Shown: one piece after another, positions 1-44,756 of the stretch
How positions within the stretch are numbered: position 1 is the first letter of the stretch
How the letters are laid out: every line of letters starts with the position of its first letter
From: Clostridiaceae bacterium
Lineage (GTDB): Bacteria; Bacillota; Clostridia; DSM-8532
NCBI GenBank assembly: GCA_012518025.1
Contig: JAAYTP010000079.1
Coordinates: 1-44,756, forward strand
Reading direction: 5' to 3'
Length of the DNA: 44,756 nucleotides
Program-made: the position numbers and the translations under genes
The notes under the pieces: generated by a model
The model's database searches: none
Told to the model about the DNA's origin: nothing
What the model saw: the letters and a program-made list of their open reading frames with translations, nothing else

Positions 1-86
1 TAAAAGCGTCTTATGCCACATGAGTTCTGAACTTTTCCCACCCGTAAGAAATATTTACCATAACGGGAAAATATAAATAATGCTCT

Positions 87-115
87 TTGTATCGGGCTGT
101 ATATCGTTATATAAT
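87..115 (+). promoter_or_regulatory. candidate sigma-A promoter of sbcDC
   Basis: TTGTAT at 87-92 and a perfect TATAAT at 110-115 are separated by 17 bases, an ideal housekeeping spacing. The predicted start of transcription is about 60 bases upstream of the sbcD ATG. Inferred from sequence only. Confidence 0.6.
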
Positions 116-182
116 TAAAGACAGAACCCGTATAAGTGGTTTTGTCCTTTTTACAGTGACTACAGTGCAAAGGGAGGCAAAC

Positions 183-1433
183 ATGCGCATCCTGCATACC
201 TCCGACTGGCATCTGGGCAGAAGCCTGGAGCAGATCAGCCGGATAGAGGAGCAAAGAGCATTTATTGATTTGCTGGTTGAGACATGTGAGGATCAGAAAG
301 TTGATCTCGTCCTCGTCGCCGGCGATATATACGATACATACAATCCCCCTGCCTCAGCTGAAGAGCTTTTCTATGAGGCTCTTGAAAGGCTCAGCGGGAA
401 AGGTAAACGGGCAGTTGTGGTGATCGCAGGCAACCATGACAATCCTGAACGGCTTTGTGCTGCAAGCCCGCTGGCCTATAAGAACGGTATAATTCTGTTG
501 GGCTATCCGGCAAGCGATGCCGGTGAGTACAAAACCGGGAGTGGGATTCTCGTAACAGACTCGGGGCCTGGGTGGCTGGAGCTGGCTCTGCCATGCTGCG
601 ATCATCATGCAATCATTCTTACTCTTCCCTACCCATCGGAATCACGTCTTGAAGAGGTCTTGTCGAGAGAGGCCGATGAAGCAATCCTGCAAAAGGCTTA
701 CTCCGACAAAATCGGTGAGTTATTGTCTTCCGGAAGCAGAAGGTTCAGAGAGGATACGGTCAATCTGATAGTAGCCCATATTTTTATGATGGGCGGCAGG
801 GAATCCGATTCCGAAAGAACCCTCCAGGTGGGGGGCGCTTTAACGGTGGATCCTGACGTGCTGCCTTCCGGAGCGCACTACGCTGCCCTGGGGCATCTCC
901 ACAGGCCGCAGGAAGTACGCCGTGCGCCCTGCCCGGCTTTCTATTCCGGGTCGCCCCTGGCCTACAGCTTTTCTGAGGCCGAACACAGCAAGGCGGTGTA
1001 TCTTGTAGAGGCTCTGCCCGGAAAGGAGACCCGGGTTACTCCAATCTATTTGAACTGCGGAAAACCATTAAGGAGATGGGTTGCAGAGGAGGGCTACGGA
1101 CAAGCCCTTACATGGTGCGAGGAAGGCAGGGATAAGGATGCCTGGGTGGATCTGGTTATTGTGACCGACAGGATCCTCACCCTGGACGAACAAAAAAGGC
1201 TCAGAAGTTTGCATCCCGGTATCATCAATATCCGCCCCCAATTGAAGGATCAGCCCACCACGGATACCTACTACAATGGCATACGTGAGGGGAAAAAGAT
1301 AGATGAGCTTTTCATGGAATTCTACAGAAGCAGGATGGGTGTGGAGATTCCTGATGATGTTATGCAGGCATTCCTTGAAATAGTGAATGACCAGGATGAG
1401 GAGGTAAAAGCCGGTGAGGCCGATATCCCTTGA
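183..1433 (+). CDS. sbcD: SbcD, nuclease subunit of the SbcCD DNA-end-processing complex
   Basis: This 416-residue protein is the Mre11-type metallophosphoesterase that cuts hairpins and blocked DNA ends, in complex with the ATPase SbcC. The family's metal-binding motifs appear in order: DWHLG near residue 11, GDIYD near 50, GNHD near 86 and GHLHRPQ near 239. The ATG at 183 follows GGGAGG at 173-178 and opens directly on the conserved MRILHTSDWHLG; the open frame extends upstream but that part has no family resemblance and contains the promoter. The stop codon lies 20 bases inside sbcC, so the two are translationally coupled. Length is normal for the family. Confidence 0.95.
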   Translation: MRILHTSDWHLGRSLEQISRIEEQRAFIDLLVETCEDQKVDLVLVAGDIYDTYNPPASAEELFYEALERLSGKGKRAVVVIAGNHDNPERLCAASPLAYKNGIILLGYPASDAGEYKTGSGILVTDSGPGWLELALPCCDHHAIILTLPYPSESRLEEVLSREADEAILQKAYSDKIGELLSSGSRRFREDTVNLIVAHIFMMGGRESDSERTLQVGGALTVDPDVLPSGAHYAALGHLHRPQEVRRAPCPAFYSGSPLAYSFSEAEHSKAVYLVEALPGKETRVTPIYLNCGKPLRRWVAEEGYGQALTWCEEGRDKDAWVDLVIVTDRILTLDEQKRLRSLHPGIINIRPQLKDQPTTDTYYNGIREGKKIDELFMEFYRSRMGVEIPDDVMQAFLEIVNDQDEEVKAGEADIP

Positions 1434-4400
1434 GATTGAAGGGCTGCAAAGCTTTAAAGAAAAACAGAGTATAGATTTCGAAACCCTGGGTGAAACCGGG
1501 CTCTTTGGGATATTTGGACCCACCGGAAGCGGCAAATCCACTATTTTGGATGCCATCACCTTTGCTCTTTTCGGTGATGTCAGAAGAGCGAAAAATGGCA
1601 CTCAGGGCATAATCAATATCAATAGCAAAACCATGAGGGTGTCCTTTACCTTTGAACTCTTAAAGGATGGTGCCCGAAGAAGATACAGGGTGGAAAGGGT
1701 TTCACAAAAAAAGAAGGGTTCCGACAATATAGCTGTCATCAAGATTGCCCGCCTGATGGAATTGACAGGTTTGGGTGAGGTTCCCATATGTGATAAGGCT
1801 ACCGATGTCACCAACAAGGTAACAGAATTAATCGGCCTTAACAAACAGGATTTCACCCGGGCTGTAGTGCTGCCCCAGAACAGCTTTCATGAATTCCTGC
1901 TAATGAACAATGCCGATCGCCGCCGGATGCTGGAGAGGATTTTCTATCTTGAGGAGTATGGAAAACTGCTGACGGACAAGTTGAACAGAAAGATAGACCG
2001 GCTGAGAAGCTGCCTGGACACGTTGTCAGGTGAGCTGCGGGGCTATCAGGATGCCTCGGACGAAGCCCTGAAGGAAGCCGGTAAAGCCATGGAAGCAGCT
2101 GCCGCAGAAAAGGAGAAGGCTCTTAGGTTATATAAAGAGCTGGAATTGGAGTACAACCAGGCAAAGGAGGTCTGGGAGCTGGTTAAGGAGATGGCAGATA
2201 TTGAGGAGCGGGAAAAGCACCATGCCTCGTCAGCTCAGGATATAGCAGATGCAAGGGCAAAGCTGGACAGGGCGGATAAAGCCGACAGACTGATTGAACC
2301 CATCAGAAAACACAAAGACCAGACCGAAAGACTTAAAAAAATAAATGTGCAACTGGCCGAAGTTCAGGGTAAGCTTCCTTCTGTCGGGGCTGATCTTCTA
2401 AGGTATCAAAAAAGCTACGAGTCTTTTAAAAAAGAAAGAGCGGTAAAGCATCCTGAATTGGTGGCCAGAAAGGCAAGACTGGAAGATGCCCTGTCCCTTA
2501 AAGATGAGATCGACTCGTTGAAAAAGAAGCTGGAATCTCTGACTGAGACCCTTACCCGGCTAAAAAATGCAACGGAACAAAAAAATCTCCTGATAGGTCA
2601 GGAAACAGAGGATTATGAAAGGCTTGTAGCTGAGGCCGACCGCCTGAAAAAAGAATGGGATACCCTGGTCATTGATCCGGAATATAGAAAGCACATACAG
2701 GAGGGAGTAAGGCTTGAGGATGAGGGGGTCAGGCTGGAAAAAGACCTGAAAGGGCTTGAAAATGAGCATGAACATCTAATAAAGATGGTGAGTGAATCAG
2801 AGGTCAGGCTTGAACAGACCAGAAAAGCCATCGATACCGCAATAAAGGAAGCAGAGGCTCTTACGGGGGAGAAAGACCATCATGAGAGGATGCTCCAGGA
2901 AAACAAAAACAATTATCAAAAGAAAGCCCAGGAGCTTCAGGACATAAAGGGAGTCTGCAGGGTCATCCAGCTTCGCCAGGATCAGATCCGGGATCTGAAG
3001 TCACGGATGGATAATGCAGGCTTGTTGCTTGAAAAAGCTGAAAAGAGGAATCAGTTGCTTATCAAGGCCAGGGACGAGGCAGAGGTTTCCTGTGAAAAAT
3101 ACAGGCTTCAGCTTATAGAGGCAGAAAGTATGCTGGACAGGGATGCTGCCTTAAGACTAGCCGGGCAGCTTAAAGAAGGAGTTGCCTGCCCGGTGTGCGG
3201 ATCCGAGCATCACCCTAAGCCTGCCCATAGGGCGAATTTGGAGGAGTTATCCGAACTTGAATCCAGGGTGGGAGAGATCAGAAGCAGGCTGGAGGATGCT
3301 GACAAAGCTCTTAGGAATGCTCAAGCCAAACTGCTGATTAACAGGGAACAGCTAAAAGCAGCAAAGCTGCAGCATGATGAGGCGAGGGAAATCCTTAAGG
3401 CTCAAACCAGGGAATTAGAACTGGAAAGGCAGAAGCTCCCCGATGCATTAAAAAGCCTTGATACGGATGATTTGGCAACCCAACTGGAAGGTTTGGAGAG
3501 GGAGCTTAATCTAAAGCAGAAAGAATTGAAGGATGGGGAGAAAACCCTTTCAGATCTTTCGGAGCGGATGAAAAAACTGAACGAAACCCTATCGGAGGAA
3601 AGGGCTCTAGAGAGTGGTATACTCTCGGAAATAAAGCTGGGAAGAGAAAGGGTTATGAAGACTGAACGTTCCCTTAAAGAAACCCGGAAGTTATGGGAGG
3701 AAAACCACAAGAAGGTATCCCGGTTCCTTGCCGAATGGTCTATATCAAGCATCCGCGACGAGATGGATCGCCTTGACCTGAACGATCAGAGAGCAAAGGC
3801 CGTTAATAAGGAGTTGGATCTTCTTAATCAGCAAATCGGCCTTAAGGAATCTCGGATCGGCGAGCTGAAAGAGGAGCTGCAGGCTGAAAGCGGCGAGACA
3901 ATTAAATGCGAAGCTGAGATGTCACATCTTAAGAATGAGTTGAGAACCAAGCAGATACGTATTCACCAGATAACCGGCGGATCCGACTTGGAGGATGAGA
4001 TAAGGCGCATAAAGGATAAGCTGGAAGAATACGAAACAACCGAAAGATCGCTGGAAGAAAAAATCAAGAACCTGGAAACAGATCACCAGAACCTGCGAGA
4101 AGAAGAATCACTATTGTTAAGCCAAAAGAAAACCATTACCGAGGATATGCGGGAAGATGAAGACAGAATGAATAAAGCCTTTGCCGGTATGGGTTTCAAA
4201 GATACGGATGATGTGGAGAAGGCCGTGCTTTCAGAAGAGGAGTCTGATGCCTGGAAGACAAGGATAGAGGAATATGAACGGGCAGGTATCAGGATACAAG
4301 CCGATAAGGAACGCATAACCAATAGGCTCAATGCCAGAACCATCACTGAAGAAGGGTGGGAGGAAATCAGAGAAGCCTGGCAGGAGGCTTTGGCTGCCAG

Positions 4401-5037
4401 GGATGCCAGCAACTCGGAATATGATATAGCTGTCCACCATTATCAGAACATCAGCATGAAACACCAAAGATGGCTTGAATTGACCCGTGAACTGGAAGAG
4501 GCCGATAAAAAAATGTCGCTTTATGAACAGATTCGAAAGCTGTTAGGTGGCAATAGGGGCAAGGATAACAGTTTTATTGATTATATTGCCGAAGAAAGGC
4601 TCCGCTATGTGGCAGCCAGGGCAACTGAAACCCTGGGCATAATGACCCGCTACAAATATGCTCTTGAACTGGATGCTGATAATGGATTCGTAGTTCGTGA
4701 CAATGCCAACGGAGGTGTGTACCGGATGGTGACAAGCCTTTCCGGCGGCGAGACTTTTCTTACCTCTCTGTCCCTGGCTTTGGCTCTGTCCGAGCAGATC
4801 CAGTTAAAAGGACAAAGCCCGCTGGAGTTCTTCTTCCTGGACGAGGGCTTTGGTACACTGGACAGAAGCCTGCTTGATAATGTGATGGATTCCCTTGAGC
4901 GCATCAGCAAGAAGGAGAGGATGATAGGCCTTATCAGCCATGTACCCGAGCTGCGCGGCAGGATCGGAAGGCGCCTGATGGTGGAGCCTCCTGCTTCCGT
5001 TGGGGAAGGAACCCGCGTTTTTATTGAGAAGGCGTGA
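1414..5037 (+). CDS. sbcC: SbcC, SMC/Rad50-like ATPase subunit of SbcCD
   Basis: This 1207-residue protein is the Rad50-like partner of SbcD; ATP binding and long coiled coils position DNA ends for the nuclease. Walker A GPTGSGKST is near residues 35-43. Two heptad-rich coiled coils of roughly 350-400 residues flank a zinc hook CPVC (C592 and C595). The C-terminal head carries the signature LSGGETF and Walker B FFFLDEGFGTLD. The start is a GTG at 1414, preceded by GAGGAGG, and overlaps the end of sbcD by 20 bases. The gene ends 26 bases before the convergent superoxide dismutase gene. All head motifs are intact. Confidence 0.95.
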   Translation: MRPISLEIEGLQSFKEKQSIDFETLGETGLFGIFGPTGSGKSTILDAITFALFGDVRRAKNGTQGIININSKTMRVSFTFELLKDGARRRYRVERVSQKKKGSDNIAVIKIARLMELTGLGEVPICDKATDVTNKVTELIGLNKQDFTRAVVLPQNSFHEFLLMNNADRRRMLERIFYLEEYGKLLTDKLNRKIDRLRSCLDTLSGELRGYQDASDEALKEAGKAMEAAAAEKEKALRLYKELELEYNQAKEVWELVKEMADIEEREKHHASSAQDIADARAKLDRADKADRLIEPIRKHKDQTERLKKINVQLAEVQGKLPSVGADLLRYQKSYESFKKERAVKHPELVARKARLEDALSLKDEIDSLKKKLESLTETLTRLKNATEQKNLLIGQETEDYERLVAEADRLKKEWDTLVIDPEYRKHIQEGVRLEDEGVRLEKDLKGLENEHEHLIKMVSESEVRLEQTRKAIDTAIKEAEALTGEKDHHERMLQENKNNYQKKAQELQDIKGVCRVIQLRQDQIRDLKSRMDNAGLLLEKAEKRNQLLIKARDEAEVSCEKYRLQLIEAESMLDRDAALRLAGQLKEGVACPVCGSEHHPKPAHRANLEELSELESRVGEIRSRLEDADKALRNAQAKLLINREQLKAAKLQHDEAREILKAQTRELELERQKLPDALKSLDTDDLATQLEGLERELNLKQKELKDGEKTLSDLSERMKKLNETLSEERALESGILSEIKLGRERVMKTERSLKETRKLWEENHKKVSRFLAEWSISSIRDEMDRLDLNDQRAKAVNKELDLLNQQIGLKESRIGELKEELQAESGETIKCEAEMSHLKNELRTKQIRIHQITGGSDLEDEIRRIKDKLEEYETTERSLEEKIKNLETDHQNLREEESLLLSQKKTITEDMREDEDRMNKAFAGMGFKDTDDVEKAVLSEEESDAWKTRIEEYERAGIRIQADKERITNRLNARTITEEGWEEIREAWQEALAARDASNSEYDIAVHHYQNISMKHQRWLELTRELEEADKKMSLYEQIRKLLGGNRGKDNSFIDYIAEERLRYVAARATETLGIMTRYKYALELDADNGFVVRDNANGGVYRMVTSLSGGETFLTSLSLALALSEQIQLKGQSPLEFFFLDEGFGTLDRSLLDNVMDSLERISKKERMIGLISHVPELRGRIGRRLMVEPPASVGEGTRVFIEKA

Positions 5038-5063
5038 CATGGCTGATAAAACCCGCTTCTGGC

Positions 5064-5708
5064 TTAAAGGATGATAGGGGCCTGACCCCGGAAGGCGAGC
5101 AGAAGCCGTCTTTCAACATCATCCCAGTTGATCAGGCTCCACCACTTTTCGATGTACTCCCTTCGCTTATTCTGATAATCCAGATAGTATGCATGCTCCC
5201 ACACATCACAGACAAGAATGGGAATGCCAGCCCACTGGGTCAGGTTCTGGTGCTTTTCGCATTGCAAAAGTTCCAGCCTGCGCCATGAGGGATGCCAGAC
5301 CAGTATTCCCCAACCAGAGCCCTCTACCTTTTCTGTGGCATTGATAAACTGGTCTTTGAAATTATTGAAGTCGCCAAAATAGAGGTTTATCTGTGCAGAG
5401 GTGGCAAGTCCTGGCTGGCCGCCGGCTCCCGCAGGTGCCATGTTGGTCCAGAATATGCTGTGCAGTATATGTCCTGACCCGTTGAATGCCAATTGATTCT
5501 CCCAGTACTTCACAAATTCATAATTGTTTCTTCTGCGTGCTTCCACCATGGCCATTTCAGCCCTGTTGAGGCGTTCCACATAAGCCCTGTGAAGCCTGTC
5601 GTAATGAATTCTCAGTGTCTCCGCACTGATTACGGGCTCCAGAGCATCATAGGGGTATGGCAGGGGCGGCAGCCTGTGTTGTCCTGGCATGATAACTGTT
5701 TCTGTCAT
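5064..5708 (-). CDS. Fe/Mn-family superoxide dismutase, SodF-like
   Basis: The 214-residue product belongs to the iron/manganese superoxide dismutase family, which converts superoxide to hydrogen peroxide and oxygen. The four expected metal ligands can be placed: the His of LRIHYD, the second His of NGSGHILHSIFW, and Asp and His of DVWEHAYYLDY. The EKHQNLTQW segment resembles Bacillus SodF-type enzymes. At the position equivalent to E. coli His30, the active-site gateway, this protein has Leu (HYDRLHRAY), while Tyr34 is kept. The chosen ATG at 5708 has GGGAGG seven bases upstream; the frame runs 40 codons further without another ribosome site. The gene faces sbcC and diverges from the oxidoreductase at 5930. 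Activity is likely but the substitution makes it less certain. Confidence 0.88.
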   Translation of the reverse strand: MTETVIMPGQHRLPPLPYPYDALEPVISAETLRIHYDRLHRAYVERLNRAEMAMVEARRRNNYEFVKYWENQLAFNGSGHILHSIFWTNMAPAGAGGQPGLATSAQINLYFGDFNNFKDQFINATEKVEGSGWGILVWHPSWRRLELLQCEKHQNLTQWAGIPILVCDVWEHAYYLDYQNKRREYIEKWWSLINWDDVERRLLLAFRGQAPIIL

Positions 5709-5929
5709 ATGTGAATCCTCCCACCATAAGGGTTGTACACAATAATAATGTATTCCTCGCATTGTATTGGTGTGAGAAATCCGGGTTAAGTATGTTCCCT
5801 GGATTTCCTGATGGAAAAGGGGCGGCAAGCTGTGATAAATTATATATATACCGGAAAATGGAACCTAAGGTTTGGAATTATCCTGAATGGTATTAATTAA
5901 CGGTTCTTAAGGGTGAAAGGAGAATCCGT
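5709..5929. promoter_or_regulatory. divergent intergenic region, superoxide dismutase and oxidoreductase
   Basis: These 221 bases separate two divergent genes and must hold both sets of control signals. The stretch around 5840-5860 is AT-rich (TATATATATA). I cannot assign a convincing -35/-10 pair for either gene. A clear GAAAGGAG ribosome site for the downstream gene lies at 5915-5922. Confidence 0.4.
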
Positions 5930-6919
5930 ATGAAGAAAACTATCGGTTGGGGCATAATGGCTACCGGAACGATCGCCAACAAGTTTTGCGAGGGTCTTAA
6001 GAGCCTGAAGGATGCCGAGATCATCGCCGTGGCCTCCAGATCTCTGGACAGAGCTCTGGCTTTTGGCAGAAAGCATGGTATAAAGCGGGCATATGGGAGT
6101 TATGAGGAGCTTGTGAAAGATCCTGAGGTGGACATTGTGTATATCGCCACTCCTCATAACCTGCATTATAGGGGGGCAATGCTCTGTCTTGAAGCAGGAA
6201 AGGCGGTGCTGTGCGAAAAGCCATTTACCCTGAACGCCCGGGAAGCAGAGAGCCTGATAAGATTTGCGAGGGAGAGAAAAGTCTTCTTAATGGAAGCTAT
6301 GTGGACGCGTTATCTCCCGGCAATTCTCAAGGTCAGGGAATGGCTGGGCAAAGGCCTTATCGGAGAGGTTCGATTTCTCAAGGCGGAATTTGGGTACCGG
6401 TGTACCTGGGATCCGGAAGGTAGGCTGCTAAACCCGGATCTTGCCGGGGGAGCACTGATGGATGTGGGTATCTATCCGGTATCATTCGCCTCCATGGTTT
6501 ATGGCAGCCAGCCTCAATCAATTAAAAGCCTGGCACATATCGGCCAAACCCACGTGGACGAACAATTTGCAGTTCTGTTTGGGTATGGTGGCGGAAAAAT
6601 TGCCTCCCTTTCAGGGGCTGTGCGAACAAATTTCGTTAATGATGCCATGATAATGGGAACTCATGGCAGGATTCATATTCCGGATTTCTTTTATGCGAAG
6701 AAGGCGACACTTTATACGGCATCCGGCACTGAAGAATATGGCCCTGAGTTTGAGGGGAACGGTTATCATTATGAGGCGGCTGAAGCTATGAGCTGCCTGA
6801 GGGAAGGAAAGCTGGAAAGCAGTGTCATGCCCCTTGACGAGACCCTGGCTATAATGCATACCATGGATACCATCCGCTCTCAATGGGGACTGAAATACCC
6901 CGGTGAAAACGGGGTATGA
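5930..6919 (+). CDS. Gfo/Idh/MocA-family NAD(P)-dependent oxidoreductase
   Basis: This 329-residue cytosolic enzyme has the two-domain layout of the Gfo/Idh/MocA family, which oxidises or reduces sugars, inositols and related polyols using NAD(P). The N-terminal Rossmann part starts GWGIMATGTIANKF, and the family hallmark EKPFTLN lies near residues 95-101 with the catalytic-type lysine in EKP. GGALMDVGIYPV near residue 180 is the conserved helix of the C-terminal alpha/beta domain that carries active-site residues. The ATG follows GAAAGGAG closely. Substrate cannot be deduced; the nearby sugar-type sensor (6947-9334) hints at a carbohydrate but the two genes converge and are not an operon. 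Confidence 0.9.
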   Translation: MKKTIGWGIMATGTIANKFCEGLKSLKDAEIIAVASRSLDRALAFGRKHGIKRAYGSYEELVKDPEVDIVYIATPHNLHYRGAMLCLEAGKAVLCEKPFTLNAREAESLIRFARERKVFLMEAMWTRYLPAILKVREWLGKGLIGEVRFLKAEFGYRCTWDPEGRLLNPDLAGGALMDVGIYPVSFASMVYGSQPQSIKSLAHIGQTHVDEQFAVLFGYGGGKIASLSGAVRTNFVNDAMIMGTHGRIHIPDFFYAKKATLYTASGTEEYGPEFEGNGYHYEAAEAMSCLREGKLESSVMPLDETLAIMHTMDTIRSQWGLKYPGENGV

Positions 6920-6946
6920 CGAAGCAAATCGCGACGGGATTAATAT

Positions 6947-9334
6947 TTACTGATCGTCGTTCAGCTTACTCTGCTTATCTTCATAGAGGGCTTTATCCGC
7001 TGCCTTCATAAGATCCTCAAATGAACAGGGATTCTCGGGGCAAAAATAGGCAAACCCGAGGCTGATGGACAATTTGTATGGTTTTTTAGACAATTCGTTA
7101 TGAAGATCGCAATACCGTTGTATCCTGTTTCTTATGTCCTTCTCATCCTTATTTGATGCGCTTGAGATAATTACGGTGAATTCATCCCCTCCCAGGCGGC
7201 TGATGATATCAGAATTGCGGAAGGTCTTGTTCAGTATCTTGGCAGTGCTGGCTATGGCATAGTCACCTTCGCTGTGACCGAACTGGTCATTAATCATCTT
7301 CAGACCGTCCAGATCGGCATAGAGAAGGAGAAAGCTAATATCATTCCTCTTTGCGGTTTCATAGTACTCGTTTCCAAGTTTCATGAATCCGCGCCGGTTA
7401 TATAATTGGGTCAGGTCATCACGAATGGATTGTATGTGAAGCTGCTCATTGTAATAGCTCAGATCCCGCAAGGCCTGTTTTAACTGTTTTTCCACATCTC
7501 TTCTCTTGGCTATCTCTTCCTTGAGGTTTTTATTGCTTTCTGAAAGCTCCTTAGTTCTTTCCCTCACCTGTATCTCCAGGTTCGCTGCCTGCCTGGTAAT
7601 CCTTTCAATAAGCATTGTAGCCTTCAATGAAACACTGAGCCTGTACCGTATGATCTCATAGTTCTTGTTAATGGTGGTATCGAAGTCCAATATCACATAA
7701 CCCATCTTATTGTTGCCCTGATGGAGTGCCTGTACCACAATACTGAATCTGTTCTTATACAGTTCTTCCTTAAATGGCTGAGGGAGAAGATCCTGGGTGT
7801 TGAACACCATACCCTGCCCGCCTTTTTTGTAGCAGTTTTTATCGGTCATGGCAAGGATCAGGCGCGATTTTCCCAGTGGGTTCTCATCATCTTCAAACAG
7901 GGCTATGTAGCAGGTGTGGATATCAAGCTGAGGCAGCAACTGGCAGACTGTTTTGAGCTGGTTCTCATAATCCAGGCTGGCCATGAGGGCTTCCCCGAGC
8001 CGTTCAGTGTTCTCACCAAGGAGCGGATTGGATATGGATCGGTTGGCATCCGCATTTTGGAATGTGTCAAACAGGAAAATCATGGCAGCCTGAAGGAGGT
8101 TTTCCGCCCTTATTACTTCCTCCCTGGTTGTTAGGTTGCTCATGAGTATTGTTCGAATGGTGGGCAGGATGTCCTGTATGAACAGCCAGTCAATCATATT
8201 CTCAGAACACCAAAGGATGAGGCTATGGATGGACATTACGAACTTGTCCCTGATCCCATTCTGGAATTCATCAAAAAATGCATCCAGAACCTGCCTTTCC
8301 TGATTAAGCAGACCTTTGAGCAAAGCAGAGCTATCGCTGATATCAAGTGAATGATTCAATTCATCCAGTGTAGCCATGATCTGACTGATTAGTTCTTCAA
8401 CATCGCTACCTTGCTTCACGAGATCAGGGTCCACATAGGCTTTTTTAACGGCAGACGGGACGCAGCCGCAGGATGATCTGAGAATCATTCTGGATGGTAT
8501 CTCCACATGGTAGGGGGTATCCCGCCCCTCCAGGATGTTCAGGAGTATTTCCGCAGCCTTGCGGGTTTGGTCATAAAAGCTCTGACGAACAGTGGTCAGG
8601 CCATAGACCCTGCCATTCTCCGTGTCGTCAAAACCGGTTATTGGCAGGGTAAAAATAAGGTTTTTGTTGTTTTTGTTAAATTCTAACAGGGCTCCCGTTG
8701 CCATATTGTCGTTGGAACTGACGAGGGCATCGAACTGTATATTTTCCCTTCTGAATGTCCGTACAGCTTCGGATCCTGAATCAAACCGGAAATCGCCGTT
8801 ATAGATTAGGCTCGGATCAAAGTCAATGCTATGATCAGCCAGGGAGTCGCAATATGCCTGAAATCGGATATAAGCCTCTTTGCAGGGTGGGCCTTTAATG
8901 AAGGCTATTCTTTTGTATCCATGCTCTTCGATTAAGTGATCCACAACCTGACGTATACCCGTATAATTGTCGATGGTTACAGACGGAAAATTCTCGAACC
9001 TCTCGCCTACAGTGACAATGGGCAAATCCCCGTAACTTTCGAGCAGCTTCACTATGGAATTTGCATCGCTGTAAACTCCAATAGCAGTGGTAGGGACAAT
9101 CAGTCCATCAACCTTGTTCTTGTCTATGAACTCCAGCAATATGTTGCGGCATCTGTCCCATTCATAGGGTGAGTCCACCCTTCCTGTGACAAAACAGATG
9201 ACATTGATATCATTTTCTTTGGCAAAATCAGAAAGACCCGAGAGAAGCAGGGACTGATAATAGTGGCTCTCTCCCCAACTGGTTATCCAGTCGATAAGAA
9301 TTCCGAAGGTATATTTCTTTTTCTTTTCTGGCAT
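6947..9334 (-). CDS. LacI-type sugar-sensor domain fused to a GGDEF diguanylate cyclase
   Basis: The 795-residue protein has no signal peptide or membrane segment. Residues 8-290 look like the ligand-binding half of LacI/PurR regulators (VDGLIVPT at 75, PIVTVGERF at 105, SVTIDNYTG at 118, SSNDNMATGAL at 206, SRMILRSSCGC at 281), but the DNA-binding helix-turn-helix is absent. A helical linker (300-430), a GAF-like region (about 440-580) and a coiled coil (583-632) lead to a GGDEF domain (640-795) with intact GGDEF at 715-719. RNSD at 706-709, five residues upstream, matches the inhibitory product-binding I-site. The likely role is making cyclic di-GMP in response to an intracellular sugar or nucleoside; this is inference. 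The ATG follows GGGAGATGG. Confidence 0.88.
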   Translation of the reverse strand: MPEKKKKYTFGILIDWITSWGESHYYQSLLLSGLSDFAKENDINVICFVTGRVDSPYEWDRCRNILLEFIDKNKVDGLIVPTTAIGVYSDANSIVKLLESYGDLPIVTVGERFENFPSVTIDNYTGIRQVVDHLIEEHGYKRIAFIKGPPCKEAYIRFQAYCDSLADHSIDFDPSLIYNGDFRFDSGSEAVRTFRRENIQFDALVSSNDNMATGALLEFNKNNKNLIFTLPITGFDDTENGRVYGLTTVRQSFYDQTRKAAEILLNILEGRDTPYHVEIPSRMILRSSCGCVPSAVKKAYVDPDLVKQGSDVEELISQIMATLDELNHSLDISDSSALLKGLLNQERQVLDAFFDEFQNGIRDKFVMSIHSLILWCSENMIDWLFIQDILPTIRTILMSNLTTREEVIRAENLLQAAMIFLFDTFQNADANRSISNPLLGENTERLGEALMASLDYENQLKTVCQLLPQLDIHTCYIALFEDDENPLGKSRLILAMTDKNCYKKGGQGMVFNTQDLLPQPFKEELYKNRFSIVVQALHQGNNKMGYVILDFDTTINKNYEIIRYRLSVSLKATMLIERITRQAANLEIQVRERTKELSESNKNLKEEIAKRRDVEKQLKQALRDLSYYNEQLHIQSIRDDLTQLYNRRGFMKLGNEYYETAKRNDISFLLLYADLDGLKMINDQFGHSEGDYAIASTAKILNKTFRNSDIISRLGGDEFTVIISSASNKDEKDIRNRIQRYCDLHNELSKKPYKLSISLGFAYFCPENPCSFEDLMKAADKALYEDKQSKLNDDQ

Positions 9335-9625
9335 GATACCATCTCCCGGACAGCAGATGAATTGACCGGATCAATGCCGGTATCAACGCTGGCTTACAAG
9401 ATACAACAATCTTATATGTTATTATAAGCCATATTGCTGAATTTAGGAAACCCCTTTTACTATATCATACCATACATACTGTCATTAAATGCATTTTCAT
9501 GTCACTTTTAAGTAACATTCTAGCATACAGATAACTGATCCGATCTTTCCTGTGCTGGATTAAAAGGATATAATGGAATAGGCTGGCTGCATTTTTTGGT
9601 AACAGCCAGACCTGGAGGTAATGAC
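9335..9625. promoter_or_regulatory. divergent intergenic region between LacI/GGDEF and SLH protease genes
   Basis: This 291-base gap serves two divergent genes. For the plus strand, TATAAT at 9569-9574 is a good -10 box; the best -35 17 bases away is a weak TTTCCT at 9546-9551. For the minus strand a TATAAT lies at 9422-9427 (read on the opposite strand), also with a weak -35. No gene or strong hairpin is visible. Confidence 0.4.
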
Positions 9626-12600
9626 ATGCTGAAAAGAATTACGGCCTTTTTAATTGCACTGGCTCTTCAGGCTACAGGGATTTCATCTGTGGCCTTAGGC
9701 CAGAATGCAATCCTTCAGCAGGGGATGGATGCCCGTGCATTGCAGGGAATTGAAATCGAGCTTAAAGAAGCCCAAACCTCCCGCATACTTGTCGAGATGT
9801 CTTCAGGTGAAGTCATGGCTGTAGATGTCGCTGATATGGACGATGCCTGGTTCGAAAAAGGACAGGTATGGCTGTCCTTTTATATGGATGATACATTGCT
9901 CAGGGGGCGCTATTTGGAGCCTGATCTGATAAAACATTTTGAAGCCAACGAAAGCAATCGGTCATCGGGGGGTACCGATGCCTCTGAGGCTGGTGACGAA
10001 ATCGGTCTGGATCGATTGGGGGAATTGGTAGAAAACAGCACGGGCACAGTAACTATCGCCGTGATTGACACCGGAGTTGACCTGACCCATCCCTGGTTTG
10101 AAGGCAGGATTGTTGCCCCATTTGATGCGGTAGAAGATGATAATAATCCTCAGGATCTTTTTGGCCACGGGACTCATATAGCAGGGATTATTGCCCGGAA
10201 TACACCTTCAAATGTCAGGCTCATGCCTGTCAGGGTGTTTGACCAGGATGGGGATGCTCCCGATTCAATCATTGTTAAAGGGATCAACCATGCGATCAAA
10301 AATGGTGCCGACGTCATCAACATGTCCCTGGGAGGATACGGCACCACCGCCTACCTGGACAAGGCCATTGACTATGCCGTATCCAATGGTGTTATGATCA
10401 TCGTATCCGCCGGTAATGAAGCAAAGGATAACTCCCATTATTATCCTGCCGCATTTCCCGAAGTGATCACTGTGGGAGCCGTTGGCAGGAATGGTGATCT
10501 GCTCTATTTCTCCAATACCGGTGATCATATAGATGTGTGTGCCCCGGGGGAAAAGATTGTCAGTGCCCTGCCCGGAAACTCTACAGGGAGCAAGTCGGGA
10601 ACTTCCATGGCCGCCCCTCTTGTTGCATCGGCGGCAGCGTTACTTATTCTGGAGGATCCCACACGAAGTATTTCCGATGTGGAGAGGATCATCATCAACC
10701 ATACCTGTGATCTCGGTGTTCCCGGAAAGGACAAACTGTTCGGACATGGTGAACTGACATTTGAGAATTATAAAATTGATCCAGATTTTTATATGATAGA
10801 GCCCCTCAAGGCAGAGCTCCAGGAAGAGAAATACCATTTAAACCTCAGCTTCTATGCAGGCGGTTCGGTGAAAGCTGTTGAGATAAAAATCGATGGTATT
10901 ACCAACAGGCAGGTTCCTGTGTTTTCGCCGGGCGAGAAAAAGGTAAGCCTTGACATCAGAGATATCGACATAGGGCCGCATTTGCTGGAAGTACGGCCTG
11001 TTTTCATCGATGGTACTTTTGGTGAGGTGTATTCACGGGAATTTACCGTTCCGGAGTATAACGTTAGAATCAGGGTGTATGATGCGGCAAATCAACTTAT
11101 CCCAAATTCCAGAATCAATGTCCTGGGGTTTTCTCAAAAGGACAGAAAAGTAACAAAGCTGCATATAAACCCGACTGTAGTTAACGGGGTGTGGATGGTA
11201 AATCTTGACTTTGAGCGGCTGACCCGTATTTATGATAAGATCCGATGCAGTGTGGAATCACGCCTTAGTGATGGTTCGCGGGATGTTCCATTCTATTTCA
11301 GAACCATTGGTACAACGGGAGAGAAGGATTTTGATGCATCGGAGTGCAATGTGCTGGGACTTACATCCAGAGAAAAGATTCCTGGTTGCACAGTAACCAC
11401 CCGGGTTCTTGGGAATTCGTTGATGGGGTTCAGTGATGTCCGGGAATGGGGCGGCAGCGTTTTTGAGACTGCGGTGAGCACGAAAGATATTTCCTTTGTT
11501 GAAATTCAAGAAAATGATGGCAGCCAGCTCTATGCCGGTCTTCTCTATTATGACATGGCAGACCTCTGGGTTGACATTTATTCATACTCAGGGGGCGAAA
11601 GGACGGAGCCTGCCAGGGATGCGGAGATTTGGTACCATTCAGGAAAGCTGGATGGTATGGACAGCATCATGCAGCTGGATGCTTCAAACCTTAAAACCAT
11701 CAGGGTTGAGGCAGACCTTTCCACGGTAGAAGAAGCCGAGTACATGCTGCTCAACATTCCCACGGGAAATATCATATCAAATGCGCTGAATAGTCCGACC
11801 GGTTCGGTCGATATCATGCCGGGCTTCTTTGACATTTTTCTTCTCACAGGAAGGGCTTTAAAGGGTGGGGGTACCGCAGCGGATGCATATTTCAACACCT
11901 TTCATACTGAGTTTGGCGGAAAGGAAAAGACTTTCAGGTTCGGGGAAGGCCTGATGGATGATTTTATTTACGACACTGAGTCCCAGAGGATACTACACAG
12001 ATGGACAGATATACATGGAAATGGATATTCGGTGATGGTTCAGGATAATGGCAGGACAGATTTATGCATACCAACTCTGTTCCTTGTTGATGTCAGGGGC
12101 AGTTCATACAGACTTCAGGGGACTGAATCTCGTGATTCCGGCGACTATATTCACGCCTATTCATTGGCAAAAATACCTGACGGTGTTTACCGGATCAGTT
12201 TTATCAGTGACAGCGAAAGACTGGCTTTCCCTGTGAAACCTTCCACCACATTGGCTACCGTTTTTAATGGAGCTGCCTATGTTCCTAACAATACTCCTCC
12301 TGTTGCCTACTCGGACTACACATCCAGTATCAGGCCAGGGGATCTGTTTGTTTTTGACCTTCGTGAGGAGTTTTCAGACAGGGAGCAGGCAGAGCTCAAG
12401 TTCTCCGCTACAGCAGGCTGGATTGTTGACGGGCTTTTCTTTTACAGGGATTTGATCGGCCAGGATGCTGAGATCGTTATCACAGCTTATGATGGTGCAG
12501 GAGGAGTCACAAGCTTCAGACATACCATCAGGGTTACCGACAGGACCGCCCCTGAAAGCGACTACATACCTATTCCTGAGATAGACAGCATTGGCTCCTC

Positions 12601-13159
12601 CAGCTGGGCAGTTCCATATGTAGAGCAGGCCATCAAGGCAAATATTGTACCTGTTGAGCTTCTGGACGGGTATCAGACCGGAATAACCCGGCGGGAATTC
12701 AGTTCCATGATTGTAAGGATGGCAGAGACCTTTTTGGGTGAAATAATACCCTCCCCCGGTGTGAGCTTTTTGGATACTGAAGACCAGGACGTGCTGAAAG
12801 CCGCCTCCATGAAGTTCCTGACCGGGAGCAACGGTATTTTCAGCCCCAACGAATACATAAGCAGGCAGCAGCTATGCGTGATTATCTACCAGGCCGTGAA
12901 GGTTCTACGCCCCGATCTGGCAGGATCGATACCCGGTGCACCCCAGTTCAGGGATGCGGGTCAGATTGCCCCATGGGCCAGGGAAGCAGTAAACTTCTGC
13001 AGCGCCAACAACATCATCGTTGGAAGCAGCGGTATAATGAATCCCACGGGTACCCTGACCAGAGAGCAGGCAATCATCATGGTATATAAAACCTTTATCC
13101 TCTTAAGTCAGGAGGAGGGTCTGAATATCATGCCCGGCATGGATAACCGTGCTGCGTGA
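9626..13159 (+). CDS. secreted subtilisin-like (S8) serine protease with C-terminal SLH domains
   Basis: A 1177-residue exported protein. It starts with a signal peptide (MLKRITAFLIALALQATG), then a short pro-region. The S8 catalytic domain has all key residues: Asp147 in AVIDTGVD, His181 in GHGTHIAG, oxyanion Asn264 in SAGNEA and nucleophile Ser327 in SGTSMAAP. A long beta-rich middle of about 600 residues follows, with a cadherin/Ig-like module (NTPPVAYSDY to HTIRVTD) near 890-975. About 990-1163 hold three S-layer-homology repeats, the last with the TREQAIIMVYK signature. The protein is thus probably anchored to secondary cell-wall polymer and digests proteins at the surface. The ATG at 9626 has GGAGG just upstream; an earlier in-frame start has no ribosome site. 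Confidence 0.92.
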   Translation: MLKRITAFLIALALQATGISSVALGQNAILQQGMDARALQGIEIELKEAQTSRILVEMSSGEVMAVDVADMDDAWFEKGQVWLSFYMDDTLLRGRYLEPDLIKHFEANESNRSSGGTDASEAGDEIGLDRLGELVENSTGTVTIAVIDTGVDLTHPWFEGRIVAPFDAVEDDNNPQDLFGHGTHIAGIIARNTPSNVRLMPVRVFDQDGDAPDSIIVKGINHAIKNGADVINMSLGGYGTTAYLDKAIDYAVSNGVMIIVSAGNEAKDNSHYYPAAFPEVITVGAVGRNGDLLYFSNTGDHIDVCAPGEKIVSALPGNSTGSKSGTSMAAPLVASAAALLILEDPTRSISDVERIIINHTCDLGVPGKDKLFGHGELTFENYKIDPDFYMIEPLKAELQEEKYHLNLSFYAGGSVKAVEIKIDGITNRQVPVFSPGEKKVSLDIRDIDIGPHLLEVRPVFIDGTFGEVYSREFTVPEYNVRIRVYDAANQLIPNSRINVLGFSQKDRKVTKLHINPTVVNGVWMVNLDFERLTRIYDKIRCSVESRLSDGSRDVPFYFRTIGTTGEKDFDASECNVLGLTSREKIPGCTVTTRVLGNSLMGFSDVREWGGSVFETAVSTKDISFVEIQENDGSQLYAGLLYYDMADLWVDIYSYSGGERTEPARDAEIWYHSGKLDGMDSIMQLDASNLKTIRVEADLSTVEEAEYMLLNIPTGNIISNALNSPTGSVDIMPGFFDIFLLTGRALKGGGTAADAYFNTFHTEFGGKEKTFRFGEGLMDDFIYDTESQRILHRWTDIHGNGYSVMVQDNGRTDLCIPTLFLVDVRGSSYRLQGTESRDSGDYIHAYSLAKIPDGVYRISFISDSERLAFPVKPSTTLATVFNGAAYVPNNTPPVAYSDYTSSIRPGDLFVFDLREEFSDREQAELKFSATAGWIVDGLFFYRDLIGQDAEIVITAYDGAGGVTSFRHTIRVTDRTAPESDYIPIPEIDSIGSSSWAVPYVEQAIKANIVPVELLDGYQTGITRREFSSMIVRMAETFLGEIIPSPGVSFLDTEDQDVLKAASMKFLTGSNGIFSPNEYISRQQLCVIIYQAVKVLRPDLAGSIPGAPQFRDAGQIAPWAREAVNFCSANNIIVGSSGIMNPTGTLTREQAIIMVYKTFILLSQEEGLNIMPGMDNRAA

Positions 13160-13243
13160 AAAGTCACTAGCTCTTCCCACGTGGAGGCTGTCTATAGGGT
13201 TGTTCTTCTTTATCAAAATCTTGCACCTATGGGATGAACGGTG

Positions 13244-13272
13244 TTGATTATCAGGACTTTATGCTTTATATT
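13244..13272 (+). promoter_or_regulatory. candidate promoter of the DMT transporter leader
   Basis: TTGATT at 13244-13249 and TATATT at 13267-13272 are 17 bases apart, with TGC just before the -10 region. Transcription would begin near 13279, giving a leader of about 95 bases before the ATG at 13373. Confidence 0.5.
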
Positions 13273-13293
13273 GAAATGAAACAACAGATAAGG

Positions 13294-13356
13294 GATCGGC
13301 TGCCGGAGCCTTGACGAAGAGTCAGGCGTGAGGCAACCGATCTTTATTGTCTGACT
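13294..13356 (+). promoter_or_regulatory. structured 5' leader with mutually exclusive helices (possible riboswitch or attenuator)
   Basis: Bases 13294-13304 (GATCGGCTGCC) pair with 13332-13342 (GGCAACCGATC), 11 positions with one mismatch. Inside, GCCTTGAC pairs with GTCAGGC around a GAAGA loop, leaving purine-rich GGAG and GTGA strands facing each other. AGTCAGGC at 13320-13327 can instead pair with GTCTGACT at 13349-13356, immediately before the ribosome site GGAGGG (13357-13362). The two folds exclude one another, as in many switches. I do not recognise it as a known riboswitch class. Confidence 0.4.
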
Positions 13357-13372
13357 GGAGGGCTGATCTTAT

Positions 13373-14263
13373 ATGACCCGAAAAATGATAGGAGACAGGC
13401 CTAAGGCCATTATATATCTTATTATTACAGCAATTTTGTGGAGTCTCGGGGGTATCCTGATCAAGCTTGTGGATTCAAACGCGCTTGCAATAGCGGGAAC
13501 CCGCAGTGCTATTGCTTCACTTATTATCTGGCTGTATCTCGGAAAGCCTAGATTTAACTGGTCAGCCGCACAAATCGGAGCCGCCCTTTCCTACACCGGG
13601 ACTGTAATCCTCTTTGTTATGTCAAACAAGATGACTACCGCCGCCAATGCCATACTCCTTCAGTACACAGCACCTGTATATGTGGCCATATTGGGGGTAT
13701 GGCTGCTGAAGGAGAAGACAAGGCTCTTTGACTGGGGAGCTATCTTCCTGACCATTGGGGGCATGGTTCTTTTTTTCATGGACAGTCTTGATACCAGCGG
13801 ACTTGCAGGTAATATCTGTGCCCTGCTGAGCGGTATATGCTTTGCGTTGTTTACGGTGTTCATGCGGATGCAAAAGGATGGATCGCCCCTGGAATCAGTA
13901 CTTCTTGGTAATATACTTACAGCACTTATTGGGATTCCTTTTCTATTCGGCGACATGCCGGGTACAAAGGGCTGGATTGGTCTTCTCCTTCTGGGAGCGG
14001 TACAGCTGGGGGTGCCATATATTCTTTATTCCAAAGCGGTCAAGCATCTGACAGCCTTGGAGACCATTCTTATACCCGTTTTGGAACCCGTGCTCAATCC
14101 CGTTCTGGTATTTCTGACCATTGGTGAAGTGCCTGGTACCATGGCATTTGTGGGTGGCGCTGTGGTTTTGGTTGTGATTACCGTCTGGTGCAGCATCCCG
14201 GTTATCAAAAACAGGCGAATGAAGACCGAAGAGCCCGGATCCATGAACTCCAACGCCTCTTGA
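13373..14263 (+). CDS. EamA/DMT-family membrane transporter
   Basis: The 296-residue protein has the ten hydrophobic helices and internal two-fold repeat of the drug/metabolite transporter family (EamA domains). The first half runs from AIIYLIITAILWSLGG to GGMVLFFMD; the second from LAGNICALLSGICFALF to VVITVWCSIPV. The family motif around LEPVLNPVLVFLTIGE near residue 238 is clear. Such proteins export or import amino acids, nucleosides or other small metabolites; the substrate cannot be told from sequence. It is read from GGAGGG and an ATG at 13373. It appears to be a single-gene unit with its own promoter and a structured leader that may sense the substrate. Confidence 0.9.
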   Translation: MTRKMIGDRPKAIIYLIITAILWSLGGILIKLVDSNALAIAGTRSAIASLIIWLYLGKPRFNWSAAQIGAALSYTGTVILFVMSNKMTTAANAILLQYTAPVYVAILGVWLLKEKTRLFDWGAIFLTIGGMVLFFMDSLDTSGLAGNICALLSGICFALFTVFMRMQKDGSPLESVLLGNILTALIGIPFLFGDMPGTKGWIGLLLLGAVQLGVPYILYSKAVKHLTALETILIPVLEPVLNPVLVFLTIGEVPGTMAFVGGAVVLVVITVWCSIPVIKNRRMKTEEPGSMNSNAS

Positions 14264-14626
14264 TCTTGATATGGTATGATTCTCCAGTAGCCTGTTTTTA
14301 ATTGAATTGCACATTTCTTATGAATAAAATCACCCTATAAACAGACAATAAGTGTGGCTTCTTTCATAATCAAAGGTTTGTGCTTACTTTGCAGTTAGCA
14401 TTTTTTTGATCACACAGATGACTGCAATGAATTGATGGGGAGAAGCCAAAAGGGACTGCCCAGGCCTGATGGCAAAATGCTGATGGCTTTACGACGGATG
14501 TTTTTTGTCCGTCGGGCAGTCCCCATTCCTTAATGGGTTCATTAATGGGACCCATCCATTTGAAGCGCCATGCACTGATGCCAGTGCCAGTATATCACCC
14601 TGGTTGGCTAATGAAGGAGAACGGAA
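14264..14626. other. 363-base intergenic stretch without a gene
   Basis: No credible protein gene is seen. The first half is AT-rich with a T-run near 14400-14407. The second half carries the GC-rich inverted-repeat element described at 14452-14523, a small palindrome ATGGGACCCAT at 14546-14556, and the GAAGGAG ribosome site of the next gene at 14614-14620. Confidence 0.6.
14452..14523. repeat. 72-base inverted-repeat element with nested hairpin
   Basis: GGGACTGCCC at 14452-14461 is the exact complement of GGGCAGTCCC at 14514-14523. Nested inside, CGACGGA (14492-14498) pairs with TCCGTCG (14508-14514) around a T-rich loop. CTGATGGC occurs twice (14466-14473 and 14480-14487). The element could be a leader RNA structure for the downstream gene or a small mobile-type repeat; copy number in the genome would decide. 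Confidence 0.55.
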
Positions 14627-16138
14627 ATGAATAAGGTCTATTGGATTGAAAGCTCGGAGGGTAGGGGTTACAAAAAACTGGACAGGGATATCCAGGTAGA
14701 TTACCTCATTATTGGGGGCGGGGTTGCAGGGATTACCTGCCTTTATCTTTTGGTTTCGGCAGGACATAAAGCGGTGCTGATTGATGCGGACAGGATCGGA
14801 TATGGCTGCAGTGGCCGGAACACCGGAAAAATAACTGCCCAGCACGCTCTTGTCTATAATTCCATCGAGAAACAGTTTGACCTTGAAAGAGCCCGTCAGT
14901 ATTATGAGGTGAATGATAAGGCACTGGAACTTATAGAGACGCTTATTGCCAGGTATAACATTCAATGCGATTTCCAAAGGGTTCCGGCATGTGTCTTCAC
15001 CCAGGATGAGGATTATGCCGAAAAAATCAGGCAGGAATATGAAACCTATCAGAAGATTGGACTGGACTGCAGACTGGAAAAAGAGATTCCCATACCTCTT
15101 AAGATTAAGAACGCCCTCATATTGAACAACCAGGCACAATTCAACCCCAAAAAATATATCGATGCGCTGGCAGATGAAGCCGTAAAGCAGGGGGGCACCA
15201 TATATGAAGATACCCGCATTGTTGATTTTCAGCCGGGAGAGCGCTGTACCCTCAAAACAGGGAACAAATTTACAATTGACGCAGGCCATGTGGTCATTGC
15301 TTCCCATTTTCCCTGTTATGACGGGATGGGCTTTTATTTTGCCAAGCTCAAGCCCATGAGAACCTATGCAGTCATGGCAAAGTATGATAAGAGTTTCCCA
15401 AAATGTCATTTTATCAACGCTGAGGATCCCACAAGGTCTCTGAGATATGTGCATGAAGCCGATTCCCTGCTGATTGTGGGTGAAAGCCATAAGGTAGGAC
15501 ACCATAGAGAGGATCACTATTTGAATCTTAAAAAATTTGGCAATGAGGTATTCGGTATTGAAGAGTATCAATACCAGTGGTCGGCACAGGATTATGAACC
15601 GCCCAGAAACATTCCGTACGTTGGGTATCTGAACAAGGATACCCCGAATATCTTCGTTGCAACAGGCTTTAACAAATGGGGCATATCGGGTGGCACGGCA
15701 GCAGCTATGGTTATCAGCAATATGATCCAAAATGGGAGTTCACCCTATGAAGAGCTCTATTCTCATACAACCCTTATGGATGTAGCATCCTCAACCTTTG
15801 TTACAGAAAATGCAGATGTTGCAGTTCAATTGATCAGCGGCAAACTGAAATCCGGTGACACGGAGATTCCAGAGTCTGCGGGAATAGGCCGGGTTATTAA
15901 TCTTGGCGGTAAGCGTTGCGGTTACTATAAGGATGAGGATGGAAGGGAGTACATTGTGGATGTTACCTGCACCCATATGGGATGCGAGCTTAAGTGGAAC
16001 CAGCTAGAGGCATCGTGGGATTGTCCCTGCCATGGCTCCAGATTCGACTATAAGGGAAATGTCCTGGAAGGGCCGGCTTGCCTGCCCCTGAACCGTCATG
16101 ACCAGGAAAAGAACAAGATCAACCCGCAAATCAGATGA
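14627..16138 (+). CDS. YhfW-like FAD-dependent oxidoreductase with C-terminal Rieske domain
   Basis: The 503-residue protein joins an N-terminal DAO-type FAD domain to a C-terminal Rieske [2Fe-2S] domain. The dinucleotide-binding motif IIGGGVAGITCLYLL is near residues 25-39, followed by GRNTGKITAQH. The Rieske ligands are C448 and H450 (CTHMGC) and C466 and H469 (CPCHGSRF), with C453 and C468 placed for the usual disulfide. This layout matches Bacillus YhfW, whose substrate I do not know. Electrons probably pass between the flavin and the cluster in the cytosol. The start ATG follows GAAGGAG. The PfkB kinase follows after 98 bases on the same strand, with no clear terminator between them. Confidence 0.9.
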   Translation: MNKVYWIESSEGRGYKKLDRDIQVDYLIIGGGVAGITCLYLLVSAGHKAVLIDADRIGYGCSGRNTGKITAQHALVYNSIEKQFDLERARQYYEVNDKALELIETLIARYNIQCDFQRVPACVFTQDEDYAEKIRQEYETYQKIGLDCRLEKEIPIPLKIKNALILNNQAQFNPKKYIDALADEAVKQGGTIYEDTRIVDFQPGERCTLKTGNKFTIDAGHVVIASHFPCYDGMGFYFAKLKPMRTYAVMAKYDKSFPKCHFINAEDPTRSLRYVHEADSLLIVGESHKVGHHREDHYLNLKKFGNEVFGIEEYQYQWSAQDYEPPRNIPYVGYLNKDTPNIFVATGFNKWGISGGTAAAMVISNMIQNGSSPYEELYSHTTLMDVASSTFVTENADVAVQLISGKLKSGDTEIPESAGIGRVINLGGKRCGYYKDEDGREYIVDVTCTHMGCELKWNQLEASWDCPCHGSRFDYKGNVLEGPACLPLNRHDQEKNKINPQIR

Positions 16139-16236
16139 AATGGGCATGAAAACAGAGAATCCACCACTTGCACACCATCCGGTTATCTGGGACAATGAAT
16201 TAATAGGACATGAATTCTTGTAGGATGGTGAGGCAT

Positions 16237-17190
16237 ATGTTGGATTTGGCAGCGATAGGGGAATTGTTGATAGATTTTACGCCCTCGGGCAAATCGGATC
16301 AGGGAAACCCACTGTTTGGGTGTAATCCCGGCGGTGCGCCTGCCAATGTTCTTGCTGCAATAACCCGGCTGGGCGGAACAGGAGCCTTTATTGGCAAGGT
16401 TGGATCGGATACCTTTGGCAGCTTTTTGTCCGATACTCTGAAAAACAATGGCATTGATGATAAGGGTCTGATGTTTGACCCAAAGGTCAATACTACACTG
16501 GCCTTTGTGCACCTTAGCGAAACCGGTGACAGGAGTTTCAGTTTTTACAGGGATCCCGGCGCAGACATGATGCTCTCCTTTGAGGATGTTGATAAGGACA
16601 TCATAAAGAATGCGAGAGCCTTTCATTTCGGATCGGTCTCCATGACCCACGAACCTTCCAGAACCGCAACCCTTGAATCCGCCAGCTGTGCCAGGGCGAT
16701 GGGCAAGACCGTTTCTTATGATCCGAATCTGAGACCTGCGCTGTGGAATAGTTTAGATGAGGCAAAGGAAGTCATCCTAAAGGGTATGGAATTCGCCGAC
16801 ATCCTCAAGATTTCAGAAGAGGAGCTGACCTTTCTGACTGGGGAGACTGATTTGGAAAAGGGCGCCGATCACCTGGCGGATCTGTACAGTGGCAGAATCC
16901 TTCTTGTCACACTGGGTCCCGAGGGTTGCTTTTTCGGTATGGACGGAAGGTATGACAGGCTTTCTACCTATGATGTAAAAACCATTGATACTACTGGTGC
17001 CGGTGATGCCTTCCTTGGAGGATTCCTGTTTAAGATAAAGCCATATTTTGGCCGTCTGCAGGAACTTACCTTTGAGGAATTGCATGATGCGGTGGATTTT
17101 GCCAACGCGGTGGGCTCTCTTGCAACAACAAGGAAGGGAGCTATTCCGGCAATGCCCCGCTTAGAAGAGGTTATGGCACTTATAAAATAA
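16237..17190 (+). CDS. PfkB-family carbohydrate kinase, fructokinase-like
   Basis: The 317-residue product is a ribokinase/PfkB-fold sugar kinase. The N-terminal part has GELLIDFTP and the first family signature GCNPGGAPANVLAAITRLGG; the second signature DTTGAGDAFLGGF holds the catalytic base Asp257 and the anion hole. Overall it most resembles bacterial fructokinases (ScrK type), which phosphorylate fructose from ATP, but related kinases use other sugars. I chose ATG 16237 because AGGATGG lies 8 bases upstream and the protein then begins at the conserved strand; two earlier in-frame ATGs (16210, 16225) lack a site. A terminator follows at 17231-17262. Confidence 0.9.
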   Translation: MLDLAAIGELLIDFTPSGKSDQGNPLFGCNPGGAPANVLAAITRLGGTGAFIGKVGSDTFGSFLSDTLKNNGIDDKGLMFDPKVNTTLAFVHLSETGDRSFSFYRDPGADMMLSFEDVDKDIIKNARAFHFGSVSMTHEPSRTATLESASCARAMGKTVSYDPNLRPALWNSLDEAKEVILKGMEFADILKISEEELTFLTGETDLEKGADHLADLYSGRILLVTLGPEGCFFGMDGRYDRLSTYDVKTIDTTGAGDAFLGGFLFKIKPYFGRLQELTFEELHDAVDFANAVGSLATTRKGAIPAMPRLEEVMALIK

Positions 17191-17230
17191 GCGGATTCCG
17201 GCCTTACAACATGATATTGTGAAAATAGTG

Positions 17231-17262
17231 CGGCGAGGGGATTACCCTCGCTGTTTTTTATT
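17231..17262 (+). terminator. intrinsic terminator after the PfkB kinase
   Basis: GCGAGGG (17233-17239) pairs with CCCTCGC (17245-17251) around a five-base loop, and TGTTTTTTATT follows at once. It closes the oxidoreductase/kinase unit. Confidence 0.88.
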
Positions 17263-17303
17263 GTTCAGCATAGTCGACTTAATCGTCAGGTATTTTAGGT
17301 GAA

Positions 17304-17382
17304 ATTGGTTGGGTAAAAAATAATCCAATTGGTTGTTTATTTGGGCAAGCAACCGATATATAATAAAATTGGATTAATCCAA
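17304..17382. promoter_or_regulatory. palindromic operator sites and -10 box upstream of the MocR gene
   Basis: A perfect 14-base palindrome TTGGATTAATCCAA lies at 17369-17382, just before the ribosome site. CCAATTGG lies at 17325-17332, and further ATTGG half-sites occur from 17304. A TATAAT at 17359-17364 sits between them. The arrangement suggests that the MocR protein binds here and controls its own gene. Confidence 0.55.
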
Positions 17383-17394
17383 AGAGGTGGGTTT

Positions 17395-18909
17395 ATGCAG
17401 ATAAAGATTGACCGCAATAGCAAGACACCAATATATATCCAAATTCGAAACCAGATCCGAGCCATGATTTTTGATGGGAGGCTTCTTCCCGGTAGCCTTC
17501 TTCCTCCTGAAAGAAAGCTGGCGGAAAGTCTTGGTGTAAATCGCAGTACGGTCCTTACTGCTTACCGGGAACTTAAGGCGGATGGCCTGGTGGACTCCCA
17601 TGTGGGAAGGGGAACCATTGTTCTTTCTGTAATGGCTGAGGTGTCCGAATCCCGTAGCGAGTTTGACCCGCCCCTCTACACCCAGTTCTTCAGCCGGATA
17701 TCTGAAAGAGCCAATGATCCTTTTTTAAGAGATCTTTTGGTGATGGCCAACCGTGAAGATGTTGTCTCCTTCGCCGCTGGTATGCCGGCCATTGAGAAGG
17801 ATCCTGTTGATGCCCTGCAGGGAATTGAAGAAGAGCTGATAAAGCAGCCTAACCATGAGGCGCTCAAGCTTACACCCACTGAAGGGTTCTGGTCCCTGAG
17901 GGAAGCCATATCGGATCTCATGCAGAAAAGGGGTATATACGCTTCTCCCGACGAGATTCTGGTTTTGTCCGGATCGCAGCAGGGGATTGACATTGCAGCA
18001 CGGGTTTTTATCGATCCAGGGGATGTGGTGATTGTTGAGGAACCGTCTTTTTTCAGTGCTCTGCAAATCTTCAATGCTGCCGGAGCCAGGATCATCGGTG
18101 TTCCCGTGGATGATCAGGGGATGCGGGTTGATGTTTTGGAACAGCTCTTGCAAAGATACAGGCCCAAGTTGATTTATACCATGCCGACCTACCAGAATCC
18201 ATCAGGTGTTTCCATAAGTTTGGAGCGTCGCAGGAGACTTTTGGAACTGGCATACCGGAGAAAGGTTCTGATAATTGAGGATGATCCCTACGGTGAGATT
18301 AAATATGAAGGAGCGCGCATGCCCTTATTGAAGGAGCTTGACACATACGGATATGTAATATACCTGAGCACCTTCTCAAAGATACTCTTTCCGGGGATCA
18401 GGATCGGGTGGATGTCGGCTCCAAAGCCAATCATTCACCAGTTTACCATGATCAAACAGCTTCAGGATCTTCATGCCAACAGCATCTCTCAATGGATTGT
18501 CGAGAGATTCCTGCGTAGCGGAGGGTTTGAGGCTCATGTTAAAAGGATTTGTGAGGAGTATCGGGTAAAACGGGATATCATGCTCGACGCGCTGATAGAC
18601 AGGCCTGTTCCCGGGTTGGAGTGGATCAAGCCCATGGGAGGCTACTATCTATGGTGCAAACTTCCAGAGGGCACCCCCCACATGTCCCTTCTGGTGAATG
18701 CGGCGGAGCGGGGAGTCAGCTATGTGCCCGGAACGGCCTTCTACCTGGGAGGAAAAGGCGGGCAGTATATGCGCCTGAACTTTACCTACCCCACCAAAGA
18801 GGATATTCCCATAGGAATAGAAAGATTGAAAGAGACCGTAGCTGCTACTCTGAAGAAAACACCCCTTAATACTTCAGGGGAGGAAAGATCTATAAAACCC
18901 ATTGTATGA
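17395..18909 (+). CDS. MocR-type regulator: GntR DNA-binding domain fused to aminotransferase fold
   Basis: The 504-residue protein has a winged-helix GntR domain at about residues 8-80 (IYIQIRNQIRAMIFDGRLLP, then LPPERKLAESLGVNRSTV) and a fold-type I aminotransferase domain after a linker, about 130-485. The PLP-binding lysine is K329 in STFSKILFPG, and YQNPSG and DDPYGEI are the cofactor-contact motifs. MocR regulators use PLP-bound amino compounds as effectors to switch vitamin B6, GABA or related genes. The ATG at 17395 follows AAAGAGGTGGG. Upstream palindromes are probable operators. Whether it also has catalytic activity is unknown. The next gene is a paralogue of its C-terminal half and is its likely target or partner. 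Confidence 0.92.
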   Translation: MQIKIDRNSKTPIYIQIRNQIRAMIFDGRLLPGSLLPPERKLAESLGVNRSTVLTAYRELKADGLVDSHVGRGTIVLSVMAEVSESRSEFDPPLYTQFFSRISERANDPFLRDLLVMANREDVVSFAAGMPAIEKDPVDALQGIEEELIKQPNHEALKLTPTEGFWSLREAISDLMQKRGIYASPDEILVLSGSQQGIDIAARVFIDPGDVVIVEEPSFFSALQIFNAAGARIIGVPVDDQGMRVDVLEQLLQRYRPKLIYTMPTYQNPSGVSISLERRRRLLELAYRRKVLIIEDDPYGEIKYEGARMPLLKELDTYGYVIYLSTFSKILFPGIRIGWMSAPKPIIHQFTMIKQLQDLHANSISQWIVERFLRSGGFEAHVKRICEEYRVKRDIMLDALIDRPVPGLEWIKPMGGYYLWCKLPEGTPHMSLLVNAAERGVSYVPGTAFYLGGKGGQYMRLNFTYPTKEDIPIGIERLKETVAATLKKTPLNTSGEERSIKPIV

Positions 18910-18919
18910 ATTTAGTGTT

Positions 18920-18939
18920 ATCCCGGCATAGCCAGGGAT
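18920..18939 (+). repeat. small hairpin between the MocR gene and the second aminotransferase
   Basis: ATCCCGGC pairs with GCCAGGGAT around ATA, with one bulged A. No T-run follows, so it is not a standard terminator; it may trim or moderate readthrough into the next gene. Confidence 0.4.
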
Positions 18940-18991
18940 GGGTGTCAGAGTGCTGAAATAAGGCTATTTTGATCAAGAAAGGCGGATAAGA

Positions 18992-20179
18992 ATGGTTACA
19001 TCTTTATTGGCGGATAGAATGAAATATATAAAGGCTTCAGAGATCCGGGAACTTTTAAAGATAACTGAAAGACCGGAGGTTATTTCCTTCGCAGGCGGTC
19101 TTCCCGCCCCTGAATTGTTCCCTGTTCAAGCTCTGGCAGAACTATCAAGCCGTCTCATACTCGACGATGGGCAAAAAGCCCTTCAGTATTCTACCACCGA
19201 AGGTTATACTCCGCTGCGCGAAAAGATCGCAGGGCGTATGAAGAAAGTGTTTCAGGCGAATATAGCTGTTGATGAAATAATGATTACATCCGGATCCCAG
19301 CAGGCTCTTGACTTTATTGGAAAAGTGCTGATCAACCCTGGAGATGAAGTGTTCATGGAAAGTCCGTCCTATCTGGGTGCCATCAATGCCTTCCGAGCCT
19401 ATGAGCCGAGATTCGTAGAGGTGGAGACAGACTCCTTCGGGATGATCCCGGAGGCTCTTGAGGAGGAGCTGAAGAAAGCCAGGCATCCGAAGTTTATCTA
19501 TGTGATTCCGGATTTCCAAAATCCAACGGGCCGCACCTGGTCCCTCCAGCGGCGGAAGGCTCTGGTGAATCTGGCCAGCAGGTATGGTGTTCTTGTGGTG
19601 GAAGACAACCCCTATGGTGAACTCAGGTATGAGGGCGAGATGCTGCCCTCTGTTAAATCCCTGGACTCCGAAGGCTGGGTTGTTTACCTCGGTACGTTTT
19701 CAAAAACACTCTGCCCCGGTATGCGCATAGGCTGGATTGCGGCTCATAGAAACCTTCTTAACAAGCTATTGCTGGTCAAGCAGGGAGCCGACCTCCATAC
19801 CTCAACCATCAGCCAGATGCAGATAAACCGATACATCGAAACAGAGGATTATGATGCACATATTCAAAAATTGAGGCGGGTATACAGGATGAGGAGGGAT
19901 ACCCTCACCCAAGCCATGGACAGGTACTTCCCCGGAGATGTTTACTATAATCATCCCCAGGGCGGACTTTTTGCCTGGGTAGAACTTCCCGCCGGAATTG
20001 ATTCGGCAGATCTCCTTGAGGAGGCTCTCAACAGGAATGTAGCCTTCGTGCCGGGAGCACCCTTCTTTCCATGCACTCCAAAAAAGAATACTTTAAGGCT
20101 CAACTTCTCGAATATGCCGGAAAACCGTATAGAGCAGGGAATCATGTGCCTTGCCGATGCCCTGGTCAGCCTTCAATGA
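18992..20179 (+). CDS. PLP-dependent aminotransferase (class I/II, 2-aminoadipate or aromatic type)
   Basis: This 395-residue enzyme lacks the GntR domain but is otherwise close to the upstream MocR protein. It contains ISFAGGLPAPELFP near residue 30, SGSQQALD near 100, the substrate and cofactor motifs DFQNPTG and EDNPYGEL, and the PLP lysine K238 in GTFSKTLCPGMRIGW. Members such as LysN-type transaminases move amino groups from 2-aminoadipate, branched-chain or aromatic amino acids to 2-oxoglutarate; the exact substrate is not clear. The ATG follows GAAAGGCGG. The gap to the MocR gene is 82 bases. Its last 14 bases overlap the end of the convergent yjbQ gene. Confidence 0.9.
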   Translation: MVTSLLADRMKYIKASEIRELLKITERPEVISFAGGLPAPELFPVQALAELSSRLILDDGQKALQYSTTEGYTPLREKIAGRMKKVFQANIAVDEIMITSGSQQALDFIGKVLINPGDEVFMESPSYLGAINAFRAYEPRFVEVETDSFGMIPEALEEELKKARHPKFIYVIPDFQNPTGRTWSLQRRKALVNLASRYGVLVVEDNPYGELRYEGEMLPSVKSLDSEGWVVYLGTFSKTLCPGMRIGWIAAHRNLLNKLLLVKQGADLHTSTISQMQINRYIETEDYDAHIQKLRRVYRMRRDTLTQAMDRYFPGDVYYNHPQGGLFAWVELPAGIDSADLLEEALNRNVAFVPGAPFFPCTPKKNTLRLNFSNMPENRIEQGIMCLADALVSLQ

Positions 20180-20564
20180 TCTTGATCTTGACCTGCCTGT
20201 TTCTTGGACCATCGAATTCGCAGAAATATATTCCCTGCCATGTTCCCAAAAGCAGCCGCCCTGACTCTATGATGATCTGTTCTGAAAAACCAAACAGACT
20301 TGCCTTGATATGGGCGGCTGAATTGCCTTCCATATGTTTATAATCATCGTTGAAAGGGATTACCTTGTTCATTTCTTTAAGTATGTCGGAGACCACATCG
20401 GGGTCTGCGTTTTCATTGATGGTAACTCCGGCTGTGGTATGAGGGACGAAGACTGTGCAAAGGCCGTCCTGCACGCCGGATTCCTCGATAATACGCCGAA
20501 CCTGGGATGTAATGTCCAGAAGCTGTGTTCTGCTGCTTGTTCTGATGGATAGAGTTTTGACCAT
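20166..20564 (-). CDS. yjbQ: YjbQ/UPF0047 family protein (secondary thiamine-phosphate synthase family)
   Basis: The 132-residue product matches the small YjbQ family over its full length: TLSIRTSSRTQLLDIT at the start, VFVPHTTAGVTINEN around residue 40, HMEGNSAAHIKASLFG around 80 and GTWQGIYFCEFDGPR near the end. E. coli YjbQ has weak thiamine-phosphate synthase activity, and the wider role of the family is uncertain. The conserved histidines are present. The start at 20564 has GGGGAGG five bases upstream; the frame extends seven codons further but those lie on the ribosome site. It ends tail-to-tail with the aminotransferase, overlapping 14 bases. Confidence 0.9.
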   Translation of the reverse strand: MVKTLSIRTSSRTQLLDITSQVRRIIEESGVQDGLCTVFVPHTTAGVTINENADPDVVSDILKEMNKVIPFNDDYKHMEGNSAAHIKASLFGFSEQIIIESGRLLLGTWQGIYFCEFDGPRNRQVKIKIIEG

Positions 20565-20656
20565 AATACCTCCCCCTCTTCTCATATGTCCGCCTTACAC
20601 CTGCATCGGTCAGAGCTTCCAGGAATCCCGCAAAGCCTGATCCATATGCCGGAAAG

Positions 20657-20711
20657 GATCCCGTAAAGTCAAGGTGCAGCCGTGCAGCACAGTGGCCGGG
20701 CTTACGGGATC
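20657..20711 (-). repeat. inverted repeat upstream of yjbQ
   Basis: GATCCCGTAA at 20657-20666 is complementary to TTACGGGATC at 20702-20711, enclosing 35 bases that include a GTGC/GCAC pair. There is no T-run on either strand. It lies in the 188-base gap between the hydrogenase-like gene and yjbQ and could be a leader structure, a processed 3' end or a protein-binding site. Confidence 0.45.
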
Positions 20712-20752
20712 ACTGTAAGCATCTTAATTTACTGTACCATTCTATCTATCGT

Positions 20753-22012
20753 TCATTCAAACTTGCGTGTAAACAGATTATCAGACTCCAGCAGGCTTTC
20801 TATTGTGTGAAAGCCCAGCCTTTCCAGCAGATGTATCACATGGGGATTGTCTATGGGAGTAGGGTAGATGGCATTGTCGCCATACTGATTTGCGTGGATT
20901 GTTCCCAACTCCTTATCAATGATGGCTTTAGGACCTCCCACACAGCCGCCCCTGCAGCCCATGCCCTCCATGAAATTTGCCTTGATATTGCCTTCCATGA
21001 CCTCTTTCAACAACCGTTTGCAGTCTGCGGCTCCATCGGCCTGTATCGCCTTTAGCTTGATATTCCTCTCGGGCTTTAACCTGTTGAGTGTGTCCTGGAC
21101 TGCTTCGCTCACCCCGCCGGTGCGGGCATATATACGGCCGCCCCTCGAAGAATGGTCGCGCATGTCCTCCGGAAGGGCGGAGGGGTCTATGCTCATCTTT
21201 TGGAATACATCTGAAATCTCCTGGAAAGTCAGCACATAATCCACCGCATCTGAAATGTCGGCCTCCCGAGCCTCTGCCTTTTTCGCAACGCAGGGACCTA
21301 TAAAGACCGTCACTGCTTCAGGATGGATACGCTTGATGGCTCGTCCGCAGGCTACCATGGGCGAAACCGATGGAGGCATGTGGGGGATCAGCTCATGGTA
21401 GATTTTTTTGATCATGACCACCCAGATGGGACAGCAGCAGCTGGTGAGCATATAGTCCTTATCGGTATGGATGGATCTGTCAAATTCCAGAGCTTCCTTT
21501 AGCGTCAGAATATCTGCAAAAAGAGCCACCTCGATCATCCCGTAGAAGCCTGCCAGCTTAAAAGCTGTGCGCAGTTTGCCTGCGGTGACATCCATGCTGA
21601 ACTGGCCGTTGAAGGCAGGTGCGATCATGGCATAGACAGGCCTCTTCCGGGCGTTGAGCAATTCCAGAACAGGAATGATTTCCTTGCGGTCGGTCAGAAC
21701 CTTGTTCTTGCATTCCTCCACGCATATCCCACAACCGGTGCAATCAGCTGTGGATATCACCACATTGCCGTTTTCATCCCGGTCTATGGCTGAGAATAGG
21801 CACTCTACAGCACATTGCTCGCAGTTTTCCCACGGCGGGCATTTGCAGTCTTCCGTTCTCATCACAACAGGATGTTCCATGGGATGTAAAAGCCTGTCAA
21901 CTTCCTCCCGTCCGTACTCACCTGATTCAGTAATCTCCCTGACCTCTTTTTCAAGATCGTTCCGCAACGCGGCATCCACGAGCCTGTTATATAATTCTCT
22001 GAAAGTTCCCAT
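20753..22012 (-). CDS. FeFe-hydrogenase-like protein with N-terminal 4Fe-4S ferredoxin domain
   Basis: The 419-residue protein has cysteine motifs for iron-sulfur clusters at 56-71 (CKC, CEQC, C) and 91-101 (CTGCGICVEEC), then an H-cluster domain. The three signature loops are TSCCCPIW at 190-197, GPCVAKKAEA at 239-248 (C241), and EGMGCRGGCVGG at 349-360 (C353, C357). All four cysteines needed to hold the H-cluster are present. The first loop has an additional Cys compared with the usual TSCCPGW, and the N-terminal [2Fe-2S] domain of large catalytic hydrogenases is missing. It may be a smaller, divergent hydrogenase or a redox/hydrogen sensor. No maturation genes (hydE, F, G) lie nearby. The ATG is preceded by GGTGATCACT. 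Confidence 0.85.
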   Translation of the reverse strand: MGTFRELYNRLVDAALRNDLEKEVREITESGEYGREEVDRLLHPMEHPVVMRTEDCKCPPWENCEQCAVECLFSAIDRDENGNVVISTADCTGCGICVEECKNKVLTDRKEIIPVLELLNARKRPVYAMIAPAFNGQFSMDVTAGKLRTAFKLAGFYGMIEVALFADILTLKEALEFDRSIHTDKDYMLTSCCCPIWVVMIKKIYHELIPHMPPSVSPMVACGRAIKRIHPEAVTVFIGPCVAKKAEAREADISDAVDYVLTFQEISDVFQKMSIDPSALPEDMRDHSSRGGRIYARTGGVSEAVQDTLNRLKPERNIKLKAIQADGAADCKRLLKEVMEGNIKANFMEGMGCRGGCVGGPKAIIDKELGTIHANQYGDNAIYPTPIDNPHVIHLLERLGFHTIESLLESDNLFTRKFE

Positions 22013-22050
22013 AGAGTGATCACCACTTTCATAACCGGATGTAGAAGAAC

Positions 22051-22078
22051 ATTATACCCAGATCATGACCTAGTATAA
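22051..22078 (-). promoter_or_regulatory. candidate promoter of the hydrogenase-like gene
   Basis: On the minus strand, TTATAC (22078-22073) and TATAAT (22056-22051) are 16 bases apart. The -35 box lies within the last codons of the upstream GGDEF gene, so the hydrogenase-like gene may be transcribed both alone and with it. Confidence 0.45.
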
Positions 22079-23758
22079 CTTATTTTTATTATTTGCCTGA
22101 TGCAATCCTTTCTGGTTTTCCTTACAGATATACATGGATTTGTCGGCTCGCTCAAAGACATCATGCAAATCCTTATCGTGATCCTTAATGAAGCTTGCAA
22201 GGCCATAGGCGATGCTTAGTTCGAAGGTGGGGGCGCTTTCGTTGAAAGCTGAGATCTTTTTATTGAGGGTATCCAGCTCTACTTGGATGAAATAGGGTTC
22301 AATATTGGTGGAAAGCACAACAAACTCGTCACCACCTATCCGGAATATTTCACCCAGTTGTCCCAGGGTTTCTTTGATAAGACGGGCTCCCTGCACAATC
22401 AACTGATCCCCTTCCCTGTGGCCGAAGGTGTCATTCACATTTTTCAGGCCATTGATGTCAAGGATGACCATATGAACCGATGAATAGGCATCCAGCCTTT
22501 CATTGATGGCGGCTATTCTTTCATCAAAGGATCTTCGGTTCTTAAAACCTGTCAAGGTATCGGTAAAGGCTAGTGACATGAGAATATCGTGGCCGATCTT
22601 TTCCTCGCGGGTAATGAATGTATTATGAGCCAGAGCCGCAACGGTGGCAATCATGAAAATGAAGAGTCCATACTGATATATTACCGGCTTCACAACCCAT
22701 GGCAGGGTGCGGAAGTAATATCTGAGAATATCGGCACAGATGGATATACTAAGTAGGATACAGCCCAGAAAAAAGAGCCGGACACTTTTATTACTGCGCC
22801 GCATCTCGGTGAAGGCCGTCAATACAAGAATAACAATTGAGCACGCAAGAAGGGAATGATACAGTATGGCTGTATCATAAAACTCTATCCGGCCAAGCAT
22901 GTACAGTATTGACGACGCAAAAAAGTGAGCTGCAAAAATATACTGAAATCTCTTCAGCCAGTGACTGTATTTTGGTCTGTATGTATCGATAACAAACGAA
23001 AGAAGCGGAATGGGCGCAAGATACTGGGACATGAATGCAATACACATGATGAGCATGGGGTTTCTGATGAACAATTCCAGAGCCCGGCTTTCGCTGCACA
23101 TCCAGCATCCCGATAATATCACAAATAAGGCCAGGTAAAGAATACTGGGGTGTCTGGAACCTGAGAAGTACATAGACAGATAGAAAGCCAGCATGATGAA
23201 TCCAAGCATTATGGCCACCACGGCAAGGAAAAGGCCGATGCTGCCCTGTTTGAGGATATATAGAATATGGGCTGTAATACTTCCAATCCGAACTTCGTTG
23301 GCCACTCCTGAGAACTGGTTAAGTGGAGATGACAGAAAGATATCCAGTCTTCCGCCCTCATACCCTGATGGCAAGCTGATAAAATGATACATGCTGCCAG
23401 GTGCCCTCTGGGGATCCCCGGGTACGAACTCGTAGATGGGAATACCATTCAGATGAACGGCCGCACGCTGTTCCGATGTGCGGATCATCAGGCTTGGTCT
23501 ATCAAAAAACCTTACTGGTAAGGTATTGGTAAGATGAAGGGTTCTTCCCGCATACCCGTCGGCCACTGTTCCGGGAAGGCTTATGGTGATGGTATCATCA
23601 GAGTCTACCCAGGAGCAGGTCCAGCCATGGGATATGGTTAGGGATTCATCTTTTGAGATAGGATTCACACTGCCGACTGAGGAAACAATAATAATGGCGG
23701 CTATAATAAAAAGTGCAGCCAATGCTGACAACAGTGAAGCAATTTTGTTTTTACTCAA
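22070..23758 (-). CDS. membrane GGDEF protein with 7TM-type sensor
   Basis: The 562-residue protein begins with one transmembrane helix (IASLLSALAALFIIAAIII), then an outside beta-rich domain of about 130 residues, then about seven transmembrane helices (roughly 165-390) like the 7TMR-DISM receptors, and a GGDEF domain at about 405-555. The active motif is FRIGGDEFVVL, intact, but the RxxD inhibitory site five residues earlier is not seen (the position reads GQLG). It probably makes cyclic di-GMP in response to an extracellular ligand. I chose the TTG at 23758 because AGGGTGATC, close to the full anti-Shine-Dalgarno complement, lies just upstream; the frame itself opens at another TTG at 23797. 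The hydrogenase-like gene follows after 57 bases. Confidence 0.85.
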   Translation of the reverse strand: MSKNKIASLLSALAALFIIAAIIIVSSVGSVNPISKDESLTISHGWTCSWVDSDDTITISLPGTVADGYAGRTLHLTNTLPVRFFDRPSLMIRTSEQRAAVHLNGIPIYEFVPGDPQRAPGSMYHFISLPSGYEGGRLDIFLSSPLNQFSGVANEVRIGSITAHILYILKQGSIGLFLAVVAIMLGFIMLAFYLSMYFSGSRHPSILYLALFVILSGCWMCSESRALELFIRNPMLIMCIAFMSQYLAPIPLLSFVIDTYRPKYSHWLKRFQYIFAAHFFASSILYMLGRIEFYDTAILYHSLLACSIVILVLTAFTEMRRSNKSVRLFFLGCILLSISICADILRYYFRTLPWVVKPVIYQYGLFIFMIATVAALAHNTFITREEKIGHDILMSLAFTDTLTGFKNRRSFDERIAAINERLDAYSSVHMVILDINGLKNVNDTFGHREGDQLIVQGARLIKETLGQLGEIFRIGGDEFVVLSTNIEPYFIQVELDTLNKKISAFNESAPTFELSIAYGLASFIKDHDKDLHDVFERADKSMYICKENQKGLHQANNKNKLY

Positions 23759-24041
23759 TATGATCACCCTGAATCCATCTTCGTCAAAAAAATACAAAAA
23801 CTACAAACTAAGCATAGCAAAAAGTACCGGATTAAACAATATTAAATAGAAATTTCCGGGAGAGAGTGATGTCCTGCACATGGTTTTCGACCAGGGTTAT
23901 CGAGGCATATTGAGGTTTTATCTTTCTTTTTCAGGACAGGTCTGGTAGAATCATGTTATGTAAAAAGGCGAATTTAGCAATTACAGGTTTAAAACTTATT
24001 TAGGTTGCAGAGAGGTAACCTCTATTTAGAAGAAATGGGGT

Positions 24042-25757
24042 ATGATGGTGAAATACGAAAATTTGTATGAGGTAAGACCAATCCGGGATCTTAGAGAGAT
24101 GATCACCTCCAGTGTCGAGCTGTTTGGTGAGAAGGCGGCTTTCCTGTTGAAAAAAGAGGGTTCTCCCGAATATGTACCCGTATCCTACAGGCAATACAAA
24201 CAGGATATCGATGCCCTGGGTACGGCTCTGGTCGATCTGGGACTAAAGGATAAAAGGATTGCCATAATAAGCGAGAACCGTTATGAATGGAATGTGGCCT
24301 ATCTGGCAATTCTGTGCGGAACCGGAATTGCTGTTCCCCTTGATAAGGAACTGCCGGCCAACGAGATTGACAATCTCATCAAACGGTCTGAGGCCAATGC
24401 AATTATCTATTCCCAGCACCTGGCTGAATCCATGGAGACCATAAGAAAGGACCATGAAGGGGTATGCTTTATCAATATGGATTTTGCTTCCGACAGCGAC
24501 GATGTACTGTCATACTCACGTCTCATGGAGCGGGGCCGGGAACTTCTGAAAAAGGGAGACAGATCCTTCCTGGATGCAACCATAAATCCGGAGGTAATGA
24601 ATATTCTTCTGTTTACTTCTGGAACCACCGATACCTCAAAGGCCGTTATGTTATCACAGAGAAATGTCTGTGAGAACCTTATGAACATGTGTGCCATGCT
24701 TTATATCGATGAAAAGGATACCTTCCTCTCCCTGTTGCCCATCCACCATACCTATGAATGCACCTGCGGCTTTTTATGCCAGATGTACAGAGGCTGTACA
24801 GTTGCTTTTTGCGAAGGACTCCGGCATATTGTTAAAAACCTTAAAGAATCAGGTTGCACAATAATGAATGGTGTTCCTCTGATTTTTGAATCAATGTACA
24901 AACAGATACTGCATCAGGCATCCAAAAAGGCGGGAGGTCTGACAAAGCTCAAGGTTGCCGTTAAGATCAGCAATGGTCTTCGAAAGATTGGAATCGATAT
25001 CAGAAAGAAGCTCTTCAAGCAGATCCATGATGCCTTTGGAGGTAACCTCAGGCTCTTCATCAGCGGGGCGGCGGGCATTGATCCCCATGTAGCCAAAGGT
25101 TTCAGGGATCTTGGAATAACCCTGGTTCAGGGCTATGGCCTTACAGAGTGTTCACCCATTGTGGCTTTAAACCGTGATATCTGCTATAAGGACGATGCAG
25201 CCGGGCTTCCCCTGCCCAACCTGGAGGTGGATATTGCCAATCCTGATTCTGATGGCATCGGTGAGATCATATGCAAGGGCTCCTCGGTTATGCTGGGATA
25301 TTACGAAGACGAAGAGGCTACTAAAGAGGCCATACGGGATGGCTGGTTTTACACAGGTGACCTGGGATACTTTGATGAAGACGGGTTCCTCCACATTACC
25401 GGACGAAAAAAGAATGTTATTGTCACCAAAAACGGAAAGAACATCTTCCCTGAGGAAATTGAGACCATTCTGGGAAGAAGCCCATATATCAAGGAGTGCC
25501 TGGTATACGGAAACAAAGGCGAGGATGATGATGTGGTTGTTCATGCCATCATTGTTCCCGATTACGATAAAATTGATGATGCGATAAAAGGCGGCACTGC
25601 TCCGGGAAATACTGCCCATGATGTAATCAGCAACGAGGTCAAGAATGTGAACAAGCAGCTGGTGCTGTATAAGTACATCAGGAACTTTGAACTCCGGGAT
25701 GAAGAATTCGCTAAAACAACCACCAGGAAGATCCAGCGATATAAAGAGCTGAAATAA
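24042..25757 (+). CDS. AMP-forming acyl-CoA synthetase (long-chain fatty acid CoA ligase type)
   Basis: The 571-residue protein is a member of the acyl-adenylate-forming superfamily. The phosphate-binding P-loop LLFTSGTTDTSKAVMLS is near residue 190, the adenine-binding GYGLTECSP near 369, the hinge motif GWFYTGDLGYFDEDG near 434 and the C-terminal lysine region TTTRKIQRYK at the end. Such enzymes activate a carboxylic acid, often a fatty acid, with ATP and CoA. The P-loop reads DTSK where most have GxPK. Two adjacent ATGs (24042 and 24045) follow AAATGGGG; either may be used. The S component gene follows after 32 bases, so the two are probably co-transcribed. Confidence 0.9.
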   Translation: MMVKYENLYEVRPIRDLREMITSSVELFGEKAAFLLKKEGSPEYVPVSYRQYKQDIDALGTALVDLGLKDKRIAIISENRYEWNVAYLAILCGTGIAVPLDKELPANEIDNLIKRSEANAIIYSQHLAESMETIRKDHEGVCFINMDFASDSDDVLSYSRLMERGRELLKKGDRSFLDATINPEVMNILLFTSGTTDTSKAVMLSQRNVCENLMNMCAMLYIDEKDTFLSLLPIHHTYECTCGFLCQMYRGCTVAFCEGLRHIVKNLKESGCTIMNGVPLIFESMYKQILHQASKKAGGLTKLKVAVKISNGLRKIGIDIRKKLFKQIHDAFGGNLRLFISGAAGIDPHVAKGFRDLGITLVQGYGLTECSPIVALNRDICYKDDAAGLPLPNLEVDIANPDSDGIGEIICKGSSVMLGYYEDEEATKEAIRDGWFYTGDLGYFDEDGFLHITGRKKNVIVTKNGKNIFPEEIETILGRSPYIKECLVYGNKGEDDDVVVHAIIVPDYDKIDDAIKGGTAPGNTAHDVISNEVKNVNKQLVLYKYIRNFELRDEEFAKTTTRKIQRYKELK

Positions 25758-25789
25758 GACATGCCCTGAGTGTATAGTGGAGGTTGAAA

Positions 25790-26311
25790 ATGGCAGACAA
25801 GAAAAGTTCAATTCGATTCATAACCAGAACCGCTATTCTTCTGGCATTAACAATAGTGTTCCAGACCATTGGAAGAGCCATCCCTCTGGGTCAGTTCAAC
25901 CAGTTCATCACAGGATCGCTTGTCAATGCCTGTCTTCTGATTGCCGCTGCAACCACGGGATTATGGGGAGGGGCAGCTGTTGCTATTCTGGCACCTTTCG
26001 GGGCTATTTTGACCGGCGCCACCATGCCGCTGCCCTTTGCGCCCATTGTGGCCATTGGCAATTTTATACTGGTGTTGTTATTTGTATTGATCAAGAAAAA
26101 CCAGATACTGGGTATTGGAGCCGGAGCCGTCCTTAAGTTTGCGTTTCTCTTTGCAGGAGTTAATCTTTTTGTGAATTGGATGGGGATACCCGCCCAGAAG
26201 GCAACAGCCATGATCGCAGCTTTCAGCTGGCCCCAGCTTGTGACAGCCGCCATAGGCGGGGTTATTGCCCTGCTGGTCATTAAAGCTCTGGACAGGGCGG
26301 TGGAGAAGTAG
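25790..26311 (+). CDS. ECF transporter S component (substrate-binding membrane subunit)
   Basis: The 173-residue protein is nearly all hydrophobic, with about five or six membrane helices and a short basic N-terminus (MADKKSSIRFITRTAILLAL), typical of substrate-specific S components of energy-coupling-factor importers. These bind a vitamin or metal-type nutrient and work with shared EcfA/EcfA'/EcfT subunits, none of which is encoded here. The substrate cannot be assigned. The ATG at 25790 has GTGGAGG nearby; the frame opens at a TTG two codons earlier. Position behind the acyl-CoA synthetase suggests a common transcript; a terminator follows at 26338-26383. Confidence 0.82.
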   Translation: MADKKSSIRFITRTAILLALTIVFQTIGRAIPLGQFNQFITGSLVNACLLIAAATTGLWGGAAVAILAPFGAILTGATMPLPFAPIVAIGNFILVLLFVLIKKNQILGIGAGAVLKFAFLFAGVNLFVNWMGIPAQKATAMIAAFSWPQLVTAAIGGVIALLVIKALDRAVEK

Positions 26312-26337
26312 AGATACTGCATAGAAAAGCGGTCAGG

Positions 26338-26383
26338 AGGGATCGGGCAGATGCGCATAAAGCTTGTTGCCCGTCCTTTTTTA
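26338..26383 (+). terminator. intrinsic terminator after the ECF S component
   Basis: CGGGCA (26344-26349) pairs with TGCCCG (26368-26373), extended by flanking GGA/TCC, and a run of six T follows at 26377-26382. The loop is longish but holds a GC-closed inner pair. Confidence 0.75.
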
Positions 26384-26533
26384 TGGTATTGTATTTATCT
26401 GTCCATGGTCTTTCTTAGTGGAGATAGCGACTGGTTTGTGTGAATCATTTCTGTTTCCTGGGTAAGCATAAATATAGACATGTATTTGGATATAGACCGA
26501 TTTTTATGTCAATGGGATTTGGGGGGAGAGGTT

Positions 26534-27151
26534 TTGACGGACTTTTTATCCAGTGATTTGTTTTCCTGGGTTGTATTGCCCATAATTATCATTCTGTCGC
26601 GCATGGTGGACGTAACTTTAGGAACGGTACGCATCATCCTCGTATCTAGAGGAAGCCGGTTTGTCGCACCCATCCTGGGCTTTTTTGAGGTACTTATTTG
26701 GATTGTGGTTATAAGCCAGATCATGCAAAATCTGAATAATCCACTCTGCTATATTGCATATGCACTGGGATTTGCTCTGGGCACCTATTTTGGCATCATG
26801 GTGGAAGAAAAACTGGCTATTGGATTTCTGGTGCTCAGAATATTCGTCCCCAAAGAGAACCCTGGAAAAGAAAGTCTGATGGAAAAGCTTATAAAAGCGG
26901 GCTTCGGTGTAACCGCCGTCGAAGGCAGGGGATCCACCAAGGAGGTCACCCTGTTATTTTCACTGATACGGAGAAAGGATCTGGATGAGGCTGTGGCCAT
27001 AATAGAACAAGCAGATTCCAAGGTTTTCTATTCCATCGAATCGGTAAAAGCAGCTCATGCAGGCATTTTCCCCGCGAAAAAAGCCTACAGGATACCTTTT
27101 GTGGATCAGGATGATACACGCCGCAGGATGTTTGGCGGTTTCAGAAAATAA
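26534..27151 (+). CDS. UPF0316/DUF2179 membrane protein, YebE-like
   Basis: The 205-residue protein has three N-terminal membrane helices (FSWVVLPIIIILSRMVDVTLG, VAPILGFFEVLIWIVVISQI, CYIAYALGFALGTYFGIMVEE) and a cytosolic C-terminal DUF2179 domain (GFGVTAVEGRGSTKEVTLLF, then DEAVAIIEQADSKVFYSIESV). This is the layout of Bacillus YebE/UPF0316 proteins, of unknown function; DUF2179 domains bind cyclic di-AMP-like or other small ligands in some other families, which is only a hint. I chose the TTG at 26534 because GGGGGGAG directly precedes it and because it gives a family-like length; an ATG at 26480 in frame has no ribosome site. Confidence 0.82.
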   Translation: MTDFLSSDLFSWVVLPIIIILSRMVDVTLGTVRIILVSRGSRFVAPILGFFEVLIWIVVISQIMQNLNNPLCYIAYALGFALGTYFGIMVEEKLAIGFLVLRIFVPKENPGKESLMEKLIKAGFGVTAVEGRGSTKEVTLLFSLIRRKDLDEAVAIIEQADSKVFYSIESVKAAHAGIFPAKKAYRIPFVDQDDTRRRMFGGFRK

Positions 27152-27276
27152 GAATCTAAATCTTCCAGCCTGGGAGCCAGGCGGCCGTGTTTCGGATCAT
27201 CCTGCCCAGAAAGTGCCTTGCATTATCCAGGCTCAGATTTACCAGCGGATCGTTGATATTGGATGATAAAATAAGG

Positions 27277-27306
27277 TTGACATCCCTTGGAGACTTATAT
27301 TAAAAT
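27277..27306 (+). promoter_or_regulatory. promoter of the IMP dehydrogenase gene
   Basis: A perfect TTGACA at 27277-27282 and TAAAAT at 27301-27306 are separated by 18 bases. Transcription would start near 27313, giving a leader of about 43 bases. Confidence 0.7.
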
Positions 27307-27355
27307 AGTTGAAATTTATAGGCTAACCATTCATTATGTAGGGGAGGAGATTATC

Positions 27356-28849
27356 ATGGCTACCATTTACTCGGATATCTCAAGAACTTTCAGTGAATAT
27401 CTGTTATTGCCAAATCTAACCACTAAGGACTGCATGCCTGAGAATGTTGATCTGGCAACACCCATCACTAAATTTGCTAAAGGCGAGAAACCTTCCATTC
27501 AACTGAATATTCCAATTGTTTCCGCTATTATGCAGGCGGTTTCCAATGATACACTTGCAATTGCACTGGCCAAATGCGGTGGGCTTTCCTTTATTTATGG
27601 TTCACAATCCATTGAGGATCAGGCCGAAATGGTCAGAAGGGTTAAAAAACATAAATCAGGATTCGTGGTCAGTGACTCCAATGTTTCGGTGCATCATACA
27701 CTGAGGGATGTACTGGCCATCAAAGAAAAGACAGGGCATTCCACAATTGCGGTAACCGATGATGGAACAGCCACGGGCAAACTTCTGGGAATTGTCACCG
27801 GAAGGGATTACCGCCTGACCAGGGATCCTATGGACAAAAAAGTGGCAGATTTCATGACCCCCTTCGAAGATCTCATCGTTGGGTATGTGGGTATCACCCT
27901 GAGTGAAGCCAACGATATCATCTGGGAGCACAAGCTCAACAGCCTTCCCATAATCGACAAGGATCAAAGACTTCAATATCTTGTATTCCGAAAGGACTAT
28001 GACGACCATAAGCAGAATCCCTCACAGCTTATGGACTCCAAAAAGAGACTGGTGGTTGGAGCGGGAATCAATACCAGGGATTATAACGAAAGAGTGCCTG
28101 CCCTGCTGGATGCTGAAGTGGATATCCTCTGTGTGGATTCCTCGGACGGGTTTACCGAATTCCAGAGGGAAACCATCCAAACAGTAAAGAAGAAATACCC
28201 GGATGTCAAGATTGGCGGCGGCAACGTGGTTGATCGAGAAGGCTTCATGTATCTGGTAGAATCGGGAGCCGATTTTGTGAAGGTGGGTATTGGCGGTGGT
28301 TCCATTTGTATTACCCGTGAGCAAAAGGGTATAGGGCGCGGGCAGGCAAGTGCTGTCATTGAGGTAGCCAAGGCAAGAGACGAGTATTATAAGAAAACCG
28401 GTATTTATATCCCCCTCTGTTCAGACGGCGGAATCGTACACGACTATCATGTGACCCTTGCCCTGGCCATGGGTGCCGATTTTATCATGATGGGAAGATA
28501 CTTTGCCAGGTTTGATGAAAGCCCCACCAAAAAAGTTAAGAGGGGCAACAGCTATGTTAAGGAGTACTGGGGCGAGGGTTCCAACCGTGCGAGGAACTGG
28601 CAGCGCTATGATCTTGGTGGAAACACCAACATGAAGTTTGAAGAGGGAGTGGACAGTTATGTACCTTATGCTGGCAAACTGAAGGATAACCTGGATGTTA
28701 CGCTGAACAAGATCAGGTCAACCATGTCCAGCTGCGGAGCCAAGTCCATCAGGCAGTTGCAGGAGACCGCCAGGATCGTTCTTGTATCTTCCACCAGCCT
28801 GATTGAGGGTGGTGCTCATGATGTAATCCTGAAGGATAGTGAGTACTAA
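27356..28849 (+). CDS. guaB: IMP dehydrogenase of the Tritrichomonas-like type
   Basis: The 497-residue enzyme oxidises IMP to XMP with NAD, the committed step of guanine nucleotide synthesis. It has a TIM barrel interrupted by two CBS domains (about 100-215). The catalytic loop is [13 protein letters not shown] with Cys318, the flap carries NWQRYD with the general-base pair Arg417/Tyr418, and CSDGGI near 355 is the phosphate loop. From memory, Tritrichomonas foetus IMP dehydrogenase matches these and many other stretches ([19 protein letters not shown]-like, GGAHDVI) with almost the same numbering (Cys319, Arg418, Tyr419), unlike the usual GSICTTR/KGMGS-type bacterial enzyme. ATG at 27356 follows GGGGAGGAG. 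The gene has its own promoter. Confidence 0.93.
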
Positions 28850-28950
28850 GGTTGAATCCGAGGTATACTCCCTTATATCACAATGGATACTGCTGATACG
28901 GGTTGGGAATTAATTATACGACATAAAATAGTACTTGAGGTGTGAACATA

Positions 28951-29613
28951 TTGCAGAAAAAGAAGGATTATCAAACCATACTATTTGATCTGGACGGAAC
29001 GCTCATTGACTCCATGGATGGCATAGTCCGTTCGGTCAATCATGCTCTTACAGCTTTTGGTATGGGAGTAAGGGATCTGAGCAGCCTTAAAAAATTTGTT
29101 GGTCCGCCTATCAAGCATTCCTTTAAGAATCATTGCGGGTTTGACGACGAAAAGACCGAGGAGATCATAAAAATATACCGTAAATATTATATTGAAAAGG
29201 GTATGTACGAGCATACAGCTTATCCGGGGATACCCGAGCTGATCAAAAGCCTGAAATCCAAGGGGAAAACACTGGCCGTGGCAACCTCCAAGGCAACAGT
29301 TTTAGCTAAGGAAATACTGGAGTATTTGCATCTGGCGGATTACTTCACGGTGATTGCGGGCAGCAATATGGACGGTAGCAGTGCCAGTAAGGATAAGGTT
29401 GTATTGAACTGTCTGGATGAGCTTAATATCAGCCAATACGAAGGAGTCGTGCTGGTAGGGGACACCATATTCGACGTAGTGGGTGCAAGAAAAGTGGGAA
29501 TTGACTGCATTGCTGTACTCTATGGATATGGTCCCGTTGAGGTTCTCCAGAGGGAGAATCCCACATATCTGGTGGAAACAGTGGAAGATCTGGGAAGGTT
29601 CTTTATGGCGTAA
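28951..29613 (+). CDS. HAD-family phosphatase, phosphoglycolate-phosphatase-like
   Basis: The 220-residue protein is a subfamily IA haloacid-dehalogenase phosphatase. Motif I is FDLDGTLIDS with nucleophile Asp13 and acid/base Asp15; a helical cap (about 25-80) follows; VATSKA is motif II, KDKVV contains the motif III lysine, and VLVGDTIFDVVGAR is motif IV. Substrates in the family include phosphoglycolate, pyrophosphate and sugar phosphates, so the exact one is open. The TTG at 28951 has GAGGTG eight bases upstream; a GTG at 28942 would overlap that site. A terminator hairpin begins inside its last codons. Confidence 0.88.
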   Translation: MQKKKDYQTILFDLDGTLIDSMDGIVRSVNHALTAFGMGVRDLSSLKKFVGPPIKHSFKNHCGFDDEKTEEIIKIYRKYYIEKGMYEHTAYPGIPELIKSLKSKGKTLAVATSKATVLAKEILEYLHLADYFTVIAGSNMDGSSASKDKVVLNCLDELNISQYEGVVLVGDTIFDVVGARKVGIDCIAVLYGYGPVEVLQRENPTYLVETVEDLGRFFMA

Positions 29614-29646
29614 TTGGGTGTTCTCACCCATTTACGCCTTTTTTTC
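29607..29646 (+). terminator. intrinsic terminator overlapping the stop codon of the HAD gene
   Basis: GGCGTAAxTGGGTG (29607-29620) pairs with CACCCAxTTACGCC (29625-29638) around TTCT, followed by a run of seven T. The stop codon TAA (29611-29613) lies in the left arm, so a ribosome finishing the gene covers part of the stem. Confidence 0.9.
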
Positions 29647-29742
29647 TCCATTCAAAGAACTGAAGATTCCAAGTTGGATAATTATGATGAAACATGGGAC
29701 GAACTCTATTTTTTAAGAGGTGTAGTAACTTATAAATTTCTA

Positions 29743-29772
29743 TTGACTGAACGTCAGTCGGTGGATTATAAT
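29743..29772 (+). promoter_or_regulatory. promoter with embedded TetR-type operator
   Basis: TTGACT (29743-29748) and TATAAT (29767-29772) are 18 bases apart. The palindrome GACTGAACGTCAGTC at 29745-29759 (arms GACTG/CAGTC) overlaps the -35 box and fills most of the spacer. A repressor bound here would block RNA polymerase. The leader before the TetR ATG is only about 16 bases. Confidence 0.75.
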
Positions 29773-29794
29773 GGAAACAAAGGGAGTGAGTATC

Positions 29795-30406
29795 ATGACA
29801 CGCATATCAAAAACCCCTGCCGAAAGGAAAAATGAAATACTGGATGCAGCCATGGAGTTATTTCTGACCAAAGGTTATCAGAATACCTCTGTCAGCGATA
29901 TTGTTCAGCAGATCAATGTGGCGCAGGGCCTTTTCTATTACTATTTCAAATCAAAAGATGAGGTTTTCAGGGCGGTTCTGGAGAGGCTTACCGATGAATT
30001 TGCAGCAAAGCTCATTGCCATTATTCAGGATGGATCCCTGACCTTCAAAAGCCGTCTGGAGAAGATTAGTGAAGTATCGAACAATGTATTACCCATGTCA
30101 GACAGCGCCTTTATAGAGGAATTCCATCAAGCGGAGTTCATGGATATGCATACCCGATTATCACTCCACGTAGCAAGAGCCTTAATAGAACCCATAGCCA
30201 ATCTATTAGAGGAGATGAATGGACGGAAAATTATCTGTATCAAAGACCCTCAAATGACTTCGGCTTTCCTTGTGTTCGGCATATTTGGGTTAATCCACGG
30301 AGAAGACGACCATATCCACAACAGAGATTATCTTAAGCCCGATATTCTTTTGGATTTAATTTCGCGACTGCTTGGAGTCAGCCCCGAAGTTTTGAGCAAT
30401 ATCTAG
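29795..30406 (+). CDS. TetR-family transcriptional regulator
   Basis: The 203-residue protein has a typical TetR N-terminal DNA-binding domain: RKNEILDAAMELFLTKGYQ, then TSVSDIVQQINVAQGLFYYYF with the helix-turn-helix at about residues 34-53, and FKSKDEVFRAVLERL. The C-terminal ligand domain is helical and not recognisable. The ATG at 29795 has AGGGAGTG just upstream; earlier ATG at 29771 sits within the promoter -10 and is unlikely. It is the first gene of a unit with the ABC ATPase 14 bases after its end, and the palindrome within the promoter is its probable self-regulated operator. The inducer is probably a substrate of the transporter. Confidence 0.9.
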   Translation: MTRISKTPAERKNEILDAAMELFLTKGYQNTSVSDIVQQINVAQGLFYYYFKSKDEVFRAVLERLTDEFAAKLIAIIQDGSLTFKSRLEKISEVSNNVLPMSDSAFIEEFHQAEFMDMHTRLSLHVARALIEPIANLLEEMNGRKIICIKDPQMTSAFLVFGIFGLIHGEDDHIHNRDYLKPDILLDLISRLLGVSPEVLSNI

Positions 30407-30420
30407 GAAGGAGACCAGAA

Positions 30421-31125
30421 GTGGAACCTCTCATACGCTTTCAGAACGTAACCAAGGAATATGTCACAGGTGAATACCGGCTGCGTGCTGCAGACAACAT
30501 CAACTTTGAGATACATAAGGGGGAGTTCACGGTTATCCTGGGTCCCAGTGGGGCAGGGAAAAGTACCGTGCTCAATCTTCTGGGAGGCATGGACAGGGTT
30601 ACTTCCGGATCAATCCTGATCAACGGGCATGATATTTCGGAGTATGATGAAACAAGGCTCACCGAATATAGGCGCGATCATGTCGGATTTGTCTTCCAGT
30701 TTTATAACCTGATACCTACTCTCACGGTCTATGAGAATGTGGCACTCACTGGTGAACTAGTCAAGAATCCACTGGATGCAAAAGAGATACTTGCTTCGGT
30801 TGGAATGGGTCAACATATGAGCAAGTTCCCCGCACAGCTTTCAGGGGGAGAACAGCAGAGAGTCTCCATCGCCAGGGCAATCTGTAAAAATCCTACACTC
30901 CTTTTATGCGACGAGCCTACAGGAGCTCTTGACAGTGAAACAGGTGTTGTCATCCTTTCCCTGCTCCAAAGGATGAGCAGGCAGCAGGGTCACACCGTGA
31001 TCATAGTTACCCATAACTCCGCTCTTGCCCCTGCAGCTGACAGGGTTATCTGGATGAGGAGCGGAAAAATAGTTGATGAAGTCAGGAATCCGTCACCTGT
31101 GGGAGTGGAGGAGGTAAACTGGTGA
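30421..31125 (+). CDS. ABC transporter ATP-binding protein, MacB/LolD type
   Basis: The 234-residue ATPase has Walker A GPSGAGKST near residue 41, Q-loop VFQFYNLIP, signature LSGGEQQRVSIARA near 140, Walker B LLLCDEPTGALD and the switch histidine in VTHNS. It belongs to the group that pairs with FtsX-fold permeases (MacB, LolD, BceA) rather than with importers. The start is GTG at 30421, preceded by GGAAGGAG. Its stop TGA overlaps the ATG of the permease gene by one base, so the two subunits are coupled. Likely role: powering mechanical movement of the permease for export or envelope-lipid/peptide handling. Confidence 0.93.
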   Translation: MEPLIRFQNVTKEYVTGEYRLRAADNINFEIHKGEFTVILGPSGAGKSTVLNLLGGMDRVTSGSILINGHDISEYDETRLTEYRRDHVGFVFQFYNLIPTLTVYENVALTGELVKNPLDAKEILASVGMGQHMSKFPAQLSGGEQQRVSIARAICKNPTLLLCDEPTGALDSETGVVILSLLQRMSRQQGHTVIIVTHNSALAPAADRVIWMRSGKIVDEVRNPSPVGVEEVNW

Positions 31126-33410
31126 TGCTCTTTAAAAAGATGCTCAGGGACATGCGGCAGAATCTGTCTCAATTCATTGCAATCTTTCTGATGTCCGTGC
31201 TGGGTGTTGCGGTTTTTGCCGGAATCAACGCAGAGTGGAATGGCATGAAGTACGAGAGAGACCGTTATTATGAAGAAAATCGCCTTCCCGATCTCTGGCT
31301 CATGGGAGAGGATTTCTCAGAGGCAGACCTGACGAAGGTATTTGAAATTTCTGGAGTTGAGGCTACATCCCGCCGCTTTATCGCTGATGCGGTGATGACC
31401 TCTGGAAAAAAGCCTGTCTTAAGGATACATATCGTTGAGAACAATGAAATATCAAAGCCCCATCCGGTGGCAGGTCAACCCCTTGATCTTTCAAAGGATG
31501 GAATATGGCTGGACTGTTTTTTTGCTGAGGCCCACGGCATTGGTGTGGGTGATGTGATTCAGGCAGAGATTGGTGGTATCACTGTTGAGAAAAAAGTCCT
31601 GGGTCTTATCATGCACCCGGAATACATTTATTGTGCAAGGGATGAGTCCCAGCTCTTTCCTCAGCCAGAGAATTTCGGATTTGCTTTCATGCCAAGAAAG
31701 GCTCTTCACCACGCCTTGCCCCTGCCATACAATCAGTTGCTGATCAGGCTGGATTCCGGAGCTGATGAAAAGAAGGTTAGAACCGAACTGGAGAATCTTC
31801 TCGAAGGGGATTACAGCCTGCTTCTGACACACGAAACCCATATCAGTACATCCATGATGGACATGGAAATCCGTCAGAACAAGGCCATGGGGAATGTGTT
31901 CCCCATTGTGTTCTTCATTATAGCGGCACTGGCCATGCTCACTACCATGGTTCGAATGACGGGTAATCAGAGGATACAGATAGGTACCCTGAAGGCCATG
32001 GGGTTTAGCAGAAGGAAAATACTGTTCCATTATGTTTCCTATGGCGTTTGGATAGGGCTTGCAGGAGGGCTTTTGGGATTGTTGATCGGTCCGCTGATTG
32101 TGCCTCCCATCCTGTTTGAAATGCAGCGTACTATCTATTACCTGCCTGCCTGGTATGCAGTTTTAACACCCGAAGCATTTACCGTGGTGACCATTGCCGT
32201 CCTCTGTTGTGGTGCCTCCAGTTATTTTGCATGCCGCAGGGAGCTTAAAGATGTTCCAGCTGCGTGTATGAGGCCAAAACCACCCGGAACAGGGCGTCAC
32301 ACCCGTTTGGAAAAGAGAGCCGTTTGGTATAAACTTGGTTTTTCTGCTCAATGGAATATCCGTGACATCCTGAGAAGCAGAGTCCGGTCAGCCATGGCGG
32401 TAACAGGGGTGGCAGGGTGTATGACCCTCCTTCTGTGTGCCTTGGGAATACAGGATACCATAAATGGCCTGGGAACATGGATGTATCAGGATTTGCATAT
32501 CTATGAATACAAAATCAATCTGAAAGAGGATATCCAAAGTGACGAGATTTATGCCTTAGAGCAGAGGTATAGCGGACAGCTGATCCAGGAATCGGCAGTT
32601 GAATTCAGAAAGGACGCCAAGGAAAAGGCTGGTTTCCTGACCGTGGCCGAACCTGGAGATCAGCTAAGGTTTCAGGATCCTGACCAAAACCCTATAGATC
32701 TTCCCGACAGCGGGGTTGCCATGTCCTACAAAATGGCGGAGCTGCTGGATATAAAAGTGGGAGAGGAGTTTAAGTGGCGAATGTCCGGCGATACAAAATG
32801 GTACGAATCCAGGGTTACGGCAATCTACAGAAGTCCAGCGGGACAGGGAATAACCATGACTAAAGATACTTTTGAAGCTCTGTCTGAGACCATGGAGCCC
32901 TCCGCCATGCTAATCTCCGGGAATGGCTCCGATGCTGTTGAAATGCCAGGTGTCAAGGATGTAAAGAGCAAGGAAGAGATGCGAGCAGGTCTTGAAAAAA
33001 CACTTGATAGCATGCAGATGCTTGTGGGAATACTCATCCTGGCTGCTGTTATTCTGGGGTCTGTGGTTCTGTACAATCTTGGAGCCCTGTCTTTCACAGA
33101 GCGTATTCGCGAACTGGCCACAATGAGGGTTCTGGGCTTTTTCCCCAAGCAAATACGCTCCCTCCTGAGCAAACAGAATATCTGGCTCACCGTCGCCGGG
33201 ATTCTGATCGGCATACCATGCGGTTATGCTCTTATCACATATATGGTGTCAACCCTTTCAGATTCAATTGACATGATGGCCAAGGTCGGATCGGGTACTC
33301 TCATCCTGTGCATTACAGGAACCCTCGTGTTGTCCATGTCGGTGAGCCTGATGATGTCGCGGAGGGTCGGGAGCATCGATATGGTGAGCTCTTTGAAGGC
33401 TGTGGAATAG
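31125..33410 (+). CDS. ABC transporter permease with two FtsX domains
   Basis: The 761-residue protein has an N-terminal membrane helix (QFIAIFLMSVLGVAVFAGI), a large extracytoplasmic domain (about 50-260), three helices (about 262-380), a further helix (about 410-430), a second outside domain (about 450-620) and three final helices (about 630-750). The two FtsX modules in one chain give the eight-helix layout of large macrolide- or lipoprotein-type exporters. It pairs with the ATPase whose stop overlaps its ATG. Substrate unknown; TetR control suggests a toxic or antimicrobial compound. ATG at 31125 follows GGAGGAGG; GTG at 31122 is a less likely start. Confidence 0.9.
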   Translation: MLFKKMLRDMRQNLSQFIAIFLMSVLGVAVFAGINAEWNGMKYERDRYYEENRLPDLWLMGEDFSEADLTKVFEISGVEATSRRFIADAVMTSGKKPVLRIHIVENNEISKPHPVAGQPLDLSKDGIWLDCFFAEAHGIGVGDVIQAEIGGITVEKKVLGLIMHPEYIYCARDESQLFPQPENFGFAFMPRKALHHALPLPYNQLLIRLDSGADEKKVRTELENLLEGDYSLLLTHETHISTSMMDMEIRQNKAMGNVFPIVFFIIAALAMLTTMVRMTGNQRIQIGTLKAMGFSRRKILFHYVSYGVWIGLAGGLLGLLIGPLIVPPILFEMQRTIYYLPAWYAVLTPEAFTVVTIAVLCCGASSYFACRRELKDVPAACMRPKPPGTGRHTRLEKRAVWYKLGFSAQWNIRDILRSRVRSAMAVTGVAGCMTLLLCALGIQDTINGLGTWMYQDLHIYEYKINLKEDIQSDEIYALEQRYSGQLIQESAVEFRKDAKEKAGFLTVAEPGDQLRFQDPDQNPIDLPDSGVAMSYKMAELLDIKVGEEFKWRMSGDTKWYESRVTAIYRSPAGQGITMTKDTFEALSETMEPSAMLISGNGSDAVEMPGVKDVKSKEEMRAGLEKTLDSMQMLVGILILAAVILGSVVLYNLGALSFTERIRELATMRVLGFFPKQIRSLLSKQNIWLTVAGILIGIPCGYALITYMVSTLSDSIDMMAKVGSGTLILCITGTLVLSMSVSLMMSRRVGSIDMVSSLKAVE

Positions 33411-33511
33411 CGGGTTGGTGTCACCCTTTTATTTCCGTCATTTCTTTTGACTGCCTGGGGAAGCTGTGATATCTTGGAATTGGCTTATACTGGTTATAAT
33501 ACTACAAGGAT

Positions 33512-34204
33512 ATGGAAACTCATATGAATGGACATTCATGCCGGGTTTTGCTTTTGGTATTGCTGATTCCGGCAATCGGCCTTCTATTTGGAGGTTCTTT
33601 GGGCAAACGTGTTGTTAGCAGCTGCGTGGCAGATCTCAACCATAATGGGGTAGCCGAAACCATAAGACTTGAAGGTGGTTATGGCCCCTTTGGAAGATAT
33701 CTGGCCATCATTGAAGGCGGAAGTGAAATCATGCGTTTTGACCTGTCAGCCATGAAGCCCTGGAAGGTGCAGACGGCCGATATCGATGGGGATGGAGAAT
33801 GGGAATTGTCCATCGGTGTTTATACCACAGCTCGTACCGATCCGGAAATGAATAAGCGGCCTTTTATTTTTCGACTTACTGATAAAGGTCTCTACCCGGT
33901 ATGGCTGGGTACCAGATTGTCAAAGCCATTTGAGGATTATGTATTTTCCGATCTTGACGGCGATGGCAGGGATGAACTGTTAGCCATTGAGTATCTGGTG
34001 GATGGCAGGAAGGTTTTGAATATATATGGATGGAAGGGTTTTGGTTTTGAAGGACTCTGCCAGAGCCAAGGTTTTCAGGATATAAAGGAACTTAAAGCTG
34101 GCTATTCTGACGGTACGAAACCGTCGGCCCTGGTAGTCACGGATAACCGAAGGCTGAAGAGGGTTGCTCTGTGTTATGAACAGGGCATTTTGACTCTCGA
34201 ATGA
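33512..34204 (+). CDS. exported FG-GAP/VCBS-like protein with calcium-type loops
   Basis: The 230-residue product has an N-terminal hydrophobic segment (RVLLLVLLIPAIGLLFGG) that is a signal peptide or anchor. Three DxDxDG-type loops are spaced through it: ADLNHNGVAE, ADIDGDGEWE and SDLDGDGRDE. Such loops bind calcium in FG-GAP/VCBS beta-propeller blades, so it is probably a short propeller-like extracellular protein. Two ATGs are possible (33512 and 33524), with AAGGAT near the first. The stop overlaps the region just before the DUF3160 lipoprotein, 14 bases away, so the two are co-transcribed. Function unknown. Confidence 0.75.
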   Translation: METHMNGHSCRVLLLVLLIPAIGLLFGGSLGKRVVSSCVADLNHNGVAETIRLEGGYGPFGRYLAIIEGGSEIMRFDLSAMKPWKVQTADIDGDGEWELSIGVYTTARTDPEMNKRPFIFRLTDKGLYPVWLGTRLSKPFEDYVFSDLDGDGRDELLAIEYLVDGRKVLNIYGWKGFGFEGLCQSQGFQDIKELKAGYSDGTKPSALVVTDNRRLKRVALCYEQGILTLE

Positions 34205-34218
34205 AGGAGATGTTAATC

Positions 34219-36534
34219 ATGAAATTGAAAAGAAGCATGTACCTGCTGGTATGCATCCTGTATCTGTTTACAGCCCTGACTGCCGGCTGCACCGTGCGCA
34301 CCAATACGGATGAATCAAAAAAACCTCATGAAACCGACATTGAAAGCTCAACATCACCCCCTGTAATTACTCCTGCGGTTGGATCCGGCGGCGATCAGGA
34401 CGATGGGGAACCTAACGGTGAAAACATTTCTGGGCCATATGCAAAACCCGTCTTTTCTGAGGAGAGGGTAAGAAAATACATCCCGTCAGCTTACGAGCTT
34501 CCTTCCTTTGAATGCCGGGTGCCCGCATACAGTACTGATATTCAGCTCTCCAACATAGTCAATCTGGAGCAGTTCGGCGAGTTTTCCCAGGAGCAGCGGG
34601 AAATGCTTGCAAAAAACGGGTTTGTTGTGACTTCCGGGCAGCAGGAGCAGCTCTTTTACATCTACGAACTCAACGAGTATTACATGCTCCCCAGCTTTAT
34701 TTCAACAGATTCTGTACTTCAGGTATATCATGTGTTTTTTGACTATTCACTGAGAACCCTCGAAGCTCAACAGTTATTGGGCGATCTTGGAATACTGACT
34801 CAGAGCATGCTGGATAAATCTGTATATCTGTATGAGAGCATCAAGAATCCACGGGTCAGGGAACAGGCCTTAAAGAACATCGCTTTTTTCTCGGTCGCCC
34901 ACCTGGCTCTCGGCGGGGAGATAGCCGGGCATGTGCCGGATGAAGCCGTGGATTACGCCAATGCCGAATATGCCCTCATGCTGGATGCACCAGGTTTTCA
35001 GGAATCACCCCTATTCGGATTTGATATGGATTACAGTCAATACAAGCCAAGAGGGCATTACACCCGAAGCGAGGAACTTGAAAAGTTTTTCAAGGCTATG
35101 ATGTGGTATGGACAGGTACCCCACCCACTGCTTGAGGAGAATGAGGGTGAAGTTTTTCTGGATGAGGAAGCCACCTGCCGGGCTCTATTGATGACCTATG
35201 CCCTTTTCATGGGGAGCGGACAGGTGCCCGATCTGGAGCTTTGGGAGAACATCTACGATCCCACTGTGTTTTATGTGGGGAGTGCCGATGATCTGACGGT
35301 TTATGATTATAAGGATCTCTTGATAAAAGTGTTTGGGGAGGATCCCGATCTGAATACCTTCCTGGATGAGGACAAAACTCAGAAACTTTTGGAGGAAGCT
35401 AAGAATCTGCCCGAACCTCAGATACAACAGCAATGGATATCGGCAGATGCTCCTACTGGCAAGCAGTTCCGCTTTATGGGACAGCGTTACATCCCTGATT
35501 CGGAGATTCTGCAGACTCTGGTTGAGCCACTTAAGAGACCTATGCCCTCTGGCCTTGATGTGATGGCTGTGCTGGGATCTGAAAAAGCCTATGATTACCT
35601 GATCCAGGACTACAAAGTGGCGGAACAGTGGCCTGAATATCTTGAGAGATTCTATGAAGTGAAAGAGAAGTTTTCAGAGCTTTCCGAAGAAACATGGCAG
35701 TCCAATATGTATTACGGCTGGCTCTGGACACTCAAGGCGCTTCTGACCTCCTTTGGAGAGGGATATCCATCCTTCATGACCAATGAGGCCTGGGAGGATA
35801 AGTCCCTCAGTACAGCCCTGGCAAGCTGGAGCGAGCTACGCCATGATACCATACTCTACGGCAAACAGAGCGGTGCGGAGGGCGGTGGCGACTGGCCTCC
35901 TCCCGTGGTGAAGAGCTATGTGGAGCCCAATGTGGAACTCTACCAGAGACTACTGTGGCTGACGCGTTATTCAAGAGAGAATCTGACTGCCAGGGGTATC
36001 CTGCCGGAAGGCCTTCAGACGCGGATGGAAGCCTTTGAAGAGCTTCTTGACTTCTTAACCACCTGTTCCATCAAGGAACTCAATAATGAAGCTCTGTCAG
36101 AGGAGGAGCATAACAAACTTTTAGCATACGGGGCTACCCTGGAATTTCTCACAAGCTCCATGGCCGACGGCGGCATGAGATGGTTTGAGATTACATCTGA
36201 AACCGACAAGAATATGGCAGTTGTAGCCGATGTGCATACCACGTCCGGAGCCTATCTAGAGGAAGCAGTGGGACTGGCAGCCGAGATCTTTGTTGTGGTG
36301 CCCATAGAGGGTGAATTATACCTGACTCGCGGAGCAGTCTTTGATTACTACGAGTTTGTGAGTGATACAAGACTTACCGATGAGGAGTGGCAGCAGATGC
36401 TGAAGGAAAACCGTCAACCTCCTCAGCCTGAATGGACGGGCTCCTTCAAATCAGGTGTCAAGTCGAAGATTCCCCTGCCCCAGGATCCATACGAGCCAAG
36501 GATGGGCTCTGCCGTTCCTGTCCCGTCCAATTGA
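34219..36534 (+). CDS. DUF3160 lipoprotein
   Basis: The 771-residue protein has a lipoprotein signal peptide with lipobox LTAGC (Cys24), a proline/glycine-rich acidic linker (about 25-75), and then a long, mainly helical domain typical of the DUF3160 family (QEQLFYIYELNEYYMLPSF, then STDSVLQVYHVFFDYSLR, then GLDVMAVLGSEKA, and MRWFEITSETDKNMAVVADVHT near the end). Family function is not known. It should be anchored on the outer face of the membrane. The ATG at 34219 has AAGGAG nine bases upstream; the ATG at 34201 overlaps the previous stop codon and is less likely. It is probably in one transcript with the propeller-like gene before it. Confidence 0.85.
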   Translation: MKLKRSMYLLVCILYLFTALTAGCTVRTNTDESKKPHETDIESSTSPPVITPAVGSGGDQDDGEPNGENISGPYAKPVFSEERVRKYIPSAYELPSFECRVPAYSTDIQLSNIVNLEQFGEFSQEQREMLAKNGFVVTSGQQEQLFYIYELNEYYMLPSFISTDSVLQVYHVFFDYSLRTLEAQQLLGDLGILTQSMLDKSVYLYESIKNPRVREQALKNIAFFSVAHLALGGEIAGHVPDEAVDYANAEYALMLDAPGFQESPLFGFDMDYSQYKPRGHYTRSEELEKFFKAMMWYGQVPHPLLEENEGEVFLDEEATCRALLMTYALFMGSGQVPDLELWENIYDPTVFYVGSADDLTVYDYKDLLIKVFGEDPDLNTFLDEDKTQKLLEEAKNLPEPQIQQQWISADAPTGKQFRFMGQRYIPDSEILQTLVEPLKRPMPSGLDVMAVLGSEKAYDYLIQDYKVAEQWPEYLERFYEVKEKFSELSEETWQSNMYYGWLWTLKALLTSFGEGYPSFMTNEAWEDKSLSTALASWSELRHDTILYGKQSGAEGGGDWPPPVVKSYVEPNVELYQRLLWLTRYSRENLTARGILPEGLQTRMEAFEELLDFLTTCSIKELNNEALSEEEHNKLLAYGATLEFLTSSMADGGMRWFEITSETDKNMAVVADVHTTSGAYLEEAVGLAAEIFVVVPIEGELYLTRGAVFDYYEFVSDTRLTDEEWQQMLKENRQPPQPEWTGSFKSGVKSKIPLPQDPYEPRMGSAVPVPSN

Positions 36535-36582
36535 GCTGTCGTACACCTTGTATTAGAATGGCATTAAAACTGGCGTGTAAAC

Positions 36583-36612
36583 TTGAAGGTAAGCGGGACA
36601 GGAGTATATAAT
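36583..36612 (+). promoter_or_regulatory. candidate promoter of the glycosyltransferase gene
   Basis: TTGAAG (36583-36588) and TATAAT (36607-36612) are 18 bases apart. The leader to the ATG at 36720 would be about 100 AT-rich bases with no clear structure. Confidence 0.5.
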
Positions 36613-36719
36613 AGTTTTGGTGGAATATTATCCCGAAATTTATATGACTTCATTTGATTTGACTTATATGTAGTATAAAAAATGTGTCAGGTTGTCAAAG
36701 TGTTTTTGGAGGTATCTGC

Positions 36720-37889
36720 ATGGGTCTGATTACTGGGCAGTTTAACGAGGCATTCAACCCCATCATGGATGGGGTAACCAATGTGGTCAGAAACTATGCC
36801 TGCTGGCTAAACAGGAAATACGGTATCAGCTATGTTATAACACCTCATTTCCCAAACTATGTTGACAAAGAGGAGTATGAGGTTCTGCGGTATCATTCCA
36901 TCAGTGTACCTACAAGGCCGCCATACCGCACGGGGGTACCGGCGTTGGATATTCAGTTCATGCGGAGGATAAAGAGTATACCTTTTGATATTGTTCATGC
37001 CCATTCCCCCTTCAGTGCGGGCAGAATTGCCATGAACATTGCCCACAAGCGTGGGATACCTGTTGTCGCTTCCTTCCATTCCAAATACTATGATGATCTG
37101 CTGGAGTCCCTGAAATTCGAGAGTGCCGCAAAGATCGGCGTATCCGTGATTGTCGACTTCTACAATTCAGCAGATTTTGTCTGGACAGTCAATAATGCCA
37201 CCGCTGGTACATTGAGGGAGTATGGCTACAAAGGTCATATAGAAGTAGTTAATAACGGAACGGAATACGAAACTGCCGAGGACAGAAAAGCTGCAGGCCA
37301 TATGGTCAATGAAAAACTGAATTTGAAGCCTGAAGAACTTGTATTTCTGTTTGTGGGTCAGCTTGTCTGGCAGAAAAACCTGAAAGTACTGATCAATGCC
37401 CTCGACCTTCTCAGGAGCATGGGAATGGACTATAAAATGCTTATTGCAGGCATGGGGCATGCCGAAGAAGAACTGAAGAGGATGGTGGAGGAACTGAATC
37501 TCACTGACCGCGTTATCTTCCTGGGGCCTGTTTATGACAGGGATTATCTGAAATCCCTCTTTTGCAGGGCTGATTTGTTACTGTTCCCGTCGGTATACGA
37601 TAATGCTTCCATTGTTGTGCAGGAGGCGGCATCCCAGAAATGCCCCCCTCTTCTGATAAAGGGCTCGAACACAGCGGAAGGTATTATTGATGGGGAGAAC
37701 GGCCTGCTGTCGGATAACAGCCCGGAAGCCATATCCCGGAGAATCTATGATGCAGTTCACCAATCCGACCTTTCAAGGATCGGGGAAAGGGCTCATGAAA
37801 CCCTGTATAGAAACTGGGAGAGCATTGTGGATGAGGTTTACGGCAGGTACAAGGAGATAGTGAACGCCTATAAAAGAATCCGCGCCTGA
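36720..37889 (+). CDS. GT4-family glycosyltransferase
   Basis: The 389-residue protein has the GT-B fold of family 4. The N-terminal acceptor half contains FNPIMDGVTNVVRN and DIVHAHSPFSAGR followed by VASFHSKYYDD. The C-terminal sugar-nucleotide half contains FLFVGQLVWQKN and LIAGMGHAEEEL. The usual EX7E element reads DNASIVVQE, with Asp in place of the first Glu, a common variant. It is close to enzymes that make glycolipids such as diacylglycerol glucosides, but an acceptor cannot be fixed. The ATG at 36720 follows TTGGAGG. No membrane helix is predicted, so it is a cytosolic or membrane-face enzyme. Confidence 0.9.
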   Translation: MGLITGQFNEAFNPIMDGVTNVVRNYACWLNRKYGISYVITPHFPNYVDKEEYEVLRYHSISVPTRPPYRTGVPALDIQFMRRIKSIPFDIVHAHSPFSAGRIAMNIAHKRGIPVVASFHSKYYDDLLESLKFESAAKIGVSVIVDFYNSADFVWTVNNATAGTLREYGYKGHIEVVNNGTEYETAEDRKAAGHMVNEKLNLKPEELVFLFVGQLVWQKNLKVLINALDLLRSMGMDYKMLIAGMGHAEEELKRMVEELNLTDRVIFLGPVYDRDYLKSLFCRADLLLFPSVYDNASIVVQEAASQKCPPLLIKGSNTAEGIIDGENGLLSDNSPEAISRRIYDAVHQSDLSRIGERAHETLYRNWESIVDEVYGRYKEIVNAYKRIRA

Positions 37890-38060
37890 TGCAATGTCTG
37901 CCTTAGCTTCTGTGAATTATTCTTTTATAGTTCCCGTTCGGCGAAAACTCTGCTTTACTTCCCACCTGTATTTGTTATATTAATATAGTAGAAACTGGGA
38001 ACGGTTGGCGTATTGCGCCGTTTCACAGGGGCTTATTTCCTTTTTTCGAAAGGAGCAGGT
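37890..38060. other. intergenic region between GT4 and hydrolase genes
   Basis: 171 bases. TATATT at about 37976-37981 might be a -10 box with a weak TTTACT upstream. A small GGCG-TATTG-CGCC hairpin lies near 38006-38018. The ribosome site AAAGGAGC precedes the ATG at 38061. Confidence 0.35.
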
Positions 38061-38843
38061 ATGGACCTTTTTGTGAGGCGAACAGGTGAATTGAGGGGTC
38101 CACCGCTGGTGTTTATCCATGGCGGCGGCGTTGCCGGCTGGATGTGGGACAGGCAGGCCGAATTCTTCAAAGATTACCACGTGATTATTCCCGATCTGCC
38201 CGGTCATGGTGGAAGCGCAGAAATCCCTTTCATATCGATAAACGATGCTGCCTCAAAGGTTCTGACGGCGGTAAGAGATGCGGTGGGATCTGAAAAGGTC
38301 AACCTGGTGGGTTTTTCTTTAGGTGCTCAGCTTGTGGTAGAGATCATGAGCAGGTGGCCGGAAAAGGTTGAGTCTGCAGTTATCCTCAGCGCTATGGTAC
38401 GCCCCATGAACACCGGGAAATATTTTTTGCTTTCCCTTCTTAAAATGTCTTTCGGACTGTCACGGGTCAAATGGTTTTCCAAATGGCAGGCCAACAGCTT
38501 ATGTATTTCTAAGGAATACCGGGATCAATATTATCAGGACTCACTTAAATTAACCAGGGACAATTTCATGCGTGTGATGGAGTCTAATATGAGTTACATA
38601 CTGCCCGACTCATTTGCCAACTCAAGTATTCGGACTCTCATACTGGCAGGGACGAAGGAACTGGGCAGGATGCGGGCTTCGGCGGAGGATATGGTTGGTG
38701 CTAACAGGAACTGTATGGGGTATATGGTTTTGGGAGCCAGCCATGGTCTGTCATTGGCGGAGCCTGATCTATTTAATGAGATTGTCTTCAATTTTTTAAA
38801 TAATATCCATCTTCATAAGAATAAAAGACTTGAGAGGGTATAG
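38061..38843 (+). CDS. alpha/beta-hydrolase fold protein
   Basis: The 260-residue protein has the MenH-like alpha/beta-hydrolase layout: oxyanion region VFIHGGGVAGWMWD, then DLPGHGGSA, the nucleophile elbow GFSLGAQ with Ser86, and the C-terminal histidine His228 in GASHGLS. The acid position probably is Glu200 in LAGTKEL where Asp is more usual. Such enzymes cleave esters, amides or carbon bonds; no substrate can be proposed. It starts at ATG 38061 after AAAGGAGC. The GH31 gene begins 38 bases later on the same strand with no terminator visible, so a shared transcript is likely. Confidence 0.88.
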   Translation: MDLFVRRTGELRGPPLVFIHGGGVAGWMWDRQAEFFKDYHVIIPDLPGHGGSAEIPFISINDAASKVLTAVRDAVGSEKVNLVGFSLGAQLVVEIMSRWPEKVESAVILSAMVRPMNTGKYFLLSLLKMSFGLSRVKWFSKWQANSLCISKEYRDQYYQDSLKLTRDNFMRVMESNMSYILPDSFANSSIRTLILAGTKELGRMRASAEDMVGANRNCMGYMVLGASHGLSLAEPDLFNEIVFNFLNNIHLHKNKRLERV

Positions 38844-38881
38844 GGTGTCGGACAATATCATGAACAGATAGGAGTATGGTG

Positions 38882-41233
38882 ATGGCCAACAGTTGGGAAA
38901 CAAGAGATGTTCCGAGAAGAATATCAGCCGGTAGGGTTACCGACTATCGTCTGGAGAACAATAAGGCATTTATCAACTTTGAAAGGGGAAGGGCGAGGAT
39001 TGAATCCTATGGAGAAGGGATCCTGAGGATAACCCTAACAACAGGGGATTTCTCCGATTCTGAATCCCTTGCCGTGATCGCAAGGCCTGACAACCGTTTG
39101 AAGCTATCCAGCGAGCAAGGCATCGTTTCCGTTAAGAACAGCTCGTTGGCCATCGGTTTCAGGAAGGACAAAACCTGTCTTCTGGTTACCAATCAACACA
39201 ACTATCCCATATTGGACATGGATGAGACCTTTCACAAGGTGGGAAAGGCCATATCTATTTCAAACAGGATTAACAAGACCGAGATGTTCTTTGGCCTTGG
39301 TGAGAAAACGGGCTTTCTTGATAAAAGGGGACGACGTTATATCATGTGGAATACCGATGACCCTTTGCACACTCCTGACAAGGATCCCTTGTACAAGAGC
39401 ATTCCCTTTATGATCGGCTTTGATGGTGAGAAGGCTTACGGCCTTTTTGTGGATTCCACCGCCCGCCTGGAGTTCGATCTGGGGTATGAGGACAGAGAAC
39501 GGCTTACCATCACGGTTGAAGATAATCAATTTGATCTTTATATCATCAATGGCCAATCCATAGCTGAGGTTATCCAGCAATATACCATGCTGACGGGGCG
39601 CATGGAGATGCCCCCCATCTGGAGCCTTGGCTTTCAGCAATGCCGATGGAGCTACTATCCCCAGGAGAGGGTTATGGAACTTGCTGAAACCTTCAGAACA
39701 AGGCAAATACCCTGTGATGTGATCTATCTTGATATTGACTACATGGATGGATACCGCATCTTCACCTGGAATTCAAACCGGTTCCCGGATCCTGAAGGAA
39801 TGCTGGCGGAGCTGAAGGAACAGGGATTCAGGGTGGTCACGATTGTGGATCCCGCAATCAGGAAGGATTCTGATTATCCTGTATACATGGAGGGTGTGGG
39901 GGAGGGACATTTTTGCAAATTCCCCACAGGCGAGATCTACCATGGGAAGGTGTGGCCCGGGACGGCTGCATTCCCCGATTTCTCCAGGGATAAAACCCGG
40001 AAATGGTGGGGGTTGAAGCATTCAAACCTGTTTGACGTGGGCGTTTCCGGGATATGGAATGATATGAATGAGCCCAGCGACTTCTCTTCAGAAGCACAGA
40101 ACCGTATCATGATGACGGTGCCCAATGACCTTATGATGGATTTTGACGGAAAGCCCCAACCCTTCTCCAAATGCCATAATGCCTATGGGCTCCTCATGTG
40201 CAGAGCCACCCATGAAGGATTTAGGGTATTGAAACCCAAGGAGCGTCCGTTTATTGTCACAAGATCAGCCTATGCCGGCATACAGCGCTTTGCTGCAGTC
40301 TGGACAGGGGATAACCACAGTTGGTGGGAGCACCTGGCATCGTCAATACCCATGCACCTGAATATTGGATTATCCGGCATTCCCTTTGTGGGAGGAGATG
40401 TAGGGGGGTTCCAGGGTAATAGCAGCTCGGAGCTCTATGCACGCTGGGTTCAGCTGGGCGCATTCACTCCCTTCTTCAGAGCCCATTCCGACAAGGACTC
40501 GCAGGATCATGAACCATGGTCCTTTGACTCCGAGACCGAGAGAATAGCACAAAAAGCCATCCGGCTGCGGTATGAGCTTCTGCCATACCTCTACAGCGAA
40601 TTCAGACATGCCTGCGAAACAGGATTGCCTGTCATGAGACCTCTTATCCTCGATTTTCAGGATGACAATAATGTTTACGGTATAAATGACCAATTCATGT
40701 TTGGCAGGGAGATCATGGTGGCACCAGTTACTCGTCCCGGTGACAGAAAGCGCATGGTTTATCTGCCCAGGGGAGGGTGGTACGATTTTCACACCAAAGA
40801 GCGGCTGGAAGGTGGCAGATTCATAATTGCCGATGCTCCCTTGGACCGTATACCACTCTTTGTCCGTGAAGGTGCCATTATTCCTATGGCACGAAGTGCC
40901 TCCAGTACCCAATCCATGGACTTTGGCACCCTGTGGATAGAGATCTATGCCGGACCGGAAGGCGACTTCATCCTGTATGAGGATGATGGCCTTACCATGG
41001 ATTATCATTATGGAGCTTATAATCTCCGTCGCTTTACACAGAACTCCCCCTCCCCCAGAGCCTTCCGGTTCACTGTGAAAAGCCTGGAGAAGGGTTATGC
41101 TAATGGCTTAAAACAAGCCTTTGCAGCTGTCTACGGGCTGGATCAGGATCTCGTATCTTCAGATTGCGTGTACAAGGATCAAGCCTGGAATTTTGAGTTG
41201 GATGGATCCGATACCGAGATCAGGATTGGGTAG
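38882..41233 (+). CDS. glycoside hydrolase family 31 alpha-glucosidase
   Basis: The 783-residue enzyme has an N-terminal beta domain (about 1-240) and a catalytic barrel with the GH31 nucleophile Asp394 in GIWNDMNEPSDF and the acid/base Asp477 in VWTGDNHSWWEHL. PLYKSIPFMIG and GGDVGGFQGNSSSELYARW are further family blocks; a C-terminal beta domain follows. No signal peptide is present, so it acts in the cytosol, probably on imported alpha-linked oligosaccharides such as maltose or isomaltose. I chose ATG 38882 because AGGAG lies seven bases upstream; an in-frame ATG at 38876 is nearly touching that site. Its last 14 bases overlap the convergent next gene. Confidence 0.93.
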   Translation: MANSWETRDVPRRISAGRVTDYRLENNKAFINFERGRARIESYGEGILRITLTTGDFSDSESLAVIARPDNRLKLSSEQGIVSVKNSSLAIGFRKDKTCLLVTNQHNYPILDMDETFHKVGKAISISNRINKTEMFFGLGEKTGFLDKRGRRYIMWNTDDPLHTPDKDPLYKSIPFMIGFDGEKAYGLFVDSTARLEFDLGYEDRERLTITVEDNQFDLYIINGQSIAEVIQQYTMLTGRMEMPPIWSLGFQQCRWSYYPQERVMELAETFRTRQIPCDVIYLDIDYMDGYRIFTWNSNRFPDPEGMLAELKEQGFRVVTIVDPAIRKDSDYPVYMEGVGEGHFCKFPTGEIYHGKVWPGTAAFPDFSRDKTRKWWGLKHSNLFDVGVSGIWNDMNEPSDFSSEAQNRIMMTVPNDLMMDFDGKPQPFSKCHNAYGLLMCRATHEGFRVLKPKERPFIVTRSAYAGIQRFAAVWTGDNHSWWEHLASSIPMHLNIGLSGIPFVGGDVGGFQGNSSSELYARWVQLGAFTPFFRAHSDKDSQDHEPWSFDSETERIAQKAIRLRYELLPYLYSEFRHACETGLPVMRPLILDFQDDNNVYGINDQFMFGREIMVAPVTRPGDRKRMVYLPRGGWYDFHTKERLEGGRFIIADAPLDRIPLFVREGAIIPMARSASSTQSMDFGTLWIEIYAGPEGDFILYEDDGLTMDYHYGAYNLRRFTQNSPSPRAFRFTVKSLEKGYANGLKQAFAAVYGLDQDLVSSDCVYKDQAWNFELDGSDTEIRIG

Positions 41234-42149
41234 GGTAGGATTGCTCAATGGTGCGGATCATCCTGAACAACACCTCATTAACAGGAGTGGGAATGCCATG
41301 TTTCTGCCCAAGCTGTATAACGGTCTGAGCAAATAATTCCACTTCTGTTTTTCTTCCCGCCTCCACATCCTGGAGCATGGAGGTTTTGCCGTCGGGTGAG
41401 AGGGTGTCGATGATTTCCAGGAAATTCGCTATATCCTCCTCATTGAGGTTGATGCCTTCCTTCTGGGCTATGGGTATGACTTCCCTTGCAGCGCTCATCA
41501 TAAGATCCCGTATTTCCTGAACGCTATGATAGACCTTATAGGGCGCTCTCAGTATGGCAGAGGTCTGATTGATGCCCACATTCATAAGGAACTTCCACCA
41601 CTGTTCCTTCATGATGTCGGATGGATTGGAATAGGGGACGCCGGTCCGGTCGAAGAAGGCTTTTACTGCCTGTACATCGGCTGAATCAGCCTGGTACCTG
41701 TGGCCGAAAACAATTTTACCTTTATTGCCGTACCTGGTGTCCAGCCCCTCCCTGATGGCATCAGTACCCACCACGAAGGCGTGGAGTATGTGGGCATCGC
41801 CAAATTCACCTGCCAGAATGTCCTCGCTGCTGATACCGTTGAGGAGTGACATCAGGATGGTATTCTCACCCACGAAAGGCCTGATGGATTCAATGGATTC
41901 TTCAAGCTGATTGCCTTTGACGGCAATAAGAATCAGATCCGCGGGTTCGGCCGGGGTCTGGGAGATTACATAATCAAAATCATACTTTTTTCCATTTACG
42001 GTAACACCCTGTGCCTGGTACCGGCTTGCTCTTTCAGCATCCACAATTACTTTTACCGACTCCCTGTCATACCCGTAGAGAATGGAGGCATAAACACTGC
42101 CTACAGCCCCCAATCCTGATATATGTGCTTTTCTAATGGTTTTCGCCAT
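41220..42149 (-). CDS. ketopantoate-reductase-family (ApbA/PanE) NADP-dependent oxidoreductase
   Basis: The 309-residue protein starts with the Rossmann nucleotide motif GLGAVGSVYA (residues 12-21), followed by AVKGNQLEESI with the conserved lysine and LNGISSEDIL. The C-terminal helical domain has KEQWWKFLMNVGINQTSA, where Lys and Asn contact substrate in PanE. It may make pantoate for coenzyme A synthesis, or be a related 2-keto-acid reductase; many genomes carry several paralogues. The ATG at 42149 has GGAGG nine bases upstream, whereas the earlier ATG at 42158 touches it. It overlaps the end of the GH31 gene by 14 bases and follows the GH5 gene on the same strand. Confidence 0.88.
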   Translation of the reverse strand: MAKTIRKAHISGLGAVGSVYASILYGYDRESVKVIVDAERASRYQAQGVTVNGKKYDFDYVISQTPAEPADLILIAVKGNQLEESIESIRPFVGENTILMSLLNGISSEDILAGEFGDAHILHAFVVGTDAIREGLDTRYGNKGKIVFGHRYQADSADVQAVKAFFDRTGVPYSNPSDIMKEQWWKFLMNVGINQTSAILRAPYKVYHSVQEIRDLMMSAAREVIPIAQKEGINLNEEDIANFLEIIDTLSPDGKTSMLQDVEAGRKTEVELFAQTVIQLGQKHGIPTPVNEVLFRMIRTIEQSYPTQS

Positions 42150-42208
42150 GTCTAACATCCTCCTGTTATCTTTGTGAAATATGCAGCACTATTCACGAAT
42201 ATTGCTTA

Positions 42209-43744
42209 TTACTTTTTCTCTGCGGCCAGCCATACTTCATCCACCAGAACCCTGGTTTCTTCATCGGCCACAGCGGCCGAAATCCTGACCGAGAAATCCC
42301 TGATTCCCGAGGCGCTGTCGGGAAGTTCCACATCAAGTTCGGTCCATCCCTCAACCAGGGGTAGTTCGGTGACGGGTATATAGTCGGTTCCGTTAAACCA
42401 GTCGATCTTAACTGTATCCCCCGGTTTTCCGCCTGCAAAGTTATAGGCGAGATGAAGCTTAAGTTTTTCATAAGGTACAGAGGTAACGGCCCTTTCAAGG
42501 AAACCATCCTTGCCGATGGATGCTCCGTAGTCTCCCTTGTATGGGTTCTCAGACTCATAGGTGGTATTATCTCTTTTCCATTTTCCATGGGAGAAGGTTT
42601 TTGTTTCAAAACCATCGGCGAAGAGAACCGTCTCTTTCGTGCCCTTGATGGCATACTTGGCAAACAATCCGCCTTCTGTAAGGTCTATATCTGTCCACTT
42701 AGCCTTTGCATCAATCTTTTGCCGCAGGATGGATGCGCCTTCCTGCTTTACGCTGAACGCCCAGTTCACATGACTTATCATCCGTTCATCCAGGTATTTG
42801 ATCCACTCCATGGATTCTTCATGAAATGTGGGGCCGTCTCCGGTGTTGAGGCAGCTGCCCCATTCACTTACGAATATGGGCAATCCCCTGGAAAGGGCGT
42901 AGTCGATTTTATCCCTGAGAGGCTGCCCGTGGGAACCTGCATAGAAATGCAAGGCATACATGAGATTATCCCAGGGTAGGGGGTCATCCGCAGCAATATC
43001 CACATCCTGACTCCATGTAGGCGTACCCACAATAATGATGTTATCGGGATCGTTCTGGCGGATTGCGGGTATGACCTCCTCCGCATAAGGTTTTATATGG
43101 CCTTCCCAGGTGGTGTCGGGGCCATTGGGTTCATTGCAAATTTCATAGATGATATTGGGATAATCCCCATATAGGGCGGATATCTCAGAGAAGAATTCAA
43201 CAGCATGATCCTTGTATTTTAAGGGCGTATTGTCGTAGAGTATATGCCAGTCGATGATCACATATATGCCCAGATCTATGCAATGGTCAATAATCCGGGT
43301 TACAGTTTCCATCACGCCGGGATTTCTCACGTATCCTGTGGCATCTTCGGTGTACATGGCTATTCTGAATACCGTAAGATCCCAGTCATCCCGCATGTTT
43401 GTCAGAGCTTCGTATGTAACCAGATAGCCAAAGGAAGCAACTTCGGAAGAGCTTACACCCTTGAGCTGTACAGGATCACCTGCTTCATTGACCAACTGAA
43501 CACCCTCCACCCTCAGGTTTCCATTAAGATCCACGAAGGTGGGGCCGGGCTTAGGGGTGGTCTTGGCAGGTTGGGTTGCCTCAGGCGGGTCGGACGTCTC
43601 CTCCGGTGCAGTGCTCTGAGAGGGTGGGGGTGTTTCGTCTACAACCACTGGAGGTGTCTCGCCGCACCCGGGCAGGATTAACAGGATCATTGAAAGAATC
43701 AGTGCCCAAACAAATGTCTTCGTTCTAAAACGGTATTGTCTCAT
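42209..43744 (-). CDS. GH5 cellulase-like lipoprotein with C-terminal beta domain
   Basis: The 511-residue protein has a lipoprotein signal peptide (lipobox LPGC, Cys27) and a Pro/Thr/Glu-rich linker (30-70), so it is anchored on the outer membrane face. The GH5 barrel spans about 75-365, with acid/base Glu205 in EICNEPNG and nucleophile Glu294 in FVSEWGSCL. The C-terminal part (about 372-511), beginning VLFADGFE, is beta-rich and resembles a carbohydrate-binding module, not a dockerin. It is probably an endoglucanase or related beta-glycanase. The ATG at 43744 follows GGAGGG six bases upstream; the frame is open eight codons further without a better site. Confidence 0.92.
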   Translation of the reverse strand: MRQYRFRTKTFVWALILSMILLILPGCGETPPVVVDETPPPSQSTAPEETSDPPEATQPAKTTPKPGPTFVDLNGNLRVEGVQLVNEAGDPVQLKGVSSSEVASFGYLVTYEALTNMRDDWDLTVFRIAMYTEDATGYVRNPGVMETVTRIIDHCIDLGIYVIIDWHILYDNTPLKYKDHAVEFFSEISALYGDYPNIIYEICNEPNGPDTTWEGHIKPYAEEVIPAIRQNDPDNIIIVGTPTWSQDVDIAADDPLPWDNLMYALHFYAGSHGQPLRDKIDYALSRGLPIFVSEWGSCLNTGDGPTFHEESMEWIKYLDERMISHVNWAFSVKQEGASILRQKIDAKAKWTDIDLTEGGLFAKYAIKGTKETVLFADGFETKTFSHGKWKRDNTTYESENPYKGDYGASIGKDGFLERAVTSVPYEKLKLHLAYNFAGGKPGDTVKIDWFNGTDYIPVTELPLVEGWTELDVELPDSASGIRDFSVRISAAVADEETRVLVDEVWLAAEKK

Positions 43745-43871
43745 AGCATACCCTCCATATATGGACATCTGACTTATATTATAGCACTGATCCTAAATTT
43801 TCCATAGACCTCCGAGACTGTTTTTAGCCAGCGGCGTTCTTCCCTGAAGGTTCAGAAAGCATCTGCATAGC

Positions 43872-44063
43872 TTAAGGTGACGAATTGGGCTTCTTTCCGT
43901 CAAATTTAATGGGTCGGGCTTTTTGCTTTGTGTGTTTGGCGTGACCCTGCAATTCTGGTACAGGCGGCTCCTCGTTTCGTTTAAAGTGCTGGGGCTGGTG
44001 ATTCTCTGTTCCATGGGCTTTGGGATCGGAAGGATCAGGTCTTCTCATTCCTGATTTGTCCAT
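43872..44063 (-). CDS. small basic hydrophilic protein, possibly a small spore protein
   Basis: The 63-residue product is rich in Lys, Pro, Asn, His and Gln and has no hydrophobic segment. It begins MDKSGMRRPDPSDPKAHG and contains PPVPELQGHAKHTKQKA. AAGGAG lies nine bases upstream of the ATG at 44063, and TATATAA is close behind, which supports a real gene. The composition and the PxPELxG-x-K pattern recall minor small acid-soluble spore proteins such as SspP, but the match is loose. The divergent neighbour is a spore-coat-type protein. Overlapping minus-strand frame 43793-44014 is less likely. Confidence 0.5.
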   Translation of the reverse strand: MDKSGMRRPDPSDPKAHGTENHQPQHFKRNEEPPVPELQGHAKHTKQKARPIKFDGKKPNSSP

Positions 44064-44244
44064 TGCTCTCATCTCCTTATATAAAGATGTTTGTAACTAT
44101 TGTTTATCAAATTGAAAGCAATATACATGGTGAAACTCACGAGGGCTTTCTCCTCGTAACAAAAGTGGACTGGCCTGAATAATATGTATTGGGCTTGTTC
44201 GACTGACTGAAAAGCCGCAGCATAAAAAGAAAGGAGATGAAAAT
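44064..44244. promoter_or_regulatory. divergent region between small protein and SPOCS gene
   Basis: 181 bases. ACGAGG (44139-44144) pairs with CCTCGT (44152-44157) around seven bases. A sporulation-type -10 (CATATTATT, minus strand, near 44180-44188) can be imagined but is not firm. AAAGGAG precedes the SPOCS ATG at 44245. Confidence 0.35.
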
Positions 44245-44756
44245 ATGGGCAAGAAAGAACTTCAGGTGCCTGTTGTCGTAGGTGTAGGCAGTGAGCAATT
44301 CTTTATCGAGAAAGAGATAAAGGTTTCTCCTCCGAGCCCGCCGATTTTTGAAATCAAGGAGATAAAAAAGTGGATCGAGGTTTATGACGTTAAGGTCATT
44401 CCCGGAAAGGTTATTTTCAATGCCTACCTGTGGAAAGACATTAACTACAAGACCGTAGAACACGTCCATGATGACTCGGTAAACGGACCTCTATTCCACC
44501 TTACCACCAAGATTCCGTTCGGTGGCTTTGTACCGATCTGCCCTGCTGAAGGCGAGAAAGTCTGCCCGGGAGATATCCCTGAACTGATTGAAGCCTTTGT
44601 AGAGGGTGAGATTGACGACCTGCAGTGCAAGACCATTGTATGCGGAGTTCCCGTCTATGAAAGACTCCTTGAAAAATCGGTTGTCCGTGTCACCTTCAAG
44701 GTCGTAAGGATACAGCATGTCATGGTAGACGACTTTAAGGACAAGTGCAAGGACAA
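44245..44756 (+). CDS. DUF3794/SPOCS-domain protein, spore-coat type (partial, cut by window end)
   Basis: The frame is open from ATG 44245 to the end of the window, 170 codons, without a stop. It starts MGKKELQVPVVVGVGSEQF and contains VYDVKVIPGKVIFNAYLWKD and HLTTKIPFGGFV, which are hallmarks of SPOCS/DUF3794 repeats. Families with this domain are spore coat or exosporium proteins in Clostridia, often with a C-terminal LysM domain. The start follows AAAGGAGATG. The rest of the gene is off the window, so domain count and total length are unknown. Cysteines recur (CP, CPG, CKT, CG), as in cross-linked coat proteins. Confidence 0.85.
   Translation, partial: MGKKELQVPVVVGVGSEQFFIEKEIKVSPPSPPIFEIKEIKKWIEVYDVKVIPGKVIFNAYLWKDINYKTVEHVHDDSVNGPLFHLTTKIPFGGFVPICPAEGEKVCPGDIPELIEAFVEGEIDDLQCKTIVCGVPVYERLLEKSVVRVTFKVVRIQHVMVDDFKDKCKD

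Follow-up and report, generated by a model that had tools for sequence, protein, structure and literature searches.

The stretch of DNA analysed here, referred to as the window, is 44,756 nucleotides long and carries on its minus strand a gene for a 795-residue protein with a LacI-type sensor at the N-terminus and a GGDEF domain at the C-terminus (Table 1). The ATG is preceded, at a distance of 7 nt, by a Shine-Dalgarno-like GGGAGA. The gene is flanked by a convergent gene for a Gfo/Idh/MocA oxidoreductase and a divergent gene for a subtilase with an S-layer homology (SLH) domain. Elsewhere in the window there is a second GGDEF protein of 575 residues (22070-23797, minus strand) and, at 14627-16138 on the plus strand, an FAD-dependent oxidoreductase fused to a Rieske [2Fe-2S] domain.

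Table 1. Features of the LacI-type sensor/GGDEF gene and its two neighbours (coordinates are those of the window)
Feature	Coordinates	Strand	Basis
LacI-type sensor/GGDEF protein, 795 aa, ATG start	6947..9334	-	ORF listing, Pfam, presence in relatives
LacI-type ligand-binding domain, residues ~6-293, no HTH in front	8456..9319	-	Pfam, PDB sequence matches, Foldseek of low-confidence model
H133-L-I-E-E-H138, His half of signature	8921..8938	-	H138 is the column best separating HTH-less from HTH-bearing sensors
R157, pocket, aligned with LacI R197	8864..8866	-	Alignment
D236, pocket, aligned with LacI D274 / PurR D275	8627..8629	-	Alignment
R286-S-S-C289-G-C291, sensor-domain exit	8462..8479	-	Sequence alignments
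Helical region, residues 294-455, no Pfam family	7970..8455	-	Secondary structure of low-confidence models
GAF-like domain, residues about 456-575, weak assignment	7610..7969	-	Strand/helix order in low-confidence model; GAF_2 weak in 2/25 relatives; no PDB match
Long helix into GGDEF domain, residues about 576-636, probably coiled coil (inferred)	7427..7609	-	Low-confidence model
GGDEF domain, residues 637-792	6959..7426	-	Pfam; Foldseek TMt about 0.85 to T. maritima GGDEF
I-site RNSD, residues 706-709 (R706-x-x-D709)	7208..7219	-	Sequence; five residues before GGDEF, the I-site spacing
GGDEF active-site motif, residues 715-719	7178..7192	-	Sequence
Gfo/Idh/MocA oxidoreductase, convergent neighbour	5930..6919	+	Pfam; same in G004 by Pfam
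Subtilase with SLH domain, divergent neighbour	9626..13159	+	ATG at 9626 with GGAGGT in front; listed ORF 9596-13159 starts at TTG 9596

When the 795-residue protein was searched against Pfam, Peripla_BP_1 matched residues 65-280 (E 5e-11), Peripla_BP_3 matched residues 131-289 (E 9e-11) and GGDEF matched with an E value of 2e-36. LacI-family models of NCBIfam matched as well, for example PRK09526 at E 1e-24, all of them far under their cut-offs. Among PDB sequences, the N-terminal part was closest to the ancestral LacI 9nt3 (E 1e-26, or 2e-27 when the domain was searched by itself), with CcpA and PurR next, and the whole protein also matched many GGDEF enzymes. Neither Pfam nor NCBIfam found any helix-turn-helix (HTH) family, the LacI-type domain beginning at about residue 6, and there is no membrane segment, the highest 19-residue Kyte-Doolittle mean being 1.14. 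The core observation of the sequence-only reading, that a LacI-type sensor which has lost its HTH is joined to a motif-complete GGDEF domain in a cytosolic protein, is thus real by Pfam, by PDB sequence matches and by the existence of intact relatives.

That reading had placed the LacI half directly on the GGDEF domain, and while the sensor is indeed N-terminal, about 340 residues (~294-636) separate the two domains, which the low-confidence models render as a helical part, a GAF-like part and a coiled coil. The mean AlphaFold pLDDT was 53 for the full protein, modelled from a 5-row alignment, and 48 for the middle region, and we relied on these models for the GGDEF part and for the succession of helices and strands only. 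A 25-row profile of the middle region matched no PDB chain, and GAF_2 was found in 2 of 25 relatives with a best E value of 0.011, and because of this the label GAF-like is weak. Since no reliable family could be assigned to this region, it may hold a second input. Modelling had also been proposed as a check on the periplasmic-binding fold; Foldseek did retrieve the LacI-family structures 3dbi and 9nt4 at E about 3e-10, but the model was of low confidence and the matches had a target TM of 0.24 and an rmsd of about 20, so that they back a LacI-type fold only weakly.

All four further genomes of the genus that were searched (G001-G004) have the gene, with 83-85% identity over the full length in G002-G004 and as two contig-end pieces of 99% and 96% identity in G001. 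Near-identical named contigs belong to the Clostridiaceae MAGs DTU059, AS09scLD_132 and AS02xzSISU_47. Conservation of the intact gene across the genus is more than would be expected by chance. At the position of the subtilase, G002-G004 have an ORF of 1167-1192 residues and G001 has two pieces; this synteny was judged from size-matched ORFs in the same places, with a Pfam check on the G004 oxidoreductase only. The SLH-bearing subtilase, divergent from the cyclase gene across the genus by size and position, is a possible c-di-GMP target or partner. The genome itself contains 12 GGDEF matches and one PilZ protein and therefore c-di-GMP likely has a use there. No c-di-GMP riboswitch was found in the window, nor in the genome, where the control genomes were also silent and absence is thus not established. 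The genes next to the cyclase gene do not point to a ligand. A look at the neighbours of other fusions had also been suggested; a scan around relatives outside the genus, covering ten proteins, showed no shared gene that would indicate the ligand.

The search for further LacI-GGDEF fusions, likewise suggested earlier, revealed a larger sensor family with many outputs. When a full-length profile was run against 291 genomes of the class at a threshold of E <= 1e-40, matches were found in 36 genomes, many covering one half only, and near-whole-model matches in 10 genomes of three families (G000, G002, G004, G088, G114, G116, G162, G184, G263 and G281); two proteins of Lachnospiraceae MAGs (L073 and L074) also match along their length. 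The outputs joined to HTH-less sensors are GGDEF, degenerate GGDEF, GGDEF-EAL, EAL, the HD-GYP-type HD_5, HATPase/HisKA and HisKA-HATPase-REC-Hpt. That one sensor sits on c-di-GMP enzymes of opposite sign (GGDEF, EAL and HD-GYP) as well as on histidine kinases is in keeping with a sensor module and not with a GGDEF-specific scaffold. Individual members include a 622-residue paralogue in the same genome (G000:C22, at L045:1046-2914, minus strand), with an HTH-less LacI-type sensor, CGC and a GGDEF domain that is without the motif; a relative of it (L046) has an ABC exporter pair and a divergent CorA-type transporter as neighbours. LacI-type sensors with CGC are fused to HD_5 in L265:181-3252 (+) and L169:1167-3572 (+), a hybrid histidine kinase with a LacI-type sensor, receiver and Hpt domains is encoded at L198:2645-6067 (-), and a single ORF of odd topology at L109:13809-16469 (-) has a GH16 glycoside hydrolase domain, a LacI-type sensor behind it and GGDEF.

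In each of three trees built from the sensor domain, all fusions, the window protein among them, fell on one side of a single branch and the proteins without an output fusion, nearly all of them HTH-bearing LacI regulators, on the other. The branch separated 47 from 42 rows (SH-aLRT 99) when only the exit columns had been removed, and 105 from 60 rows (SH-aLRT 99) and 106 from 81 rows (SH-aLRT 85) when the signature columns described below had been removed. Within this sample of Bacillota genomes, and for this sample only, the HTH-less fusions appear to share one origin; they were collected by mutual similarity, and any LacI-type fusions that arose separately may have escaped the search. Both this family and the middle region were absent from the sequence-only reading, which as a whole is partly supported.

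The fusions carry a signature consisting of H133-x(3-4)-H138 and, at the sensor exit, C289-G-C291, and the window protein has all of it. In a comparison of 105 fusions with 60 LacI regulators the best separating positions were H138 (97% against 3%) and C291 (93% against 2%). Among 187 sensors, H138 and CGC occurred together in 103, all of which also have H133, neither occurred in 82, H138 alone in two and CGC alone in none; for the fusions the corresponding numbers were both in 101, neither in four and H138 only in one, and for the non-fusion rows neither in 78, both in two and H138 only in one. CGC stood at the exit in 46 of 49 fusions of the first set (51 rows including two HTH regulators, two duplicates having been dropped), one more having CSC. 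In 398 genomes of the phylum there were 16 new fusions, each with CGC, a count that leaves out three fusions already known and three HTH regulators (L177, L184 and L185). Of 41 new fusions retrieved with a query that lacked the CGC region, 39 had CGC; 40 of the unseen loci, not all, were examined. CGC had to be assigned manually in six fusions, as the aligned segment ended before the motif or ran beyond it. LacI regulators had CGC in 0 of 41 rows (including L093, which has no HTH, and the truncated L132) and in one of 20 in the phylum set (L179). L179 and L293 come from one genome and are LacI-type proteins without an output fusion that have both H138 and CGC; L179 has an HTH, and L293 runs off its contig with no HTH seen. 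On the tree each of the two traits changes about seven times, and in independent pairs they changed together in four, in opposite directions in none and showed no difference in one (p = 0.125, below which the test cannot go with so few changes), which makes the co-occurrence of H138 and CGC suggestive only.

An H-x(3-4)-H at the end of a helix together with a C-x-C at the end of a strand resembles a Cys2His2 zinc site, and it may be that the exit strand is clamped by a metal, perhaps zinc, bound to the signature. This raises the question whether sensing of metal or redox state is an additional, or even the main, function of the sensor, in which case H133, H138, C289 and C291 would bind zinc or iron, or a C289-C291 disulfide would switch, and so control the cyclase. 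The strict company that both histidines keep with CGC in the 103 rows fits such a role, as do the CXC half formed by C289 and C291 and the placing of H-x(3-4)-H at the end of a predicted helix. We nevertheless consider it unlikely, because the ligand pocket is kept too and the site would not be the sole input, because the bearers sampled are mostly from the anaerobe-rich Bacillota, where a cytosolic disulfide would be less expected, and because the shared four-residue site is itself a putative one.

Alignment with E. coli LacI, PurR and RbsR shows that the core of the pocket is kept: R157 corresponds to R197 of LacI, F182 to W220, N208 to N246, D236 to D274 and Q251 to Q291, residues which we take to be sugar contacts in LacI. 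N208 agrees with LacI and RbsR whereas PurR has a glycine there (G247), and R190 of PurR is K152 here, and for these reasons a sugar-like ligand appears more likely than a purine. LacI-type cores are dimers, and the pocket position of S193 in LacI is E153 in the window protein, so a domain that binds no ligand and merely dimerises the cyclase could be imagined. This is quite improbable given the five pocket residues that are kept, and dimerisation alone would not need R157 to be invariant in 25 of 25 aligned sensors (as R152 in the numbering of that alignment) or D236 to be near-invariant across sensors with different outputs.

It is very improbable that the GGDEF domain is a receptor for c-di-GMP or GTP and no cyclase, for although G000:C22 and relatives without the GGDEF motif show that the family does produce non-catalytic forms, the window protein has the motif, the preceding LTQLYNRRGF and DGLKMINDQFGHSEGD blocks and the I-site, and so do the close relatives compared. 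The I-site itself, from which product feedback had been proposed earlier, is intact in the window protein but is not a general feature, as RxxD was found in 19 of 54 LacI-GGDEF proteins with a GGDEF motif (identical ends counted once).

The explanation that we favour, and which as judged from the sequence is fairly probable, is that the protein is a diguanylate cyclase, soluble and cytosolic, that is gated by a probably sugar-like ligand and subject to product feedback; ligand class, dimerisation, gating, cyclase activity and feedback are what we infer. LacI regulators pass their signal to the HTH by way of the N-terminus. In the window protein the sole possible exit would be the C-terminal strand of the sensor, which ends in RSSCGC. 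The kept pocket residues suggest that a small molecule, probably a sugar-like one, is bound between the lobes of the LacI-type domain, and upon binding the lobes would close and the exit strand would move. This motion, passed through the helical and GAF-like region and the coiled coil, would determine how far apart, or in what register, the paired GGDEF domains of a dimer stand, and would thereby switch c-di-GMP synthesis. Rising c-di-GMP would then bind the RNSD I-site and slow the enzyme. A wider proposal, which we put forward tentatively as possible rather than probable, concerns a family of cytosolic LacI-type receptors, one branch of which would be the window protein. In this family the HTH would have been lost a single time, outputs would then have been swapped among diguanylate cyclases, c-di-GMP phosphodiesterases of both kinds and histidine kinases, and a Cys2His2-like metal clamp (H133, H138, C289 and C291) would have been gained for C-terminal signalling. 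By fastening the exit strand to the C-terminal lobe, the clamp would pass lobe closure on to the output. If the gating is true, bacteria would be able to turn the level of an intracellular metabolite directly into a c-di-GMP signal, by means of a sensor borrowed from a regulator family that is among the best studied. A real H/H/CGC site would allow LacI-type proteins that signal through the C-terminus to be recognised by a simple sequence test, and would make the mechanism accessible to a test with four point mutants.

With LacI/GalR transcription factors such as LacI, PurR, RbsR and CcpA the window protein shares the ligand-binding core and the main pocket residues (R/N/D/Q), but it has neither HTH nor hinge and its output is C-terminal; among LacI-type proteins without an output fusion the CGC/H138 signature occurs in just 2 of 81. 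XylR of E. coli likewise has its output after the sensor, an AraC-type HTH following a LacI-type domain, but that output binds DNA and, unlike the window protein, XylR has neither H138 nor CGC. A LacI-type sensor, a similar middle and GGDEF-EAL are found in WP_015231178.1 (L297) of Deinococcus peraridilitoris, which belongs to another phylum, has SCGT where the window protein has SCGC and is without H138. That the signature is needed for any C-terminal output was considered and is refuted by XylR and this Deinococcus protein, both of which lack it. RmcA of Pseudomonas aeruginosa is a membrane protein that, as here, has a binding-protein-type sensor on a c-di-GMP enzyme. Its sensor is an SBP_bac_3 domain, described as periplasmic, whereas the window protein has no membrane segment; RmcA senses arginine (PMC8846402). 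In the literature we found no experiment on any member of the sensor family and no paper with both 'Cys-Gly-Cys' and LacI, the latter being thin evidence of absence, and the parts consulted of PMC1183210 and PMC12268683 added nothing on the architecture. The closest report found is a listing in a 2022 review of sensory domains (PMC8846402), where cyclases with Peripla_BP sensors, the same Pfam architecture as here, stand among putative sensory domains without validated roles, section 20 stating that the role of the domain in c-di-GMP signalling is not validated; the sections of the review consulted make no mention of a single-origin family, of the CGC/His signature or of other outputs for the sensor. 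The architecture of the window protein had therefore already been listed, and what is new here is the larger multi-output sensor family to which it belongs and the H/H/CGC signature.
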